DNA from: Sulfurimonas sp.
GTDB taxonomy: Bacteria > Campylobacterota > Campylobacteria > Campylobacterales > Sulfurimonadaceae
Reading direction: 5' to 3'
Assembly (NCBI GenBank): GCA_013791885.1
Contig: VMSZ01000008.1
Coordinates: forward strand, 1-64,000
DNA: 64,000 nucleotides
Part shown: one piece after another, positions 1 to 64,000 of the stretch
Layout of the letters: each line of letters begins with the position of its first letter
Position numbering within the stretch: the stretch's first letter is position 1
Program-made: the position numbers and the translations under genes
Notes under the pieces: generated by a model
Seen by the model: the letters and a program-made list of their open reading frames with translations, nothing else
Database searches by the model: none
What the model was told of the DNA's origin: nothing

Positions 1-857
1 ACATCGCTGTTCATAATAAGTTTAGCCGAGTATTCTTTTTCAGAAATTATTTTTGAAAAGCTATTGGCAAAATTTTGATAAATATTTTTTTCTTCATAAT
101 TAAATAAATCTATTGTATTTGTATTCTCTTTGATTTGTTTTAAGACAGTTTGAAATGAATCTATCCTCTCTAAATCATCAATTTTACTCATATTTAATAA
201 TAAAGATTCATATTTAAACGAACTATCAATAGTTTCTATAATTTTTTGAAACAGTTTAGCAATAAAAAAAATCTCTGTCTTAAAATCATATCTATTCTTT
301 TTAAAATCATTTGGAATCTCACCACCCCACCAATTGAGACTAATACTTTTTTGGTTATCTTCAGAAAAATTAAGTTGTTTACCAAAACCAAAATCTATGA
401 TTTTTACATTATTATTTATATCAATCATAATATTTGATGGTCTAATATCCCTGTGCAAAATGTTATTTTCTTCTAAATATGCGAATCCACTGATTGTTTG
501 TTCAAAGATACTGTTTAAATTTTCTGGATATTCTTCAAGGTATTTATCTATTTCTTTGCCTTCAATATGTTCCATAACAATGTAGCCAGTAGAATACTAT
601 GGATATAAATAATAATTGAATACTCTGACAATATTATTGTGATGTAAAAGGTGCATTAATTTTATTTCATTAATAAAATTTTTAAAATATTCTTCTTTCG
701 GAATGCCCTTTAATGGCTTGTATTTTTTACAAACAAAATCATAATTGATATATTCATCTTGTATTAAGATAGTTTCTCCAAATGCTCCATTGCCAAGTTT
801 TTTAATAAATTTAAAATCTTTTTTTCTTATAAACTCAATAGTATCCTGTTCTTTCAT
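1..857 (-). pseudogene. Ser/Thr protein kinase, interrupted by in-frame amber codon, partial at window edge
   Basis: Read on the minus strand from ATG 857 the frame encodes a eukaryotic-type protein kinase: glycine loop GNGAFGE, VCKKY lysine, an NEIK alpha-C glutamate, then after a TAG at 599-597 the same frame continues without shift through VMEHIEG (hinge), LHRDIRPSN (catalytic loop) and IDFGFGK (DFG) to the left edge. All core motifs survive, so the only visible lesion is a single nonsense codon in the hinge-proximal strand (LYP*YSTGY). The ATG directly follows the TAA of the restriction-modification gene with no gap, implying translational coupling. Base composition is very AT-rich, unlike the core genes, which suggests transfer. 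It may be a recently inactivated gene, a suppressible or edited stop, or a sequencing error. The C-terminal end lies outside the window. Confidence 0.8.
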
Positions 858-3818
858 TTAAGCGCCCTCCACAATTATAATCTCTTCATCACTCAGCCCG
901 TAAAGTTCATACACCATTTTGTCTATCTCTTTGTCGGTTTTTTCTATCTCTGTTTTGTATCCGCTTGCCAAGGTTTTGTCGTTTTCAAAGATGGCTTGCC
1001 ACTCTTGTTTAAAGCTGCGTTCATGGAGTTTATCGGCAAATTTTAGTTTGAGGGCTTTTGTGTATTCTGTTACAAACTCCTCAAATGTCAGCTCTTCAAA
1101 GTTTTGGAGTTTTTTTGTGAGTTTTTCGAGTTTTAGTTCGTTTATGAAGTTTTGTTTTGTCTCTTGGAGGTTTTTGTTCAACTCCAGCATTTTGTCTGCT
1201 TTTTGGATGAATTCATGTTGAATAACAAAATTAATTTTTTTAATAGGTATTCTTGAAGTTATTGGACTATCAAAATGCATTGTTCGAATAGCTTTAGCAT
1301 AAATAAACCTATACACATACCAGTTTATTAAATTAGAATTTAATAATATCCAAATATATTCTTTTGGATAATCTTCATCCATTGTGATTTGATTTATGGT
1401 GTCTATAATAACACATTGAACATCTTGCGGTATTGTACAAATTATTTTTATATGGTCTATTGGATTTTCTATATGTGCAACTAAATTTTGAACCAATACG
1501 GAGTTATTATTAATATAAGATTGCTCTTTTGGAATATCTTTTTTATCAATTTGACCTTTAAAACTTCTAATCATATATCTATCAATATCAGCACCACCGA
1601 TTACATTTAATTCGGCATCACTTTTTATAAACTGCTGTAGACCAAATCCTCTTTTATTTTCCGCAACATCATTTAAAAATATAGACCCTTCTAGCATTTT
1701 ATTAGCAATTGATAATTCTATATTAGAAATGCCATTTAAAAAAAATCCAAATTTTGCAGATATTTTTTTATTTATAACACCAAGTTTTAAAATGTCTTGA
1801 TTTTTCAATATGTTTGAATCATATTCTTTTGTACTTGTTAATTTATCTAAAATTATCATTACTTGCTCAAGTTTAACTTCAGTCCAAACTTTTTTACAGT
1901 CTACCAATGATGTCAAGTTATTCCAAACATATTTTCTTATATCTTTATAATTTGATGAAAATACAAATGATTTAGGGATGATAAATCCTAGTTGTCCTTT
2001 GCTGCTTAATATATCAAAGCTCATTTTGACAAATAAAATAGCCGTATCGCTAGAATTCATATTGAATTTGCTTTTTAAAAAATCTTGATGTTCTTTTGAT
2101 AATTTTGCCCCATACGGCGGATTCCCAATCACAACATCAAATCCAGCTTGTGCGAAAACCTCTGGAAACTCTGCATACCAGTCAAAAGCGTTTGGTACTA
2201 CCGTTTTATCGCTTATGAGGGAGTTTCCTACTTTTATTTTATTGGCTAGTTTTGTGAGTGGTCTTCCTTTTTTTGCTGTGCGTAACCACAGGCTTAGCCT
2301 TGCTATCTCTACTGCGCCTTCGTTTATGTCCACGCCGTAAAGGTTGTGTTCTAGCACCTCTTTTTCCACCTCATACACGGCAAACAAATCTCCCATGAGC
2401 GCTAGGTCATTTTGGAGTCTTTTGTGTTCTTTGAGCAAGTATTCTAAGGCTTGGTTTAAAAATGCTCCACTTCCGCAAGCTGGGTCAAGGATTTTTAGGT
2501 TTAAAAGCCAGTTTTTGTACATGAGCAGATTTTCTTTTGTTTGTAACTCTTTTTTGTTTGGTTTTTGAGGGTTGATGATGGCTTCTACTTCGGTGATGTT
2601 TAGCTCAGAGCGTTTGTCTTCACACAACTTGCCAAGCGTGTTTTGTACGATGTACTCGGTGATGTACGCCGGTGTGTAAAAAACGCCGTCTTTCTTGCGT
2701 TTAGACTGCTTTTTGTCAAAGTCGCTTTCTAAAATCTGCGCACTCATCTCTTCAAGTTCGCTGATGGAGTTCTCAAAAATATGCCCCAAGATGTTTACAG
2801 AAATGTCGCTTCCAAAGTTGTAAGCAGAGAGAATTTTTGCTCTTGCATTTAGCACTTCATCGTCTATGATGAGCGCATCCAAAAATGCGTCATGAGCGAA
2901 AAGTCCGCCGTTGTACATGGTGATGTCTAAGTCCTCATCTCCTGCGTTTATGGCTTCAAAATAAACCTTGTAAGAGTCATAAAGCGTAAATGTTTTTACA
3001 AGTTTTTTGACTTCGCTTTGACGCGCGATAATCGTGCCGATGGTGTTTTTTGGCAAAAGGTCGGTGTCCTCGCCAAAGAGTATAAAGACGATGCGGTCTA
3101 TGAGTTTTTGTGTTGCGTTTAAGAGTTCGAGTTTGTCAATTTGAGGGTTCTTTTTGAGTATATTTTCAAAGAGATTAGTTCTAAACGCAGTGTAATCTTT
3201 GTAGAGTTTGTTAGAAATATCTTGCTCAAAGTTGAGTGATTTTTCTTTGATGGTTTGGGGAAGATTTTTGCTGATGCTCTCATAACTTAATATCGTGTGA
3301 AGCTTTGTAAAGCCTTCATAATCAAGGTCAAAAAGAAAAAATTGCTCATAAGCCGTGGCTTTGTCAAAGTAAAAACGCAGCTCATTGAAGTTGGAAACGA
3401 TGACGTATTTTGCATCGTTGTTGTGTTGCAAGTAGCCAAAAGCCTGACGCACAGCACTCTCGTCACGGTTGTATTTTTTGTCCAAATCTTTTGTTTTTTG
3501 GTCTTTTAACTCTATGACGGCTACAACTTTGCCATCAACCAAAAGCGCGCCGTCCGCTTTTTGAGCATTTGTCTCGTTCTTTTTTTCACGTTCTAGTGTG
3601 TAGTGCTCATTTACTGAGCGTGTTTTAGAAACATAACCAAGAGCATTTTCAAAAACATCTTCTAAAAAACCGTCTTGGTAATCGGTCTCAATCCATGAAG
3701 CAATCTTCTCTTTTTTCGCTAAAAATGTTTTGAACTTTTGCCATCTAAGTTCTATGAGTTTTTCATCTTGTTTGTCTATAAAATCGTTCAATACTTTTGG
3801 CTGAAAAAGTTGCTGCAT
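858..3818 (-). CDS. Type IIG restriction endonuclease / N6-adenine DNA methyltransferase (Eco57I-like)
   Basis: A single polypeptide of about 986 residues that should both cut and methylate DNA at its own site. Near the N-terminus DGALLVDGK...VIELKDQK (about residues 89-108) is a PD-(D/E)XK-type nuclease core. The SAM-binding motif DPACGSG is at about 445-451 and the catalytic NPPY of gamma-type N6-adenine methylases at about 566-569. The C-terminal third (roughly 1200-2090 on the DNA) is the expected target-recognition region and is distinctly more AT-rich than the nuclease and methylase parts. ATG 3818 is preferred over TTG 3821 because GAGAA sits six bases upstream. It is followed with no gap by the kinase gene. 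No separate specificity or restriction subunit is visible, consistent with type IIG. Confidence 0.88.
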   Translation of the reverse strand: MQQLFQPKVLNDFIDKQDEKLIELRWQKFKTFLAKKEKIASWIETDYQDGFLEDVFENALGYVSKTRSVNEHYTLEREKKNETNAQKADGALLVDGKVVAVIELKDQKTKDLDKKYNRDESAVRQAFGYLQHNNDAKYVIVSNFNELRFYFDKATAYEQFFLFDLDYEGFTKLHTILSYESISKNLPQTIKEKSLNFEQDISNKLYKDYTAFRTNLFENILKKNPQIDKLELLNATQKLIDRIVFILFGEDTDLLPKNTIGTIIARQSEVKKLVKTFTLYDSYKVYFEAINAGDEDLDITMYNGGLFAHDAFLDALIIDDEVLNARAKILSAYNFGSDISVNILGHIFENSISELEEMSAQILESDFDKKQSKRKKDGVFYTPAYITEYIVQNTLGKLCEDKRSELNITEVEAIINPQKPNKKELQTKENLLMYKNWLLNLKILDPACGSGAFLNQALEYLLKEHKRLQNDLALMGDLFAVYEVEKEVLEHNLYGVDINEGAVEIARLSLWLRTAKKGRPLTKLANKIKVGNSLISDKTVVPNAFDWYAEFPEVFAQAGFDVVIGNPPYGAKLSKEHQDFLKSKFNMNSSDTAILFVKMSFDILSSKGQLGFIIPKSFVFSSNYKDIRKYVWNNLTSLVDCKKVWTEVKLEQVMIILDKLTSTKEYDSNILKNQDILKLGVINKKISAKFGFFLNGISNIELSIANKMLEGSIFLNDVAENKRGFGLQQFIKSDAELNVIGGADIDRYMIRSFKGQIDKKDIPKEQSYINNNSVLVQNLVAHIENPIDHIKIICTIPQDVQCVIIDTINQITMDEDYPKEYIWILLNSNLINWYVYRFIYAKAIRTMHFDSPITSRIPIKKINFVIQHEFIQKADKMLELNKNLQETKQNFINELKLEKLTKKLQNFEELTFEEFVTEYTKALKLKFADKLHERSFKQEWQAIFENDKTLASGYKTEIEKTDKEIDKMVYELYGLSDEEIIIVEGA

Positions 3819-3847
3819 CAATATTTCTCGTTTGTAATTTTTACAAG

Positions 3848-3853
3848 ATTATA
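3848..3853 (-). promoter_or_regulatory. -10 box for the type IIG gene
   Basis: TATAAT on the minus strand, about 30 bases upstream of the restriction-modification start and inside the gap to the dihydroorotase-like gene. No good -35 is seen, as usual in this phylum. The rest of this gap (to 3956) shows nothing firm. Confidence 0.45.
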
Positions 3854-3956
3854 TAGAATACAACTTAAAACAACACGTTTAAAGTAAAGGTGAAAGCAGA
3901 ATGAAATTAAATGAAAGAAGAAAAGTGTTTAATCGAGCCGGGTATGAGGAGAGAGG

Positions 3957-5174
3957 TTAAAACCTGCTCACCTTAGCTTCTTGAAATGTCATAAAAACTT
4001 TTCCGTCTAAAACTTCCCCGTCATAAAGAGACTGAGAGTTTTGTATTGTTGTTTTTTCATTCACGTCAAACAAGAGCGCGCTTACTTTTTGACCAACTTT
4101 AAAAGTGCCGTATTCTAAACCTATGCTTCTTGCAGGGTTTGCTGCGGCAAGTTTTACGACATCACTCATGCTAATCATGCCGGACTTCACAAGTTTTTCA
4201 TAATAAAGACAAAGGGCATCTTCGATGGCTTCACAGCCGTACTCTGCATCATAAAACGCAACTTCTTTATTTACGGGAGAACTTGGCTGATGCAGCGTTG
4301 TAATGGCATCTATCTCTTTATTTTTAAGTGCTGCTTGAAGCAGTTGCACATCACTTAAACTCGCTAATGGCGGATTTATTTTAGCTGTAGTATTAAAGTT
4401 CTCACAAGCTTTGTCTGAATGGATGAGATGGTGAATAGAAACCTCACATTTTACATCTACTCCATCTTTTTTCGCTTGGCTTATGAGGTAAATAGAACGC
4501 GGTGAAGCGATGGATTTGAAAAGGATTTTAATTTTAAAGTGTCTTGCAATCTCTATCATACGGGAGACATGAAGCACTTCGCTTAAATCAGGTATGCCCG
4601 CAAGCCCAAGACTGGAGCTGACATCACCCTCAAGCATGACACCGCTGTTTATGAGTGAATTATCTTCAGCTTTGCAAAAAAGTGTGACATCATACATTTT
4701 GACATATTCGGCAATTTTAATGGCAAGATTATTTTTTGCAATAGTACTCATATAGGGTGCTACTGCTCCGCGTTTAAGTAAAATGGCAATATTACTCAGG
4801 GTTGCGTCTTCTTTAAGGGTGTTTAACATCAAATCTACTTTGGCACCTTTTAGCGTTCCAAGACTGTTTTGAGCAAATTCAAGTGCGACTTCATTATCTA
4901 TGGCTGGTGTAGAATTCGGATTTAAAACAACATGCCCGATTCCGCCTTTGAGAGCTTGATTTGAAAGAGCTTTGATATTGTTTGCGTTGAGTACAGAATC
5001 TTGTAAACTTACATTTAAATCTAGTAATAAAGGCATAAAGTAAGCCCCGCGAGCGTCTATTGTCTCACTGCCTTTTAAATTCTCACCTATCTCTTTAAGT
5101 ATTCCCTCTTCTATACGAACATCGGCTCTTCTCTCACCATTAGAATCACAAATAATTGCATTTGATATAACCAT
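3957..5174 (-). CDS. Dihydroorotase-like protein, probably catalytically inactive (PyrC' type)
   Basis: 405 residues with the amidohydrolase layout of the long dihydroorotase class. The metal-binding HxH after strand 1 is replaced: the segment reads PLLLDLNVSLQD, so both histidines are gone. The catalytic Asp region near the end reads TTLHQPSSP where active enzymes carry an Asp (typically DHAPH). A later histidine pair (SIHHLIHSD) remains. In many bacteria such non-catalytic homologues form a structural complex with aspartate carbamoyltransferase (PyrB), and a separate active PyrC does the chemistry; that role is inferred. pyrB is not in this window. ATG 5174 has AAGGTGG upstream. It shares a short divergent promoter region with the cytochrome gene. 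Confidence 0.82.
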   Translation of the reverse strand: MVISNAIICDSNGERRADVRIEEGILKEIGENLKGSETIDARGAYFMPLLLDLNVSLQDSVLNANNIKALSNQALKGGIGHVVLNPNSTPAIDNEVALEFAQNSLGTLKGAKVDLMLNTLKEDATLSNIAILLKRGAVAPYMSTIAKNNLAIKIAEYVKMYDVTLFCKAEDNSLINSGVMLEGDVSSSLGLAGIPDLSEVLHVSRMIEIARHFKIKILFKSIASPRSIYLISQAKKDGVDVKCEVSIHHLIHSDKACENFNTTAKINPPLASLSDVQLLQAALKNKEIDAITTLHQPSSPVNKEVAFYDAEYGCEAIEDALCLYYEKLVKSGMISMSDVVKLAAANPARSIGLEYGTFKVGQKVSALLFDVNEKTTIQNSQSLYDGEVLDGKVFMTFQEAKVSRF

Positions 5175-5202
5175 TTCAGACCACCTTTGATATAATGATA
5201 AA

Positions 5203-5210
5203 ATTATAAT
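5203..5210. promoter_or_regulatory. Bidirectional -10 element (ATTATAAT)
   Basis: ATTATAAT is self-complementary, so it supplies TATAAT on both strands in the 52-base gap between the divergent dihydroorotase-like and cytochrome c genes. A second TATAAT lies at 5191-5196 on the plus strand. Confidence 0.4.
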
Positions 5211-5226
5211 AGATTAAGGCTTAGTA

Positions 5227-5589
5227 TTGCGTTTTATTTCTCTTGTTTTTTTCATTTTTGTATTTGCCAATGCTCAGACTCCTTACCAAAAAGGCAAGCT
5301 TACTTACATGAGCAAAGGATGTTACAGTTGTCATGGAAACAACCTTGAGGGTTTGCACAGATATCCAAAACTTTCCAACCGCGCGAAGGGCTTTTTGTCC
5401 TACAAGCTTAAACGTTTTCGAGACAAAATAAGCGATAATCAGCAACAAGAGATGATGATAGCCTTTGCGGTGGATTTGAGTGATGAAGAGATAGACAATC
5501 TCACAACTTACATGCAAGATTATGTACAAGATAACTTAAGTGAAAAATATAATGACTCTTATGTACCAGAAGGAGACGGCGGCTCGTGA
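5227..5589 (+). CDS. Small periplasmic cytochrome c (monohaem)
   Basis: 120 residues with an N-terminal signal peptide (hydrophobic RFISLVFFIFVFANA) and one haem-binding CYSCH at about residues 32-36. The likely axial Met is in MMIAFAVDL. The size and layout fit cytochrome c553/c6-like electron carriers. The start is TTG at 5227 with AAGG about seven bases upstream; no ATG lies close enough to keep the signal peptide. The stop overlaps the GTG start of lpxB (GTGA), so the two are probably co-translated, although the functions are unrelated. Its redox partner cannot be told from sequence. Confidence 0.82.
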   Translation: MRFISLVFFIFVFANAQTPYQKGKLTYMSKGCYSCHGNNLEGLHRYPKLSNRAKGFLSYKLKRFRDKISDNQQQEMMIAFAVDLSDEEIDNLTTYMQDYVQDNLSEKYNDSYVPEGDGGS

Positions 5590-6629
5590 AAATATTGGTA
5601 AGTGCACTCGAACATTCGGCAAATGTACACCTTAAGTCTTTAAAAAAAGAGCTGGGTGATGATGTTGAGTTACTAGGAATTTTTGATGCTGAGCTTGGAA
5701 CTCCTATTGTGGATTTGAGAAGTTTAGCCATCATGGGTTTTGTAGATGTCTTTAAAAAACTGCGTTTCTTTTTTAAACTCAATACCCAAATGGCAGACCT
5801 CTCAGCAGAAGCAGACAAAGTTCTGCTTATAGACTCATCCGGATTCAACCTTCCCTTGGCCAAAAAAATCAAAAAGCGCTACCCGCAAAAAGAGATTATC
5901 TATTACATCCTCCCTCAAGCCTGGGCATGGAAGAAAAAACGCATTCCGGTACTTGAACGCACCATAGACAAACTCGCTTCCATTCTTCCTTTTGAAAAAG
6001 ACTACTACTCCAAGGCAGCTCCCATCACCTATGTAGGTCACCCGCTTTTAGACCAGATTCAGAAGTTTAAAACGCAGCTCAATGAGACAATTAAAGATGT
6101 TGTATTTATGCCGGGAAGCCGTAAGGGTGAAATCAGTAAGCTTATGCCCATTTTTCATCAAGTAAGAAAAGCGCTCAATATAAACGCAGTCATCATCATT
6201 CCAAAGTATTTCTCAGAGGAAGAAAGAGTTGAACTTTATGGAGATTTGTCTGCGTTTGAGATTCAAGAAGATGCGCACAATGCACTTTATGAGGCTGACT
6301 TTGCGTTTATATGCAGTGGAACGGCCACGCTTGAAGCGGCACTCATAGGCACTCCGTTTATACTCAGTTTCATTGCAAAACCGCTTGATTATTTCATAGC
6401 TACAAAACTTGTAAAAATAGAGTATGTAGGTCTGGCAAATATTATGTTTTTAAAATACAAATACAGAACAATGCACCCGGAGTTTTTACAAGAGAATGTT
6501 ACTGTAGAAAATTTGTTGCAGGCCTATAGAGAATATGACAGAAGTGAATTTTTAGAAAATTCAAAAACGCTTAGAGACTACCTTCGAAACGGCAGTGCTA
6601 AAAACGTCGCGAAGATGATAAAAGCCTAG
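5586..6629 (+). CDS. lpxB: Lipid-A-disaccharide synthase
   Basis: 347 residues. It condenses UDP-2,3-diacylglucosamine with lipid X to give the lipid A disaccharide, a membrane-peripheral step of endotoxin synthesis. The N-terminus (KILVSALEHSANVHLKSL), the YYILPQAWAWKKKR segment, VGHPLLD, MPGSRKGEI and CSGTATLEAAL match LpxB family blocks. It is shorter than the roughly 380-residue enterobacterial enzyme, as expected in Campylobacterota. The start is GTG 5586, overlapping the cytochrome stop by four bases. The stop overlaps the convergent thioredoxin gene by three bases. Confidence 0.93.
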   Translation: MKILVSALEHSANVHLKSLKKELGDDVELLGIFDAELGTPIVDLRSLAIMGFVDVFKKLRFFFKLNTQMADLSAEADKVLLIDSSGFNLPLAKKIKKRYPQKEIIYYILPQAWAWKKKRIPVLERTIDKLASILPFEKDYYSKAAPITYVGHPLLDQIQKFKTQLNETIKDVVFMPGSRKGEISKLMPIFHQVRKALNINAVIIIPKYFSEEERVELYGDLSAFEIQEDAHNALYEADFAFICSGTATLEAALIGTPFILSFIAKPLDYFIATKLVKIEYVGLANIMFLKYKYRTMHPEFLQENVTVENLLQAYREYDRSEFLENSKTLRDYLRNGSAKNVAKMIKA

Positions 6630-7012
6630 TGTTTGACTTCAAGCTCCTTGAGCTTGTCAATGAAAGTTTTTGCATTCACTCCGCCGTCAATTCTGTCAAT
6701 TTTAGTCTCATATTTACTTAAAAAGTGAAAAGTCGGTGTACCGATAAAAGTAAGTCCGTTTGGTATATAATCATCATGTATATCAATGTAAACAGCAATG
6801 AAGTGCTTATTGAACTCTTTCATAACGTTCTCAGACTCAAAAACAATGTCTTTCATATATTCACAGGCAGGACAGCCTTGTTTTGAGAGCATTACCATCA
6901 CTATTTTATTTTCAGCTTTCGCCTGTTTTATAGCTGCAGAGTACTTCACCCAATTTAAATCTGCAAAAAGTGATGTTGCCACAAACGCCATAAGTAAAAT
7001 TATTTTTTTCAT
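6626..7012 (-). CDS. Periplasmic thioredoxin-like protein (CPAC)
   Basis: 128 residues with a signal peptide (KKIILLMAFVATSLFA) and a thioredoxin fold of the SoxW/Thioredoxin_7 type. The redox motif is GCPACEYM at about residues 47-54, and the cis-Pro loop is IGTPTFHF. Its ATG lies eight bases after the dsbD stop, so it is co-transcribed with DsbD and is the obvious candidate for receiving electrons from it in the periplasm. The target proteins are unknown; cytochrome maturation or protein disulphide reduction are both plausible. Confidence 0.85.
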   Translation of the reverse strand: MKKIILLMAFVATSLFADLNWVKYSAAIKQAKAENKIVMVMLSKQGCPACEYMKDIVFESENVMKEFNKHFIAVYIDIHDDYIPNGLTFIGTPTFHFLSKYETKIDRIDGGVNAKTFIDKLKELEVKH

Positions 7013-7020
7013 GTTTTCTC

Positions 7021-8835
7021 CTAGAATGTATTAAGATGTGCTAAAAATTCAGCCGGTGGAACAAAACCTACAATTGTTTTAGATTGGATTACATTTCCTT
7101 TTTCATCAAAAAAAAGTATCACAGGAGGGCCAAAAACTCCATACTTTTTACTGAGTGCTTTCTCTTTTTCTCCATTAGCCGTAACATCTGCGTTTATAAG
7201 TACAAAGTCATCCATTTTTGTTTTTACATCTGCGTTTGCAAAAGTGACTTCTTCAAGTTCTGTACATGCCGTACACCACTCTGCACTGAAGTCAAGGAGT
7301 ATTTTTTTTCCTTTGTTTTTAGCCAAAAGCACGTCAAGTTCTTCTATGGAAGTTACTTTTATAAACTTTTTATGCTTAACGGCAGAGACTGCGTTTACAC
7401 TTGCAGTTTGCGGTTTTAAAAACTCCAAAGGTTTTGTCATGCTTGTCGAACCGCCTAAAGCACCAATGAATAGTGCCGTCGCATAAGCAAATAATACAAG
7501 AGCAACACTGCGTTTAAAGATATGTCCCTCTCTTTCAAAAGGATTCAGATACAGAGCAAAGCCAAGACCAAGTACAGAGTAAAGAATCATTGTTGTGTAT
7601 CTGTCAACAATTCGCTCAAGCATCCAAATGGCAACACCGAGCATCATAACACCAAAGACGGCTGTAACCATGGTCATCCACGCTCCAGGTTTTGGCATGA
7701 ATTTACCGGCACTTACACCAACGGCAATAAGAGGAATTCCCATACCGATACTCATAGAAAAAAGTGCCATCCCGCCAAGAAGCGCATCCCCTGTCTGACC
7801 TATATAAACAAGTGCTCCGGCTAAAGGAGCCGCAACACACGGCCCGACGATAAGAGCCGATAAAAATCCCATAACGGCTACACCCAAATAGCCTGCACGA
7901 TGTCCTTTTGAACTTATTTTTGTTACAAACTTGTCCGGGAGTTTTAACTCATAAAAGCCAAACATGCTAAACGCAAGTGCCACAAAGATGAGGGCAAAAG
8001 AGTAAATAACCCATGGCGTTTGCAAGGCTGCCTGAAGATTAGAGCCAAACAAGCCTGCTAAAACACCTGCTATTGTGTAAGCAACAGCCATGGCCAAAAC
8101 GTATACCAAAGAGAGGGCAAATGCTTTTTTTGTACTCAAACCTTGCCCTTGAGAAATAATGACTCCAGAGATAATTGGAATCATAGGAAATACACAAGGC
8201 GTCATGGCAAGAAGCAAACCAAAACCGAGGAACGTGAGCAGTACAAACGCGACACTCTCCGACTTAATGGTATCTGCTATGGAGTCAGTTTGTGAGAGTT
8301 CTTGTGTCGCCAAGGAGCTTTCCTCAGGCTTTGCCACTTTGGTATTTTCACTCTCTTTCATCTCATTAAGAGTTGTAATATCCAAACTTTTAACTTTTTG
8401 TGTTTTGACATCCAACTTTGAAGTATCCACCTCAAAAGAGTAAGTTTTATGCAAAGGTTCATAGCAAAGTCCCTGCTCTGAACATCCTTGATAAGAGAGT
8501 GTAAATTGAACGTTTTGTACGCCTTTAACACCCTCTTCTTTTTGAAGGACAACAACAAAGTGTGGTGATTCAAGATACACTATATCACCTTCATGTTCTT
8601 CTTCTTTAGCTGAAGTGCTTATCTCTTTGATACTCATTCCATTTTGAGAATCAAGCTCTAATTTTGTTTTGTCTACATAGAGATAAATATCTTTTGCAAG
8701 AGTCACATCCGCTTCAAGCTGCATATTTTCATTTATTACTGCATTTGGGACAAACGCTTCATCTGGCATAAGAAATTTTGGAGGAGCAGCTAAAAGTGCA
8801 AATACTAAAGAGAAGAACAAAACAATTTTTTTCAT
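7021..8835 (-). CDS. dsbD: Thiol:disulphide interchange protein DsbD
   Basis: About 604 residues. It passes electrons from cytoplasmic thioredoxin across the inner membrane to periplasmic thiol proteins. All three modules are visible: signal peptide plus N-terminal periplasmic domain with GCSEQGLCYEP, a central domain with about eight membrane segments carrying the cysteine pair in MTPCVFPM and VGPCVAAPL, and a C-terminal thioredoxin domain with SAEWCTACTEL. The frame opens at ATG 8850, but the internal ATG 8835 begins directly with a clean signal peptide (KKIVLFFSLVFALL), so it is preferred; the choice is uncertain because no clear ribosome site is present. Four copies of the TGCGTTT word fall in its last 500 bases (7189-7515). 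Confidence 0.93.
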   Translation of the reverse strand: MKKIVLFFSLVFALLAAPPKFLMPDEAFVPNAVINENMQLEADVTLAKDIYLYVDKTKLELDSQNGMSIKEISTSAKEEEHEGDIVYLESPHFVVVLQKEEGVKGVQNVQFTLSYQGCSEQGLCYEPLHKTYSFEVDTSKLDVKTQKVKSLDITTLNEMKESENTKVAKPEESSLATQELSQTDSIADTIKSESVAFVLLTFLGFGLLLAMTPCVFPMIPIISGVIISQGQGLSTKKAFALSLVYVLAMAVAYTIAGVLAGLFGSNLQAALQTPWVIYSFALIFVALAFSMFGFYELKLPDKFVTKISSKGHRAGYLGVAVMGFLSALIVGPCVAAPLAGALVYIGQTGDALLGGMALFSMSIGMGIPLIAVGVSAGKFMPKPGAWMTMVTAVFGVMMLGVAIWMLERIVDRYTTMILYSVLGLGFALYLNPFEREGHIFKRSVALVLFAYATALFIGALGGSTSMTKPLEFLKPQTASVNAVSAVKHKKFIKVTSIEELDVLLAKNKGKKILLDFSAEWCTACTELEEVTFANADVKTKMDDFVLINADVTANGEKEKALSKKYGVFGPPVILFFDEKGNVIQSKTIVGFVPPAEFLAHLNTF

Positions 8836-8884
8836 ATATACATCCATCATTGATTTAAAGAGACCTATTTTATCTCTAAATTAT

Positions 8885-8898
8885 TAAGAGTGCTCTTA
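8885..8898. promoter_or_regulatory. Short inverted repeat in divergent intergenic region
   Basis: TAAGAG-TG-CTCTTA, six-base arms, between the divergent dsbD and ferredoxin genes. It could be an operator; no family assignment is possible. Confidence 0.25.
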
Positions 8899-8974
8899 CA
8901 TAAACAAAAATCATTTCTAATTCAAAAACAATTAATCTAATTTTGTTTAGAATGCGCCAAAAGGAGTCACTTTA

Positions 8975-9196
8975 ATGATAGATTTAAATACGAAAGTATG
9001 TGTATGCAATAACCTGACTGCCGGGGATATTGCAAAATGCATCAAAGAGAACAGCTTCTCAAGCCTCGAAGAACTCCTTGAAAATGAAGTCTGTCCGATG
9101 GCAGATAAATGTGAATCTTGCAAAGATGAAGGCTTTAATAACGATGGAATAAATATTCCTCTTGTATTTGCAATGGTAAAAAAAGGCCAACTTTAA
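8975..9196 (+). CDS. BFD-like [2Fe-2S] protein
   Basis: 73 residues with the cysteine pattern of BFD-type [2Fe-2S] domains: VCVCNN near the N-terminus and CPMADKCESC near residue 40-49, the typical C-x-C ... C-x(n)-C spacing. Stand-alone members include bacterioferritin-associated ferredoxin, which helps release iron from bacterioferritin, but similar domains occur in nitrite reductase and NifU. The second half has an extra cysteine compared with E. coli Bfd, so the exact role is open. AAGGAG upstream supports ATG 8975. The divergent position next to dsbD suggests redox or iron handling. Confidence 0.75.
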   Translation: MIDLNTKVCVCNNLTAGDIAKCIKENSFSSLEELLENEVCPMADKCESCKDEGFNNDGINIPLVFAMVKKGQL

Positions 9197-9199
9197 GAG

Positions 9200-11785
9200 T
9201 TATTCTTGAAAGTGCTTTGGAATTTTGATAATAAAAGTCGTTCCCTCGTTCGAAGTTTGGACATCAATCTCTCCATTGAACTGTTTTTGTATAATCATCT
9301 GACTCATATAAAGTCCTAGCCCTGTCCCATTTTTGCCTTTTGTACTAAAATAGGGTTCAAAAATTTTTTTCATATTTTCTTCTGTAATCCCAGAAGCATT
9401 GTCTTTTACAAAAAGCAATACACTATCTTTATCTTCCTCTGCAAAAAGTTCTATTGTTTTTTCTTTTTTGTCCAAATCCTTAAAAGCGTCAATAGCATTG
9501 TTGAGTAAATTTAAAATCACTTGTACAAGTTCATTTTCGTAAACTAAAAGAACAATTTTTTCATTTTGTATAATTGCAATATTTATGCCTGTGTGTTCTG
9601 CTTTGGCAGAACCGAGCTTAAGTGCTCTTTTAAAAAGTTGTCCTGCTTCGACTTCACTTGCAATTCTGTCAGGTCTGAAAAAAGTTTGAAAATCATCAAT
9701 AGTTTGCGAAAGGTACATAATTTTTTCACTTATATCACTCAAAACCTGCTCTTTTTTTGCTTCATCTACTTTCTTTCCAAGCATAGACTCAAGCTGAATA
9801 TTCGATATTTGCAGTGTAATGGCTGAGAGAGGTTGTCTCCACTGATGCGCTATCATACTAATCATTTCACCCATTACAGCCTGTTTTGATTGGTTTGTGA
9901 GAAGAAGATCTTTTTTTATAAGTTCATTTATCTTCTCTTGAACCGTTTTTTCCAAAGACTCGTTAAGTTCGCGTAACTCTTGCGTTTTTTCCTCAACCTG
10001 ATACTCCAGTTTTGCATTAAAATTATAAAGTTTTTTCTGATAGTAAGCCATAATAAGAAAAAGTATCCCCATCCCCACTACAATTCTCGCCGCAAGAGAG
10101 TAATCTGTGCCATCATGGTACCTCGTCATCTTCCATCCGTCAACAATGCTCTCTTTTTTTTCTTCGGAGATGGAATCTAAAGATTTTTGCAAAATAGAGA
10201 AAAGCAAAGGCTCATTTTTTTGCACTCCAATACTTCCATAATCAAATTTGTCTTTGAGTAGAAAACCATTGACTTTAAGTTTTCCATATCCATACTTATC
10301 TACCAAATAATCTGAAATCTCATTAATCGTTACTACTCCAAAAACTTCATCTTTTAAAAGCTTTTGCATTAAACTGTAAATATTTTCTTCTACTTCAATT
10401 TGTAAATAAGGATACCTCTTGAGAATCATCTCTTTATGAAAGGCAAATCTTACGACAAGTTTTTTACCCTCAAGTCTATGCGAATCATCAATAAATGGTT
10501 TATCGAGTCTGCTCAAAATTGTAAAATGGGTCTTTAAAAAAGGTTTGCTTAAAACTAAATTCTTCAAATCATTCTTAGGTTCTTGGCAAATAGAAACTAT
10601 ACTGCACTCTTCATCAACTATTTTCTGCTTCATACCATCGTAGCGTTTTGACACTAACGGTATAAATTTTATGCCGGTTTTTTTCGAAATTTCTGTGTAA
10701 ATATCCCCCATAATTCCCGTATGTATAGCATCAAAATAACCATCAAGCGGATATAAGTCCGGTTGTAGACAAACTTTAATTTCTTTGTTTTTATTTATGT
10801 ATTCCAATTCTTCTTTTGAAAAATTTGGCTGATTATCTTTTATATCTTTAAAAATAAAATCATTAAAGTTCTTATCCTCTTTAATCTTGTAGTTTATTTT
10901 AAAATCTTCAAACTGTCTATGCAGAAAATTCTCATCTATAGAACCTATATCATATGTTTTTGGAAGAATTAAGCGTTCAATTTCTTTGGCCTCGGCCAAT
11001 AAATCATCTTTAGAAATATTTTTTGAGTATTTTTTATAAATAATCTCTATCATTTCTGCTTTATGATTTAACGCATATTTCCAGCCTTTTATACTGGCGT
11101 CTCTAAACGCCATAGCCCGCAAAGAGTGATTTATTGCTTCTTCTTTTGATGTAAAGAGTTCAAGTTGGAGATTAAAAAGTCCTATATCACTGGGGTTTAT
11201 AATGTTGTATTTTACTCCTAGTTTATCAAGCTTATGCGGTTGATCCGATATAAACGCAGTCATAGCGTCTACTTTCCCATCCACAAACTCGTCAATACCG
11301 TAACTATGCTCTACCAAATGCAACTCATTTAGCGCAAGATTATATTCACTCAAAAGAGATTTAAAATTCAGAAGAAAATCTTCTTTACCGGCTGCCATAA
11401 TTTTTTTGTCAATTAAATCGCTTGGGAAGTTGATTTCGGGTTGAACAATAAGTACTAAAGCAGATCTTTTAAAATAGGATGAGAGGAGTTTAATATCTTT
11501 ATTGTGTAGGTAACTGACTAAAATATTTGAATTATAAATTCCGTAATTTGCTCTTTTACTTAGGACCTCTTGCACTATATCTGTTGCAAATTGATACTCT
11601 TTAAGCTCAACATCAAGCCCAACTTCTTCATAAAAACCTTTTTCTTTTGCCGCTATAAATCCTGCAAATTGGAATTGATACTTCCAATGAAGCTGCAGCG
11701 ATACTTTTTCTAAGCGTTTTTGCACATCGGGATGTCCCCCGTACAAAGTTACTCCAAGAAAAAAGAGTAAAAACAGAACTCTCAA
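9200..11785 (-). CDS. Sensor histidine kinase with NMT1/THI5-like and SBP_bac_3 periplasmic domains
   Basis: 861 residues. Order: signal peptide, NMT1/THI5-like binding domain (about 25-245; LQLHWKYQFQFAGFIAA, KGFYEEVGLDVEL), a second extracytoplasmic SBP_bac_3 domain (about 335-560; EIKVCLQPDLYPLDG), one membrane helix (about 574-594), a coiled coil, then a kinase core with phospho-acceptor His647 in IAHQWRQPLSA and an ATPase domain (NLLNNAIDAF, DNASGI, GTGLGLYMSQ). It should sense small periplasmic ligands and phosphorylate a response regulator, but none is adjacent. The start is TTG 11785, overlapping the stop of the deoxyribosyltransferase gene (TTGA), so the two are coupled. NMT1/THI5 domains are known to bind pyrimidine thiamine precursors; the ligand here is not known. 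Confidence 0.9.
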   Translation of the reverse strand: MRVLFLLFFLGVTLYGGHPDVQKRLEKVSLQLHWKYQFQFAGFIAAKEKGFYEEVGLDVELKEYQFATDIVQEVLSKRANYGIYNSNILVSYLHNKDIKLLSSYFKRSALVLIVQPEINFPSDLIDKKIMAAGKEDFLLNFKSLLSEYNLALNELHLVEHSYGIDEFVDGKVDAMTAFISDQPHKLDKLGVKYNIINPSDIGLFNLQLELFTSKEEAINHSLRAMAFRDASIKGWKYALNHKAEMIEIIYKKYSKNISKDDLLAEAKEIERLILPKTYDIGSIDENFLHRQFEDFKINYKIKEDKNFNDFIFKDIKDNQPNFSKEELEYINKNKEIKVCLQPDLYPLDGYFDAIHTGIMGDIYTEISKKTGIKFIPLVSKRYDGMKQKIVDEECSIVSICQEPKNDLKNLVLSKPFLKTHFTILSRLDKPFIDDSHRLEGKKLVVRFAFHKEMILKRYPYLQIEVEENIYSLMQKLLKDEVFGVVTINEISDYLVDKYGYGKLKVNGFLLKDKFDYGSIGVQKNEPLLFSILQKSLDSISEEKKESIVDGWKMTRYHDGTDYSLAARIVVGMGILFLIMAYYQKKLYNFNAKLEYQVEEKTQELRELNESLEKTVQEKINELIKKDLLLTNQSKQAVMGEMISMIAHQWRQPLSAITLQISNIQLESMLGKKVDEAKKEQVLSDISEKIMYLSQTIDDFQTFFRPDRIASEVEAGQLFKRALKLGSAKAEHTGINIAIIQNEKIVLLVYENELVQVILNLLNNAIDAFKDLDKKEKTIELFAEEDKDSVLLFVKDNASGITEENMKKIFEPYFSTKGKNGTGLGLYMSQMIIQKQFNGEIDVQTSNEGTTFIIKIPKHFQE

Positions 11786-12288
11786 AATTCCCTCTCATTT
11801 ATCTTTTTGAGCACATCTTCAAAAGAGCCTTCAACAATTTCCAAAGCCGAACAGGCAATCATCAGATTTATAGGATAATCAAAATCTTCTATAAACCTGT
11901 CATCTTTATCCCAAAAAAATCCACCCTCTTCTTTTTTTTCATTCGTCCCAAAACTGTTAATATACGAACGTGTATTTTCCATATATCCGTACACTTTTTT
12001 ACCTTTGCCATAAGCATAGCCGCATTCCCAAACGGTTCCGCTGTCTGCTTCTTTACCCCTAAACGCATTGAGGTTGGCGATGACAATGTCACATTCATCT
12101 ATGAGTTTTTCATTTGCTGTAAAAATATCTAGAGCGATTTTTTTCTTCTCTTGATTAAAATCTATCACATTATCGAGTGGGTAGTGTCCGCTAAAACCAT
12201 ATCTTTCACATAATGATGCATAGTTTTTTCCTATTTCTATGGAATTTCTTTCAAAAACATCCGGACCTGCGATATAAATATTTTTCAC
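11782..12288 (-). CDS. Nucleoside 2-deoxyribosyltransferase
   Basis: 168 residues. It swaps the base on 2'-deoxyribonucleosides in salvage. The N-terminal IYIAGPDVF, the CDIVIANLNAFRG segment and ADSGTVWECGYAYGKGK (with the catalytic Glu of the family) are diagnostic. Length is normal. It lies divergent from a Tsx-type nucleoside channel and overlaps a sensor kinase gene downstream by four bases, which points to a nucleoside uptake and use module. On the minus strand the gap to the porin holds TGCTATTAT, an extended -10 candidate. Confidence 0.9.
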   Translation of the reverse strand: MKNIYIAGPDVFERNSIEIGKNYASLCERYGFSGHYPLDNVIDFNQEKKKIALDIFTANEKLIDECDIVIANLNAFRGKEADSGTVWECGYAYGKGKKVYGYMENTRSYINSFGTNEKKEEGGFFWDKDDRFIEDFDYPINLMIACSALEIVEGSFEDVLKKINEREF

Positions 12289-12405
12289 TCTTTCTAACCT
12301 TATTTAATTTTCAAAACATAATAGCATGTATTCAAATATAAATTCTTGAATTTAAGTCTCATTTTTATAGAATTCCTCCATATTATTTACAATAAAGAGC
12401 TAGCT

Positions 12406-13185
12406 ATGAACAACAACACAAAATTTAGAAATATTTTCAAGAGAGCTCTCTTTTTAGTATTCATATTATCTAGTATCTTACATGCCCAAAGTGCTTCTGC
12501 TGAAAAAAGTTTTTTAACTCCAAACTATTCTTTTAAAAATATAAGCATGAACTATCTAGACTGGAGTCAACATACAGAAGAAAAAACATCAAAAAGAGAT
12601 TTTTCTTACCTTGAATTTGAAGGCGGAGCCGGCTGGAATTGGGGCGAATTTTATATCTATTTTGACATTGAAAATCCTCTTGGAAAATACGAAGAGTCTA
12701 CTGCTAGTGCTCAGCGTTTAGCCTTCAAGCCTGTTTTAGATGTTAATCTTTATGAAAATCTTGCCCTGCATATCCATGATTTCAATTTCCACTCAACTGA
12801 CTATTATGTGCATAATTTAATTACCGGTCTCTCCTATAAAATTCAGACAGACTTCGGTTTATGGGTTCGGCCTTTTGTCGGCTCGCATTATCAGGAAAGC
12901 AGTTATTACAGCGGTTACAACGGAGTAATGACGGGATGGACTTTTTTGTATGCGTTTAACGTAATGGAGCAAAAATTTTCCCTTGCCCAGTGGCATGAGA
13001 TGACTTTTGGCAGAAATGAAAAAGACGGTTATGACAATAAAAACGGTATTCAGGGCGCACTTTCATTTTGGTGGCATCCAAACGCAGTCATCACAACAGG
13101 TTTACAATACCGCTATGCAGAAAATGAGTTAGGAAGCCAAGAGTATCAGGATGGTTTTATCTATAGTTTAAAATATAATTTTTAA
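12406..13185 (+). CDS. Tsx-like nucleoside-specific outer-membrane channel
   Basis: About 259 residues from ATG 12406. A signal peptide (RALFLVFILSSILHAQSASA) precedes a small beta-barrel with the Tsx blocks NYLDWSQ, DFSYLEFEGGAGWNWGEFYIYFDIENPLG and a C-terminal aromatic residue (LKYNF) typical of outer-membrane barrels. Tsx channels admit nucleosides. An upstream TTG at 12346 is in frame, but the signal peptide starts sensibly only from 12406, which has AAAGAG upstream. The neighbour is a nucleoside deoxyribosyltransferase on the opposite strand. Confidence 0.9.
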   Translation: MNNNTKFRNIFKRALFLVFILSSILHAQSASAEKSFLTPNYSFKNISMNYLDWSQHTEEKTSKRDFSYLEFEGGAGWNWGEFYIYFDIENPLGKYEESTASAQRLAFKPVLDVNLYENLALHIHDFNFHSTDYYVHNLITGLSYKIQTDFGLWVRPFVGSHYQESSYYSGYNGVMTGWTFLYAFNVMEQKFSLAQWHEMTFGRNEKDGYDNKNGIQGALSFWWHPNAVITTGLQYRYAENELGSQEYQDGFIYSLKYNF

Positions 13186-13189
13186 ACAT

Positions 13190-13217
13190 ATAGGATTAAA
13201 ACTTTCCTCAATCCTAT
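13190..13217. terminator. Inverted repeat after the Tsx gene
   Basis: ATAGGATT ... AATCCTAT, eight-base perfect arms with a 12-base loop, five bases past the stop. There is no clear T run, so termination is likely but not certain. Confidence 0.4.
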
Positions 13218-13303
13218 CTTAAACGCAATGATGCTACAATGCCGGCATAAAAAACATTTTCGTATTTGTTTTACAAACCTCTGCTAATCTAAGCTGTTCC
13301 TTT

Positions 13304-13337
13304 GGGGATTGGCTATTCAATCGCTGCTTCTCGTCCC
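13304..13337 (+). other. Possible structured leader ahead of the SHOCT gene
   Basis: GGGG at 13304 and CCCC at 13334 can close a stem, with an inner GATTG / CAATC pair between them. It sits just upstream of the ribosome site AAGGAA (13343) and ATG 13355. It could be a 5' leader structure; no known riboswitch class was recognised. Confidence 0.25.
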
Positions 13338-13354
13338 CAAATAAGGAAATCAAT

Positions 13355-14131
13355 ATGCAACAACAACTCACTCCAGCCGGCGAAAACATCGTCAATGACC
13401 TTTCACGCAGATATAATCTCTCTCATGACGCAGTTATCCATATGATTGGTGCTGTAAATAACGGCGGCGGTTCTATGGCTCAGTTTAACTGCCCGGAACT
13501 TGGCGGTTCAGGTCAATGGATGCGTGGTGGAATGACAATGGTTGGAGATATGTTTAACAACGGTCTCAAAAATACCGTAAACAATCTATGTGCTGAAATT
13601 TCAAATATTTTACAAACTACACAAATATTTCCTGTAATTCCTGCCGGCACAAAAGGGAGCGCTCAGTGGTGGCCTGCAGAACTTGGAAGCCCGTTTAGCA
13701 GCGGTTCTCAGAACAATACACGTTACGCCGTATTTGCTAATAGACTTGCAGTTGAGATAAACGGAGAAGTTACTGTTTACGACACCCTAGACAACAACAT
13801 TGGCGGAGTAAGCCAACAACAAGGCGGGGATAACTCTCTGACATTTTCAAGCCAATACGGAACTATTTTGGTCTCTTCTCTTCCAATTGTATCTGGCCCA
13901 GGCAGTACAAAACAGATGCCTCAAGCTCCACAATCAAACTTTGCCCAAGCACCGATGCCTCAGGAGTTTATAGCGCCTGCTCCTGAAGTACCAAAAATGA
14001 ATATTCCAACCGATGCGTCAGCCGACTCAATCATACAGCTCATAGATAAACTCTCTAAACTGCGCGACGCAGGTGCGCTTACAGACCAAGAGTTTACTTC
14101 AAAAAAAAGTGAGCTTTTAAACAGACTCTAG
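13355..14131 (+). CDS. SHOCT-domain protein of unknown function
   Basis: 258 residues, no signal peptide or membrane segment. Most of the protein is unfamiliar: a glycine/asparagine-rich N-terminal region (NNGGGSMAQF, GGSGQWMRGGMTMVGDMFNNGLKN) followed by a strand-rich part and a Pro/Gln/Ala-rich linker (about 185-225). The last 33 residues (IIQLIDKLSKLRDAGALTDQEF...) form a SHOCT motif, a short C-terminal helix pair found on many otherwise unrelated proteins and thought to promote oligomerisation. AAGGAA is seven bases before the ATG. The role is unknown; it stands alone between convergent genes. Confidence 0.75.
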   Translation: MQQQLTPAGENIVNDLSRRYNLSHDAVIHMIGAVNNGGGSMAQFNCPELGGSGQWMRGGMTMVGDMFNNGLKNTVNNLCAEISNILQTTQIFPVIPAGTKGSAQWWPAELGSPFSSGSQNNTRYAVFANRLAVEINGEVTVYDTLDNNIGGVSQQQGGDNSLTFSSQYGTILVSSLPIVSGPGSTKQMPQAPQSNFAQAPMPQEFIAPAPEVPKMNIPTDASADSIIQLIDKLSKLRDAGALTDQEFTSKKSELLNRL

Positions 14132-14191
14132 ACCTTAGTTTGTTGCATCTGCTAAAACGGTAGATGATTCAACCGGCTAAGAAAGATATAT

Positions 14192-15163
14192 TTAAAAGCT
14201 AATATATTTTATTGGTGAAACGCGGGCTTTTTCAATCTCTTGACGTGTTGCGTTTAATATAGCCTCTATTGCAACATCATCCGTCTTAGCTTGATTGAGT
14301 AAAGATTCAGCCTCTTCTAATTTTCCCTTATGCAGTGATATATCTGCCAGATTATTCAAAGCAAGCGGATTTACAGCATCAAGGAAGAGTATTTTTCTAT
14401 ACATTTCTTCTGCTTTATTGAGCTGATGTAAACCGTAATAAGCGTTTCCCAGCGCAAAAAGAATTTCCACATTCTCCGGCCAACGGGTCGATGCGGCTTT
14501 ATAAGAGAGAAGTGCTTCTTGGAGCATTCCCGATTTTTCAAGCTCATAAACACAAGAGAGAAACTTTCTGGGAGTAGCCGTAGCGGGAATTTTTCCCGGA
14601 GGCAAAAGCACAACTCCCCACTTTTGACTTCTCTCCCAAATGGCTTCAAAAGTTGCAAGAGGCACAGCTTCATTTGCCTCGTCTGCAAAATGGCTTAAAA
14701 CAGTCTGCATTTGTGCATCATAACCCGTCACAGGAGCATAATGCCAAAGCGGAGCCCATGAAAAACTGCGGTTTACCAAAACTATGACGGGATGACCAAC
14801 GGAGAGTTCAGCTACAAGTGCATCAATATTTGGCTCTAGCTGATAAACAAGAAAACCATTGGCACGTGCCGCTGCCATGAGCTCTATTTGCAGCGTACCG
14901 CCTTTTTGTGGTATGAGTGTTCGGCTGTCTAACTCTTCAAGTGTTAAACGCGGCAGAACCTGCGCCTTAACCTGCCAATAGGAAGAGACCATTGCTATGG
15001 ATGATGAAGCACAAAGTTCAGAGCGCGGAGCGACAAATGGAACATCAAGCTTGACTGAAGAGGTGTTATTGTTTAAGGGCAGAGGATTTTTTGACGAGCA
15101 GCCGCCCAAAAAAAAGAGAGCGGCTGTCACAAAGAACAGGAAAAAAGAGTTGTTCTTGTTCAC
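14192..15163 (-). CDS. PA2778-type lipoprotein: C39-like cysteine peptidase with TPR repeats
   Basis: 323 residues. The lipobox LGGC at about residue 20-22 marks a lipoprotein. The middle is a C39-like papain-fold domain with the catalytic Cys in SELCASSSIAMV (about 51) and His in LWHYAPVTGYD. The C-terminal third has tetratricopeptide repeats (AEEMYRKILFLDAVNPLALNNLA). This is the architecture of the PA2778 family, which is paired with a PA2779-family gene; that partner lies four bases upstream here. The substrate and biological role are not established. The gene ends shortly before a convergent SHOCT gene. Confidence 0.82.
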   Translation of the reverse strand: MNKNNSFFLFFVTAALFFLGGCSSKNPLPLNNNTSSVKLDVPFVAPRSELCASSSIAMVSSYWQVKAQVLPRLTLEELDSRTLIPQKGGTLQIELMAAARANGFLVYQLEPNIDALVAELSVGHPVIVLVNRSFSWAPLWHYAPVTGYDAQMQTVLSHFADEANEAVPLATFEAIWERSQKWGVVLLPPGKIPATATPRKFLSCVYELEKSGMLQEALLSYKAASTRWPENVEILFALGNAYYGLHQLNKAEEMYRKILFLDAVNPLALNNLADISLHKGKLEEAESLLNQAKTDDVAIEAILNATRQEIEKARVSPIKYISF

Positions 15164-15167
15164 GCGA

Positions 15168-15560
15168 CTAGTTAACTATAGATTTTGTAAAGTTAAAAAC
15201 TTTTGTTACTCCAAGAAGGTCAGTCACAAGCAAAACTATAAAAATAAAAACTATCGCACCGATAATCGACATACCTGCATCTGCTCCCGCAGGTAAAGTG
15301 TCTATTTTATGTGCAATTTCCGTTGCCTCTGCATCACTCATTGAGGCAATTCTAGCTTCAATAATTTTTGGGTCAACACCCATTTCTTCAAATTTTTTAG
15401 CAACATCTTCGCGGGATGTCATTTGAAAAAGTTTATCTTTAGAACTCGATGGAGCCGAGTTTCCTAAAAGAGCCTCAGTAGAAGCTATTTGAGCCAAAGA
15501 AACCTGCGCAAACAAAGTTGCACTCAACACGAACGATAAAATCAATTTAGAAAAGTTCAT
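15168..15560 (-). CDS. PA2779-family small membrane protein
   Basis: 130 residues: signal peptide (LILSFVLSATLFAQVSLA), a short helical periplasmic region with MTSREDVAKKFEEMGVDP, and one C-terminal membrane helix (GAIVFIFIVLLVTDLLGV). This matches PA2779-family proteins, which occur beside PA2778-type peptidases. The precursor is a plausible substrate or partner of the downstream peptidase (inference). AAGGGGGA is a strong ribosome site before ATG 15560. Confidence 0.8.
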   Translation of the reverse strand: MNFSKLILSFVLSATLFAQVSLAQIASTEALLGNSAPSSSKDKLFQMTSREDVAKKFEEMGVDPKIIEARIASMSDAEATEIAHKIDTLPAGADAGMSIIGAIVFIFIVLLVTDLLGVTKVFNFTKSIVN

Positions 15561-15590
15561 ACAATCCCCCTTAAGGTATTTTTACACATT

Positions 15591-16016
15591 TTAGTTTGCG
15601 TTTACGCCAAAACTGTTGCTGATGTACTCAGCCATTTTCTCATCTGAAATCTTGCCTTCGCGTTTTTCAATAGTCTTGAGGTTTTGCACCATCACTGAGT
15701 GATAAGAGCTACTGTCAAACCCTTTATTTCTTAAATCCAATAACTTCGCTGCCAAGGCCTCTTTGCTTAGGTTGTTTAGCGGCGGTCCATAGATATTTGT
15801 CTTTTCTTCCGACGCCATCCCTTGACCGTCTGCAACCTGCACACTTACTCCAGGTTTTTCTGTGAGCTTTGGAACACCTCCGGCTTTAACGCCGTGACAA
15901 TTTGCGCAACGATTGGAATACACGTCACCCACCTCAGCTGTTGTTTGCGCTACACAAACGTTTGGCAGTATTAAAGATGCCAGACTAATCATTAAAAATC
16001 CATTCTTTTTCATCAT
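15591..16016 (-). CDS. Periplasmic cytochrome c (monohaem)
   Basis: 141 residues with a signal peptide (FLMISLASLILPNVCVA) and haem motif CANCHG at about 37-42. The C-terminal half has DEKMAEYISNSF, a normal cytochrome c terminal helix. It sits 30 bases upstream of the PA2779-type gene in the same direction and may head that operon. The function of a c-type cytochrome in that context is unclear. A perfect 16-base palindrome lies about 50 bases upstream. Confidence 0.8.
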   Translation of the reverse strand: MMKKNGFLMISLASLILPNVCVAQTTAEVGDVYSNRCANCHGVKAGGVPKLTEKPGVSVQVADGQGMASEEKTNIYGPPLNNLSKEALAAKLLDLRNKGFDSSSYHSVMVQNLKTIEKREGKISDEKMAEYISNSFGVNAN

Positions 16017-16062
16017 AAACTCCTTAACAAATATTCTAAATATTATCTTTATATATTTAAAA

Positions 16063-16078
16063 ATAAACTTAAGTTTAT
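16063..16078. promoter_or_regulatory. 16-base perfect palindrome upstream of cytochrome c
   Basis: ATAAACTTAAGTTTAT reads the same on both strands. It lies about 50 bases before the cytochrome c start, a reasonable operator position. The regulator is unknown. The remainder of the 16017-16241 gap shows only AT-rich sequence. Confidence 0.4.
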
Positions 16079-16241
16079 AAATAATTTCTTACTGTTTCAC
16101 TACAGTTTTCTTTAAAAAACACTTTTAAACCCCCTAAAACAAGGGCTGTAAGTAGTGTAGGATTTTTCTTACATTTTCTTCTTCTTTTGTGACTATTCTT
16201 ACTAACAAAATCAAGATATTATTATAAACAATACTAATAAA

Positions 16242-16721
16242 ATGAAGAACGAGATTACAACAATGAATATACACGCAGCACATATCAACGAACTTGTCCA
16301 AATTGACTTATTGAAGCAGATTAATACAAATTTATGTGCAGATATCGATTCCCTGCAACTGCGTGAATCTATGTTTGAGTATCGCTCAAAAATTTATAAA
16401 ATACTCTTTGATACCCACCCTGAGCCGACTGCCCTCATTAGACTCTCAGACGGTCATCTTCTTGAAGCAAACCAACGTTTTGAAAAACTTTTGGGTTACA
16501 CTGAGGATGAGTTTCGTGCAGTCGGAATAAAAAGATTTTTTGAAAATGATATAGAAAGAATAAGAAAGATAGCAAAAGAAGCTTTAAAAAATGGACGCTG
16601 GTTTCAAGTTGAATGTAACTTACTATCACGAGATGAAATACCAATCCCTGTTGCAATATCAGCTTCACTTATTAAACATGATGATCAAACCTTAATTCAA
16701 GCATCTCTTCGTAGGCTCTAA
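16242..16721 (+). CDS. Single-PAS-domain protein
   Basis: 159 residues: an N-terminal helix with a coiled-coil character (about 1-50) and one PAS domain (about 52-155; ILFDTHPEPTALIRLSDGHLLEANQRFEKLLGYTEDEF). There is no output domain, no signal peptide and no membrane segment, so it is a soluble sensory module that must act through a partner. The next gene downstream is a CheB-CheR-PAS hybrid 120 bases away. A second ATG at 16263 would remove only the first seven residues. Confidence 0.78.
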   Translation: MKNEITTMNIHAAHINELVQIDLLKQINTNLCADIDSLQLRESMFEYRSKIYKILFDTHPEPTALIRLSDGHLLEANQRFEKLLGYTEDEFRAVGIKRFFENDIERIRKIAKEALKNGRWFQVECNLLSRDEIPIPVAISASLIKHDDQTLIQASLRRL

Positions 16722-16841
16722 AACTCTCTTTCCTCTCCATAAATCAGCAATTAAAAAGCATGAAATTGTTATTATTCACCACAATATTTAAGTTAATTTG
16801 AATCTATTTCAAAAAAGGCTTAACAGAGTGGAGATAAGTAG

Positions 16842-19811
16842 ATGTCAAACAAGAAAAAGAGTAGTCCGACCCTGAAGAAAACATTTCCAATTGTTGGCAT
16901 TGGAGCTTCTGCCGGAGGTTTATCTGCTTTTGAAGCTTTTTTTTCAAGTATGTCCGAACTCAATCCGGAGATGGCTTTTGTTCTCATACAACATCTTGAT
17001 CCCAATCACAAAAGTATATTGAGCGAGATTATTCAGCGTTACACGCGTATGAAAGTCTTCGAAGTTAAAGACGGTATGCCGGTACAAGCTCACTGCGTTT
17101 ACATTATTCCGCCAAAGTATGATATTGCAATCTCAGATGACACCTTGCATCTGGTCACTCCTATTCAAGAACATGGACACCGTATGCCTGTTGATTTTTT
17201 CTTTCGCTCACTTGCGCAAGATAAAAAAGAAAATGCCATCGGAATAATTTTTTCAGGAACAGGATATGACGGAACAGAGGGAATCCGAGCTATCAAAGAA
17301 CAAGGCGGCCTTGTCATAGCGCAAGATTTATCTACCGCTGAGTTTAACGGCATGCCAAAAAGTGCTATGGATACCGGTCTTGTAGATTATGTTCTTGCTC
17401 CTGATGAAGTTCCTTTTTATCTCATGGAAGAGTTAAAGAGACCTTCTTTGCTTTTGGGAACAAATCAAGAGAGCAATAATCTAAAAAAAATCTTTGGGCT
17501 TCTCTATGCGCAAACCGGCCATGACTTCTCAATGTACAAGCCAAACACCATTAAACGCCGTATTGAACGCCGTATGGCAGTGAATCAAATCAACTCCCTT
17601 TCACAATATCTCAAGTATCTCCAGAGTACAAAAAGTGAAGTCGATGAACTTTTTAAAGATTTGCTCATTGGTGTCACCAATTTTTTTCGTGATTCGGAAA
17701 TTTTTGCTTCACTTGAAAAAAATGTTATTCCAACACTCTTTGCTAATAAAAAATCTGATTCTGCTATAAGAATTTGGGTAGCAGGATGTTCTACCGGAGA
17801 AGAGGCCTACTCTATTGCTATTTTACTTAAAGAGCATATGGAAAAATTGGATGAGCAGTATAACATTCAGCTCTTTGCTACAGACATTGATGCAAGAGCG
17901 ATAGCCAAAGCTCGTACAGGACTTTACCCTGTCAGTATTGCTGAGTTTATCTCCAAAGAGAGACTCAAACGTTTTTTCACGCTTACTGAAGACGCCACTA
18001 TGTACAGAATCCATAAAAACATTCGGGATATGCTTATTTTTTCTGAACATAACATCATTAAAGACCCTCCCTTTTCCAGACTTGACATGATTAGCTGTCG
18101 CAATCTTCTCATCTATATGAATGCCTCTCTTCAAAAAAAGCTTATTCCTTTGTTCCACTATTCTCTTTATCCGGAAGGAATACTCTTTTTAGGTTCTTCG
18201 GAGACTATAGGCGAGTTTAATGATTTTTTTGATGTCATCGACCAAAGAGCTAAAATCTACCGATGTAAAGATATTCCGATAAATCCTAGTATTACAACCT
18301 TCACCCGAGCTAATCACATAGAGTATATGCCATCAGCCGCGCCCATAGCACTGCAGCAAAACAAGAAAGAGATTACTCTCTCTTTGCGTGAATTAACAGA
18401 ACAGACTCTTTTACAAGAGTTCGTACCCTCAGCAGCACTCATAAACTCTCACGGAGATATTTTCTACCTTCATGGGCGTACAGGCAAATACCTTGAAATG
18501 CCTGCAGGCGAAACAGGAGTAAGCAATATTTTAGTAATGGCCAGAGAAGGTTTGCAGCATGATTTGAGTGTCGCTTTACAAAAAGCCATCTTTACGGACG
18601 AGCTTGTCTCAAAAACAGAAATTCTTATGAGAACCAACGACCATTTCAACATGGTAAACCTTCAAATCCGTCCTTTGCATCTCAGTAAGGAGATGCACCA
18701 GCATGAACCTTTATATCTTGTAATTTTAGAAGAGGTTTCAGCTATTCATCAGAAGCAACTAAAAGAAGAAAAACTTCTAGAGAGCACTCCCATAAAAGAT
18801 GAAAATATTAAAGATGCAGCGAGTATTAAAAAACTCCGTCAAGAATTACATCTTAAAGAGAAGTTTCTTCAAACAGCCAACGAAAAAGTTAGAACTTACA
18901 ATGAAGAACTGAAATCTTTTAATGAAGAGATACAGTCCATGAACGAAGAACTCCAATCGACAAACGAAGAGCTTGAGACATCAAAAGAAGAACTGCAGTC
19001 TGTCAATGAGGAGCTCTCAACCGTAAACGCAGAACTTCAGGAAAAAGTCACCGACCTCTCCCGCTCCAACAACGACATGAACAATCTTTTAGCAGGAACG
19101 GGTATTGGAACAGTATTTGTAGACCATAAACTCCGTATCTTGCGTTTTACTCCGGCTATTACAACTATTATCAATCTCATCTCTGTGGATATCGGAAGAT
19201 TTATAGGGCATATTGTCTCAAATATGCTCAATTATAACAATCTTGTCAAAGATATAAAATCTGTCCTCGATACACTCGCTCCTAAAGAGATAGAAGTACA
19301 GACGAAGAAAGGAGACTGGTACCTTATGCGAATTCAGCCTTATCGTACCGTAGAGAATGTCATTGAAGGTGCCGTCATCTCTTTTGTTGATATTACCGAG
19401 ATTGTAAAAATGAGACAGGAGTTAGATTATACACATGAACTCTCAAATCTTGCCGCCATTATACGTGACTCTTATGACGCCATCATTGTACAAAACAGCG
19501 ATGGGAAAATTACAACATGGAACCCTGCAGCCGTGAAACTCTACGGCTGGAGTGAAGAAGAAGCACTCACAATGTCCCTTTCGCAGAGAATTCCACCGAA
19601 GCTTTTAAAAAAAGAATTACACATACTGGATAAGTTAAAAAACGCAGAGAGTTTAGAACCTTACACAACGAAGCGCTTGTGTAAAAACGGAACTCTGCTT
19701 GATGTCTCCATTACTTATTCTGCTTTGCTCAACAAAGAAAGAAAAGTTTATGCCGTTACAAGCATAGAAAGAGCACTTCAAACAAATAACGAGAATGTTC
19801 ATGAAAAGTAA
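16842..19811 (+). CDS. CheB-CheR-PAS hybrid signalling protein
   Basis: 989 residues. Order: CheB methylesterase domain (about 15-195; catalytic triad Ser23 in GASAGG, His51 in QHLDP, Asp143 in GYDGTEG), CheR methyltransferase (about 215-480; NFFRDSEIF, VAGCSTGEEAYSIA), a long heptad coiled coil (about 660-740; repeated NEELxSxNEE), and two PAS domains (about 745-855 and 870-980). No receiver domain precedes CheB. Proteins of this fused class are thought to couple methylation chemistry to downstream kinases rather than to classical chemotaxis. The last 17 bases overlap the following histidine kinase gene, so they are expressed together. Confidence 0.92.
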   Translation: MSNKKKSSPTLKKTFPIVGIGASAGGLSAFEAFFSSMSELNPEMAFVLIQHLDPNHKSILSEIIQRYTRMKVFEVKDGMPVQAHCVYIIPPKYDIAISDDTLHLVTPIQEHGHRMPVDFFFRSLAQDKKENAIGIIFSGTGYDGTEGIRAIKEQGGLVIAQDLSTAEFNGMPKSAMDTGLVDYVLAPDEVPFYLMEELKRPSLLLGTNQESNNLKKIFGLLYAQTGHDFSMYKPNTIKRRIERRMAVNQINSLSQYLKYLQSTKSEVDELFKDLLIGVTNFFRDSEIFASLEKNVIPTLFANKKSDSAIRIWVAGCSTGEEAYSIAILLKEHMEKLDEQYNIQLFATDIDARAIAKARTGLYPVSIAEFISKERLKRFFTLTEDATMYRIHKNIRDMLIFSEHNIIKDPPFSRLDMISCRNLLIYMNASLQKKLIPLFHYSLYPEGILFLGSSETIGEFNDFFDVIDQRAKIYRCKDIPINPSITTFTRANHIEYMPSAAPIALQQNKKEITLSLRELTEQTLLQEFVPSAALINSHGDIFYLHGRTGKYLEMPAGETGVSNILVMAREGLQHDLSVALQKAIFTDELVSKTEILMRTNDHFNMVNLQIRPLHLSKEMHQHEPLYLVILEEVSAIHQKQLKEEKLLESTPIKDENIKDAASIKKLRQELHLKEKFLQTANEKVRTYNEELKSFNEEIQSMNEELQSTNEELETSKEELQSVNEELSTVNAELQEKVTDLSRSNNDMNNLLAGTGIGTVFVDHKLRILRFTPAITTIINLISVDIGRFIGHIVSNMLNYNNLVKDIKSVLDTLAPKEIEVQTKKGDWYLMRIQPYRTVENVIEGAVISFVDITEIVKMRQELDYTHELSNLAAIIRDSYDAIIVQNSDGKITTWNPAAVKLYGWSEEEALTMSLSQRIPPKLLKKELHILDKLKNAESLEPYTTKRLCKNGTLLDVSITYSALLNKERKVYAVTSIERALQTNNENVHEK

Positions 19812-21051
19812 AAAAAATCTCAAAGCAGACTTGCGTAAAAAGGCAGAAGCAAAATGTCTTCAAGAGCCTGTTCCGAGTATCAATGAACTCAAGTCTATGT
19901 CCCTTACAGATATAGTTGCGAAATTACATGAACTTCATGTTCACAAAATTGAACTTGAAATGCAAAATGAGGAACTCTATAAAACGCAGCTAGAACTCTA
20001 TAATGCAAAAATGCGCTACTTCGAGCTTTATGACATGGCGCCTGTCGGTTACCTTACACTAGGTTGTGATGGCATTATTCTTGATGCAAATCTTGCATCC
20101 GCAGACACGATTGGGACATCGCGCGAGCAGTTGAAAAATAAAGCTCTTTCTGATTTTATCTTCTCAGATGACCAAGATCTTTACTATCTGTTTCGTAAAA
20201 AAATCGCAGACTCACAAGAGCGCCAAGTTTGTAAACTTAGAATGCAAAAATCTGATGGAAACGTCTTTTGGGCGCAAATAATAGCCAGCCCAAAAAACAA
20301 AGACTCAGAACTCTCTGCCTGTAAACTTATTTTTAACGATATTACCGAATCCAAAACACTTGAAGCCGTAGAAGAAAACAATGAAAAACTTCATACTCTC
20401 TCCAAAAACATTCTTATAGCCCGTGAAAATGAACGCAAATCTCTAGCCAGAGAAGTGCATGATCAATTAGGTCAGCTCATGACTGCACTTAAAATAGACC
20501 TTACATGGTTCAAACGCAAACTTCCACAAGGCTCTGAGGAGCTCATAACAAAGGTTGATGCTATGCTCGGGCATATCAATTTGGGTATTCAAAGTATTCG
20601 CGACATTGTTGTACAGCTCAGACCGCTCATTCTTGATGACCTCGGCCTTGAAGCCGCCATGGAATGGCATGCACAAAGATATTTGACATCTGCACACATA
20701 GAGTACGCCATAAACTTTGAAGTAAATGAGGCGTTATTGGACGAAGATCTTAAAATAGTTTTGTTTCGTATTTTTCAAGAAGCTCTGACAAACGTCATAC
20801 GCCATTCAAAAGCAACAAAAACCTTTATCTCGCTGACACAAAAAAGTGAAACACTCATCTTACAAATAACCGATAACGGTATCGGCGTGACTCAAGAGCA
20901 AATTGACAGCTCTGAGTCTTTTGGACTCATAGGTATAAGAGAACGTCTTTACCCTTACGCCGGTGTACTTGAAGTGAGTGACCATGAAGGTTTGGGAACA
21001 AGCTTGCGTGTTACAATGACAGACTTTAAAAAGGAAGCTACTGATGATTAA
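19795..21051 (+). CDS. Soluble PAS histidine kinase, NarX/HisKA_3 type
   Basis: 418 residues: an N-terminal helical region, a PAS domain (about 70-190; YDMAPVGYLTLGCDGIILDAN), a HisKA_3 dimerisation domain with His222 in AREVHDQLGQLMTALK, and an ATPase domain (NVIRHSKA, TDNGIGV, FGLIGIRERL). There is no membrane segment, so it senses an internal signal. It overlaps the gene before it (17 bases) and the response regulator after it (8 bases), which is its evident partner. ATG 19801 is an alternative start. Confidence 0.92.
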   Translation: MFMKSKKNLKADLRKKAEAKCLQEPVPSINELKSMSLTDIVAKLHELHVHKIELEMQNEELYKTQLELYNAKMRYFELYDMAPVGYLTLGCDGIILDANLASADTIGTSREQLKNKALSDFIFSDDQDLYYLFRKKIADSQERQVCKLRMQKSDGNVFWAQIIASPKNKDSELSACKLIFNDITESKTLEAVEENNEKLHTLSKNILIARENERKSLAREVHDQLGQLMTALKIDLTWFKRKLPQGSEELITKVDAMLGHINLGIQSIRDIVVQLRPLILDDLGLEAAMEWHAQRYLTSAHIEYAINFEVNEALLDEDLKIVLFRIFQEALTNVIRHSKATKTFISLTQKSETLILQITDNGIGVTQEQIDSSESFGLIGIRERLYPYAGVLEVSDHEGLGTSLRVTMTDFKKEATDD

Positions 21052-21676
21052 TGTGCTGATTGCAGACGACCATGCCATACTGCGTGAAGGCCTCAAAACA
21101 ATTCTTTCAGAGACGGATGATGTTCGCGTTTATGCCGAAGCAGCAAGCGGTGCAGAAGTTTTGGAAAAAGTTGATGCATCCTGCTGTGACGTTATTGTAT
21201 TGGATATTTCTATGCCCAAGGGAAACGGTCTTCAAACCCTGCGGGCACTCAGAGAAAAAGGAATCAAAATTCCGATTCTCATTTTAAGTATGCATGAAGA
21301 AGACCAATATGCTTTGCGTATGATTAAAGCAGGTGCAAATGGCTATCTTACAAAAGAGAGTGCTCCGGAAAAGCTTATTGAAGCCATACGCACTGTCGCC
21401 GGAGGACGAAAATATATCAGCAAAGCACTTGTTGAAAAAATGGCTTTTGCACTCGATGAAACCAGTGAAAAACTCCCGCATGAAAAACTTGCAAAACGCG
21501 AATATGAAGTTATGATCCTGATAAGCCAGGGCGACAAAACCAATGAAATAGCTGCAAAACTCGGCTTAAGCCCAAAGACCGTAAGTACCTATAAAAATCG
21601 TATCTTAGAAAAAATGCAGCTCAATAATAGTGCCGAACTTACCCGCTATGCCGTTGAAAAGAAACTCATTGAATAA
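21044..21676 (+). CDS. NarL/FixJ-family response regulator
   Basis: 210 residues: receiver domain with acidic Asp8/Asp9, phospho-acceptor Asp54 (VLDISMP) and Lys104 (YLTKES), followed by a LuxR-type helix-turn-helix (KREYEVMILISQGDKTNEIAAKLGLSPKTVSTYKNRI). It should be phosphorylated by the overlapping PAS kinase and bind DNA as a dimer. Targets are unknown; the pentapeptide-repeat gene nine bases downstream is in the same transcript. Confidence 0.94.
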   Translation: MINVLIADDHAILREGLKTILSETDDVRVYAEAASGAEVLEKVDASCCDVIVLDISMPKGNGLQTLRALREKGIKIPILILSMHEEDQYALRMIKAGANGYLTKESAPEKLIEAIRTVAGGRKYISKALVEKMAFALDETSEKLPHEKLAKREYEVMILISQGDKTNEIAAKLGLSPKTVSTYKNRILEKMQLNNSAELTRYAVEKKLIE

Positions 21677-21685
21677 GGCAAAGAA

Positions 21686-22288
21686 ATGGCGGTAGCAGCC
21701 ATTAGAGACAATTTAGACTGTTTTGCAGAGGAGTTTAAAAACATTTCTCTTTGTGGCGCCAAGATTATAAAAGCAGAGTTTGAAGCATGCACCTTTGTAT
21801 CTTGCGACTTTAGTGAAACTTTCTTCTCCTCGTGCAGATTTGTTGAATGCCGCTTTGAAAACTGCAATCTGAGTCTCGTAAAACTCACAAATACCAAAAT
21901 GAGCGATGTTACTTTCAACTCATGTAAAATGATAGGGATTGATTGGACGATGGGTGATTACAAAAGCCTGCTTAGTGCCGACCCTTTGCGATTTAACGAG
22001 TCTATTCTCAATGACAGTAATTTTTTCGGTTTAACGCTCGAGGGTCTGGTAATGAAAGAGTGTAAGGCAAAAGAGGTAGATTTTCGTAACTGTTCACTTT
22101 TGAGAGCCGATTTTTCAGGTACAGATTTTAAGGGAGCACTCTTTGATAAAACACACTTGGAATATGCTAATTTCACCGATGCGCAAAATACCTACATTGA
22201 CATACGAACCAACTATCTCAAAGGAGCAATCTTCAGTCGCTATGAAGCTCTTTTCCTGCTTGAAATAATGGGAATCACTTTAGTATAA
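21686..22288 (+). CDS. Pentapeptide-repeat protein (Qnr/MfpA-like fold)
   Basis: 200 residues made almost entirely of A(D/N)LxX-type pentapeptides with Phe/Leu at the centre (FVSCDFSETFFSSCRFVECRFENCNL; FRNCSLLRADFSGTDFKGALF). It is interrupted by a non-repeat segment around residues 90-110. The C-terminus RYEALFLLEIMGITLV resembles the dimerising tail of Qnr proteins. Such right-handed quadrilateral helices can mimic DNA, and some protect gyrase. That function is not shown here and no resistance is claimed. It is the last gene of the signalling operon. Confidence 0.85.
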   Translation: MAVAAIRDNLDCFAEEFKNISLCGAKIIKAEFEACTFVSCDFSETFFSSCRFVECRFENCNLSLVKLTNTKMSDVTFNSCKMIGIDWTMGDYKSLLSADPLRFNESILNDSNFFGLTLEGLVMKECKAKEVDFRNCSLLRADFSGTDFKGALFDKTHLEYANFTDAQNTYIDIRTNYLKGAIFSRYEALFLLEIMGITLV

Positions 22289-22314
22289 AACAGTTTTACA
22301 GTCCAGGAATATGC

Positions 22315-22410
22315 TTAATCTTTTTTCGCTTTTTTATCGTTGCGTTTTTCTTTCAAACTTTTTACCGGTGCTTTTTTCACTGCTTTTTTCGAATCTTGAC
22401 CTTTTGACAT
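22315..22410 (-). CDS. Lysine-rich 31-residue conserved small protein
   Basis: An ATG at 22410 with a near-perfect AAGGAG seven bases upstream opens a frame of 31 residues (begins MSKGQDSKKAVKKAPVK, ends DKKAKKD). About 40% of residues are lysine. I recall similar small basic proteins with the MSKGQDSKK start in other proteobacteria, all unassigned. It might bind nucleic acid, but nothing in the sequence proves it. The rest of the 22289-22636 gap has only a small hairpin (CTCAC ... GTGAG near 22460) and no other gene. Confidence 0.7.
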   Translation of the reverse strand: MSKGQDSKKAVKKAPVKSLKEKRNDKKAKKD

Positions 22411-22636
22411 AACTTCTCCTTCATTTAAAATTTCTTAATCATACATATTGTATACGACTCACGCTTAAAGTGAGTGTCAGCGTATTTTATCTGCCTTTCT
22501 TGCCCATCACTCTCACCAACGGAGTAAAAATATGATTTTTAGTACATATTAGCAGTAAAACAAGCTAAAATCATAAAAAAATCTCAATGATGGTATTAAC
22601 TATTTTTGGGTTGGTGAATTTGAAAGCGGCTGTGAT

Positions 22637-23776
22637 ATGTATTTTTTAAAACTATTTTTTGTATTTCTTTTTTTTACTCCCTTCGCATATGCGGATGGGA
22701 AGTTTTATACCCTCTCCATGTGTTTGACAAAAGATTATGACGGTGCGTCTTATTTTTTGAACAGATATCTTGATGAGCCCCAAGCAAATATATTCATAGT
22801 CAAGCTTGAGGATGGTCACTACCTCACGACATACGGCTCTTTTAACTCAAGAGAAAAAGCCTTAGAGTTTATGACAAAACTCCCCCAAAGGCTCAAGCAA
22901 CATAAGCCTTTTGTCAAAGAGTTTGACTATAACTTGGCAGATGACAAAAATACACAAAAATATATATTCCATAAAGAAAGTTTGAACTATTCCATCTCTG
23001 TTTGCTCATCCAAAGAGTATAAAAATGCGCTTGGATGCGTCAAGGAGTATATACCAAATCAAAAGAGCGATGTTTACATTATCAAAGATGATGATGGGCT
23101 CTACAAAACACTTTATGGTGCATTTGAGACACATGAGCAGGCACAGAGATTTGCAAACACGCTTGCTGATGTGACAAAATCCCAAGGGCCCTTTGTAAAA
23201 AAATTACCATACAGCCTCAAAGACCAACGCACTTACTTGGAGAGGATTCAAAAAAGAGAATCAAAGCAGACAAAAGCAATAGATGCAGACCAGTTTGTTA
23301 AATTTGAAAAAATTGTTATCAATGTTGATTCTAAAACACATAAGATGTCACTCCATGGTATCTTGGACGGTAAAGCAGTAGAGATCAAAAAGTACAAAGT
23401 CTCCACAGCCAAAAAAGATATGCCAAAACCCTTAGGCGAAGGCGGCATAACTTCCATATCGCTGCATCCTCATTGGTACCCCACACAAGAGACTATCAAA
23501 AATTTTAAAAAGACAAAAAACATAATTCTCCCTCCGGTTGTACCTTACGGAAATCCGCACAACTATATGGGAGAAGCAAAAATAAATCTGACACATGAAG
23601 TAAATGGTAAAAATGTATTTAGAATACACGGTACTCTAAACGAATCCAGTATAGGAAAAAGTGAATCAGGCGGCTGCATACGAATGAAAAACTCTGAAGT
23701 ATTCGAACTGGCGACTTTGCTTCAGAAATACTCTGAGAAAAAAAGTATAAAAAATATCAGAGTGATTTTAAACTAA
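22637..23776 (+). CDS. L,D-transpeptidase (YkuD) with two SPOR-like repeats
   Basis: 379 residues: signal peptide, two tandem SPOR-like modules (about 22-95 and 115-195; each ends in YGxFxxxExA), a linker, and a YkuD catalytic domain (about 220-379) with [20 protein letters not shown], which holds the conserved His, Ser and catalytic Cys. YkuD enzymes form 3-3 or protein crosslinks in peptidoglycan; the SPOR modules may bind denuded glycan strands. The upstream ribosome site is weak. There is no operon partner. Confidence 0.9.
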
Positions 23777-23940
23777 CCAGTCTATCGCTTTTGATTTTGA
23801 CAAAGCCGATTAGAATAACGATAATCGCGTCATTTTTAAAGCTCAAACAATTACTAAAAAATCAATCAAACGCAGCACTTAAGCAAATTATCATCAACAT
23901 TTCCCTACTCTACATAAAATTAAATTGCAGAGAAATTATT

Positions 23941-25875
23941 ATGTCAAACAGATTAGCTACAGAAGATTCCCCTTATTTACAACAGCACAAAAACAATCCT
24001 GTCGATTGGTTTCCTTGGTGTGACGAAGCGTTTGCCAAGGCAGAAGCTGAGAATAAAGCCATATTTATAAGCATTGGTTACAGTTCATGCCACTGGTGTC
24101 ATGTTATGGAAGAAAAGGTGTTTGAAAATCAGGAGTGTGCCGACATCCTAAACGCAGGCTTTGTCTGTATTAAAGTTGACCGTGAAGAGAGACCGGACAT
24201 TGACAAACATTATCAGGAAGTGCATCAGCTACTCAACCGCCGTGCGGGCGGCTGGCCGACCTCCATCTTCTGTACCCCGCAAAACAAACCGTTTTTTGCG
24301 GGAACCTACATTCCTCCCGAATCAACACAAGGCTCTGTTCAAGGGATGGGATTCAAGGAACTCACAACGCTTATAGCTGCTAAAGTTGCAGAAGGTGACC
24401 CGAAACTTTTTCAAAACGCAAATGAAGTTGAGGGCTTTTTAAACAAAAGAAGCCACCCAAAAGAGGCAACGGTTCTCAAAGAAGATTTTACAAAAAACTT
24501 TATGCTTCAGGCAAAAGGCAATTACGAAACCAAGCACGGCGGTTTTTCGGTAGCACCGAAATTTCCTCACTCTTCAACCCTCAACGCACTCTTAGTTGTA
24601 GACAGACTTTACGACGATATTTCAGCAAAATCTATGTACTTGCACACATTAAACTCCATGACTAAAGGCGGGATGTATGACCTTGTCGATGGCGGTTTTT
24701 GCCGTTACAGCGTGGATGATATGTTTCTGGTACCCCATTTTGAGAAAATGCTTTACGATAACGCCCTTTTATGCGACACGTATACAAAAGCATATCTCGC
24801 TTACGGCGACGAAGCACATCTGCAGATTGCCAAAGAGGTAGCTGACTTTTGGCACAATTTTATGAGCGAGGACAATCTTTTCTACAGTGCAAGCGATGCA
24901 GACAGTGAAGGTGAAGAGGGAACATATTTTGTCTACGACTACGAAGAAGTCTATACAGTTTTAAAAGAAAACGGCTATGAAAACGCAGAGTCAATGCTTG
25001 ACGAGATGCAAGTGACACAGAGTGGAAACTTTGAGGGCAAAAATATCATCCGTTTTGAAAGTGGCAAAAGAGCCGACTATTTTGAAGACGTGAAACTTTT
25101 ACTGCAAGATTTAAGAAAAAAACGCGAGTATCCGTTTTGTGACAAAAAAATCCAAACTTCATGGTCAAGCATGATGATCAATTCACTTTTTACTCTTGGA
25201 CAGATTGACCATAAGTACACAAACAGAGCTGTTAAAAATCTCGATGCTCTCTTAAAAAGTATGTACATAGACGGTGTTCTTTACCACACAACACTCATTC
25301 ATAAAACGCCAAAAGTAGCTGCGTTTTTAGAAGATTACGCATTCTTGGCTCAGGCACTCATCTCTGCGTTTAAGCAGACACAAGATGAAATCTATCTCAT
25401 TCACGCACAAAGATTTGCCAACAAGGCGCTTGAAGAGTTTTACAACAAAGGAGACTGGAGCTTCAGCAGCGGAGAGTTTGTTACAAAAGCGGAAATTCAC
25501 GACTTAACTTATACCAGCTCTGTCGCAATCATTGTCGATGTTTTACTCTCGCTTGGAACACTTTTAGAAGATGAAAAATACACACACTTCGCCTTTAAAA
25601 CTATGGAGTACAACTCTTACGAACTTGGACGTAAACCTATCTATTGCGGGCATATGCTCATTCAAGCTCTGCGCTACTTAAAAGGAGATAGAATCATAAA
25701 ATCAAATATGCAGAATCTCCTCTCAAACACTTCAAAACTGGCCACTCTCTCCTATCCTTTTGTCATGTACAAACACTCTGCAGATGAAAGTTTTATGATT
25801 TGCGGAGACAAAAGCTGTTTTGCGAATACACAAGATTTAGATAAAATTAACGACCTGATACACAAATCACTATAA
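23941..25875 (+). CDS. YyaL-type protein: DUF255 thioredoxin domain with (alpha/alpha)6 barrel
   Basis: 644 residues from ATG 23941. The frame is open from 23791, but the family's conserved start [21 protein letters not shown] begins here, so the extra 50 upstream codons are not coding. The thioredoxin-like DUF255 domain has the SSCHWCHVM motif and [10 protein letters not shown]; the rest is an (alpha/alpha)6 barrel like N-acylglucosamine 2-epimerase ([14 protein letters not shown]). The family (YyaL/spermatogenesis-associated 20) is widespread and has no settled activity. It is cytoplasmic with no signal peptide. Confidence 0.9.
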
Positions 25876-25884
25876 GGAAAATAT

Positions 25885-25986
25885 ATGAAATCACTCTTTT
25901 TAACTCTCATTCTTACTCTTGGAGCTTTAACAATCTTTACTGCATGTGAAAGAAACGATTACCAACATCCACTCCACAGAAAATAG
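25885..25986 (+). CDS. Very small lipoprotein (33 residues)
   Basis: ATG 25885 with AAGGAAA seven bases upstream. The sequence is a hydrophobic signal (SLFLTLILTLGALTIF) ending in a lipobox FTAC at about 18-21, leaving a mature peptide of about 13 residues (CERNDYQHPLHRK). It resembles entericidin-size lipoproteins. It begins nine bases after the YyaL stop, so it could be co-transcribed. The function is unknown. Confidence 0.65.
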   Translation: MKSLFLTLILTLGALTIFTACERNDYQHPLHRK

Positions 25987-26016
25987 TTTAATCCTATGGG
26001 GTTGAACTATTTTAGC

Positions 26017-26022
26017 TATAAT
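26017..26022 (+). promoter_or_regulatory. -10 box for the plsC-pdxJ-pdxA operon
   Basis: TATAAT about 27 bases before ATG 26049 and downstream of the small lipoprotein stop. No convincing -35 at 17 bases. Confidence 0.4.
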
Positions 26023-26048
26023 CTTCCATTAAATTTCAGGGGTGTTTC

Positions 26049-26750
26049 ATGCTAAAAAATTTAGGTAAATATATATTTATGATTGAACTCGGCTATAAAT
26101 ATATCCATGTTTTCAAAAAAACATATTATCATCCGTTTATTTCACAAAAACCTGCTTATAAGCAACTCTCACTTGACCGTCAGGCATATTCAAACAGTGT
26201 TTTGGAATTTCTCAACATTGACGTAAAAGTTATAGGTACAATTCCAAAAAAAGACAAAATCCTTTATGCTATCAACCATCGCTCTCTGCTTGACATCATC
26301 GTTATGGAACATATTTTTTCTCAGCATGATAAAAGCGGGGTTTGGATTGCAAAGCAGGAACTTTTTGACGCTTTTTACGGAAAATTTTTCAAATACAGCG
26401 GTTGTATGAGTGTAGATTTAGACCACAGCAGAGGACTTTTAAGCTTTTTTAAACTCCTCAAATCTACTCTCTCGCGTGTAGAAAACCTCAATGTTTACAT
26501 TTTCCCCGAAGGTGAACGCCATAAAGACGAAGGCATCAAAGAGTTTCAAAGCGGAGCGGCAAAAATTGCCAAAGCCAATGGACTTGACGTTGTGCCTGTT
26601 TACATTAACGATACTCTTGAGAGCGTTTTTAAACACGCGCCTTACAAAGAGACAAAAGTCGTTGAAGTCCATTTCGGTGACATCATAGACCATCATAACC
26701 TCGAGAGCGGATACATAGAATTATTTCACAAAGTAAAGGAAACCAAATAG
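26049..26750 (+). CDS. plsC: 1-acyl-sn-glycerol-3-phosphate acyltransferase
   Basis: 233 residues. It acylates lysophosphatidate to phosphatidate in phospholipid synthesis. Block I NHRSLLD (HxxxxD), block III FPEGERH and the VVPVYIND segment are typical. A weak N-terminal hydrophobic stretch fits peripheral membrane attachment. It overlaps the GTG start of pdxJ by one base (TAGTG), so lipid and vitamin B6 genes share a transcript. Confidence 0.9.
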   Translation: MLKNLGKYIFMIELGYKYIHVFKKTYYHPFISQKPAYKQLSLDRQAYSNSVLEFLNIDVKVIGTIPKKDKILYAINHRSLLDIIVMEHIFSQHDKSGVWIAKQELFDAFYGKFFKYSGCMSVDLDHSRGLLSFFKLLKSTLSRVENLNVYIFPEGERHKDEGIKEFQSGAAKIAKANGLDVVPVYINDTLESVFKHAPYKETKVVEVHFGDIIDHHNLESGYIELFHKVKETK

Positions 26751-27544
26751 TGCAAAAGATGAAACTCGGTGTAAATATAGACCATGTGGCGGTGCTGAGA
26801 GAAGCCAGACGGGTAAATGACCCTGACATTATGCAGGCACTTTATGTGGCTTGTCAAAACGGAGCCGACCAGATTACCATTCATCTTCGCGAAGACAGAC
26901 GCCACATTCAGGATATTGATGCAAAGAAAATTATTCAAAGTTCTGCGGTTCCTGTAAATTTAGAGTGTTCTATCAACAAAAGCATTTTAGATATTGTTTG
27001 TGACTTAAAACCCCACCGCGCAACCTTAGTTCCCGAAAAACGCGAAGAAGTGACAACTGAGGGCGGGCTTGATGTTTTTACTTTTGAAGATCAAATTGCT
27101 TATGCCATTGAACAGCTTCACGACTCCATTATTCCTGTCTCTTTATTTGTTGACCCAAGTATAGCGGCTATGAACAAGTCACGAGAACTCGGTGCTGAGA
27201 TGGTGGAACTTCACACCGGAACTTTCGCAAACCTTTTTGCCATGTTAAACTCTGCTCTGCCTTACTCAAACCATTCAGTAAAAGAGCTTGAGCTTCCTCG
27301 TTATGAACTCTCAGAGAGACTTGAACAGGCCCTCGAAGAGATTAAAAACGCAGCCGTTCATGCCAATAAAATCGGTTTAGAAGTTGCAGCCGGTCACGGA
27401 CTAAACTACCACAATGTGCATGAGATGATGAAAATAAAAGAGATAATTGAATTGAACATCGGGCAAAGTATCATTGCAAGAAGTGTTTTCAGCGGTTTGG
27501 CTGATGCTGTAAAAGAGATGAAAAGATTAACAACACGAGCATGA
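26750..27544 (+). CDS. pdxJ: Pyridoxine 5'-phosphate synthase
   Basis: 264 residues. It condenses 3-amino-1-hydroxyacetone phosphate with deoxyxylulose phosphate, the last ring-forming step of vitamin B6 synthesis. Family blocks: LGVNIDHVAVLREARR, ITIHLREDRRHIQ, NLECSIN and AAGHGLNY. GTG 26750 has AAGGAAA at a suitable distance; ATG 26759 would give the family's more usual start (MKLGVNIDH). It overlaps pdxA by four bases. Confidence 0.96.
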   Translation: MQKMKLGVNIDHVAVLREARRVNDPDIMQALYVACQNGADQITIHLREDRRHIQDIDAKKIIQSSAVPVNLECSINKSILDIVCDLKPHRATLVPEKREEVTTEGGLDVFTFEDQIAYAIEQLHDSIIPVSLFVDPSIAAMNKSRELGAEMVELHTGTFANLFAMLNSALPYSNHSVKELELPRYELSERLEQALEEIKNAAVHANKIGLEVAAGHGLNYHNVHEMMKIKEIIELNIGQSIIARSVFSGLADAVKEMKRLTTRA

Positions 27545-28464
27545 GTAAAAAAATCATAGCCATAAGCGTCGGAGATTTAAACGGTGTCGGTATCGAGATA
27601 GCGCTCAAAGCACATAAAGAAATCTCAGAACTTTGTCAGCCTCTCTACTGCATAAACGCCGGCATGTTAAACGCGTGCGCAAAACTTCTCAATGTCGCAG
27701 TCCCTCACGATTTTAAACTCCATGAAGTACCCGGTAATTTCACAATAAACGCAGGCAAAGTAAGCGCAGAGGCTGGAAAATATGCCTATGACTCTTTTAT
27801 GAGCGCTATCCGCCTTTGTGAAACGAAACAAGCCGATGCTCTTGTAACCATGCCTATACACAAAGAAGCTTGGATGATGGCCGGTTTAGAATACAAAGGC
27901 CACACTGACCTGCTCCGCAAACATTTTGACAAAGAAGCCATTATGATGCTTGGATGTGAGAAGATGTTTGTAGCACTCTTTACTGAGCATGTGCCTTTAA
28001 AAGATGTATCTTCATTTGTAGAATATAAAAGATTAAAACAATTCTTTTTAGACTTGCATGCGTCCATTCCAAAAGAAAAGATTGCTGTTCTAGGGCTTAA
28101 TCCGCATGCGGGCGATAACGGTGTTTTAGGACATGAAGAACTCAGAATTACAAAAGCCATAAAAAGTGCCAATAAAAAAATTGGCTACGAGCAGTTTTTT
28201 GGCCCGATTGTTCCCGATGTTGCGTTTACTCCGCACTTTAGAAAAAACTACACTTACTTTGTAGCAATGTATCATGACCAAGGACTGGGACCGCTCAAAG
28301 CTCTCTACTTCGATGAGAGTGTCAATATTTCGCTCAATCTTCCAATTATTCGAACATCCGTCGACCATGGAACTGCGTTTGATATCGCTTACAAGGGTGA
28401 AGCTAAGACGCTCAGTTACATAAACGCAGTCAAAAGTGCACTCAAACTTCAGCCTAACTTATAA
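27541..28464 (+). CDS. pdxA: 4-hydroxythreonine-4-phosphate dehydrogenase
   Basis: 307 residues. It oxidises 4-phosphohydroxythreonine, supplying the PdxJ substrate. Recognised by ISVGDLNGVGIEIALK, VTMPIHKEAW, YKGHTDLLR (metal His), GLNPHAGDNG and MYHDQGLGPLKAL (metal His). ATG at 27541 overlaps the pdxJ stop (ATGA). Its end overlaps the first of two PerR-like boxes that belong to the next gene. Confidence 0.96.
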   Translation: MSKKIIAISVGDLNGVGIEIALKAHKEISELCQPLYCINAGMLNACAKLLNVAVPHDFKLHEVPGNFTINAGKVSAEAGKYAYDSFMSAIRLCETKQADALVTMPIHKEAWMMAGLEYKGHTDLLRKHFDKEAIMMLGCEKMFVALFTEHVPLKDVSSFVEYKRLKQFFLDLHASIPKEKIAVLGLNPHAGDNGVLGHEELRITKAIKSANKKIGYEQFFGPIVPDVAFTPHFRKNYTYFVAMYHDQGLGPLKALYFDESVNISLNLPIIRTSVDHGTAFDIAYKGEAKTLSYINAVKSALKLQPNL

Positions 28465-28473
28465 TAATTATCA
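28458..28473. promoter_or_regulatory. PerR/Fur-like box 1 upstream of the di-haem peroxidase
   Basis: TTATAATAATTATCA (28459-28473) differs at one informative position from the PerR box TTATAATnATTATAA known from Bacillus. With one extra flanking base it forms a perfect 16-base inverted repeat with box 2. It lies at about -35 to -40 of a likely promoter (TGTAGTATT near 28492-28500). Confidence 0.6.
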
Positions 28474-28524
28474 TACTTTAAGACTATAGCCTGTAGTATT
28501 AGACAAAAGAAAAAAATTATCGTT

Positions 28525-28540
28525 TGATAATTATTATAAG
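28525..28540. promoter_or_regulatory. PerR/Fur-like box 2 at the peroxidase ribosome site
   Basis: TGATAATTATTATAA again misses the PerR consensus at one position and is the exact reverse complement of box 1. Its last bases run into the ribosome site AAGGAA before ATG 28549, so a bound repressor would block transcription or early elongation. Confidence 0.6.
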
Positions 28541-28548
28541 GAATAACA

Positions 28549-29562
28549 ATGAAAATAGTACTCTCTCTTGCATTAGCGTCAGCCTCACTGATGGCTTCAA
28601 ACTTAGTAAATCAGGCGACTGAAGCTGGATTAAAACCTATTCCCGCATCAAAAACAGAGCTTATGAAACTCATTAATGACCCAAAAAATAACATTACAAA
28701 TAAAAAAATAGAACTTGGAAAAAAGCTCTATTTTGACCCGAGACTCTCAAAAAGCGGACTTATCAGTTGTAACACTTGTCACAACCTCAGTGAAGGTGGC
28801 GATGACGGTGTACCTGCTGCAATCGGTCATAAATGGGCAATGAATCCACATCACCTCAACTCTCCTACTGTTTATAACGCGGTATTTTTTGACGCTCAGT
28901 TCTGGGATGGCCGTGCAAAAGATTTAGAAGAACAGGCACAAGGACCTATTCAGGCACACCCGGAGATGGCGGCTACACAAGAGCATGTAGAACAAACCGT
29001 GACTTCTATGCCTGAATATGTAGCTGAGTTTAAAGCGGCATACGGCAAAGATGTAAAAATTGACTTCGTAAAAGTAACGGACACAATCGGTCTTTTTGAG
29101 AGAACACTTGTCACTCCATCTGCTTACGATGACTTCCTAAACGGCAAAAAAGATGCAATGACTCCTGCGCAAAAAGAGGGTTTAAAAACTTTCATAGACA
29201 AAGGTTGTGCTACCTGTCACACAGGCATCTCTCTTGGTCAAGGCATGAATGCATTTAATGTCACGGCAACATATAAATTTCAGGATGTCGGTGATTTTAA
29301 AGGTGATGCAAACAATATGGTTAAAGTTCCGACACTCAGAAATATTACACAAACTGCACCATACTTCCATAATGGTCAAGTATGGAGCTTAAAAGAAGCT
29401 ATTGTTGAAATGGGACGTATCCAGCTTGGAGCTGAAATTACAGACAAAGAAGCATCTTCAATAGAAGAGTTCCTAAAAGCTCTTGATGGAAGAAAACCTG
29501 CGCTTATGCTTCCTATACTTCCGGCTTCAACTGCTACAACTCCAAAACCGGATATGAACTAA
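28549..29562 (+). CDS. Di-haem cytochrome c peroxidase
   Basis: 337 residues with a signal peptide (IVLSLALASASLMA) and two haem motifs: CNTCHNLSEGGDD (about 75-87) and CATCHTG (about 222-228). FFDAQFWDGRAKDLEEQA and PYFHNGQVWSLKEAI are typical of bacterial di-haem peroxidases, which reduce hydrogen peroxide to water in the periplasm with electrons from a small cytochrome. The paired PerR-like boxes upstream support peroxide or iron control. It is monocistronic, followed by a strong hairpin. Confidence 0.95.
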   Translation: MKIVLSLALASASLMASNLVNQATEAGLKPIPASKTELMKLINDPKNNITNKKIELGKKLYFDPRLSKSGLISCNTCHNLSEGGDDGVPAAIGHKWAMNPHHLNSPTVYNAVFFDAQFWDGRAKDLEEQAQGPIQAHPEMAATQEHVEQTVTSMPEYVAEFKAAYGKDVKIDFVKVTDTIGLFERTLVTPSAYDDFLNGKKDAMTPAQKEGLKTFIDKGCATCHTGISLGQGMNAFNVTATYKFQDVGDFKGDANNMVKVPTLRNITQTAPYFHNGQVWSLKEAIVEMGRIQLGAEITDKEASSIEEFLKALDGRKPALMLPILPASTATTPKPDMN

Positions 29563-29600
29563 AAACCTCTTCTAATTCTCGAAAAATAAAATTTTTCCTA

Positions 29601-29622
29601 GGCAGGGACAGATGTCCCTGCC
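29601..29622. terminator. Perfect hairpin after the peroxidase gene
   Basis: GGCAGGGACA-GA-TGTCCCTGCC, ten-base perfect arms and a very tight loop, GC-rich against an AT-rich background, 38 bases after the stop. No T run follows on the plus strand; T-rich sequence precedes it. A second weaker repeat AAACG ... CGTTT follows at about 29628-29645. Confidence 0.55.
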
Positions 29623-29714
29623 ACTAAAACGGACGAGTTCGTTTAAGTGTGTAACTTTAGTTGCTCTAAATTCTTCCTACTCCTCACCTGCTTTATTATT
29701 ACAAAAAATAATAG

Positions 29715-29720
29715 TATAAT
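29715..29720 (+). promoter_or_regulatory. -10 box for the DUF1566 / MEMO1 operon
   Basis: TATAAT 30 bases before ATG 29751, downstream of the peroxidase hairpin. It should drive the following three genes. Confidence 0.5.
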
Positions 29721-29750
29721 ATTTTTATCTCAACTAAAAGGGTGTAATCT

Positions 29751-30161
29751 ATGAAACTATTGCTTCTAGCAGCTACTTTACTTTTAGCTTCAAACATAAA
29801 CGCTAAAGATGTTGTATTGGATACGGGTACATCTCTGCTCTGGCAAGATGCTCCTGATAATAAAGACCTTTCCATAACCTACCCCGAAGCACAGGAATAT
29901 TGCTCCAAACTTGTTATTGCCGAATATAGCGATTTTAGACTGCCTACACTTTATGAACTCCAAACAATTGTTGATTATGCAAAATATAAGCCTGCAATTC
30001 TTGAAGGCTTCAAGCATGTAGCTAATGAAACTTATTGGACTACGACAATTTTTGCTGACGATTCCCAAGAGTTGTGGACAATAAACTTCAAAAAAGGTGA
30101 GAGAAGTGTCAAGGCGAAACATTACGACAGAAATGTAAGATGTGTACAAAAGCTACAATAG
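29751..30161 (+). CDS. Secreted DUF1566 (Lcl-domain) protein, first copy
   Basis: 136 residues: signal peptide (LLLLAATLLLASNINA) and one DUF1566 domain (about 20-135) with LLWQDAP, YCSKL, DFRLPTLYELQTIVDY, YWTTT and RNVRCV. The domain is common in secreted or surface proteins and related to C-type-lectin-like folds; no enzymatic role is known. It overlaps the MEMO1-AMMECR1 gene by 22 bases, a tight coupling that suggests a shared task. Confidence 0.85.
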   Translation: MKLLLLAATLLLASNINAKDVVLDTGTSLLWQDAPDNKDLSITYPEAQEYCSKLVIAEYSDFRLPTLYELQTIVDYAKYKPAILEGFKHVANETYWTTTIFADDSQELWTINFKKGERSVKAKHYDRNVRCVQKLQ

Positions 30162-31585
30162 CTTTTCTTTTTTTATTGGTTTTTACTCTGCAAAATGTTC
30201 AAGCACTCAGGCCTTCTGCCGTAGCCGGTTCATTTTATGAAAACGATAAAGAGAACCTTTCTGTTTATGTTAAAACCCTGCTGGAAAATGCTAAAACATT
30301 TCAAAAGCAAGAGATAAACGCCATTATTGTCCCTCATGCCGGTTATGTTTTTTCAGCGCCTACGGCAGTTATTGCCTATAAGACACTCCATAAAAAATAT
30401 AAAAATATTTTTCTCATAGGTTCAAGCCATTATGCCGACTTTGACGGTGCTTCAATTTTTACAGATGGAAATTACAAGACACCTTTGGGAGAAGTCCAAG
30501 TTAATCAAGAGATTATAACTTCTCTTCAAAAAAGCTCTCCTCTTTTTACCTATATTCCTGATGCTCATACAAAAGAGCACAGTCTTGAAGTTCAACTGCC
30601 GTTTTTACAAACCATCTATGGAAACTCTTTACAAATTATTCCCATTATTATAGGAACTTCAGAGCTTAAGAGTATTGAGCAGATAGCCCAAGCCCTTAAA
30701 CCTTATTTTAATGAAGAGAATCTTTTTGTCATAAGCAGTGATTTGTCTCACTACCCTGCTTATAAAGATGCAAACGCAGCAGATGCACAGACACTTGAGG
30801 CGCTGAGTAAAAACTCACCAAAAGAACTCCTAAACGCAATGAGTAAAAATGAAAATTTATTTATTCCAAATCTCCAAACATCCGCTTGTGGCTGGAGCTC
30901 ACTTCTGATGCTTTTGTATGTAACGCAAGATGAAAACTATACATACGAACTGCTTGACTACACTAACTCAGGCGATACAAAATACGGTGACAAAAAAAAA
31001 GTTGTAGGTTATGGAGCGCTACGAATTTATAAAGAATCACAGAAGTTTTTTCTCACAAGTGATGAAAAACAAGAGCTTCGCAACATTGCAAAACTCTCGC
31101 TTTATGAAGCTGCTTTGAAAAACAAAAAAATTTCTCTGGATGCAGACAAAATTTCTGAAAAACTCAAACTTCCGGTCGGAGCTTTTGTGACACTTTATAA
31201 GAATGGTGTTCTTAGAGGCTGTATAGGAACATTTGAGCCCAAAGAACCTCTTTACAAAGTTGTCGCAGAGATGGCGCAGGCTGCCGCACAAAATGATACA
31301 CGCTTTGAAAAAGTAAGCTCCGAAGAACTTGACAAAATAGAATTGGAAATCTCCGTTCTTACCCCTCGTCAGCAGATACATTCGCTTGATGAAATAATCT
31401 TAGGAAAACATGGTATTTACATACAAAAAGGTGCAAAAAACGGGACGTTTTTACCTCATGTTGCCATAGAAATGGGTTGGAATGCAGAACAATTTGTCGG
31501 CTACTGCGCAGAAGAAAAAGCAGGTATTGGTTATGACGGCTACAAAAATGCCAATCTCTATATCTATGAAGCAATAGTTTTTTAG
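30140..31585 (+). CDS. Exported MEMO1-AMMECR1 fusion (AmmeMemoRadiSam system B+A)
   Basis: 481 residues. An N-terminal signal sequence (IAFLFLLVFTLQNVQA) precedes a MEMO1-like domain (about 24-290) that keeps the proposed metal ligands: His in VPHAGYVFS, His in GSSHYADFDG and Cys in SACGWSSLL, together with HSLEVQLPFL and SSDLSHYP. An AMMECR1 domain (about 305-480) follows with the LRGCIGTF motif. In many microbes these two proteins occur with a radical SAM enzyme (AmmeMemoRadiSam); here they are fused and exported, and no radical SAM gene is nearby. The activity is unknown. ATG 30140 lies inside the preceding DUF1566 gene, and a second DUF1566 gene follows. Confidence 0.9.
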   Translation: MCTKATIAFLFLLVFTLQNVQALRPSAVAGSFYENDKENLSVYVKTLLENAKTFQKQEINAIIVPHAGYVFSAPTAVIAYKTLHKKYKNIFLIGSSHYADFDGASIFTDGNYKTPLGEVQVNQEIITSLQKSSPLFTYIPDAHTKEHSLEVQLPFLQTIYGNSLQIIPIIIGTSELKSIEQIAQALKPYFNEENLFVISSDLSHYPAYKDANAADAQTLEALSKNSPKELLNAMSKNENLFIPNLQTSACGWSSLLMLLYVTQDENYTYELLDYTNSGDTKYGDKKKVVGYGALRIYKESQKFFLTSDEKQELRNIAKLSLYEAALKNKKISLDADKISEKLKLPVGAFVTLYKNGVLRGCIGTFEPKEPLYKVVAEMAQAAAQNDTRFEKVSSEELDKIELEISVLTPRQQIHSLDEIILGKHGIYIQKGAKNGTFLPHVAIEMGWNAEQFVGYCAEEKAGIGYDGYKNANLYIYEAIVF

Positions 31586-31608
31586 TTAAATCAATAAAAG
31601 GAAAAAAA

Positions 31609-32088
31609 ATGATAAAAATAAGTTTAGCTGCAGCACTCAGTGCTACTATCGCATCCGCATGGTTTATGCCGAGCATAAGTTTTGGAGGTGCTGGAGATGA
31701 CAGTAATACGCATGTAGATAAAAACTTCGTCAGGGATGATGCGATAAAATTGGTGCAGGATACCAAAAACGCAAAGCTTTATTATGATGCAAAACCATCT
31801 GATAAAATGCATTTTTTTGAAGCCTGGGAATATTGCAAAAACATGGATTATCAAGGATTTGACGACTGGAGAGTTATCACAAAAGAAGAAGCCGTATCGC
31901 TACTTGAACTCTCTAGAAGACAAGTCAATGTCAAACATGCTTTTAAAAATGTCCAAGAAGATCTTTATTGGACATCAACTGAAGATAGGTATGAAGAGGC
32001 CTGGGTTGTTGATTTTGATTTAGGAAGATATAGTACAAAAAAACAGACAAATAAATATCGTGTTATTTGTGTAACAGAAGCGAAATAA
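31609..32088 (+). CDS. Secreted DUF1566 (Lcl-domain) protein, second copy
   Basis: 159 residues: signal peptide (ISLAAALSATIASA), a short glycine-rich stretch, then DUF1566 (YCKNMDYQGFDDWRVITKEEAVSLL, YWTSTED, KYRVICV). It lies 23 bases after the MEMO1-AMMECR1 fusion with AAGGAAAA upstream, so all three genes form one operon. It is only distantly similar to the first copy. Confidence 0.85.
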   Translation: MIKISLAAALSATIASAWFMPSISFGGAGDDSNTHVDKNFVRDDAIKLVQDTKNAKLYYDAKPSDKMHFFEAWEYCKNMDYQGFDDWRVITKEEAVSLLELSRRQVNVKHAFKNVQEDLYWTSTEDRYEEAWVVDFDLGRYSTKKQTNKYRVICVTEAK

Positions 32089-32176
32089 TAAGTTTGTAAA
32101 ATTATTTCTTCTGTATATATTAGTAACTGATTAAAATTTAGCTACTATAGATGGTGTAATTAGTAAATTGCGGTGA

Positions 32177-32182
32177 TATAAT
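32177..32182 (+). promoter_or_regulatory. -10 box for the ATP-grasp / alpha-E operon
   Basis: TATAAT about 34 bases before TTG 32216, in the 127-base gap after the second DUF1566 gene. Confidence 0.45.
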
Positions 32183-32215
32183 ATTTTAAAGTCAATTAAA
32201 AAAGAGAGGTGTACA

Positions 32216-33580
32216 TTGTTAGAAACAGAAAATGAACTTCATAAAAAGTTTTGGGAAATTTTTTCAAAACAAGACAGACAGAAGATTGATGAATTTAAAA
32301 ATCATATGGATAAATTTGCAATTAATTTTAATCTTTACAAGGACGGTAACTTCATAGAACGGTCTCTACCCTTTGATGTGGTTCCGCGTATAATTTCAAA
32401 GCAGGAGTTTTCAAAAATTGAAAAAGGGCTCCAGCAGAGGGTCCAAGCTCTTAATATGTTTTTAGAAGATTTATATACTGATGCAAAAATAGTCAAAGAA
32501 GGGATTGTCCCCCAAGAGTTTGTTGAACAGGCAAGCGGCTACTTAAAAGAATTCAAAGGCTTTTCTCCATCTAAAAAGATAAGAACACACATCAACGGTA
32601 TTGACCTTGTAAAAGATACCAAAAATGACGAGTGGGTTATTTTGGAAGACAATCTTAGAGTTCCAAGCGGTTCTAGTTACCCTCTTTCTATTAGAGATAC
32701 TTACAGAAAAATTTATCCTGATTTTTTTGAACAACTCAAAATTGAGCCTATTAAGCAGTACCCGAGTTACATCAAAGGCGCGATGAATCATGTAAACTGT
32801 GGCGGAATAAATGTCGTTCTCACTCCGGGTAGATTTAACTCAGCCTATTATGAACATAGCTATTTGGCTCAAGAAATGGATGCTCAGCTAGTGCGTGCAC
32901 ATGAGCTTGAAGTCATAGATAAAAAAGTTTACTTCAAAAACTACAACGGCAAACGCATTCGTGTAGGTTCGATTTACAGAAGACTTGATGATGAGTTTAT
33001 TGATCCGAAATTTTTTAATCCTGAGAGTCTCATTGGTGTTCCTGGAATTGTAGAAGCGTATTTGGCAGGGAATGTTGCTCTTATGAATGCTATCGGTAAC
33101 GGTGTTGCCGATGACAAAGGTATCTACTACTTTGTTCCTAAAATGATTAAATACTACCTTGGAGAAGAACCAATCCTTCAAAACGCACCGACATACTTGC
33201 CATATTTTAAAGAAGATATGGAATATGTTTTTAACAACATTGAAAAACTTGTTATTAAAGATGTTGCAGAAGCCGGCGGATATGGCGTTTTATTTGGGCA
33301 TGAGATGAGTAAACTACAACTTGAAGACTTAAAGGTAGCTATTAAAGCAAATCCAAGAAGATTTATAGCTCAAGAGCTTATAGAATTTTACGATGAAAAA
33401 TGCTACCTTGACAAAGAACTCAAAGACAGAAAAGCGGACTTTAGAGCTTACGTAGTTATGGGTGAAGATATTAAAGTATGGCAGTGCGGTTTAACAAGAT
33501 ACGCTCTTGAAGCCGGAAACTATTTGGTGAACTCCTCACAAGGCGGCGGATTTAAAGATACATGGGTAATGGAGTTATAA
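32216..33580 (+). CDS. Circularly permuted ATP-grasp protein (DUF404/DUF407 type)
   Basis: 454 residues. The family is predicted to ligate a carboxylate to an amine using ATP. Seen: VLTPGRFNSAYYEHSYLAQ, IYRRLDDEFIDP, GVPGIVEAYLAGNVALMNAIGNGVADDK and YLGEEPILQNAPTYL, all family blocks, with the GVADDK acidic motif intact. TTG 32216 follows a good GAGAGG. The alpha-E gene starts one base after its stop. It is a paralogue of the N-terminal half of the fused protein at 37078-39567. No signal peptide, so cytoplasmic. Confidence 0.9.
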   Translation: MLETENELHKKFWEIFSKQDRQKIDEFKNHMDKFAINFNLYKDGNFIERSLPFDVVPRIISKQEFSKIEKGLQQRVQALNMFLEDLYTDAKIVKEGIVPQEFVEQASGYLKEFKGFSPSKKIRTHINGIDLVKDTKNDEWVILEDNLRVPSGSSYPLSIRDTYRKIYPDFFEQLKIEPIKQYPSYIKGAMNHVNCGGINVVLTPGRFNSAYYEHSYLAQEMDAQLVRAHELEVIDKKVYFKNYNGKRIRVGSIYRRLDDEFIDPKFFNPESLIGVPGIVEAYLAGNVALMNAIGNGVADDKGIYYFVPKMIKYYLGEEPILQNAPTYLPYFKEDMEYVFNNIEKLVIKDVAEAGGYGVLFGHEMSKLQLEDLKVAIKANPRRFIAQELIEFYDEKCYLDKELKDRKADFRAYVVMGEDIKVWQCGLTRYALEAGNYLVNSSQGGGFKDTWVMEL

Positions 33581-33581
33581 G

Positions 33582-34253
33582 ATGGAACAACTATTAACAG
33601 CAAACGTAGCGACAAACCTTTACTGGCTTGGAAGATATATAGAGAGAACAGAAGGAACACTTACTCAGATTATGGTTGCATTTGATCAGATTATAGATGT
33701 AAATAAGAATGCAGGTGTTGAGCTTTATGAAAATTTCAGTACTGAACTCGCTTATGATAGTGCTCAGGATTTTTTAAACAAAGCAATGTTTGGGGATCAC
33801 TCTGCAAATTTAACTGCAATAACCGGCTATGCCAGAGAGAACGCAATCATTAGTCGTAATCATCTCAATGCTCAAGCTTTTGGAGAAATTATAGCACTTC
33901 ATGCTCTCTTCCAAAAATCTTCTAATGATCTTATTGAGATTGATTATAAACTTATAGACAATGCGCACTCTCTTATCAGTGAAATGTGGGGTGAAATCTC
34001 TAAAACTGAGTATAAAAGAATAAGTGACTACTTTTTAAGACTTGGTCAACTTGTCGAAAAAGCGGACTTTAACTTCAGATTTGATGAGAATAAGGAAACC
34101 GGTATAGTTATTATTGAAGAGATACATAAAATCTTGCAAAGCTTAGATGAAGACAAAGTAGTAAAAGTAGAGCAAAAGCAAACGCAAGAGCTAGATTATG
34201 AAGCAATCATAAATGATATCCACCAAAGAATAGAAAGTTTAATCGTAAACTAA
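33582..34253 (+). CDS. Alpha-E domain protein (DUF403)
   Basis: 223 residues, all-helical. The start (LTANVATNLYWLGRYIERTEGTLTQI) is the DUF403 signature. Alpha-E proteins accompany circularly permuted ATP-grasp enzymes in predicted peptide or amide synthesis operons; the biochemical role is not known. It is somewhat shorter than the roughly 310-residue form. Its stop overlaps the next gene by one base. Confidence 0.88.
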   Translation: MEQLLTANVATNLYWLGRYIERTEGTLTQIMVAFDQIIDVNKNAGVELYENFSTELAYDSAQDFLNKAMFGDHSANLTAITGYARENAIISRNHLNAQAFGEIIALHALFQKSSNDLIEIDYKLIDNAHSLISEMWGEISKTEYKRISDYFLRLGQLVEKADFNFRFDENKETGIVIIEEIHKILQSLDEDKVVKVEQKQTQELDYEAIINDIHQRIESLIVN

Positions 34254-35203
34254 TGCAGATAATGGAAATTTTTTCATCCAAACTGCCTGTTGGTGAAAAC
34301 CTCGTTATAAAAAAAAGCAGATTTGAGCCACTTGCCAAGCATGACGGTTCAAAGCGTATCAGTATTGTAAGCGGTATACACGGAGATGAGCTAGAGGGCC
34401 AGTATGTTACCTATCTGCTTGCTTCTTGGCTCAAAGCGAACCCAAACGCAATCAGAGGAATTATAGACATTTATCCGGGTGTTAACGCCTTGGGGATTGA
34501 CTCCATTACAAGAGGCTTTCCTCTCTATGAAGTGGACTTGAACAGAGTTTTTCCCGGAGGAGAAGATGAATTTCTTCCAGGACAGCTTGTCCATGCATTA
34601 GCACTAGATGTCAAAGGGAGCGATATTGCCATAGATATTCACTCTTCAAATATATTTCTACGTGAAATTCCCCAAATTCGTATTAACAAAGAGTTCTCAA
34701 ACGCAACCCTTCCTCTTGCAAAGGAGCTCAACTGCGACTTTATCTGGATTCATGACGCAGTCACCGTTCTTGAAGCAACATTCTCGCATACGCTCAACAC
34801 CTTAGGAACCAAAACTTTAGTTGTGGAAATGGGTGTTGGAATGCGTCTGACCAAAGAGTATGGTTTTCAACTTCTCACCGGAATTTTGAACCTTATGAAA
34901 AAAGAAGGCATTATAGAAACAGATGAAGCGTTTGAAGTAAGAGAGCCTTTTTCTTCTGAAGTCGGAGATGTTTTTTATCTCAATTCACCTACGAGCGGAC
35001 TCTTTGTTCCCGCGCTCAGCCACTGTGATATCATCAAACAAGATGATAAAATCGGTGATATTGTCAACCCACTCACAGGAGAGATAATCGAAACACTTTT
35101 TGCTCCGCATGATGGCATCCTCTTTACGCTTCGAGAGTATCCGGTTGTCTACGAGGGTTCACTTATTGCAAGAATTTTTGGAGGTTCTGATGAAAAAAAT
35201 TGA
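34253..35203 (+). CDS. AstE/aspartoacylase-like zinc amidohydrolase, apparently active copy
   Basis: 316 residues of the succinylglutamate desuccinylase/aspartoacylase (M14-like) family. Metal and substrate residues are all present: HGDELEG (Zn His and Glu), VDLNRVFPGG (Asn-Arg), DIHSS (second Zn His) and VVEMG (catalytic Glu). A C-terminal beta domain follows (about 225-310). It could hydrolyse an amide or acyl-amino acid made by the upstream ligase (inference). It is followed by a degenerate paralogue whose start overlaps its end by 14 bases. Confidence 0.87.
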   Translation: MQIMEIFSSKLPVGENLVIKKSRFEPLAKHDGSKRISIVSGIHGDELEGQYVTYLLASWLKANPNAIRGIIDIYPGVNALGIDSITRGFPLYEVDLNRVFPGGEDEFLPGQLVHALALDVKGSDIAIDIHSSNIFLREIPQIRINKEFSNATLPLAKELNCDFIWIHDAVTVLEATFSHTLNTLGTKTLVVEMGVGMRLTKEYGFQLLTGILNLMKKEGIIETDEAFEVREPFSSEVGDVFYLNSPTSGLFVPALSHCDIIKQDDKIGDIVNPLTGEIIETLFAPHDGILFTLREYPVVYEGSLIARIFGGSDEKN

Positions 35204-36122
35204 AATATTCAAACTCACTTCACTCAACCGTGAACCTCTTCTTGTTGAAGGCTACCTTTTTGAGGGCAGCGACCCGGAAGCTCCGAGTGTAGCAATCGTT
35301 GGAGCGATGGAGGGAAAAACTATTTTACCGCTTTACAGCGCTTCAAAACTCATTGACTTTTTAAAAAACAGTATTAGTGATTCTAAAAAAATTCTTGGGA
35401 ATATTTTGATTATTCCTTCCATTAATCACTACGCTTTGAACATTAACGAGCGATTTTGGCCGCTTGACAAAACAAACCTTAATATGATGTTTCCGGGGTA
35501 TGACAAAGGTGAAACAACACAACGCATAGCTAAAAAAGTTTTCGACGCCATTGAAGGCTATACTCATGGGATTATTTTAGAGACCAGAGAAGATTTATCT
35601 ACCTGTATGCCCTATGTTAAAGAGTTTAAATCCGGTTTTGAAGATTTGGAAGATGCTAAAAAATTTGGTCTTAAAATCATTCACTACAAAGCGCTTAGAC
35701 CTACAGACACGGTTTCACTTCAGTACAACTGGCAGCTTTGGGGTACAAAAGCGCACTCAATTGTCTGTCCGGGTGAAACAGAGCTCAATGAAAACTCCGA
35801 TGAAATTTTTGAGTCACTTGTGAATTATCTCAATAAAAACAATATCATCAAACACAAGTTTTTAAGTGCTTACGAATCTGCAATTATCACTTCAGAGGAT
35901 ATTGAAATTATTAAAACGCCAAAAAGCGGTATTTTTATTCCTACAAAAAAAATAGGAACACAAGTGATAGAAGATGAAATTATAGGCAAAGTACTCCACT
36001 CACTTGAAGGAAAGGTAATCCATAAAATAATTGCTCCATGCAACGGAGTTATTACCTGTTCTTACAAAAATGCTCTGATTTTAGAAAACGCGGTGGCTTT
36101 TAGGATTATAAAAAATTCCTAA
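35190..36122 (+). CDS. AstE-like paralogue lacking metal ligands (pseudo-enzyme candidate)
   Basis: 310 residues from ATG 35190, which has GGAGG six bases upstream; the longer frame to 35100 lies inside the previous gene. It aligns along its length with the preceding protein, but the key positions differ: HGDE is replaced by MEGK (VGAMEGKTI), NLNR by NLNM, DIHSS by LETRE and VEMG by CPGE. Hence the zinc site should be absent. The fold and C-terminal domain look intact, so a structural or regulatory partner of the active copy is more likely than decay. It ends two bases from the convergent transglutaminase gene. Confidence 0.8.
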   Translation: MKKIEIFKLTSLNREPLLVEGYLFEGSDPEAPSVAIVGAMEGKTILPLYSASKLIDFLKNSISDSKKILGNILIIPSINHYALNINERFWPLDKTNLNMMFPGYDKGETTQRIAKKVFDAIEGYTHGIILETREDLSTCMPYVKEFKSGFEDLEDAKKFGLKIIHYKALRPTDTVSLQYNWQLWGTKAHSIVCPGETELNENSDEIFESLVNYLNKNNIIKHKFLSAYESAIITSEDIEIIKTPKSGIFIPTKKIGTQVIEDEIIGKVLHSLEGKVIHKIIAPCNGVITCSYKNALILENAVAFRIIKNS

Positions 36123-36124
36123 TT

Positions 36125-37075
36125 TCACTGCGTTTGCGTTTGATTTTTAAAGCCGAAAAAGCTTTGTGACTGCGTTTGCTCTTGCATCTGTTCTTTTCTT
36201 ACATCTACCATGACTGAAAGTTGACTGTTTCCACTGCTAAAAACTACCCCTTTGAGCGGCGCAATATCTGCATAATCTCTTCCATAACCCAAGAGTATAT
36301 GTTGTTCCCGCGGTAAAAGATTATTGGTTGGGTCAAACTCAATCCAGCCTGCGTTTGGAATATACAGCGAAAACCAGGCATGCGAAGCATCCGCTCCGAA
36401 GAGTTTTTTTTCTCCCTCAGGAGGAAGTGTTTCAATGTAACCGCTTACATATTTACATGGAAGTCCTATACCCCTTATCGCACTGATTGCCAGCTGCGCA
36501 AAATCCTGACAGACACCTTTTTTTGCTTCAAAAATTTCACTGATAGGGGTTGTAACATCACTAAAACCGGAGACAAATTCAAAATCGTTATAAATTCTTC
36601 CCATAAATTCGTTCGCTGCTTCAAAAAGATCACGTTCTTCTTTAAAAGATTCCAAAGCATACTCTTTAATGGCCTCTGTTGCCTTTGGAATGAGCGCTGA
36701 ATCAAAGATAAACTGCTTTGCATCTACATCAGCTTGTACAAAACTCTTCAGCCGCTCTTTGGCGGCTTTAAAAGTAATGCTGTTTTGTCTAATGTTTTGT
36801 ATATGTGCCTCTATTAACTCCGGGAAAATTTCAACTCTTGATCTGCCAATGACAGTTAAAGAATGATGTGAATTTTTTATCAGTATATGCGTATTAGTAT
36901 TCTCAAACATATCCACAAAGTCACTTTTTTCAAAGGGAAACGCATCGATTTCAAGAGAAAAATCCAACAGTTTTTGATACTGCGTTTCTCTTGGTTTAAG
37001 TCTAGCCATATTATGGCTGTAAGTCACCATACTTTGGTATCTAAATTCTGTTTTGTGGTAAATATTATAAATCAT
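36125..37075 (-). CDS. Transglutaminase-like protein
   Basis: 316 residues: bacterial transglutaminase N-terminal domain (about 1-85; YNIYHKTEFRYQ) and core (about 150-265) with Cys189 in KKGVCQDFAQLA, His in SHAWFSLYIP and Asp in IEFDPTNN. The family can act as a protease or an amide exchanger. The C-terminus is low-complexity Gln/Thr-rich (QSQSFFGFKNQTQTQ) and its DNA holds three copies of the TGCGTTT word. It is the last gene of the minus-strand amidoligase operon, two bases after the fused ATP-grasp gene. Confidence 0.88.
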   Translation of the reverse strand: MIYNIYHKTEFRYQSMVTYSHNMARLKPRETQYQKLLDFSLEIDAFPFEKSDFVDMFENTNTHILIKNSHHSLTVIGRSRVEIFPELIEAHIQNIRQNSITFKAAKERLKSFVQADVDAKQFIFDSALIPKATEAIKEYALESFKEERDLFEAANEFMGRIYNDFEFVSGFSDVTTPISEIFEAKKGVCQDFAQLAISAIRGIGLPCKYVSGYIETLPPEGEKKLFGADASHAWFSLYIPNAGWIEFDPTNNLLPREQHILLGYGRDYADIAPLKGVVFSSGNSQLSVMVDVRKEQMQEQTQSQSFFGFKNQTQTQ

Positions 37076-37077
37076 TT

Positions 37078-39567
37078 CTACTCATCATTATGCGAAAAAT
37101 ATGTTTTTGTAAACTCGTTGGAACAATCAATGTAAAGTTGAGACAACTCTGAAAGAATGGTATCAAACTCAAAATAGATAACATCATTACTTTGTAATTT
37201 TAACACTTTAGAAATTTCCAGAGATTCTAAAATTTGATATGCTTTTTGTATCGGCTCTTCGTAGGAACTTGCAATTTCTTTAGCTTTTGGAAGCATTTTA
37301 AAATCATCTAAGAGTTCCTTACAGACATAAATAATTGACTTTGGAAACTGTTTATTTAAAATCACAAACTCAATAACATTTTCCAGAATAAGAGAACTTT
37401 TGTAGTGCGCTCTGTAGGCGTTAAAACTCTCTTTCGTATGCAGTAGAGAGTCTAAAATGTCATATTCCATGGACTTATCAATGTCAAGAGTCATCAATGA
37501 GCGGCATAAAGAGAGAAGTAAAATTGTATCCTCAATTTTAGAACCTATTTCGTATAACAAAAGCCCCTGCTCCTTAAAAATACTCTCTTGAACCAATTCT
37601 TTATAGGCCATCAGATAAATAAGTGTATTTTCAAGCTTGCCTGCTATAAATATATTTGATTTATTAGTGCTGTTTAAAAATCCAAGCCACTCATTTTTCA
37701 TCTTATCATGCAGTTTCCAGGACTCCATGGCCAAGATGTCTTTGAGATTCAGGTTCGTATTAAAGAGCATCTTAAATGTATATGTAAGACTTCCCGGACG
37801 CGAGGAGTCTTTTATGACAGATAAAATTTCACTTATTGCCTCATCATTTGAGCTTGTTTTTACCGACAAAAAGCCGGGATATGTCATTGTCAAATGCGTG
37901 AGCGCCTTATGCAGTATCTCTTGAGACTCTTTTGTGCTGTACATATCATATCTGTAAAAACTTGCCATTTTTTTTACAATCTGCAGAATAAATCTCGTTG
38001 TGGTAATAGAACGGGCAAGGTAACGTCCAAGCCAAAAAAGGTTTTCTGCTTTGAGTGTCGAGAGATTGTCAATGGAAGTGTCTATATACTTTGAGTACTT
38101 AAAACTGTTAAGTATGCAAAGCTCTACATCATCTTTACCTAAAATCCATAAATCCTTACTTGTTCCGCCTTTTTGAGACGAGACAAGAAGTGTGTCTTTT
38201 GTAGCTGAAACACGGACAAGTCCTCCGTTCATTACAGAATAATCATCTCCAATTTTAACACTAAAGGCACGAATAGCTGCGTTTCTTGGCTCTATATTTT
38301 TGTTTGCATAAAATGGTATAGTAGAGAAATTAATTTCTTCCTGTGCAACATACTGGTACGGATTTTGGATTATTTTAGTTCTTAAAACCTCTAATTCTTC
38401 CAGACTCATTTTTCTACAAAAATATGCTTCTACACTCACTGTTCTGTCAATATTTTTGACAATTAAAGTCTCAAGATTTTTCAGCACAAATTTCAGTGCT
38501 TTTTCCTGTCCGCACCACCATGTGGCTATCTGGGGCAAAATAAGTTTTTCGCCTAAAAGATACTCGCACGCTTTCTCCATAAATGGATTGAGTCCAATAT
38601 TTTCCAATATTGCACTGCCAATGGGATTGAGAAGGTTAACATTTTCATCCCTATAAACATCCAAAAGTCCGGCGACACCCAAACGTGAGTCATTTTGAAG
38701 TTCAAGAGGATCACAATATCTGTCATCAACCCTGCGTAAAAGTGTTTGTACTTTTTTTAAACCGCCAAGGCTTTTGAGCCAAAGTGTGTCATTTTTTACA
38801 AGTAAATCATCCCCTTGTGCAAGAATAATATTGAGATACGAACTTAAAAAAGAGTGCTCAAAATAAGTTTCATTGTATGGCCCGGGGGTCAGTAAAACAG
38901 AAACATTATCCGTTCCTGCAGTGAGCTTGGTAAAAAGATTTCTAAAATCTTCAAAAAAATGAAAAAGTCTTTTTCTTGATATCTCCGGATATAAACCTTT
39001 TGAGATGGCATTCATCGTAAGTCTGTTTTCAAGAGCATAACCAAGACCTGAAGGAGCCTGCGTTCTGTCGTTGATAACCCACATTTTTCCATCAGGCCCT
39101 CTTGCCATATCTGTGGCATAAAAATAGAGGTTGAAATTATCTTTGCTCCCAAAGTTGTATGCTTCTGTAGCAAAACCTTTGTGAGCAAAAATAACTTCCG
39201 CAGGTATAATATTTTCTTTGATGAGTTTACGCTGGGAGTATAAATCTTTTAAAATCAGATTTAATAACTTTGCTCTTTGTTTAAGTCCGGCAGCAGTTTC
39301 ATCCCATTCCTGTGAAGATATCACAAGAGGAATCGGGTCCAAACTCCATGAACGATTGACTTTTGCATCTAAGTTTTCATAAACATTATAGGTAACATCA
39401 TTCTCTTTTAAAAACCAGTCAATCTCACTCTGCTTGGCTTCCAATTCTTCAAAAGTGGAAGATTTTAAACTCTCTAAAATCTCCTGCCACTGAGGTTTTA
39501 CATTTTTATCTTTATCGAACATCTCATCCTGAGATGATTTTAACTCATACCCGTCGAAAATCTGCAT
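37078..39567 (-). CDS. Circularly permuted ATP-grasp fused to alpha-E domain
   Basis: 829 residues: ATP-grasp part about 1-490 (LLTPGPYNETYFEHSF, LRRVDDRYCDPLELQ, LPQIATWWCG) and alpha-E part about 510-825 (LKAENLFWLGRYLARSITT). This fused form is known in proteobacteria. In the loop where the single-domain paralogue has GVADDK this one has GSAILEN, as in the fused subfamily, so the two ligases probably differ in substrate or activity. Stop and start are directly adjacent to the DUF2126 gene upstream. Confidence 0.9.
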   Translation of the reverse strand: MQIFDGYELKSSQDEMFDKDKNVKPQWQEILESLKSSTFEELEAKQSEIDWFLKENDVTYNVYENLDAKVNRSWSLDPIPLVISSQEWDETAAGLKQRAKLLNLILKDLYSQRKLIKENIIPAEVIFAHKGFATEAYNFGSKDNFNLYFYATDMARGPDGKMWVINDRTQAPSGLGYALENRLTMNAISKGLYPEISRKRLFHFFEDFRNLFTKLTAGTDNVSVLLTPGPYNETYFEHSFLSSYLNIILAQGDDLLVKNDTLWLKSLGGLKKVQTLLRRVDDRYCDPLELQNDSRLGVAGLLDVYRDENVNLLNPIGSAILENIGLNPFMEKACEYLLGEKLILPQIATWWCGQEKALKFVLKNLETLIVKNIDRTVSVEAYFCRKMSLEELEVLRTKIIQNPYQYVAQEEINFSTIPFYANKNIEPRNAAIRAFSVKIGDDYSVMNGGLVRVSATKDTLLVSSQKGGTSKDLWILGKDDVELCILNSFKYSKYIDTSIDNLSTLKAENLFWLGRYLARSITTTRFILQIVKKMASFYRYDMYSTKESQEILHKALTHLTMTYPGFLSVKTSSNDEAISEILSVIKDSSRPGSLTYTFKMLFNTNLNLKDILAMESWKLHDKMKNEWLGFLNSTNKSNIFIAGKLENTLIYLMAYKELVQESIFKEQGLLLYEIGSKIEDTILLLSLCRSLMTLDIDKSMEYDILDSLLHTKESFNAYRAHYKSSLILENVIEFVILNKQFPKSIIYVCKELLDDFKMLPKAKEIASSYEEPIQKAYQILESLEISKVLKLQSNDVIYFEFDTILSELSQLYIDCSNEFTKTYFSHNDE

Positions 39568-42500
39568 CTACTGCTTTGCCCACTTTCTACGTAAATCTAA
39601 GGTATTCGGATATTCCATACTCGCTGAAACATTTTGGAAATAAAACACTTTTTTTGCTTTTTTATCCGGAGCCTCTTTTGTTAAAACTGCGCGTTTAGTT
39701 CCATTTTGCTCAACTAGACTTTGTTGCACAATCGATGAAGAGACATATTCAAGTTCACCCTGAGTATGGTTAAAGTCCCAAAATCTGTTAATTCTTCTTG
39801 ATTCCGCTTCATAAGAGTTTACAGGGAAGGTGTCATAAGTTCTTCCGCCCGGGTGCGCTACATGATACGTCATCCCGCCGATTGAACGCTGGTTCCATTT
39901 GTCTACGACATCAAAAGTAAGCGGAGTATCTACCCCGATTGTCGGATGCAGTGCCGACCAAGGCTGCCATGCTTTGTACTTCACACCTGCGACATATTCG
40001 CCCTCCACACCTGTCGCACTCAAAGGCACCACCACAGAGTTACAAGTAAGCACATATCTCTCAGGCGTGAAATTACTGACTTTAACCTGAACACGCTCTA
40101 ATGACGAATCAACATAACGCGCTGTTCCCTGAGAACCGCTCTCTTCCCCTAAAACATTCCAAGGCTCAATCGCTCCGCGGAGTTCAAGGTTAAAGTTTTC
40201 AACACTTGCAAGTCCATACAGTGGAAATCTAAACTCAAAGAACGGGTCAAACCAGTCAAGTTCAAACGGATATCCTTCATTGTTTAAAAACTCCACAATA
40301 TCTCTCATATCTTCTTTAACATAATGCTCTAATAAGAACTTATCATGCAGCTGCGTTCCCCAACGGACAAGTTTATGTTTGTACGGTTTTTTCCAAAACA
40401 GCGATACTAAAGTTCTTACAAGCAGCATCTGTAAAAGTGCCATCTGCGAGTGTGGCGGCATATCAAAGGCACGAAGTTCTAAAATACCGAGTCTTCCCGA
40501 ACTTGAATCCGGTGAATAGAGCTTATCTATACAAAATTCCGAACGGTGTGTATTTCCCGTAATATCTGTAAGCATATGTCTAAAAAGTCTGTCTGTCAGC
40601 CAAAAAGGAACATCTTCACCCTCTGGAATCTGAGAAAACGCAATCTCAAGTTCATACAAGTTTTCAGCTCTTCCCTCATCCACACGTGGTGCTTGAGAAG
40701 TCGGCCCGATAAATGAACCCGAAAACAGGTATGAAAGACCCGGGTGATGCTGCCAAAATGTAATGAGTGAACGTAAAAGTTCAGGACGTCTTAGAAGCGG
40801 AGAGTCCGATGGATTCATCGCACCTATTGTTACGTGATTTCCTCCGCCTGTACCTGTGTGTTTGCCGTCAAGCATAAACTTCTGAGTTCCCAAACGCGAC
40901 TCTCTTGCATCTTTGTAAAGAGTTCCAAGAATGTCGTTAAGTTCACCCCAAGTACTTGATGGCTGCATATTCACTTCGATTACACCAGGATCGGGAGTAA
41001 CTTTAACACGGTCAAGTCTGAGGTCATGCGCAGGTTCATACCCTTCTAAAACAACTTTAATGTTTAATTTTTTAGCTACCTCTTCAATACTGACCATCAA
41101 ATCTAAAAACGCTTGCGTATGGTTAATCGGTGGAAGGAAAATATATAATTTTCCGTCTCTCACTTCAACATTGAGCGCCGTTCTTACAAAAATATTATCC
41201 TGCGGATCTTTGAGTTTAATCGTTTTTTCATATCTTGCTCTTGCGTTTTTTCGAAGCTTGTCAAAACCAGGAACGTCTGCAAAAAGGTCAGGCTCAAAAT
41301 GCAGAGGCAGCTCGGCTTTTGGCTTTTGTTCCAAAGAACTCATTGGAAGTCTTAAACCAAGCGGTGAATTCCCAGGAGTTAAGAATAACTCTCCTCTTCT
41401 AAATGCCCAACCGGAACTTAGCCATTTTACCTCTCCAAAATTCAGAGGTAAAACATATCCAACTTCATTGTTAAGTCCTTGAGCTAATACTTTTGCTATG
41501 TTTTGTCTCTCAAGCGGATCTTTTAAATCTACCTTCATCGGGTCAATATCTAAAGGCAGTTCCGCTTCTTTCATAATATAATAAACCGGGTCTTCGTAAG
41601 CTTTTATAACGTTTTTATCACTAACACCCAAACTAAGTGCCAAAGTACTAATAAACTTCTGCGCATCTGCATTTGTATATGTATAGGTTTCATTCATATC
41701 TGCAAAAAGTTCCGGATTTTTCCAGATTTTCTTCCCGTCTTTTCTCCAGATTATAGAAGTCTGCCATCTTGGAATCGGCTCACCCGGATACCATTTTCCT
41801 TGAGCATAATGAAGCATACCGCCATCCGTAAAAGAAGCAAGAAGCTTTCTTGAGAGTTTGTCTGCAAGTTCGCGTTTATGCTCACCGTCTGCGTCTGTAT
41901 TCCACTGAGCTGATTCCATATCATCAATAGAAACAAATGTAGGCTCTCCACCCATAGTAAGTCTTACATCATTTGCTTCAAGCTCTTTGTCTACTTCGAA
42001 TCCGAGATTATAGATAGCATCCCACTGGTCTTCTCTGTAGGGTTTTGTAACACGAGGCGACTCAAAAATTCTTGTGACAGTGTTTGAGTATTCAAACTCA
42101 GTTTCACATTTGTCGCTTAAACCTTCAATAGCGTGAGCACTCTCAAATGACGGTGTACAAGCAAGAGGGATATGCCCTTCACCTGCAAATAATCCGCTTG
42201 TTGCATCGAGTCCAACCCAACCTGCACCGGGAAGGTAAACTTCTGTCCATGCGTGAAGGTCTGTAAAATCCTCTTCAGGGCCGCTCGGACCGTCAAGTGA
42301 TTTTTCATCTGCTTTGAGTTGTACCAAATAACCTGAAACAAATCTTCCCGCAAGTCCTAAATGACGCAGCACCTGAACAAAAAGCCAAGCGTAATCTCTA
42401 CAGCTTCCAAGTTTCTTGTCTAAAGTTGTCTCACAGGTCTGAACACCGGGGTCAAGTCGTAACGTATAATTAAGATGCTTATAAATTTCAGAGTTAAGAT

Positions 42501-42939
42501 AAACTAAAAAATCAATAATCGGTCTTGGTTTTAAATCTAGAGTTTTCATAAAATTCTTAAGTTTTTTACCGTTTTCATCTACTTCAAGATAAGGTGCTAG
42601 CTCTTTTTTGAGTTCTTTATCATACGTAAAAGGAAAATCTTTTGCAGAGTCATCAACAAAAAAGTCAAATGGATTAATAGTAATTAAATCAGCGATTATC
42701 TCAACATCAATACCAAACTCTTTTACTTTTTCAGGAAATACTATTCTTGCAAGATAATTCCCAAACGGATCTTGCTGCCAGTTAATAAAATGCTCTTTAG
42801 GAGTAATTTTTAAGGAATATGCTTCAATTGGAGTTCTGCTGTGAGGAGCCGGACGAAGTCTGATTATATGCGGAGAAAGAGAAATATATTTATCGTATGC
42901 GTAGTGTGTTTTATGTGAAATAACGACCTTTAATGCCAT
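39568..42939 (-). CDS. Transglutaminase-DUF2126 (putative amidoligase) fusion
   Basis: 1123 residues: transglutaminase N-domain (about 1-90) and core with Cys180 (GSCRDYAWLF), His229 (DLHAWTEVYLPGAGW) and Asp245 (GLDATSG), then a DUF2126 region (about 310-1110; RLTMGGEPTFVSIDDM, GTGGGNHVTIGA, FELRGAIEPWNVLGE). DUF2126 is annotated as a putative amidoligase related to glutamine-synthetase-like ligases. A protease or transamidase and a ligase in one chain suggest processing of an amide-linked product. It heads an operon with the fused ATP-grasp/alpha-E and the stand-alone transglutaminase. Confidence 0.92.
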   Translation of the reverse strand: MALKVVISHKTHYAYDKYISLSPHIIRLRPAPHSRTPIEAYSLKITPKEHFINWQQDPFGNYLARIVFPEKVKEFGIDVEIIADLITINPFDFFVDDSAKDFPFTYDKELKKELAPYLEVDENGKKLKNFMKTLDLKPRPIIDFLVYLNSEIYKHLNYTLRLDPGVQTCETTLDKKLGSCRDYAWLFVQVLRHLGLAGRFVSGYLVQLKADEKSLDGPSGPEEDFTDLHAWTEVYLPGAGWVGLDATSGLFAGEGHIPLACTPSFESAHAIEGLSDKCETEFEYSNTVTRIFESPRVTKPYREDQWDAIYNLGFEVDKELEANDVRLTMGGEPTFVSIDDMESAQWNTDADGEHKRELADKLSRKLLASFTDGGMLHYAQGKWYPGEPIPRWQTSIIWRKDGKKIWKNPELFADMNETYTYTNADAQKFISTLALSLGVSDKNVIKAYEDPVYYIMKEAELPLDIDPMKVDLKDPLERQNIAKVLAQGLNNEVGYVLPLNFGEVKWLSSGWAFRRGELFLTPGNSPLGLRLPMSSLEQKPKAELPLHFEPDLFADVPGFDKLRKNARARYEKTIKLKDPQDNIFVRTALNVEVRDGKLYIFLPPINHTQAFLDLMVSIEEVAKKLNIKVVLEGYEPAHDLRLDRVKVTPDPGVIEVNMQPSSTWGELNDILGTLYKDARESRLGTQKFMLDGKHTGTGGGNHVTIGAMNPSDSPLLRRPELLRSLITFWQHHPGLSYLFSGSFIGPTSQAPRVDEGRAENLYELEIAFSQIPEGEDVPFWLTDRLFRHMLTDITGNTHRSEFCIDKLYSPDSSSGRLGILELRAFDMPPHSQMALLQMLLVRTLVSLFWKKPYKHKLVRWGTQLHDKFLLEHYVKEDMRDIVEFLNNEGYPFELDWFDPFFEFRFPLYGLASVENFNLELRGAIEPWNVLGEESGSQGTARYVDSSLERVQVKVSNFTPERYVLTCNSVVVPLSATGVEGEYVAGVKYKAWQPWSALHPTIGVDTPLTFDVVDKWNQRSIGGMTYHVAHPGGRTYDTFPVNSYEAESRRINRFWDFNHTQGELEYVSSSIVQQSLVEQNGTKRAVLTKEAPDKKAKKVFYFQNVSASMEYPNTLDLRRKWAKQ

Positions 42940-42978
42940 GGGTATATCTCCTGAAATAATGTGTGTATTTATCTAAAG

Positions 42979-43002
42979 ATTATACCATAAAGAATTTGGT
43001 AT
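42979..43002 (-). promoter_or_regulatory. Extended -10 promoter of the DUF2126 operon with overlapping inverted repeat
   Basis: On the minus strand TGGTATAAT is an extended -10 (TATAAT 42984-42979). It is overlapped by a perfect repeat ATACCA (42982-42987) ... TGGTAT (42997-43002), the position of a repressor site. The region is shared with the divergent metallophosphoesterase gene, whose TATACT is at 43024-43029. Confidence 0.5.
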
Positions 43003-43036
43003 GCTTTGTTGACACTGATTAGATATACTACAATTT

Positions 43037-44170
43037 ATGAAAACAACACTTTTTATTATCGTATTTTTAGGCGTTTTTGCACTTATCAACATGTACATTT
43101 CCAGAAGATATATTAATCATCTGCATGTCACTCCAAAACAGAAACAGTGGATGAGATATTTTTTGTATTTCAACTATCTTGGAATTATTCTCTATATGCT
43201 TGGCAGGTACAGCGGTGAATTTCCAAACTGGCTTTTTTTCTTAGTCTCACTTCCTATTGGCATTTTATTTTTACTCTTTTGTACGGCAATATTTTATGAC
43301 CTTTCAAGAGTATTCCTTCAACTCTCGCCAATTGCGCCAAAAAGAAGAGATTTTTTTAAAAAAACGCTCGATATTTCTTCTTTTGGTCTTGCCTTTGCTC
43401 TGAGTGCAAAAGCTATGTATGAAGCAAAGTTTATTAAACTTGAAAAAATAAATGTGCAACTTAAAAATCTGCAAAAATCGTATAAAATAGTCCAGCTTAG
43501 CGACATTCATGTCGGAGGAGTTGTTGATGCTGCGTTTATTAGAAATATTGTTCAAAGAGTTAATGACTTACATCCCGATATTGTCGTCATTACAGGAGAT
43601 TTAGTTGATGTGGAACTATCCTATGCTATGCGCGCTCTTGATGAATTAAAAAAATTAAACACCAAATACGGAACGTATTTTATTCTTGGGAATCATGAAT
43701 ATTTTCACGGAGTCGATGAAATTATTACTGCAGTAAAGTCCCTAAATATAAAAGTTTTGGAAAATGAAAATGTTTATATTGGGGAGAAAGACCAAGGTTT
43801 TAATCTTGCAGGCGTGTATGATGTTTTTGGCTACAGAGTTTTACATCATTTACCGGATTTGCAAAAAGCGCTTCAAAGTAAAAACAACACCTCTCCAACC
43901 GTACTCTTGGCACATCAACCCCGCTATATTGAAGAGGTAACTAAAGGGGTTGATTTGGTTTTGAGCGGGCATACTCACGGCGGGCAACTCTATCCGTTTA
44001 GATTTTTAGTACAATTACAACAACCTTATATAGACGGCCTGCATCAACACAATGCAGATTTACAAATCTATGTCAACAAAGGAACAGGATTCTGGGGACC
44101 GCCTATGCGTTTAGGTGCAAATTCTGAGATTACTGAAATTACTCTGCTGCCAAGGTCTCTGTCCCTTTAG
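43037..44170 (+). CDS. Membrane-anchored metallophosphoesterase (YkuE/LpxG-like)
   Basis: 377 residues: three to four N-terminal membrane segments (to about 120) and a calcineurin-type phosphoesterase domain with LSDIHVGG, ITGDLVDV, LGNHEYF, LLAHQP and SGHTHGGQ, i.e. the complete dinuclear metal site. Relatives include YkuE-like enzymes and the LpxG UDP-2,3-diacylglucosamine hydrolase; which of these applies is not decided. The product lies at the inner membrane. It is divergent from the amidoligase operon. Confidence 0.88.
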   Translation: MKTTLFIIVFLGVFALINMYISRRYINHLHVTPKQKQWMRYFLYFNYLGIILYMLGRYSGEFPNWLFFLVSLPIGILFLLFCTAIFYDLSRVFLQLSPIAPKRRDFFKKTLDISSFGLAFALSAKAMYEAKFIKLEKINVQLKNLQKSYKIVQLSDIHVGGVVDAAFIRNIVQRVNDLHPDIVVITGDLVDVELSYAMRALDELKKLNTKYGTYFILGNHEYFHGVDEIITAVKSLNIKVLENENVYIGEKDQGFNLAGVYDVFGYRVLHHLPDLQKALQSKNNTSPTVLLAHQPRYIEEVTKGVDLVLSGHTHGGQLYPFRFLVQLQQPYIDGLHQHNADLQIYVNKGTGFWGPPMRLGANSEITEITLLPRSLSL

Positions 44171-44209
44171 AGCTAAACTTCAGTAGACTAAACGGACAGC
44201 ATAGCAAAG

Positions 44210-44224
44210 ATGAGCTCTGCTCAT
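44210..44224 (+). terminator. Terminator after the metallophosphoesterase gene
   Basis: ATGAGC-TCT-GCTCAT with TTTTGTGTTTT downstream. A second repeat GAGTTCTT-T-AAGAACTC follows at 44237-44253, close to the nitroreductase start. Confidence 0.5.
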
Positions 44225-44274
44225 TTTGTGTTTTATGAGTTCTTTAAGAACTCTACTCAATAAAAAGGATATAA

Positions 44275-44904
44275 ATGAAAAAAGAATTTTTAAAAGCAAT
44301 GGATTTCAGACATGCCTGCAAGGTGTTTGATACAAGCAAAAAAATCAGTGATGAAGATATACATTTCATACTCGAATGTGCACGTAAATCACCCTCTTCT
44401 TTTGGGATGGAAGCATGGAAGTTTTTGGTCATAACCAATGAAGAACTCAAAGCCAAACTCCAACCCGCTTGCTGGAACCAGGTTCAAATAAGTTCTTGCT
44501 CACACTTAGTTGTCATCTTGGCCGGCATTGATTCTGTAAAACCGGAATCTCTCTTACCGAGAAAAAGATTTGAGCGACGAGAAATGCCTCAGGAAAAGCT
44601 TGATTTTTATCTTGACCTGTATGCTTCTCATCTACAAAACACCCTTAGCAGTGATGAAAATATTTACGCTTGGACCTCAAAACAAAGCTATATTGCCGCT
44701 GGCAACATGATGAGCGGAGCTGCGTTTATAGGTATAGATTCATGTCCGATAGAAGGTTTCGAGAAAAATATCATTGAAGAGATACTTGGTCTTGATACAG
44801 CGAAATACCAACTCTCTATGATTTTGCCTTTTGGATACAGGTTGAATGAGCAGTCTTCTCAACTCAGATTATCATTTGATGAAGTTATTGAATTCATCAA
44901 ATGA
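44275..44904 (+). CDS. NAD(P)H-dependent nitroreductase (NfsB-like)
   Basis: 209 residues of the FMN-dependent nitroreductase family: MDFRHACKVFDTSKKISDEDI, CARKSPSSFGMEAWKFLVI (FMN phosphate region) and AAGNMMSGAAFIGIDSCPIEGF. Probably a homodimeric flavoenzyme that reduces nitro or quinone compounds; the physiological substrate is unknown. ATG 44275 is preceded by AAAAAGGAT. Confidence 0.9.
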   Translation: MKKEFLKAMDFRHACKVFDTSKKISDEDIHFILECARKSPSSFGMEAWKFLVITNEELKAKLQPACWNQVQISSCSHLVVILAGIDSVKPESLLPRKRFERREMPQEKLDFYLDLYASHLQNTLSSDENIYAWTSKQSYIAAGNMMSGAAFIGIDSCPIEGFEKNIIEEILGLDTAKYQLSMILPFGYRLNEQSSQLRLSFDEVIEFIK

Positions 44905-44941
44905 TGTTATAATTAGAGATTATTCAGTAACAATTATCTGA

Positions 44942-44947
44942 TATAAT
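44942..44947 (+). promoter_or_regulatory. -10 box upstream of the 132-residue unknown gene
   Basis: TATAAT 27 bases before ATG 44974. Confidence 0.5.
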
Positions 44948-44973
44948 TTTTGCATAAAAAAATAGGAGCATTT

Positions 44974-45372
44974 ATGAGTTATTTTAAAAAAGTAAAAGTT
45001 GGCGATAAATTATACGGTATAGTTTTTGGAGCAGGGAAAGTGACTCAGGTTTTTGAGGACTCTCACTATAAAATGATGGTCACATTTAAAAATGGCTATG
45101 AAGTTCCTTACACTGAGGACGGAATTCCTGGATGGGGAAATTTTAAAAAGCAGACGATTTTTTATAAAAAAGATATCGATTTAACAGACATTGATTTTTT
45201 ACCAGTTACAAAAGTACTCTCGGCAAAAAAAATCATCAAACTTCGAGAGAAGAATAAGCTTGAGATGAGGCTTCCATCAGGTGCCTGGGCAAAAATTTCC
45301 AAATGTCCTGTTGAGTATATTGAGCAGATGTTGGAGCAAGAAAACTACCACTTATTTAGAAAAAAAGACTAA
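44974..45372 (+). CDS. Conserved-looking soluble protein of unknown function (132 residues)
   Basis: Start chosen at ATG 44974 with TAGGAG eight bases upstream; the frame opens earlier at TTG 44950, but that lies in the promoter. The first 70 residues are strand-rich (VKVGDKLYGIVFGAGKVTQVF, MVTFKNGYEVPY) and look like a small barrel, SH3- or KOW-like; the rest is helical and basic. I do not recognise the family. The last 21 bases overlap the end of the convergent lipoprotein gene. Confidence 0.65.
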   Translation: MSYFKKVKVGDKLYGIVFGAGKVTQVFEDSHYKMMVTFKNGYEVPYTEDGIPGWGNFKKQTIFYKKDIDLTDIDFLPVTKVLSAKKIIKLREKNKLEMRLPSGAWAKISKCPVEYIEQMLEQENYHLFRKKD

Positions 45373-45771
45373 ATCCTCACTTATTCTCTTAATTGCCCGC
45401 TCAACATCAGAGACTTCGACCTCTTCATTGAGGTCTCTGTAATAACTGTACTGCAATTTTTTATTCTCTGTTATTTGCATTTTTAAGTAACTCGTTGGAA
45501 AAGCCCCAAGCGCTTTTGTCTGATAGTTTTGGTTGCTGTTACAGATTATTCCGCTTTTTGTAGCAACTTCAAGTGTATAACTACAATTCGCATCAAAACT
45601 GTACTGCGTTTTTAAATAATTTTCTATCTTCTCATTTGGTGGAAATACCAACAATTTCATGCACGGCATTTTTGTTTGAGTGATTTTTTTGTCGTATATA
45701 TTGACAGTGGAATTATCACTGCAAGCACTCATCATTAGACAAAATAATGGAGTAAGCAGCGCTTTTTGCAA
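45352..45771 (-). CDS. Small lipoprotein of unknown function
   Basis: 139 residues with a lipoprotein signal (ALLTPLFCLMMSAC, lipobox MSAC at about 14-17). The mature part has three more cysteines and no recognised domain. The start is TTG 45771, two bases after the stop of the SAM methyltransferase gene; no ATG would keep the signal. It ends the coaX-hisG-methyltransferase transcript. Confidence 0.65.
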   Translation of the reverse strand: MQKALLTPLFCLMMSACSDNSTVNIYDKKITQTKMPCMKLLVFPPNEKIENYLKTQYSFDANCSYTLEVATKSGIICNSNQNYQTKALGAFPTSYLKMQITENKKLQYSYYRDLNEEVEVSDVERAIKRISEDLVFFSK

Positions 45772-45773
45772 GT

Positions 45774-46457
45774 TTATCTTTTTTTGAAAATCAGAAGTGT
45801 TTTATCTTCCGTATCGTAGAGTGAAAAAGTCTGTTTTTCTACAAGTTTGAGAGAATCAAGCTTTTCAAACGCACGAATTTTATGAAAATATTGGATAATA
45901 GTATCTTGATGCTTTGTGTATCTTCCATCCGCATTTTTTTCAAACAGAGTAAATTTTGTATGGAGTTCGTCATTCTCAAACACCGCGTCTACACTCAAAA
46001 ACTCTTCCTCTGTGTCATTACTCATAGTTCCCTCAGCAACATCGCTGAAACCATAGCGCGTGTTGATATCTGCTATAAAAACGCCATCGTCATTCAGCTT
46101 TTGTGAGACTGCGTTTAAGAACTTTGTCAAAGCATCTTTATCTAAAAAATTGAGCACATCAAAGATGCTTACGACTGCGTCATATTTGCCGCCAACTTCG
46201 CTGACATCTATGCACTCCGCGTCTAGCCCCTGCGCTAAACACTCATCAATCATAACGGCGCTTAAATCAACGCCTTTACAAACAACACCATCGCTTATCA
46301 TACGCTGCATAAAACCGCCGCGGCCGCAACCTACATCTAAAAGTGTTTTTATTTTATACTCGTCTAATTCTGAACGGTATAAGTCATAAAGAGCTTCGGT
46401 TGCTTCTTCTATTCCAAGAAGATGCTCGGCTTTTGCATATAAATCCAGATTAGTCAT
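45774..46457 (-). CDS. Class I SAM-dependent methyltransferase
   Basis: 227 residues with the Rossmann-type SAM site TLLDVGCGRGGFMQRM (motif I), GVDLS (acidic loop) and YDAVVSIFDVLNFL (motif IV region). The substrate is unknown; the fold resembles small-molecule or quinone methyltransferases. It begins directly after the hisG stop. Confidence 0.85.
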   Translation of the reverse strand: MTNLDLYAKAEHLLGIEEATEALYDLYRSELDEYKIKTLLDVGCGRGGFMQRMISDGVVCKGVDLSAVMIDECLAQGLDAECIDVSEVGGKYDAVVSIFDVLNFLDKDALTKFLNAVSQKLNDDGVFIADINTRYGFSDVAEGTMSNDTEEEFLSVDAVFENDELHTKFTLFEKNADGRYTKHQDTIIQYFHKIRAFEKLDSLKLVEKQTFSLYDTEDKTLLIFKKR

Positions 46458-47084
46458 TTAGTTGGCTTGCTCCGCTTTAATGACTGCGTTTATCTTTTCA
46501 TAGATTCCTAAAACTTCATCTTTTTTAGCAATATAACTGTTTTTATTGGCGATAAGATACGTAGATGAAGTCATAATATCTTCAACAACTTCCAAACCGT
46601 TTTGCTTCATAGTAGTTCCTGTTTCCACAATGTCAACAATCATATCTGCAAGACCGATTAAGGGAGCAAGTTCGATGGAACCGTAAAGTTTAATGATGTC
46701 TACCGAAACAGCGCGTTGTTCAAAGTAGCGTTTTGTGATGTTAACCATTTTTGAGGCAACTTTAATCTCAGGTTTATTAAGGTCAAGTTTTTCCCCTTTT
46801 TTCATCCCGATGCTAACCTTACAAATACCGCGTCTGAGGTCTAAAAGACGAATAACATCAAGTCCCTGCTCTTCCAAAGTATCGAGTCCTACAACTCCAA
46901 TATCTGCTGCTTGATGAAAAACATAGGTTGCAACATCTTGGTTTCTTACAAGTAAAAAACGAAACTTCGGGGTTTCAAGAATGAGTTTTCTATCATCAAA
47001 TTTAAAAGATTCTCCAAAAATTGTCTCAAAAATTTCAAGTGTCTCTTTTGCTATACGACCTTTAGGAAGTGCAACTGTTAGCAT
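46458..47084 (-). CDS. hisG: ATP phosphoribosyltransferase, short form
   Basis: 208 residues. It catalyses the first step of histidine synthesis. Seen: VALPKGRIAKETLEIF, VRNQDVATYVFHQAADIGVVG and DLADMIVDIVETGTTMKQNGL (PRPP site). It lacks the C-terminal regulatory domain of the long form. Short HisG normally needs HisZ, which is not in this window. It overlaps coaX by seven bases. Confidence 0.95.
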   Translation of the reverse strand: MLTVALPKGRIAKETLEIFETIFGESFKFDDRKLILETPKFRFLLVRNQDVATYVFHQAADIGVVGLDTLEEQGLDVIRLLDLRRGICKVSIGMKKGEKLDLNKPEIKVASKMVNITKRYFEQRAVSVDIIKLYGSIELAPLIGLADMIVDIVETGTTMKQNGLEVVEDIMTSSTYLIANKNSYIAKKDEVLGIYEKINAVIKAEQAN

Positions 47085-47695
47085 AGTTTCGCCTTTTTTA
47101 TAATCTGTTTCATTGATTTGAAAATCAATCTTTCATCCACTTTTGCATTTGGAAAAACCTTTGCAAACTTTTTCGCGTCTCCGCCTGTGAGATGTACTTC
47201 TAAACCTAAAGAGTTTACTTCGCACACAAGTGTTTTAATATACCCGTAACTCAGCGCATCTGCAGAATTTTTCGGCATTTTACCCAAATCTAGCTCAAAA
47301 TTAAATGCGTAATCAAGTGCACTTGAGATATTTTTGTAAGTTTGGCTCATTGCCTTTATGCCAGGGTAGATAAATCCGCCCTCAAATAAGCCGGCTTTTA
47401 CAAGGTCAACCGTAATCGCACTGCCGACATCTACAATCACTCCATCGTGAATATATTCACATGCCACAATCCTGTCAATGCCCATTGTTTCATAGTAGTT
47501 TCTCATGTCAATAAACGCAGCAATATTAATCCAGTTATCCAGTTTTTCCAGAAGCAGCTTAACCGCAGGATTGACACAAATGTAAAAGACTTTCTCTTTT
47601 ATGCTCGAAGGGTCAAAAGTTTTTGCATCTTTTTTATATTCCTCTTCATTTTGTAAAAAATGATAGGAAGTGTTGCCAATATCACAAAGCAACAT
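47078..47695 (-). CDS. coaX: Type III pantothenate kinase
   Basis: 205 residues from ATG 47695. It phosphorylates pantothenate in coenzyme A synthesis. Seen: MLLCDIGNTSYHF (phosphate loop), GIDRIVACEY, VDVGSAITVDLV, GGFIYPGIKAM and LTGGDAKKF. The frame is open to TTG 47710, but ATG 47695 shares one base with the preceding stop (TAATG) and gives the family's usual start. It is shorter than the roughly 250-residue norm, as in this phylum. Confidence 0.93.
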   Translation of the reverse strand: MLLCDIGNTSYHFLQNEEEYKKDAKTFDPSSIKEKVFYICVNPAVKLLLEKLDNWINIAAFIDMRNYYETMGIDRIVACEYIHDGVIVDVGSAITVDLVKAGLFEGGFIYPGIKAMSQTYKNISSALDYAFNFELDLGKMPKNSADALSYGYIKTLVCEVNSLGLEVHLTGGDAKKFAKVFPNAKVDERLIFKSMKQIIKKAKLC

Positions 47696-48015
47696 TACTG
47701 GATTTTCCAACCCTGTTCTTTGAAAGCTTTTTCAGCTTTGGAGCACAAAGGAGCATCTATAAAAAGAACTTTATGCTTGAAATTGTGATCGAAGTAGATT
47801 GTAAGTTTTGCATAAATCTCTTCGAATTTATGGACATCTTTCATGAGCAGTCGACTTTTTTGGCTCACGGCAAATATTGCCCAGAAATAGCCGACCGTAT
47901 CTGTTGCTTTGTATATTTTTATTTTATTGCGAATGCCGAGCTCTGAAGGAGCTACTTCTTGCATTTTTTTATAAATTTTCCCTTTTTTTCTAAGGGAATC
48001 CACTACCATCTGCAT
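47695..48015 (-). CDS. Small soluble protein of unknown function (106 residues)
   Basis: Lys-rich, mixed helix/strand (KIKIYKATDTVGYFWAIFAVSQKSRLL; KHKVLFIDAPLCSKAEKAFKEQGWKI). No signal peptide or membrane segment. It overlaps coaX (TAATG), so it is the first gene of the coaX-hisG transcript. I do not recognise it. Confidence 0.65.
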   Translation of the reverse strand: MQMVVDSLRKKGKIYKKMQEVAPSELGIRNKIKIYKATDTVGYFWAIFAVSQKSRLLMKDVHKFEEIYAKLTIYFDHNFKHKVLFIDAPLCSKAEKAFKEQGWKIQ

Positions 48016-48064
48016 CTTTATACTGAGCCTTTATTTTAGTAGTGTTATTTTATCTAACTATTGC

Positions 48065-48508
48065 TTAACTCATAAAATTTGGATAGATTTTCTTGATAAT
48101 ATAATAGATTTTGCATCCTAAACAAAAATCCAAAAATACGTCTAAAAGTGAACATGTTAGAAATATCGCCGCTACGCTTAGCAATAAAACTTGCAACTCA
48201 AGGTAGTGACACACTAACAGTATCAGTACAAATATCAGACCAAAATAAGCGGCCAGTCTCTTTGCCCCACTATCTACAAATTTATCTTTAATGTTAAATA
48301 TTTCTTTCATAAAAAGAGCGCTCATATAAAAAATTGAACTGTCCTTTGTAATAAAAAGACGCATTATAAAGTCAAACGCGATGATGTAAAGGATAAATGA
48401 AAAACCGTAAATAAGATATAAAATAACAGAGATGGAAACAAATAAAGAGGTAAGTCTAGAAACATTTGAATCAATCTGTTTGAAGCTCATAGGACAAGAA
48501 TAGCTCAT
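48065..48508 (-). CDS. DUF4395 membrane protein
   Basis: 147 residues with about four membrane segments and the DUF4395 features: an N-terminal SCPMSFKQIDSNVSRL and a C-terminal DFCLGCKIYYI cysteine pair. The family often lies next to thioredoxin or sulphur-related genes; its role is unknown and no such gene is adjacent here. Confidence 0.8.
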   Translation of the reverse strand: MSYSCPMSFKQIDSNVSRLTSLFVSISVILYLIYGFSFILYIIAFDFIMRLFITKDSSIFYMSALFMKEIFNIKDKFVDSGAKRLAAYFGLIFVLILLVCHYLELQVLLLSVAAIFLTCSLLDVFLDFCLGCKIYYIIKKIYPNFMS

Positions 48509-48703
48509 AATAATGGAGTGCCTTTTAAAATAATTAGCAAATAATAGTGAGTTATTCTTAAAAAAGCATTATTTTAATTTCTTATATTATATTAGTGCCT
48601 AAGAACAATAAATATTTTATAAATTTCCTTTTTTTGACTGCTAATAAATAAGATGAATTTATGAATTTGATTCTTTTGTGATATAGCAAATTAGAATATA
48701 TGT

Positions 48704-48709
48704 TATAAT
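48704..48709 (+). promoter_or_regulatory. Extended -10 promoter of the efflux operon
   Basis: TGTTATAAT (TG at 48701-48702, TATAAT 48704-48709) about 28 bases before the TolC-family start. The remaining gap back to 48508 is AT-rich with nothing else recognisable. Confidence 0.5.
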
Positions 48710-48737
48710 AAGAGCTTAAATAAATAGAGGAATTGTA

Positions 48738-50108
48738 ATGAAAAAAATAGTAAGTATGCTCTCTCTTGCGTTACTACTGAATGCTTCACAGGGTGATTCT
48801 CCCTTGAGTCTGGATGAAGCATTAAATATTTTGAAACAGAATAATCTTGAAATAAAAAATGCACAATTCGATGTAGAAACTGCCGCTTTAGATGAAAATC
48901 TAGTCTCAGGAAAACACTGGGGAAAACTCGATTTAATTCAGGATTTTGCTCGTTCTAATGATGCGGGGAATGTCTTTGGATTTAAACTTGCGTCCAGAGA
49001 AGCAAGTTTTGGGGACTTTGGATTTAGTGACTTTTCAATACCGACAACTCCCGCTGAACAGCAAGCTCTATTAGCTACTCAACCAGACGATTTAAACTAC
49101 CCCGAAGCCAGAAACTTCTTCCAAACAAAACTCAAATACGAGGTTCCTGTTTTTACGGGTTTTGCAATTTCAAGCTACGGCGAGATTATGGCTTCAATGA
49201 AAAAAATGAAAACGCTTGACAAAGAGCAAGTCATTGCAGAACAGACCTACCAACTCAGAAAAAGCTACTATGATATGGCTCTGTTGGAGAGTTCAACAAA
49301 AAATTTAACGACTATTTTAAACAATATCAACACTTTGGAAAATACTACAAAAAGTATGATAGATGTTGGTTACGCCAAAAATGTTGACCTTTTGGAAGTT
49401 CAGGCAAAAAAAGGAAATGTTGAAAGACTTCTGGTGCAAATGCATGCAAACCAAAAACTTCTTTACAGTTACATCAGTTTTTTACTCAATGAAAAAGTAG
49501 AGAAAATTCAATTACCAAGTACAGATGTACCTATGCCAAGCTATAGCAACGAAGAAATTTTAAATGCAAACCTGGATATTAAAAAAGCAAAAGCCGGTTT
49601 AGAGATACGTGAGAGCATGATAGGTGTTTCAAAATCTTCTTATTACCCTATGGTCGGGGCTTTTGCAGAAGCTTCTACGGCTGATAATACTTTTTTGGGT
49701 GACGCAGTTGACCATAGAGCTTACACAGTAGGTGCAAGAGCAACCTGGAATCTGTTTAACGGCGGTATTGATGATGCACAAGTACAAAAATCACAAGTCG
49801 AGCAACTTAAAACTAAATCACAAGTCCAGCTTGCACGTCTTGGAACAGCACTGCAAATAGACAAAATTAAAACGGAGATAGAATCGTTTGATGAAGAAAT
49901 TAACTTTTTAGAAAAAGAGCTTCTGCTAGCGAACGAAATTTATAACAATTATGAAGGAAGATATAGAGAAAAACTTTCATCAATGAGCGACGTAATTATT
50001 AAACAATCGGAGCAGATTGAAAAAATATTACAGCTGCAAATGATGAAAAACAAAAAAAACGAAAGAATTTTCGCACTTGAAAAATTAGCAAACGGAGAAA
50101 ACAAATGA
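48738..50108 (+). CDS. TolC-family outer-membrane efflux protein
   Basis: 456 residues: signal peptide, then the repeated coiled-coil/barrel layout of TolC proteins (SLDEALNILKQNNLEIKNAQ; ATWNLFNGGIDDAQVQKSQV). It should form the outer-membrane exit duct. It overlaps the adaptor gene by four bases (ATGA) and precedes the RND genes, so the operon encodes a full tripartite pump. Confidence 0.9.
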   Translation: MKKIVSMLSLALLLNASQGDSPLSLDEALNILKQNNLEIKNAQFDVETAALDENLVSGKHWGKLDLIQDFARSNDAGNVFGFKLASREASFGDFGFSDFSIPTTPAEQQALLATQPDDLNYPEARNFFQTKLKYEVPVFTGFAISSYGEIMASMKKMKTLDKEQVIAEQTYQLRKSYYDMALLESSTKNLTTILNNINTLENTTKSMIDVGYAKNVDLLEVQAKKGNVERLLVQMHANQKLLYSYISFLLNEKVEKIQLPSTDVPMPSYSNEEILNANLDIKKAKAGLEIRESMIGVSKSSYYPMVGAFAEASTADNTFLGDAVDHRAYTVGARATWNLFNGGIDDAQVQKSQVEQLKTKSQVQLARLGTALQIDKIKTEIESFDEEINFLEKELLLANEIYNNYEGRYREKLSSMSDVIIKQSEQIEKILQLQMMKNKKNERIFALEKLANGENK

Positions 50109-50893
50109 AGAAAATTTTATTACTTATAGCACTTGGGGCTTCCCTTTTGGCAGAAACGCTGACACTCTCAGGCGCTGTCATCTCGGACAATCAGAAAATG
50201 ATAACAAGCCGCTTTATGGGCTTTGTGACACAGGTTGGCGTTTCAGAGGGGGATTATGTCAAAAAAGGCGACCTCCTGTACACTATTGATTCCAAAGAGA
50301 TTGACGCGGCAATGACACAGGTCCAACTTGGCATTTCGCAGGCACAGCTCAGCCTTCAGATGTACCAAAATCAGCATACAAATATCAAACTTAATCTTGA
50401 GCGTCACAAAAGACTTCTGCAAAAAGATATGGTTTCAAAATATGAGGTTGAAAATCTTGAACTCGCTGAGAGAAATCTTTTTGATATGATAATCATCGCT
50501 ACAAAACAGGTTGAACAGGCAAAAGCACAGCTCTCAGAAGTAAAAAATCAATATCGCTACTTAAATGTAAAAGCACCAAACAGCGGTGTTATTATCTCTA
50601 AAAACATCAAAGTCGGAGAAATGGCTATGCCTGGAATGCCTGCTATTGTTTTGTCTGATTTAAGCAACCTCAAAATATCTGCCGAAATAGCAGAGAGTAA
50701 TCTTGCAATGGTTCAGCATGGCAAAAAAGTAACTGTAAATATTCCTTCTCTTGGTCTGAAGTATATAGGAACAGTCACAGCCATTATTCCAAGCTCAAAC
50801 CCGATGACACATACTTTTAGAATAAAAATCTCTTTTAAAAACACCAACAAAGCAGTTTATCCGGGCATGTATGCAACTGTAGATATAGACTAA
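50105..50893 (+). CDS. RND periplasmic adaptor (MFP/HlyD family)
   Basis: 262 residues: short signal or anchor (KKILLLIALGASLLA), a lipoyl half (GFVTQVGVSEGDYVKKGDLLYTID), a short helical hairpin (about 65-130), the second lipoyl half (LNVKAPNSGVIISKNIKVGEMAMPG) and a beta-barrel. It is compact compared with the 370-400 residues of AcrA. There is no lipobox cysteine. It bridges the TolC protein and the RND permease in the periplasm. Confidence 0.9.
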   Translation: MKKILLLIALGASLLAETLTLSGAVISDNQKMITSRFMGFVTQVGVSEGDYVKKGDLLYTIDSKEIDAAMTQVQLGISQAQLSLQMYQNQHTNIKLNLERHKRLLQKDMVSKYEVENLELAERNLFDMIIIATKQVEQAKAQLSEVKNQYRYLNVKAPNSGVIISKNIKVGEMAMPGMPAIVLSDLSNLKISAEIAESNLAMVQHGKKVTVNIPSLGLKYIGTVTAIIPSSNPMTHTFRIKISFKNTNKAVYPGMYATVDID

Positions 50894-50902
50894 GGTTTGG
50901 CA

Positions 50903-52495
50903 ATGAAACATATAAAACCTTATGAACCAACAGACTTTGCAGGAAAACTCGCAAAAGGATTTTTACGTAATCCTTTGACGATTGTGCTGGGTATTTTTTT
51001 GTTATCTATCGGATATTTGGCACTTATGGTTATGCCGCGTGAAGAAAATCCTCAAATGGTTGTCAGTGGCTCAACTGTTATTGTCGCACTTCCCGGTGCG
51101 AGCGCAGCTGAGATACAAAAAGTAATTGTTCAACCGCTTGAGAGAAAAATGAAAGAAGTCAAAGGGGTTGAACATATTCATGGCCGTGCTATGGATAATG
51201 TAGGTATTGTAACTGCTGCGTTTTATATAGGTGAGAAAAAAGAAGATTCAAACCTCAAGGTATATGACAAAATTATGCAGAATCTTGACATATTGCCTGC
51301 TGGTGCTATGCATCCTGTTATTAAACCGCTTGATATCGATATTGACATTCCGGTGCTGTCAGTTGCGTTTTTTTCAAAAACGGAAGATATGAGCAGTACT
51401 GAACTTTACGACAGAGTTAAAAAGATTCAGCACCATATCAACGGACTCGATAATGTTGCCGTAACACAGCTCAAAGGTGGACATAAACACCAATTTAATA
51501 TAGAAGTTGACTTAAACAAACTCTCAGGCTACAACCTTTCAATGGGGCAGATTACGCAAGCAGTACAATCCCTTGCTTACAGTGTTCCGGCCATCAAAAA
51601 CACAACTAAAGAAAATACAATCGTGATGGTGGGGGTTGAAAACGCAATAGAGTCTTCTAAAGATATAGAAAATATTATAGTGGCTCAATATATGGGTTCT
51701 GTAATTCATCTGAGCCAAGTTGCAAATGTAACAGATTCTTATGATATTCAAAACTTCAAATCTGCAACTATCAGCGTACAAACTGAAGATGGAAAATTTA
51801 CTCCTATGAAAGAGCAAGTCACTCTGACTGTCTCAAAACTTCAGGGAACAAATGCAGTAATCATTGCAAACGCAGTAAAAAAAGAGCTTGAAGCCTATAA
51901 AGAGTTTTTAGCTAAAAACGGCATCAGCTATGTCATAACCAGAAATGATGGAGAACGTGCAAATGAAGCCGTAAATGAACTCGTATTTCACCTCGTTTTG
52001 TCTATTGTCATCATTGCTATTTTACTTGTGGTTGTACTTGGATGGAGAGAATCTCTCATTGTTACATTTACTGTTCCTGCAATTTTAGCAATCACACTTT
52101 TTGTGGCCTATCTGACAGGGCAAACCATCAACAGAATCACCCTCTTTGCGTTTTTACTCTCGCTTGGACTTTTGGTTGATGCGGCGATTATTGTTATTGA
52201 AAACATTCACAGACATTACCATTCCATAGAGTCTATCCATGAAACGCCGGATGAGCTCATGATAAAGGCAACTGATGAAATCGGACCGCCGACAAATATA
52301 GCTACGCTTGCCATCATCATGACAATGGTGCCAATGGCATTTGTTGGCCAGATGATGGGACAATTTATGAAGCCGATTCCGGCAAATGTTCCTGTTGCTC
52401 TTATTGCTTCACTTTTTGTGGCATATATTTTCACACCTTATTTAGCCGTAAGAATGCTCAAAAAACCTGACCACAGTGCAAAAGGAGGCCATTAA
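50903..52495 (+). CDS. RND efflux permease, N-terminal half
   Basis: About 530 residues from ATG 50903 (AAGG at 50892-50895; the frame also opens at TTG 50897). It has TM1 (NPLTIVLGIFLLSIGYLAL), a periplasmic porter region and TM2-TM6, i.e. the first half of a roughly 1050-residue RND pump. In TM4 the usual paired aspartates (LVDDA) read GLLVDAAIIVIEN: only one Asp remains, as in heavy-metal RND pumps such as CusA. The stop overlaps the ATG of the second half (TAATG) with GGAGG before it, so the split is real and coupled. Confidence 0.88.
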   Translation: MKHIKPYEPTDFAGKLAKGFLRNPLTIVLGIFLLSIGYLALMVMPREENPQMVVSGSTVIVALPGASAAEIQKVIVQPLERKMKEVKGVEHIHGRAMDNVGIVTAAFYIGEKKEDSNLKVYDKIMQNLDILPAGAMHPVIKPLDIDIDIPVLSVAFFSKTEDMSSTELYDRVKKIQHHINGLDNVAVTQLKGGHKHQFNIEVDLNKLSGYNLSMGQITQAVQSLAYSVPAIKNTTKENTIVMVGVENAIESSKDIENIIVAQYMGSVIHLSQVANVTDSYDIQNFKSATISVQTEDGKFTPMKEQVTLTVSKLQGTNAVIIANAVKKELEAYKEFLAKNGISYVITRNDGERANEAVNELVFHLVLSIVIIAILLVVVLGWRESLIVTFTVPAILAITLFVAYLTGQTINRITLFAFLLSLGLLVDAAIIVIENIHRHYHSIESIHETPDELMIKATDEIGPPTNIATLAIIMTMVPMAFVGQMMGQFMKPIPANVPVALIASLFVAYIFTPYLAVRMLKKPDHSAKGGH

Positions 52496-54207
52496 TGTTT
52501 AAAAAATTTGAACAAGCAGTTTTAAAGGGCATCCAAAGTTCGACTCAAAGAAAATTTATTCTTATTGGGACTCTCGTTGCGTTTATATTATCGGTAATGA
52601 TGATAGCACCCGGTAAAATGGTTCTGGCAAAAATGCTTCCGGGAAAGAACAATGACACTTTTACCATATACATTGATTTACCAAATGGCAGTTCCATTAC
52701 TCAGACTAAAGAAGTAAGCGACTGTGTTGTCGGTTTTGTACAAAAAGAGAGTGAAGTTTTAGACACAGAAGTCTTTTTAGGTATGGGTTCTCCACTTGAT
52801 TTTGCAGGGCTTATCAAAGGTTCTAGCTTTAAAAACTCAGAAAATGTTGCAGAAATTGTGTTAAATCTTACCAAAAAACATCACAGAGATGAACCGTCGT
52901 ATTTTATGGTTCAAAGAATGCGACCGATTATTATGCAGACATGTGCATCAATTCACAAAGATACTATTATCTCTTTCGTTGAGCCTCCGGCGGGTCCTCC
53001 TGTCATGGCAGCCATTGTCGCGGAAGTATATGGTTATGATGCAGACGGGGTTAGAAATCTTTCAAATAAAGTGGCTGAAGTCTTTAAGAATACGAAAGGT
53101 TTGGTAGATGTAGACGTCATGCAAGATGATATTTATGATACTTATGAGATTCATGCAGACAGTTCAAAAATTGCACGTTCCGGGGTTTCAATTAAACAGT
53201 TAAATGACATTCTTTACCTTGCATTTGAGGGAATGCAGATAGCCGTTAAAAACTCTGATTTGTATAACGATCAGATTCCTATCTATCTCTCACTCAGCAA
53301 AGAATCGAAAAAGTTTACATCTAAAGATATAAACGCAGTAAAACTGAAATTAGCATCACTCAAACTCATGAACGACATGGGAATGATGATTCCTATTACC
53401 GAGCTTGTTGAAGTTTTACCAAAAAAATCCAATCCTATGATTATGAACAAAAACCTGCACCAAATGACAAATGTTATGGCTGAGACAGATATGGTTTCTC
53501 AGGTTTATCCTTTAATGGAGGCAAGAGATACCATTCTTGAAAATTTCGCGGATACTTATGAAATAAAGAAAATTGGCCTTTTTAATCTTGAACTTACAGA
53601 CAAAAAAAGCGGTTCTGTTTTTAAACTTATTTGGGACGGAGAGATGGAAGTCACCCTCGATACTTTCGTAGAACTTGGGGCTGCGTTTATAGCGGCTCTT
53701 GTACTCATTTTTTTACTGATGGTTATTTATTATAAAAGCTATACTTTGAGCGGAATCATCCTTCTTGGTTCATTTTTGTCCATTATTGGAGTTATTGTAG
53801 GTCACTGGATTATGGATGTGTTTACGCATGACACTTTCTTTTTGACGGCTACCTCGCTTATAGGTTTTATTGCCCTCATCGGTATTAGTTCCAGAAACTC
53901 TCTTTTACTTATAGATTTTACAAAATCACTCATGCACGAAAAAGGAATGCACAAAGCTGAAGCGATTGCGTTTGCAACATCAACACGTGCTAAACCAATA
54001 TTTTTGACGGCAGCTGCAATTATACTCGCATCTACTCTTCTTGCCGGAGATGCTGTGTTTGGAGGCCTTGGTGTCTCTTTGATTTTTGGAACAGTTGCAG
54101 CAGTAATATCTTCACTCGTAATCGTTCCTGTACTTTTATATAATGCAGACCTAGAACGACACTTTCATTTTCATGAGAAAAAAGCAGTATCTGTCTACGA
54201 ACCGTAA
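52495..54207 (+). CDS. RND efflux permease, C-terminal half
   Basis: 570 residues: TM7 (FILIGTLVAFILSVMMIAPG), a second porter region and TM8-TM12. The TM10 segment SRNSLLLIDFTKSLM keeps the conserved Lys that pairs with the TM4 aspartate. Together with the upstream gene it reconstitutes one pump. Porter loop pieces with MGSPLDFAGLI and FVEPPAGPP are unusual next to AcrB. The substrate cannot be predicted. Confidence 0.88.
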   Translation: MFKKFEQAVLKGIQSSTQRKFILIGTLVAFILSVMMIAPGKMVLAKMLPGKNNDTFTIYIDLPNGSSITQTKEVSDCVVGFVQKESEVLDTEVFLGMGSPLDFAGLIKGSSFKNSENVAEIVLNLTKKHHRDEPSYFMVQRMRPIIMQTCASIHKDTIISFVEPPAGPPVMAAIVAEVYGYDADGVRNLSNKVAEVFKNTKGLVDVDVMQDDIYDTYEIHADSSKIARSGVSIKQLNDILYLAFEGMQIAVKNSDLYNDQIPIYLSLSKESKKFTSKDINAVKLKLASLKLMNDMGMMIPITELVEVLPKKSNPMIMNKNLHQMTNVMAETDMVSQVYPLMEARDTILENFADTYEIKKIGLFNLELTDKKSGSVFKLIWDGEMEVTLDTFVELGAAFIAALVLIFLLMVIYYKSYTLSGIILLGSFLSIIGVIVGHWIMDVFTHDTFFLTATSLIGFIALIGISSRNSLLLIDFTKSLMHEKGMHKAEAIAFATSTRAKPIFLTAAAIILASTLLAGDAVFGGLGVSLIFGTVAAVISSLVIVPVLLYNADLERHFHFHEKKAVSVYEP

Positions 54208-54211
54208 ATAA

Positions 54212-54239
54212 TTTCATTCTCGCACAAGCGAGAATGAAA
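54212..54239. terminator. Terminator after the efflux operon
   Basis: TTTCATTCTCGC-ACAA-GCGAGAATGAAA, 12-base perfect stem with a four-base loop, five bases past the RND stop. Confidence 0.75.
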
Positions 54240-54383
54240 CTTGCAGTTTCTTTTCTGCTGAGAACTATCACCGACACCTGTTATTGCCTTTCTTTATTTT
54301 CATTACAAATCTGATGGAGAAAAGATTATTTTAACATGAGTCGTTATATAATTTCAGACATAACGTAAACTAAGGCGAACTAA

Positions 54384-55775
54384 GTGAACAATATCCATAA
54401 AAATAGAAGCCATACCATCTCAAACTTTTCAAATATCTTTCTTTTATCTCTTACTCTTTCGGGTGCTTCTTTTGCAGATACAGAAATGCCAAATTACAAA
54501 GAGAAAGAAAAACTTATCTTTGATGGTTACTATAGAGGGCGTGTAGATATCTATAACGGTGTCAATAAAGTTGCATACGGAGATGCAGCTATAGATGCCA
54601 AGGGTAATATACGCGGAGTTTCAAACGATGTAATCTATCTACACCAGATTTCTGCTGGTTTTACCTATACTCCAAATGATGAATGGGAAATTAAAGCTTA
54701 TATCTACGATGCACGTTCTTGGTTTTCTGATTTACAACCTGAAGATTTTATCAAAAATGCAGGTACCAAGGATGAATATCTCGCAAGTTATTATGATGAA
54801 CATCTTGATGTGCATGAGGCCTATGTACAAAAGTCAAAGTTTTTACTCGATAATCTAACTTTTACACTCGGAAGACAACAGTTACAATATGGTGACAGCA
54901 GAATTTTTGCTCCAGGAGTCTGGGGCAATACTATTGGTTATTTATGGGATGCGGCACACTTTTCCTACAAACAAGATAAAAATTTTCTTGATGCATGGTA
55001 TGGACAGACAAGAACTATTGACCCTTATGAATTCAGTTTAACAAACAAACATCTCTATCAGGGTGTTGGCGTTTATAGCCATTATGAAAAATCAGCGTTT
55101 AAAATCGAACCATTTTTTGCATATAAAGACTTGCTCTATGATACAACTGCTCCCGGAGAACTCTCTTATCACTATGGAGCGCGTACGTACGACTCAAGCG
55201 TTGGTTTTATTTATGATGCAACATATACAAAAACAGTAGGAATCTCTGGTAAAAACGCTATTGATGCTTACGCTTATGTGGCAAAAATCGGTTATCAGTT
55301 TGACACTCCCTATAAAACGCAGTTTACTATTGGTAAACTCTATGCTTCAGGTGATTCAGACTCAAGCGATAATGTCAAACAAACCTATAGTTCACCTTTT
55401 GGAAGTATGACAGGTCCAAACTATGGACGAATGGACATTATGATTTGGTCTAATATGAAAGACTACCAGAGTATGCTCTCTTTTAATCCGACAAAAGATC
55501 TTTTTATCAAAGCTGCGTTTCACAGATTTGAGCTTGCAGATGCAAACGACAAATGGTACACATTTGGGTACGCTAATAAACCTGGGAATAGCTACACACA
55601 TATTGGCGATGAGTATGATTTAACTATGAAATATAAAGCTAGCAAAAATCTTGATTTAACAGCCATCGCTACCTATCTAAACGCAGGTGATTTTATTACA
55701 AAAAATGAGATTGCACAAAATGATGCAACAAAATTTTTCTTACAGTTTAAATATAAGTTTTCAACAAAAGAGTAA
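54384..55775 (+). CDS. Outer-membrane porin, alginate-export (AlgE-like) family
   Basis: 463 residues: signal peptide (FLLSLTLSGASFA), then a beta-barrel with the Alginate_exp motif LGRQQLQYGDSRIFAPGVWGN...WDAAHFSY and a C-terminal aromatic barrel end (LQFKYKFSTKE). The family covers many porins that do not export alginate, so only a generic outer-membrane transport role is claimed. The start is GTG 54384 with AAGG eight bases upstream. Monocistronic, with terminators on both sides. Confidence 0.82.
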   Translation: MNNIHKNRSHTISNFSNIFLLSLTLSGASFADTEMPNYKEKEKLIFDGYYRGRVDIYNGVNKVAYGDAAIDAKGNIRGVSNDVIYLHQISAGFTYTPNDEWEIKAYIYDARSWFSDLQPEDFIKNAGTKDEYLASYYDEHLDVHEAYVQKSKFLLDNLTFTLGRQQLQYGDSRIFAPGVWGNTIGYLWDAAHFSYKQDKNFLDAWYGQTRTIDPYEFSLTNKHLYQGVGVYSHYEKSAFKIEPFFAYKDLLYDTTAPGELSYHYGARTYDSSVGFIYDATYTKTVGISGKNAIDAYAYVAKIGYQFDTPYKTQFTIGKLYASGDSDSSDNVKQTYSSPFGSMTGPNYGRMDIMIWSNMKDYQSMLSFNPTKDLFIKAAFHRFELADANDKWYTFGYANKPGNSYTHIGDEYDLTMKYKASKNLDLTAIATYLNAGDFITKNEIAQNDATKFFLQFKYKFSTKE

Positions 55776-55801
55776 ATTTTAGAGAGTTTGTCAAGAAGGA
55801 G

Positions 55802-55826
55802 ACATCAAGAAGAAAATTCTTGATGT
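55802..55826. terminator. Bidirectional terminator between porin and serA
   Basis: ACATCAAGAA-GAAAA-TTCTTGATGT, ten-base perfect stem between convergent genes. Confidence 0.75.
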
Positions 55827-55843
55827 TTAGAGGAGTATAAAGA

Positions 55844-57430
55844 TTAAAGACGAGCGTAGTTTACGCTGATACAAGCTTCAAGAGACGCTAATTCATTAAG
55901 TGTTTTATCACTTACAGCATTGTCTACTAAGATAATAGCTAGAGCTTCAGATTTGTCATTTCTAGCTAATGAGAAGTCGGCAATATTTACATTATTTTTA
56001 CCGAGCGTTGTTCCAATACTTCCGATAACACCTGGAACATCACTGTTTTTAAATAGAATCATATCACCTTTAAGTGCTACTTCAATGTCAAAACCATCAA
56101 TAGCAACTATACGTTTCACGCCATCATCAAAGATTGTAGCACTTATACTTGTTACACCCTCAGCAGTTGTAAGTTTTACAGTAATAACATTTTGAAATAC
56201 AGATGAGTCAGCTAAAGCTTCAGACTCTATAGTGATACCTTTTTCTTTTGCAACAAATTCTGCGTTAACATAATTGATAGTATCTTCAGAGTTTTGGCTC
56301 ATTGCACCAACAGCAACGAAAGTAGAGAGTGAATCAACATAGTTGGAAATATCACCCTGCCCGCTTACTTTTATAGCTACAATTTGAGACTTATTGATTT
56401 GAGATGCAAGAAAACCTATCTTTTGACCCATTTCTAAAAATGGTTTTACATAAGAAGGTATTTTACTCTCATCAATTGGCAAGTTCATTGCATGTGCAAA
56501 TGAGATACCTTTTGCCGCTTCGATTGCGTTTTGAGCTGCCTGAACACCGATGTTATACTGAGATTCAAATGTATTTGCACCTAAGTGTGGAGAAACAGTC
56601 ACATTATCTAAATCAAGTAAGGGATGATCAATTGCCGGTTCTTTGTTAAACACGTCAATACCTGCAAAACGGATTTTTCCAGATGTAAGACCGTTATAAA
56701 GTGCTTCCTCATTGTAAAGACCGCCACGAGCACAGTTAATTAAAACTACACCGTCTTTCATCTTTGCAATTTCAGCTTCGTTAATCATGCCCACTGTTTC
56801 TTGATTTTTTGGCGTGTGGATTGTAATAATGTCACACGCTAAAATATCTTCAAAGTTTTTCGTGTATGTCATATCGCAATCTGTAACTTTTGATGGATGA
56901 ATATACGGGTCATACGCAACGATTTCCATCTCAAAAGATTTCGCACGTTTAGCCACACGAGAACCTATATTACCAAAACCGATAACACCAAGTTTTTTGC
57001 CTTTAAGCTCATAGCCATACCATTTCTCACGCTTCCAAACTCTATCAAGCTTTAGGTGGTTATGAGAATATGGAAACATTCTCATACATGAAAGCATATG
57101 TGTCATAGTAAGTTCAACTGCTGCTATTGTGTTTGCAGTAGGTACGTTCATAACAATGATACCTTCTTTAGAACAGCCCTCAATGTCTACGTTATCTACA
57201 CCAACACCGGCACGCACGATTGCTTTCATATTTTTTGCATGCGCTATAAAACTTGCATCAACATCTGTAGAACTTCTTGTAATAGCCACATCAGCCTGCT
57301 CAATAATGTCTAAAAGTTTTACTTTGTCTTCATCGGCTGCCATAATAAAATTAATACTTTTATCATTACGAAGCATTTCTAAACCGGCTTCATGTATATG
57401 GTCACAAACAACTATAGTATGTTTTTTCAT
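55844..57430 (-). CDS. serA: D-3-phosphoglycerate dehydrogenase
   Basis: 528 residues, the long form. It oxidises 3-phosphoglycerate, the first step of serine synthesis. NAD site GVIGFGNIGSRVA, catalytic Arg in NCARGGLYNEEAL, His in SPHLGANTFE, then an intervening domain and a C-terminal ACT domain (DVPGVIGSIGTTLGKNNVNIADFSLAR). The start overlaps the upstream membrane-protein gene by four bases. Confidence 0.96.
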   Translation of the reverse strand: MKKHTIVVCDHIHEAGLEMLRNDKSINFIMAADEDKVKLLDIIEQADVAITRSSTDVDASFIAHAKNMKAIVRAGVGVDNVDIEGCSKEGIIVMNVPTANTIAAVELTMTHMLSCMRMFPYSHNHLKLDRVWKREKWYGYELKGKKLGVIGFGNIGSRVAKRAKSFEMEIVAYDPYIHPSKVTDCDMTYTKNFEDILACDIITIHTPKNQETVGMINEAEIAKMKDGVVLINCARGGLYNEEALYNGLTSGKIRFAGIDVFNKEPAIDHPLLDLDNVTVSPHLGANTFESQYNIGVQAAQNAIEAAKGISFAHAMNLPIDESKIPSYVKPFLEMGQKIGFLASQINKSQIVAIKVSGQGDISNYVDSLSTFVAVGAMSQNSEDTINYVNAEFVAKEKGITIESEALADSSVFQNVITVKLTTAEGVTSISATIFDDGVKRIVAIDGFDIEVALKGDMILFKNSDVPGVIGSIGTTLGKNNVNIADFSLARNDKSEALAIILVDNAVSDKTLNELASLEACISVNYARL

Positions 57431-57918
57431 TCTTTTTCCTCTTTGTGTGGCTTAATAGTCGCCGTAATTTGATAGTTTTTTAGTACTTTTACTAAAGAAT
57501 TTAATTTATTTACATCTTGTGAATAAATAAGTAATGTTATGGCGTCTTTATCTTTTCTTAAATAGTATTTTAAAGAGTGTCTTCGTAACTCTTCTTTTAA
57601 ACAAAAAAGCTGATAAGGGTCTAATAGTGAAGCTGAAAGCTCATACGTCACAATAGGAATAGCATTAACTATTTTTTCATCCAGATCTAGGGTAACATAT
57701 ACCTCATTAACAGGGTAAAAATAGCCCAATCTTTGAGTTTGTGAAAAATGATTCAACCAAATATTTTTTGGTTCTTCTGAAATAACTTCATTTGATAGCA
57801 CCAGAGGTTTTGATTCTTTTTGCTCTTGCAAAGAGTTAATAGAAATTAAAAAAAAGATGATAAAAATGGCTACTCCAACCGCAAGGAGAGGAGTAAACCA
57901 TCTTAAAATCTTTTGCAT
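57427..57918 (-). CDS. Membrane-anchored periplasmic protein of unknown function
   Basis: 163 residues with one N-terminal membrane helix (LLAVGVAIFIIFFLISI) and a soluble part of mixed strands and helices. No cysteine motif and no known domain. It sits between rpsA (8 bases) and serA (4-base overlap) and is probably co-transcribed with both. Its placement looks like the conserved unknown gene found at this locus in related genomes, but that is from memory. Confidence 0.72.
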   Translation of the reverse strand: MQKILRWFTPLLAVGVAIFIIFFLISINSLQEQKESKPLVLSNEVISEEPKNIWLNHFSQTQRLGYFYPVNEVYVTLDLDEKIVNAIPIVTYELSASLLDPYQLFCLKEELRRHSLKYYLRKDKDAITLLIYSQDVNKLNSLVKVLKNYQITATIKPHKEEKE

Positions 57919-57926
57919 TCCAAAGA

Positions 57927-59582
57927 TTACTTAAATTTATCTTTTATTAAATCGCCTAAAGAGTGTGATTCATTATCATTGATCTCTTCAAGCATTGCCT
58001 GATTTTTAATGTAATCTAATTTTTTTACAGATAAACGGATACGATCTTTACGAGTATCGATTACTGCGATTGCTGCTTCAATTTCTTGACCAACAGAAAG
58101 TTCTTCTTTAACAAGTGGTGCTAAATCTTCATCACGAATAAGTGCATCAACACCATCTTCTAAAGATACAAATACACCAAATTCTTTGATATCACGAATA
58201 GTACCAGTTACAATTGAGTTTGCTTTGTGCGTTGCAGCAAAAGCATCAATCGGGCTTTCTAAAAGTGTTTTGCGATTTAAAGAGATTTTTTGGTCTTCTT
58301 CATTGATTTTTGCAATTTTCACTTCTACTTCATCACCAGTTTTTAAAATGTCTTTACATTTTACATTTTTGTCCCAAGAAACATCTTGGTTATGTAAAAG
58401 ACCTTCTACTCCTGCGATACGAACAAATGCACCAAAGTCAGTTAAAGATGTAACTGTTCCAGTCACAACATCACCTTCTTTGTAGTTTTTCATAAAATCA
58501 TCAAACGGTTTCGCTAAAAGTTTTTTCAATGAAACACGAAGTTTATGCGTTTTAGGGTTTATTTCTATAACTTCAACGTCAATTTCTTGACCAACAGTTA
58601 AGTAGTCAGCAGGATTCTTAACATTTTTATCCCATGAAATTTCAGAGATGTGTAAGAAACCTTCTATGTCATTTCCTAAATCAACAAATACACCGTATGC
58701 CTCAATATTTGAAACTGTTACAGTAATTGTATCGCCTTCATCTAATTCAGACTCAACTTCTGCCCAAGGGTCAGTGTTCACTGCTTTAATTGAAAGAGAA
58801 AGGTGACGTTTGTCTTTATCGTAAGCAATTGCTTTAACAGCTACAACATCACCGTCTTTGTACAATTTAGATGGATTTACCGGGCCTTTATAGCTGATTT
58901 CGTTGTAGTGAACCAAACCGTCAACACCACCAACATCTACGAACATTCCGTAGCTAGTGATTTTTTTGATTACACCCTCAACAACTGTATCTTCAGCCAT
59001 TAATTGATCGATAATCTCTTTTTTCTTTTTTCTTTCTTCATTGAAAAGTTTACGACGAGAAACAATAATTGAATTCTCTGCTTCATCTATTTTTACAACT
59101 TGAGCTTTAATCTTACGACCAACAACCTCTTCATTGTCTTTAAACGCTGCTAATGAACGAGGCATAAAGAAAACTACATCGTCAGCTTCTACTACGTAGC
59201 CACCACGATTTTTCTTTGTAATAACACCTTCGATAATTACATCTTCAAAGTTTTCTTTATTTGCATCAATAAAGTCAATAGTTTTTTGTTGCTCTAAAAC
59301 CTTTTTGTATGAAATCTTAGGACGCTCATTGTAGTATCCCATGATCATAACTTTGATTTTATCACCAGCACCAAATTTTAATACACCATCTTCACTGATT
59401 TCATCTAAACTAAGGATACCCTCTAGTTTATCACCAACACCAACGAGTGCTCTATTCTCATCTTCTTGGATCTCAACTATCTGACCCTCTACAATGCGAC
59501 TTGTTTCTTGCTTTTTTTCGCTTGCAGCAAACATCTCTGCAAAACTTTCTTCTTCTTCAAATGATTCGTTATCGAACGCCAT
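57927..59582 (-). CDS. rpsA: 30S ribosomal protein S1
   Basis: 551 residues with six S1 RNA-binding repeats (for example GVIKKITSYGMFVDVGGVDGLVHYNEISY and GTVTSLTDFGAFVRIAGVEGLLHNQDVSW). It recruits mRNA to the small subunit. Length is normal. AGAGGA precedes ATG 59582. No copy of the AAACGCA word was seen in it, in contrast to most neighbouring genes. Confidence 0.97.
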   Translation of the reverse strand: MAFDNESFEEEESFAEMFAASEKKQETSRIVEGQIVEIQEDENRALVGVGDKLEGILSLDEISEDGVLKFGAGDKIKVMIMGYYNERPKISYKKVLEQQKTIDFIDANKENFEDVIIEGVITKKNRGGYVVEADDVVFFMPRSLAAFKDNEEVVGRKIKAQVVKIDEAENSIIVSRRKLFNEERKKKKEIIDQLMAEDTVVEGVIKKITSYGMFVDVGGVDGLVHYNEISYKGPVNPSKLYKDGDVVAVKAIAYDKDKRHLSLSIKAVNTDPWAEVESELDEGDTITVTVSNIEAYGVFVDLGNDIEGFLHISEISWDKNVKNPADYLTVGQEIDVEVIEINPKTHKLRVSLKKLLAKPFDDFMKNYKEGDVVTGTVTSLTDFGAFVRIAGVEGLLHNQDVSWDKNVKCKDILKTGDEVEVKIAKINEEDQKISLNRKTLLESPIDAFAATHKANSIVTGTIRDIKEFGVFVSLEDGVDALIRDEDLAPLVKEELSVGQEIEAAIAVIDTRKDRIRLSVKKLDYIKNQAMLEEINDNESHSLGDLIKDKFK

Positions 59583-59615
59583 TACCTATCCTCTTGTTAC
59601 ATAAAAATTGTCGTG

Positions 59616-59621
59616 ATTGTA
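59616..59621 (-). promoter_or_regulatory. Extended -10 promoter of rpsA
   Basis: TGGTACAAT on the minus strand, about 35 bases before the rpsA start, between ispH and rpsA. A weak hairpin with T-rich flank near 59700 could end the ispH transcript. Confidence 0.45.
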
Positions 59622-59720
59622 CCAAAAATATGATTATATTTCTATTAAACCTAGGGTAAAGTTCTAATAAATATAAAATTTGTTAATGATTTAGAACATA
59701 AAAGCTCTAAAAAAGAGTTC

Positions 59721-60554
59721 CTAGTTATCAACATGCTCTTCAATTGCATGAATGACATTTTGAATTATCCAGTCAGGGGTGGAAGCCCCGGCACTGATAC
59801 CGCAAAATTCTTTTTCCTTAAACCAAGAAAAATCAAGCTCTTTTTCGTCTTCTATATGATAACTGTGAAAGCAGTATTCTTGTGAAATGCTAAAAAGCTG
59901 TTTGGTATTTGATGAGTTTTTTCCGCCAATAATAATCATAACATCTGCAAGTTCTGCAATATCTCTCACAGCCACCTGATTCTCAAAAGTTGCGTTACAG
60001 ATGGTGTTAAAAACTCTCACTTCTTTGTGTCTTGGTATGAGATAATTAACAATTGCCATATAGTCTTCAACTTTTCTTGTTGTCTGCGCAACCATAGCAA
60101 TCTTCTCGCCTAGTTTCATTTTTCTCACTTCATCTAGTGAGGTTACGACTTTGGCTCCATTGGTTGCATAACTCTTTACGCCTTTTATTTCAGGGTGTTC
60201 TTCGTCACCAAAGATTATGACTTCATACCCTGCTTCACTCATTTCTTGACATATTTGCTGGGGTTTTGTGACATAAGGACAAGTCGCGTCAATAACATCC
60301 ACTTTATTTTTTTTGAGTGCTTCAAGTTCCAGTTTTGGAATACCGTGTGTTCTTACAATGGCTTTATCGCCCGGCTTAAAAGTTCTGAAATCGTCGGTTA
60401 ATCCAACTTTAAAATCTTTTTCCAGGCGCTCAATCTCTTTAGAGTTATGAATTAATGGCCCATAAGTAGAAGCATTTTTATTCTCTTCCGCTATTTTAAT
60501 CGCTCGCTTGACACCAAAACAAAATCCATAATTTTCTGCTAACTCAATTTTCAT
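59721..60554 (-). CDS. ispH: 4-hydroxy-3-methylbut-2-enyl diphosphate reductase
   Basis: 277 residues. Last step of the non-mevalonate isoprenoid pathway, an iron-sulphur enzyme. The three cluster cysteines are visible in YGFCFGVKRA, DATCPYV and NTICNAT; AQTTRKVEDY and SSNTKQL are further family blocks. Length is normal for the family without an extension. Confidence 0.96.
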   Translation of the reverse strand: MKIELAENYGFCFGVKRAIKIAEENKNASTYGPLIHNSKEIERLEKDFKVGLTDDFRTFKPGDKAIVRTHGIPKLELEALKKNKVDVIDATCPYVTKPQQICQEMSEAGYEVIIFGDEEHPEIKGVKSYATNGAKVVTSLDEVRKMKLGEKIAMVAQTTRKVEDYMAIVNYLIPRHKEVRVFNTICNATFENQVAVRDIAELADVMIIIGGKNSSNTKQLFSISQEYCFHSYHIEDEKELDFSWFKEKEFCGISAGASTPDWIIQNVIHAIEEHVDN

Positions 60555-60614
60555 GCTTATATGTCTCCTTTTTAAAGAAGTGAATTCTTTAAAAAAATTC
60601 CCCTCACTCGTGTG

Positions 60615-60661
60615 TTCTATGCCATTTCAAAGCATAGAATAAAAGCTTCACCTTCCGGTGA
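60615..60661. terminator. Two hairpins between aroA and ispH
   Basis: TTCTATGC ... GCATAGAA (60615-60639, nine-base loop) and TCACC-TTCC-GGTGA (60648-60661). They lie in the 150-base gap, so aroA and ispH may be separate transcripts. Confidence 0.45.
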
Positions 60662-60705
60662 GAATATTTATATATATTATTTTTGAAAAGGAAATTTACT
60701 CTTAT

Positions 60706-61986
60706 TTACTTAAAATCAACTTTAGTTATTTTTTGGAGTAATTCAAAAAAGTTTGGAAAAGAAGTATTGATACAATCTAGGTCAGTTACAGTCATACCGC
60801 ATCGAAGGCCCGCAATAATAAAACTCATAGCGATTCTATGATCTCCATGACTATCTACGTCAGCAGCTTGCAGTTTTCCACCTGTAACTTTGTAACCGTC
60901 TTTATATTCATCAACTTCAATGCCGCAAGCTTTAAGCCCATTGACGACCGTAGAAATTCTGTCTGATTCCTTGACGCGAAGTTCCTCTGCGTTTTTGACG
61001 ACACTTTGACCCTCTGCACAGGCAAACGCTATGGAAAGTGCCGGTAATTCATCTATAAGCCATGAAATATTCTCTTCTACTGTAATTGCTTTGAGCGGAG
61101 AGTATTTGACATGAATATTTCCAATCGGTTCATACTTGTTATCTGTCTGCTCATAAGTAATATCCGCGCCCATTCGCTCTAAGGCTTTAAACGCCTCTAT
61201 GCGGGTTTCATTAAGAGTAACACCTTCAAGGACTATACTTGCGTTTGGAGTTATTGCAGCTGCTACGGCAAAGAAAAAAGCACTTGAAGGATCGGCTGGC
61301 ACTCGAATAATGAGCGGAGATAAAAGTTTTGTCATAGGTGCAATAGTTGTTTTTAAACCATCAACACTAATCTCTGCTCCCATACCTTTGAGCATACGTT
61401 CTGTGTGGTCGCGTGAGAGTTCCGGTTCTGTGTAAGTACAAACCCCATCAGCTCTGAGCGCTGCAAGAATCATGGCACTTTTAACTTGGGCAGATGCTAT
61501 TTTACTTGTATAATTAAAAGCCTTTAATGAAGCGCCTCTTATACTTAATGGAGCCAAATCACCATCATTTCTTCCATCAAGTTTCGCCCCGATATCACGA
61601 AGAGGTGCGGTAACTCTTTTCATAGGACGACGGCGTAAATACTCATCTCCCGTAAGAATAAAATGCCCCTCAGCAGAACTTAAAAGTCCGCAAAAAAGTC
61701 TTATTCCTGTCCCTGAATTTCCACAGTCTAAAATCTCACTGCTCTCTTTAATACCCTCAGAACTAATCTTAATTGTGGTTCCGTCATCAACAATGGTAGC
61801 ACCAAGATTTCTTACAATATTCAAAGAATTGAGAGTATCTTCCGCTCTTAAAAAGTTTGTTATTTCACTCGTGCCTTCAGCAAGCATAGCAAACATTGCA
61901 CTGCGATGAGAGATAGACTTATCTGGTGCAATTTCTGAAATTCTTAAAGAAAAACCTTCACAAGGTGCTATCTCAACTTTACTCAT
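60706..61986 (-). CDS. aroA: 3-phosphoshikimate 1-carboxyvinyltransferase (EPSP synthase)
   Basis: 426 residues. Sixth step of the shikimate pathway. Signature blocks: [62 protein letters not shown] and [16 protein letters not shown]. It overlaps pheT by four bases. Confidence 0.97.
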
Positions 61987-64000
61987 CTCAGACCAATTCC
62001 TAATTCTAAATTTAATGTTTGAAGTATTGTATTTATTGACGAAGTAATATCTTCTTCTTCCAATGTTTTTTCATTAGACTGAAGGACAAAACGCAGTGTC
62101 AAACTCATTTTGTCTCCAAGTGTGCTGTCACTGTATTTATCTACAGGATAAAATCTGATAATCTCTTCGCTCGCACAAGACTCAATTGCTGATTTAACAA
62201 CAGCATAACTCATCTCTTGAGGCATAATAACGCTTAAGTCCCTAAACGCAGCCTGGTACTTTGAAGTTTTCACTGCGGTTTTTAAAGTATGTGGAAGTTT
62301 ATTAAAATCTAATTCACAAACATAGGAGACATCTAAATCGTAATTTTTTTCTACTTCCGGATGAACTCTGAAAAGTTCGCCAAGCACTTCGCCAGAGACA
62401 ATAACTTGCGCACACTGGTAAGGATGTGAAAGTTTATGTGATGTCTGATGTTCTTTAAGTTCAAATGCTCCGATTACATCAGATATTTTTTGTGCAAAAA
62501 AAGCAAAATCAACTTTTTTAGGCTTTCCTGCGTTTAGCAAAGCATCTTGTTCTTTCTCCCCTGAATGCAAAAAAGCCATTTTGAGTGATTCTGCTCTTGT
62601 TGGAGAAAAAACTGAACCAACTTCAAAGAGTTTCACCATTGAATAGCCATTTTTTGCGTTTTGGGACGCGGCTTTTAAAAGACCTGTTAAAAGTGTCGGT
62701 CTTAGCGTGTCAAGAGTGTTTACAATTGGATTTAATAATTCCAACTCTTCGAGTGTTGTTTCAAAACCATATTCATTTAAAACTTTTTTCTCGTCAAATA
62801 CAAAGTGAACGCTCTCAAAAAAGCCGCTTTGAGCTGCTTTATGTCTAAAAATTGTTCTTTTCTTGTAATCAAAATAGTCGCTTCCAAGTCTATTTTTCTC
62901 ACTGAATACAAAAGGTTTTGATGGAATATTATCAATTCCAACCAAACGCACAATCTCTTCGACTATGTCCTGTTTGTTAATAATATCATGACGAAATTGA
63001 GGAATGGATATAACAAAGTTATCCGGAGAAGACTTAGAAATATTAAAGCCCAGATTCGTAAGTATTTTACTAATGACAACTTTATCTATTTTTGCACCAA
63101 TCAAATCATCAATTTCTTGTTTGCTTACAATAACTATCTTTTCTTTGTAAGAATTTTCATATTCTATTGTTCCACCGTAAATAGATGAGTCAGAATGTGC
63201 TTCTAACAGACCTAAAGAGTAGAGTAAGCCGCCTTCTAACTCCGGCTCGCTTCCTCTTGATGTTTTATAAAACATAGGACCTGAAGGTACTTTGTGTTCT
63301 GCCATTTGCTTAGAGATAAGATCTGGCGGAATGTAACTCGCTTCGACTAAAAGCATTCCCTCTTCTAAATTAAAATTTGAAGTATCTTCTTGAGAAACAC
63401 CAATGATAGAAGCTTTATTTGCTCCTTTAATATAGGCATATCCATTTTCATCTTCACTGAGTTGAATTTTTGCCATTCCCTTGGTGCTGCTTGCAAAAAA
63501 GTCACAGTCATATGCTCTTAAAATAACACCTGTGCTATGTGTAGCATAAACCATAAGTGATTTAATATCATTGCTTGCAGTTTCTTCAATCTGAGCAAGT
63601 CTAAGCTTTACAAGAAATGGAACTTTTAAGTTCTTTACATCTACTGCTTTATAACGAAGACTTACATTATAATCTTTGTCATGTGAAATACTTAATATTC
63701 TTCCTATGCCGCGTTTATCGTCGGTATCTACGCTATTATATTCTTTTATAGGTTTATCATATGCAGCACTTAAATCACGTGCGATTCCTCTTAAGCTGAG
63801 ACAATCACCTCTATTGGCTGTAAGTTCAATTTCAATTAAATCATCACTGAATATTGGATGTGTGCAAACTTCCTGACCTAAAGTATATTCCCCGATGCTT
63901 TCATCAAGTTCCATAATTCCTTCAGATACTTTGCCAAAACCAATCTCATTTGCGGAACAAATCATACCAGCACTGTCTACGCCGCGAAGAACTACCGGTT
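61983..64000 (-). CDS. pheT: Phenylalanyl-tRNA synthetase beta subunit, partial (3' part)
   Basis: At least 672 residues; the frame stays open to the right edge (upstream codons read [11 protein letters not shown], which precedes the ICSANEIG block), so the N-terminus lies outside. Seen are the end of the tRNA-binding region, B3/B4 editing ([23 protein letters not shown]), B5 ([17 protein letters not shown]), the core with [11 protein letters not shown] and a C-terminal anticodon-binding domain ([18 protein letters not shown]). Charges tRNA-Phe together with PheS. Confidence 0.97.

Follow-up and report, generated by a model that had tools for sequence, protein, structure and literature searches.

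The window, a stretch of 64,000 nucleotides from a "Sulfurimonas-like" genome, carries a gene for a nucleoside 2'-deoxyribosyltransferase-family enzyme (NDT) that overlaps the gene of a sensor histidine kinase (HK), while upstream of both, in divergent orientation, lies the gene of a Tsx-type porin (Table 1). A preliminary description had proposed this arrangement, with an NDT/HK overlap, a kinase carrying NMT1 and SBP_bac_3 domains and a divergent Tsx, and it was confirmed by ORF coordinates, Pfam profiles and fold comparison.

Table 1. Features of the NDT-HK-Tsx locus, in positions of the window.
Feature	Position	Strand	Basis or remarks
NDT, nucleoside 2'-deoxyribosyltransferase-family enzyme, GTG start, 168 aa	11782..12288	-	PF05014
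HK, sensor histidine kinase, TTG start, 861 aa	9200..11785	-	kinase module preceded by a signal peptide, a pair of periplasmic SBP-like domains and a TM
NDT stop / HK start overlap, 4 nt, TTGA	11782..11785	-	ORF coordinates
NMT1/Thi5-type periplasmic domain, HK residues 37-243	11057..11677	-	PF09084 and fold
SBP_bac_3 / BvgS VFT2-like periplasmic domain, HK residues 336-551	10133..10780	-	PF00497 and fold
Predicted TM helix region, HK residues ~558-582	10040..10114	-	hydrophobic stretch; long helix 563-604; limits set by eye
HisKA, HK residues 638-706; phospho-acceptor H647, codon 9845-9847	9668..9874	-	profile match
HATPase_c, HK residues 750-857	9215..9538	-	profile match
NDT-Tsx divergent intergenic region, 117 bp from start codon to start codon	12289..12405		
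Tsx-type porin of the outer membrane, 259 aa, found beside the NDT-HK pair in some loci only	12406..13185	+	PF03502

Domains and residues of NDT and HK

NDT matched PF05014 over the complete profile (1-117 of 117; E=4.3e-34, 117.6 bits, curated cut-off 28.8), and its AlphaFold model (pLDDT 95.5) has the NDTs of T. brucei and L. mexicana as best fold matches. Residues Y5, D67, D82, E88, N141, L142 and M143 are invariant in 24/24 aligned relatives; in the alignment with the C. thermalis enzyme, Y5, D82 and E88 correspond to its Y7, D82 and E88. Residue 62 of that enzyme, which is Asp in the wild type according to the title given to its mutant, is Asn both in the NDT family described here and in the T. 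brucei enzyme. The T. brucei NDT is purine-specific (PMC10208901), and by analogy the NDT described here may prefer purines. The predicted enzyme could possibly act by hydrolysis without base exchange.

The first periplasmic domain of HK matched PF09084 (E=6.7e-31, 108.3 bits, cut-off 20.5), and its closest folds were ThiY (3ix1, Z 30.5) and the thiamin-bound 4nmy (Z 30.1), with SsuA behind (Z 24). The putative pocket differs in one stretch, where 3ix1 and 4nmy have WxPNxxH and HK reads WKYQFQF. Structure titles list aminopyrimidines, thiamin, sulfonates, PQQ and bicarbonate as ligands of PF09084-family proteins and, because these are so varied, the HK ligand is unreadable from the NMT1 name. 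The second domain matched PF00497 with E=2.8e-4, under the Pfam curated cut-off, and the assignment is backed by a fold match to BvgS VFT2 (Z 25.1). In SBP_bac_3 amino-acid binders the arginine of the TxxR motif grips the carboxylate of the amino acid. At the corresponding residue 406 (codon 10568-10570; alignment register checked) HK has D, whereas R is found in 9/9 paralogs and in 0/19 orthologs; by its sequence, the second periplasmic domain has lost this amino-acid-binding arginine.

The phospho-acceptor H647 is invariant (28/28), and receiver and HPt domains were absent from the profile search of HK. No response regulator gene lies beside HK. The nearest HK paralogs by kinase module, one of them in the same genome, are likewise orphan, so that no partner response regulator can be named.

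Conservation of the NDT-HK junction in Campylobacterota

Of 48 distinct NDT loci from Campylobacterota, 27 have an HK ortholog directly 3' of NDT, more than chance would give, and the other 21 are without it (18 duplicate rows were removed, L157-L198 were left out as lying outside Campylobacterota, and G108 was counted). In all 27 paired loci, six of whose HKs are cut at contig ends (G033, G057, G027, G034, L149 and L152), the HK start falls between -23 and +9 nt relative to the NDT stop, and five different contexts occur upstream of the pair (Tsx, LemA, DUF255/PPK2/pdx, MCP and Memo/radical-SAM). NDT adjoins the HK ortholog in 18 of the 20 relatives that have HK, the remaining two having deletions at that site, and in none of these 20 was the HK orthogroup found away from NDT or its deletion site. 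HK and NDT are nevertheless separately losable, since G009 and G087 have NDT next to the flank genes that elsewhere come after HK, with HK missing, and G038 retains HK with a decayed NDT. DsbD also recurs 3' of HK in many of these genomes, which indicates that the synteny is partly plain inheritance; in G031, G048 and G083 the DsbD strand is flipped and the NDT-HK junction is intact. In the NDT tree the paired NDTs cluster (0/500 shuffles as low); the starred branches require only 2 state changes, and the parsimony count is 8 on this weakly resolved tree.

NDTs outside the paired group have mixed neighbours, such as a MazG-like (nucleotide clean-up) gene that immediately precedes NDT in L141 and probably also in L130 (only L141 was scanned). 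Kinase-like genes occur near NDT in L130, L142, L169, L172, L177 and L190, the last with a GGDEF-NDT-dCache HK order; they were not counted as support because kinases are common.

In summary, NDT-HK is a conserved, apparently undescribed and translationally coupled sensor-enzyme pair, plausibly with a role in nucleosides or bases; in the open-licence PMC text searched, two papers mention both a nucleoside deoxyribosyltransferase and a histidine kinase, and neither, judging by its title and the opening of its abstract, describes such a pair.

Tsx porin and context of uptake

The porin matched PF03502 (E=2.7e-38, 132.6 bits, cut-off 27.2), and scored 244 bits against NCBIfam PRK11528, under the cut-off of 282; a longer ORF sharing its stop begins at a TTG at 12346. 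Against E. coli Tsx, blastp aligned a 34-residue piece only and phmmer gave no match, and E. coli Tsx was dropped as a template for binding residues, the alignment being too weak. Tsx is divergent from NDT in 5 of the 48 NDT loci, and G189 (genus g40), found via Tsx and having NDT-Tsx without HK, brings these to six. Across the 18 tsx loci examined (G154, partial at a contig edge, is outside this set), tsx sits in deo/nup operons in four genomes and with NDT in six. The former, of the NupC-deoC-deoB-deoD-tsx-deoA-cdd type, contain the same Tsx family and were found in G413, G167, G204 and G092; the deo/nup genes were HMM-confirmed in G413, as was NupC in G167, and the rest of G167, G204 and G092 was recognised by eye. 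Given these homologs, it is credible that the porin handles nucleosides. In G049, a gene for an NMT1-SBP_bac_3-GGDEF sensor overlaps tsx. NDT is present in 7/10 genomes with Tsx versus 21/139 others (Fisher p=3e-4, uncorrected for relatedness; G039, with a weak NDT of 35%, and G016 and G023, with partial Tsx, are left out of this table).

Tsx was rejected as an obligate third member, as it occurs in few genomes (10 solid/149; 11/398) and next to NDT in only six loci. The conserved neighbourhood anticipated in the preliminary description thus holds for the NDT-HK junction and more loosely for Tsx, and of the three-gene unit it proposed, NDT-HK and NDT-Tsx recur, but most genomes with NDT-HK lack tsx or have it at another position.

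The 117-bp intergenic region contains no inverted repeat. A shared NDT/Tsx operator was considered and rejected: the sole common word is an AT-rich 8-mer in 4/6 regions, again with no inverted repeat. Promoter-like sites numbered 11, against 18 expected from shuffles. Uptake, as claimed earlier, was weakened by searches of this genome, which gave no match to the CNT, Xan_ur_permease, Bmp and Nuc_H_symport families, no thymidine kinase and no open dNK gene. With these four nucleoside/base permease families unmatched, inner-membrane uptake is unexplained. A supply of nucleosides or bases from lysed cells is speculation.

A putative enzyme-sensor unit and its alternatives

We put at slightly under an even chance the explanation that this locus encodes, as one bicistronic unit, an enzyme and a sensor for nucleoside/nucleobase salvage. 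NDT and HK would be translated together; NDT, as a purine-specific enzyme like that of T. brucei, would swap or strip the base of cytoplasmic deoxynucleosides. HK would be an orphan BvgS-like kinase whose NMT1 and SBP_bac_3 domains watch a small periplasmic ligand, inferred to be a nucleoside, base or pyrimidine-like compound, and would signal to an unlinked response regulator. The divergent Tsx, where present, would let nucleosides through the outer membrane. The computation directly gives the architecture, intact catalytic residues, coupling, NDT-HK and NDT-Tsx recurrence and the deo/nup context of Tsx homologs; HK may in addition control salvage genes.

This salvage unit is favoured by an NMT1 fold whose nearest matches bind aminopyrimidines or thiamin, with SsuA ranking lower, by the second domain without the TxxR arginine, by the pairing together with NDT-Tsx, the deo/nup context of Tsx, the G049 sensor-tsx overlap and the Tsx-NDT co-occurrence, and by the purine-specific T. 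brucei NDT as closest solved relative (PMC10208901). It is disfavoured by the separate losses of HK and NDT and the 21/48 NDT loci without HK, by the missing permeases, thymidine kinase, dNK, adjacent response regulator and shared operator, by the many ligands that the NMT1 name spans, and by the DsbD synteny being partly inheritance.

A tentative alternative, to which we give appreciable weight, is that HK is an NMT1 and SBP receptor of a large Campylobacterota class that senses an unrelated solute (sulfonate, cofactor, redox/envelope state), with NDT as a passenger house-cleaning enzyme whose start/stop happens to drive HK translation. NMT1 receptors are indeed common, with seven NMT1 matches in this genome, two of them NMT1-GGDEF proteins without nucleoside neighbours, and HK-like matches in 141/149 relatives; the mixed neighbours of NDT outside the paired group, MazG-like included, point the same way. 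This alternative has to face the fact that in the 20 relatives that have it the HK orthogroup was not seen away from NDT or its deletion site, that the pairing holds across five contexts, and that tsx joins NDT and, separately, a second NMT1-SBP_bac_3 sensor.

The pair might instead have been born once in Sulfurimonas-like bacteria and kept by common ancestry and translational coupling, its members being functionally unlinked. The clustering of paired NDTs, the 2 changes forced by the starred branches and the frequent DsbD nearby agree with this, but the at least five upstream contexts and the DsbD strand flip indicate rearrangement around an intact junction, and parsimony counts 8 changes, if on a weakly resolved tree; we regard such a lineage accident as improbable. 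Coupled translation suits partners in a complex, and the retention of HK with NDT in 18/20 relatives would also fit NDT being a cytoplasmic accessory of the kinase, where NDT or its product binds and tunes the kinase module and the pair reads the outside/inside level of one nucleoside. We consider this very improbable, as either gene persists alone (G009, G087, G038) and the fully conserved catalytic residues make a plain enzyme role enough.

Returning to the salvage unit, a bolder version, which we think unlikely, would make the NMT1-type ectodomain of the HK orthogroup a new class of nucleoside/nucleobase receptor, with the coupled NDT fitting the reported base pool to the needs of the cell, in a self-contained, previously undescribed unit that senses outside and exchanges inside. 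The locus suggests that these sulfur-oxidising bacteria of the ocean sense and recycle nucleosides; if true, autotrophic sulfur oxidisers monitor and reuse dissolved nucleosides. An NDT enzyme coupled to an NMT1-type sensor, with a nucleoside porin near, is a rare and directly testable genomic clue to a ligand class.

Comparison with known systems

NMT1-type sensors are abundant in Campylobacterota, and none with an established ligand was found in the open-licence PMC text searched. Periplasmic purine receptors of the dCache_1PU type, found on bacterial signal proteins and reported to share ancestry with amino-acid receptors, differ from HK in having a dCache fold, and the abstract that describes them mentions no coupled biosynthetic or salvage enzyme (PMC11245519). 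The deo/nup nucleoside catabolic operons (nupC, deoC, deoB, deoD, tsx, deoA, cdd) share the Tsx family with this locus, where Tsx instead meets NDT and HK, in a genome where NupC was not found. The trypanosomatid purine NDTs (T. brucei, L. mexicana) are the closest solved relatives of the enzyme in sequence and fold, with catalytic residues retained; the NDT described here, known from sequence and model, is bacterial and coupled to a sensor kinase, with ~30% identity across the fold alignment. PF09084 proteins, ThiY/Thi5 among them, share their fold with the first sensor domain of HK (Z 26-30); in HK this domain belongs to a kinase, and its WxPNxxH stretch is altered. As in BvgS/EvgS-type kinases, two periplasmic SBP-like domains and one TM precede HisKA-HATPase in HK, and its second domain is closest to BvgS VFT2; HK differs in having an NMT1/Thi5-type domain in the first position, where those kinases carry another SBP_bac_3, and in being non-hybrid, with no adjacent response regulator. 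HK thus works like BvgS, yet is not classed as a BvgS ortholog, given its NMT1 first domain and the lack of receiver and HPt domains.

The NDT-HK pair and its conservation

The genome is 2.52 Mb in size with a completeness of 99.99%, and the window is its contig C33. As the preliminary description had stated, the NDT gene (nucleoside 2'-deoxyribosyltransferase family) overlaps the sensor histidine kinase (HK) gene, here by a TTGA on the minus strand, with the tsx porin gene divergent, and the HK carries NMT1 and SBP_bac_3 domains, as found by Pfam and by structure matches of the modelled domains. The BFD-like gene directly after HK has a homologous 99-aa ORF at the same position in the relatives G044 and G011, and the DsbD-type gene lies near the pair in most relatives, with its strand reversed in G031, G048 and G083.

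Features at the NDT-HK locus (window coordinates)
Feature	Position	Strand	Basis
DsbD-type thiol:disulfide interchange protein gene	7021-8850	-	named by eye
BFD-like [2Fe-2S] small protein gene	8975-9196	+	PF04324, E 5e-5, just under cut-off
HK	9200-11785	-	Pfam: NMT1, sub-threshold SBP_bac_3, HisKA, HATPase_c
NDT	11782-12288	-	Pfam: PF05014
Tsx	12406-13185	divergent from NDT	Pfam: PF03502

NDT was matched in 29 of 149 relatives (one match weak) and HK orthologs (at least 46% identity) were present in 20 of 149; NDT adjoins the ortholog in 18 of these 20 genomes, 15 times on a single contig and three times with HK split between contigs (G027, G033, G034). The remaining two, both draft genomes, were read by eye: a short NDT-like start and end remain immediately upstream of HK in G038, without the part between them, and in G080 HK is truncated and a tsx-like 3' end occupies the expected position of tsx and NDT. 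After the NDT loci of a named collection were added (80 retained out of 94 relatives detected), 48 distinct Campylobacterota loci were compared, 27 of them paired with a downstream HK and 21 unpaired, and in 27/27 pairs HK could start at a position -23 to +9 nt relative to the NDT stop. The neighbourhood suggested earlier is conserved for NDT-HK and looser for Tsx, which lies upstream of five of the 27 pairs; the other upstream contexts are DUF255/PPK2/pdx (16), Memo/radical-SAM (3), MCP (2) and LemA (1). On the NDT tree, parsimony required eight changes between paired and unpaired states, of which well supported branches force only two, and pairing was clustered (as low in 0 of 500 shuffles). 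Because of this clustering, the two forced changes and the varied upstream contexts, the pair probably formed once or a few times and was retained through rearrangement; it was probably sometimes lost, since G009 and G087 retain NDT and the flanking genes DsbD or c10 without HK.

Other NDT neighbourhoods were also observed. In a Denitrovibrio MAG, from another phylum, PAS-GGDEF, NDT and dCache_3 HK genes are consecutive (L190 5065-8434), placing NDT amid signal genes. A small gene lies directly upstream of NDT in L141 (5550-6501) and L130 (5546-6492); the L141 gene, the one of the two that was scanned, is MazG-like and hints at nucleotide clean-up.

The Tsx porin and proposed nucleoside uptake

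Solid Tsx matches were obtained in 10 of 149 relatives and, when 398 genomes from the order were searched, in 11; the two sets overlap. Eighteen of 19 distinct tsx loci were read: tsx is divergent from NDT in six (window, G056, G075, L120, L152, G189), within nupC/deo/cdd operons in four (G413, by HMM names, G167, G204, G092), after an HK-RR pair in one (G079), overlapped by an NMT1-SBP_bac_3-GGDEF gene in one (G049), and without a recognised nucleoside neighbour in six (G057, G076, G083, G085, G244, G361). G189 pairs NDT with Tsx and has no HK, and G244 has the same flanks without NDT. NDT occurs in 7 of 10 genomes with tsx vs 21 of 139 without (p=3e-4, ignoring relatedness). The G049 locus (L117 1859-4820) shows a second kind of NMT1 sensor adjoining the same porin, and the four nupC/deo/cdd operons (L217, L216, L219, L221), of NupC-DeoC-DeoB-DeoD-Tsx-DeoA-Cdd type, are from other Campylobacterales genomes.

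The proposed uptake module stood in part: the porin gene is present and has kin in nupC/deo/cdd operons, but profile searches of the window's genome gave 0 matches to the permease families PF07662 (CNT), PF00860, PF02608 and PF03825 and to thymidine kinase (PF00265). PF01712 gave a single sub-threshold match, full of stops, and PF01048 gave two matches, which may be other nucleosidases. Each of these searches gave matches in some of its own control genomes. These family searches speak against a full uptake module.

Predicted activity of NDT and ligand of HK

The AlphaFold model of NDT (mean pLDDT 95.5) is closest among solved structures to the T. brucei and L. mexicana NDTs; DNPH1 is a weaker fold match. 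Seven residues are invariant among 24 relatives from several phyla (Y5, D67, D82, E88, N141, L142, M143), and, by register counted on the alignment, the C. thermalis NDT has Y7, D82 and E88 at the positions of Y5, D82 and E88. DNPH1 belongs to the same superfamily but hydrolyses nucleotides, with the triad Y24/D80/E104 (PMC10603095). The window NDT is likely catalytically active, and it may prefer purines by analogy with the T. brucei enzyme, described as purine-specific in PMC10208901.

Domain packing in the HK model (mean pLDDT 82) is unreliable because pTM is 0.42. The modelled NMT1 domain best matches 3ix1 (ThiY, Z 30.5), thiamin-bound 4nmy (Z 30.1) and Thi5 (Z 26), followed by SsuA (Z 23.9), PqqT (22.3) and CmpA (21.1), and the nearest structure to the second modelled periplasmic domain is BvgS VFT2 (Z 25.1). 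In a register-checked alignment, an Arg at HK residue 406 is present in 9/9 NMT1-SBP_bac_3 HK paralogs and missing in 19/19 orthologs; in SBP_bac_3 amino-acid binders, Arg at the equivalent position holds the amino-acid carboxylate. Predictions in PMC9602780 assign amino acids to SBP_bac_3 and nitrate-sulfonate-taurine type ligands to many NMT1 proteins, and the family name therefore appears a poor guide to the HK ligand. The ligand class, a nucleoside, base or pyrimidine-like compound, is assigned tentatively, and the function proposed below has, overall, a little less than an even chance. The window's genome also encodes two NMT1-GGDEF receptors (C52 and C56; L111, L112), one with Phosphonate-bd and one with SBP_bac_3.

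Proposed function and relation to known systems

Genomics supports the link between enzyme and sensor well. In the favoured mechanism, NDT and HK would be produced together; HK would monitor a periplasmic ligand and might act via a distant regulator to adjust salvage or behaviour, while NDT would rearrange deoxynucleosides inside the cell and Tsx, in genomes having one, would admit nucleosides. In two genomes (L081, L104) the gene in front of NDT-HK, on the same strand and running into it, encodes an MCP that has a Tll0287-like domain, an arrangement compatible with a behavioural response.

Where 3ix1 and 4nmy have a WxPNxxH stretch, the HK NMT1 domain has WKYQFQF, a change partly common to other NMT1 receptors of the group. 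No description of NDT coupled to an NMT1-type kinase was found in the open-licence PMC text searched; the individual parts, NDT, NMT1-type kinase and Tsx, are all of known kinds.

Follow-up and report, generated by a model that had tools for sequence, protein, structure and literature searches.

The 64,000-nt stretch of DNA analysed here (the window), from a sulfur-oxidising bacterium of the genus Sulfurimonas, encodes a fusion of MEMO and AMMECR1 domains that is predicted to be exported to the periplasm and that is a real, conserved, compartment-shifted variant of the AmmeMemoRadiSam system. The fusion gene is overlapped by a gene for a small secreted-type protein, LclA, and the pair recurs in other genomes of the genus. 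The puzzling proteins MEMO and AMMECR1 occur from archaea to humans and are normally taken as working inside the cell; human MEMO1 is connected with cell motility and iron handling, and AMMECR1 with a developmental syndrome. A natural extracytoplasmic fusion, set apart from most metabolites and accompanied by one small partner, would narrow the range of possible substrates and provide a compact system for biochemistry, and its relatives in Bacteroidota raise the unusual possibility that a radical SAM enzyme is itself exported.

Gene organization of the locus

LclA, the fusion, and a second Lcl_C protein, LclB, are encoded by three genes on the same strand in the window, which derives from a 2.52-Mb genome. 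The features are as follows.

28549..29562, + strand: di-haem cytochrome c peroxidase/MauG-like gene (CCP_MauG, 9.5e-53)
29751..30161, + strand: LclA, Lcl_C/DUF1566 protein of 136 aa with predicted export (Pfam Lcl_C, 2.6e-23)
30140..31585, + strand: MEMO-AMMECR1 fusion, 481 aa, export predicted (TIGR04336 and TIGR04335)
30140..30205, + strand: signal peptide of the fusion, residues 1-22, predicted cleavage between VQA and LRP (sequence, hydropathy)
30140..30161, + strand: overlap of LclA and the fusion, 22 nt (from the sequence; 13 further loci overlap by 22 or 25 nt)
30209..31021, + strand: MEMO domain, residues 24-294, carrying the ligands H66, H97, and C250 and the neighbours D201 and H204
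31076..31582, + strand: AMMECR1 domain, residues 313-481, with LRGCIG motif containing Cys361
31609..32088, + strand: LclB, second Lcl_C protein with predicted export (Lcl_C, 5.3e-17)

The ATG-TGT start of the fusion lies inside the conserved Arg-Cys codons of LclA, the same codons being reused, and LclB starts 23 nt downstream of the fusion, with no overlap. The peroxidase gene is separated from LclA by a 188-nt gap and is probably a unit distinct from the LclA-fusion pair. This gap contains a perfect 10-bp inverted repeat, GGCAGGGACA-GA-TGTCCCTGCC, at positions 29601-29622, possibly a terminator or a regulatory site; a promoter and terminator scan gave matches no more numerous than in shuffled sequences. 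On the other side, positions 32216-39567 adjoin the locus and hold, besides circularly permuted ATP-grasp genes, two genes of deacylase-like type and one each of alpha-E-like and transglutaminase-like type, with all identities judged by eye except that of the ATP-grasp gene at 32216.

Domains, metal site, and export signal of the fusion

Both parts of the fusion score above the curated cut-offs, TIGR04336 with 239 bits (cut-off 26; 5.3e-71) over residues 24-294 and TIGR04335 with 154.6 bits (cut-off 99; 1.6e-45) over residues 313-481, and the corresponding Pfam families are also matched (Memo, 1.4e-55; AMMECR1, 5.4e-46), in agreement with the first-pass annotation of this DNA, made from the sequence alone, which had described fused A and B components. 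The AlphaFold2 model of the fusion (pLDDT 87.6) matches human MEMO1 (7kq8) and archaeal AMMECR1 (1vaj, 1zq7), followed by extradiol dioxygenases; the residues that meet between the two domains are not resolved in this model.

The first 22 residues, MCTKATIAFLFLLVFTLQNVQA, followed by LRPSAVAG, form a classical Sec-type signal peptide as judged by hydropathy and inspection, the means by which signal peptides were called in this study. They precede the conserved MEMO start RPxAVAGxFY, whereas the canonical MEMO protein of the same genome has no signal peptide and begins almost at this motif. The fusion is thus predicted to be exported to the periplasm.

The Fe and Cu ligands of human MEMO1, H49, H81, and C244 (PMC11081632), align with H66, H97, and C250 of the fusion. 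These residues, the metal-binding His, His, and Cys that had been reported as retained, are invariant in all 62 aligned sequences, and the same is true of D201 and H204. His147 is conserved about as well as the metal ligands, and Cys361 of the AMMECR1 domain is kept in every aligned sequence that reaches this position. The invariance of the ligands, D201, and H204 and the retention of Cys361 clearly place the active-site residues under purifying selection, and the fusion is predicted to be loaded with Fe or Cu at H66/H97/C250. An additional CxxC is present at the mature N-terminus of two exported fusions of other Sulfurimonas genomes (L083 and L085; RPCAVCG and RECVVCG).

Conservation of the LclA-fusion pair in Sulfurimonas

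The fusion is present in 19 of 135 genomes of the genus. In 18 of the 19 proteins the signal peptide is kept as an N-terminal hydrophobic extension, 18-25 residues long and variable in sequence, so that the signal peptide noted at first has held up as a prediction. LclA lies upstream of the fusion and overlaps it by 22 or 25 nt in 14 of the 19 loci, and the recurrence of both features shows that they are not due to chance. The association is therefore not confined to this genome; such confinement was what the first-pass annotation had named as fatal to its reading.

The pairs are found in four or five genomic contexts: after pdxA, where the di-haem peroxidase gene may or may not be present; after an amidohydrolase-like gene; next to two genes for proteins of 133 and 214 aa; and next to two potassium-uptake-like genes (several of these neighbour names were assigned by eye). 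Comparison of the loci supports movement of the LclA-fusion pair as a unit. The peroxidase gene is a recurrent neighbour at the pdxA site; as an obligatory partner it was rejected, being absent beside most of the relocated pairs.

LclA is missing from five fusion loci (L077, L083-L085, and L086). In L077 the fusion also has no signal peptide, whereas the fusions of L083-L085 keep it. In L086 (G307:C1:150675-152091) there is no LclA upstream and the fusion frame is broken near residue 409, which reflects either decay or a sequencing error. Since four of the five fusions lacking LclA retain the signal peptide, LclA is not essential to the exported fusion. Another 14 Sulfurimonas genomes have lone AMMECR1 genes with no signal peptide (L088-L101), mostly located after the same kind of peroxidase gene. 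In a FastTree phylogeny these genes are placed within the clade of Sulfurimonas fusions (support 0.995), so that the simplest account of their origin is that the signal peptide and the MEMO domain were lost.

LclA matches the Pfam family PF07603 with 83 bits (gathering score 34.9) and has a signal peptide, MKLLLLAATLLLASNINA, recognized by inspection. Its residues Cys51 and Cys131 are invariant among the Sulfurimonas fusion loci with LclA. The AlphaFold2 model of LclA is poor (pLDDT 42) and unusable for fold assignment, and the sequence match to the Legionella Lcl structure 8q4e is insignificant (E 0.17). The Legionella Lcl domain has a C-type-lectin-like fold and binds glycosaminoglycans (PMC11162425); by analogy, glycan recognition by LclA is a possible lead. 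The earlier claim that two Lcl proteins are locked in with the fusion stands for LclA but not for LclB, which we rejected as a conserved partner because only three of the 19 loci, those of the window, L073, and L080, have it next to the fusion. One more Lcl_C protein is encoded elsewhere in the same genome (G000:C29:20844-21503), in a frame of 261 codons that apparently holds two Lcl_C domains.

Canonical AmmeMemoRadiSam genes and radical SAM enzymes in Sulfurimonas

On another contig (C26) of the same genome, AMMECR1, the radical SAM enzyme, and MEMO are encoded by overlapping genes, none of them with an export signal, and the proteins of this operon are apparently cytoplasmic, as far as their sequences tell. 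As a complete canonical operon exists elsewhere in the genome, the exported fusion is an additional copy, that is, a second, compartment-shifted module and not a replacement of the canonical system. The radical SAM partner that was to be sought elsewhere thus exists, but only within this operon and with no export signal: C26:55101-56084 is the sole match to TIGR04337 in the genome. The search of the genome found neither a hidden second enzyme of this kind nor a Tat-tagged one, and the neighbourhood of the fusion contains no TIGR04337 match.

Among 26 Sulfurimonas genomes searched, no radical SAM gene was found at a fusion locus, and none of the radical SAM N-termini read in this search bears an export signal. 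The exported fusion is the sole MEMO/AMMECR1 match in three genomes, G199, G258, and G228, in which a radical SAM gene is present but unlinked; in the first two, each 99% complete, its product has no export signal. In G292 (94% complete) the exported fusion is present with no radical SAM match. The exported module works either independently of a radical SAM enzyme or across the membrane, the first being the simpler reading. Many Sulfurimonas genomes contain a second, unlinked type of radical SAM protein of 341-343 aa (MSxxAWLSKKL...), with no MEMO or AMMECR1 gene adjacent (L153-L160, L162, L166, L167, and L172).

Origin of the fusion and its Bacteroidota relatives

In a tree of 61 fusions and three canonical pairs, the Sulfurimonas fusions form one clade (100/100) nested in the fusions of Bacteroidota, with inner supports of 81/85 and 89/88 and with 99/96 for the outer starred node. 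Near-full-length matches to the fusion are limited to the genus Sulfurimonas within a 199-genome sample of its order. The simplest reading of these sequence data is a single horizontal transfer from a Bacteroidota-like donor; the donor phylum is provisional, the phyla compared being that of the Sulfurimonas order and Bacteroidota.

The fusion is found in 54 of 149 sampled Bacteroidales genomes. Of 42 fusions of Bacteroidota whose N-termini were read, 40 have export signals, which are lipoprotein-like in 28. Many Bacteroidota encode, next to the fusion, a protein of ~700-830 aa whose spermidine-synthase-like domain (PF01564) is flanked by two bundles of membrane segments, as well as a radical SAM protein of about 370-400 aa, in which CxxxCxxC is kept where the protein is full length. 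The N-terminus of this enzyme has the pattern [KR]RxF[LIV] and then a Gly/Ala-rich stretch of weak hydrophobicity and resembles a Tat signal, in contrast to the shorter radical SAM proteins of the canonical kind, which have no such N-terminus. The complete set, that is, the fusion, the multi-TM spermidine-synthase-like protein, and the radical SAM protein with a Tat-like KRxF[LI], was observed in L135, L136, L138, L139, L143-L145, L147, L149, L152, L189-L192, L195-L197, L207, and L208. A radical SAM protein of the same family in L193 (positions 3524-4795; G381) has no Tat-like start and carries a transmembrane anchor (MNKKKRIIFAVAIALVLVAGWALV) at its N-terminus instead.

All 25 genomes of the Bacteroidales sample in which a Tat-like radical SAM N-terminus was read belong to the 54 fusion-bearing genomes, as do six more, judged by profile start only. 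The hypergeometric probability of this co-occurrence, 1e-13, is indicative only, since it ignores relatedness and the genomes read had first been chosen for the fusion. The radical SAM search of the whole sample, compared by eye, gave no Tat-type match by profile start in fusion-negative genomes. Almost all of the Tat-like N-termini contain KR and not RR; one scanned protein with a true RR pair scores 13.9 against the cut-off of 16.7 of the NCBIfam Tat model TIGR01409, and those with KR are not listed. The presence of TatC proved uninformative as a discriminator: 36 of the 38 genomes encode it, among them the ones whose radical SAM protein is untagged. A search of 11 Sulfurimonas genomes for the spermidine-synthase-like protein gave no convincing homologue, the only match being one at 3e-4 in the genome studied here.

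Because the Bacteroidota relatives are accompanied by a Tat-like radical SAM protein and a membrane spermidine-synthase-like protein, independence from radical SAM in Sulfurimonas looks secondary. The original suggestion of a variant working without this enzyme agrees with what is seen at the locus and with the lack of an export-tagged enzyme in the genome, but the state appears to be derived. Somewhat speculatively, and with the balance of our judgement leaning against it, a Tat-exported radical SAM enzyme of Bacteroidota might act outside the cytoplasm together with the lipoprotein fusion and the membrane spermidine-synthase-like protein, perhaps connected with the supply of SAM, and the Sulfurimonas module might be a stripped-down descendant in which the radical SAM enzyme and the synthase-like protein were swapped for a lectin-like partner. 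What we consider the most interesting aspect of this locus is the place of the fusion in an exported branch that may, in Bacteroidota, extend to a radical SAM enzyme.

Possible function of the exported module

The explanation that we favour, with about even confidence in it as a whole, is a horizontally acquired, exported MEMO-AMMECR1 module that would act with LclA as a periplasmic metal-dependent enzyme, with no radical SAM enzyme in its own compartment. The MEMO domain would bind Fe(II), or Cu(I), in an extradiol-dioxygenase-like pocket and could catalyze a metal-dependent reaction, oxidative or otherwise, on a substrate outside the cytoplasm. The fused AMMECR1 domain may handle a second step or hold the substrate via Cys361, and LclA, as a putative C-type-lectin-like domain, may present or recognize this substrate, possibly a glycan or an envelope component. 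The module would run with no radical SAM enzyme on its side of the membrane, although its Bacteroidota-like ancestors probably had one. The five loci devoid of LclA and the L077 fusion, which has no signal peptide, count against this explanation. So does the fact that MEMO1 is not known to have any enzymatic activity, none having been found with standard dioxygenase substrates (PMC11081632).

The last observation, along with the binding of iron and copper by MEMO1 via the same three residues (PMC11081632, PMC9477392) and the invariance of these ligands in the fusion alignment, would also suit a periplasmic Fe or Cu buffer or chaperone devoid of enzymatic activity, with LclA as a structural or anchoring partner. 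Yet a simple buffer would have no need of D201, H204, H147, and Cys361, which are about as conserved as the ligands, and the recurrent radical SAM link in the relatives suggests chemistry, so that we regard such a role as rather unlikely, if the strongest of the competing proposals. Cooperation of the exported fusion with a cytoplasmic radical SAM enzyme, with a product or cofactor crossing the membrane, is in our view improbable. It would give the enzymes of G199 and G258 a MEMO/AMMECR1 partner, no other having been found in these genomes, and would suit L040 and L041, where a fusion with a signal peptide abuts or overlaps a radical SAM gene whose product has no export signal; on the other hand, the radical SAM gene of the present genome is accompanied in its operon by AMMECR1 and MEMO genes, and G292 combines an exported fusion with no radical SAM match.

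The pairing with LclA might also be incidental, LclA being a generic secreted domain and the overlap being kept by coding constraint. Lcl_C proteins are widespread, at least one further Lcl protein is encoded in this genome, and not every fusion locus has LclA; nevertheless, the pair occurs in its four or five settings with nearly the same overlap, which requires joint movement or retention, and we consider a fortuitous pairing the least probable of these explanations.

Comparison with known systems

LclA and LclB resemble the C-terminal DUF1566 domain of Legionella Lcl (8q4e) in that both match Pfam Lcl_C. However, LclA is a single-domain protein with no collagen repeats, and it has an invariant Cys pair, whereas the Legionella domain has no disulfides. 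With human MEMO1 (7kq8, 7l5c) the fusion shares the fold and the Fe/Cu ligands; MEMO1 differs in consisting of a single MEMO domain, with neither a signal peptide nor an AMMECR1 part. The fusions of Bacteroidota (L104-L132 and L173-L176) have the same domain order, about 43-49% identity, and exported-type N-termini, but they are mostly lipoprotein-like and often accompanied by the spermidine-synthase-like membrane protein and the Tat-like radical SAM protein; no Lcl gene was noticed among the neighbours that were inspected.

No exported form of AmmeMemoRadiSam (TIGR04335/TIGR04336/TIGR04337) was found in the papers searched. The protein described here contains component A (AMMECR1) of that system as well as component B (MEMO), and it differs from it in that the two are fused, a signal peptide is added, and the locus has LclA coupled to the fusion instead of a radical SAM gene, the absence of which is why we do not file the fusion as a full member of AmmeMemoRadiSam.
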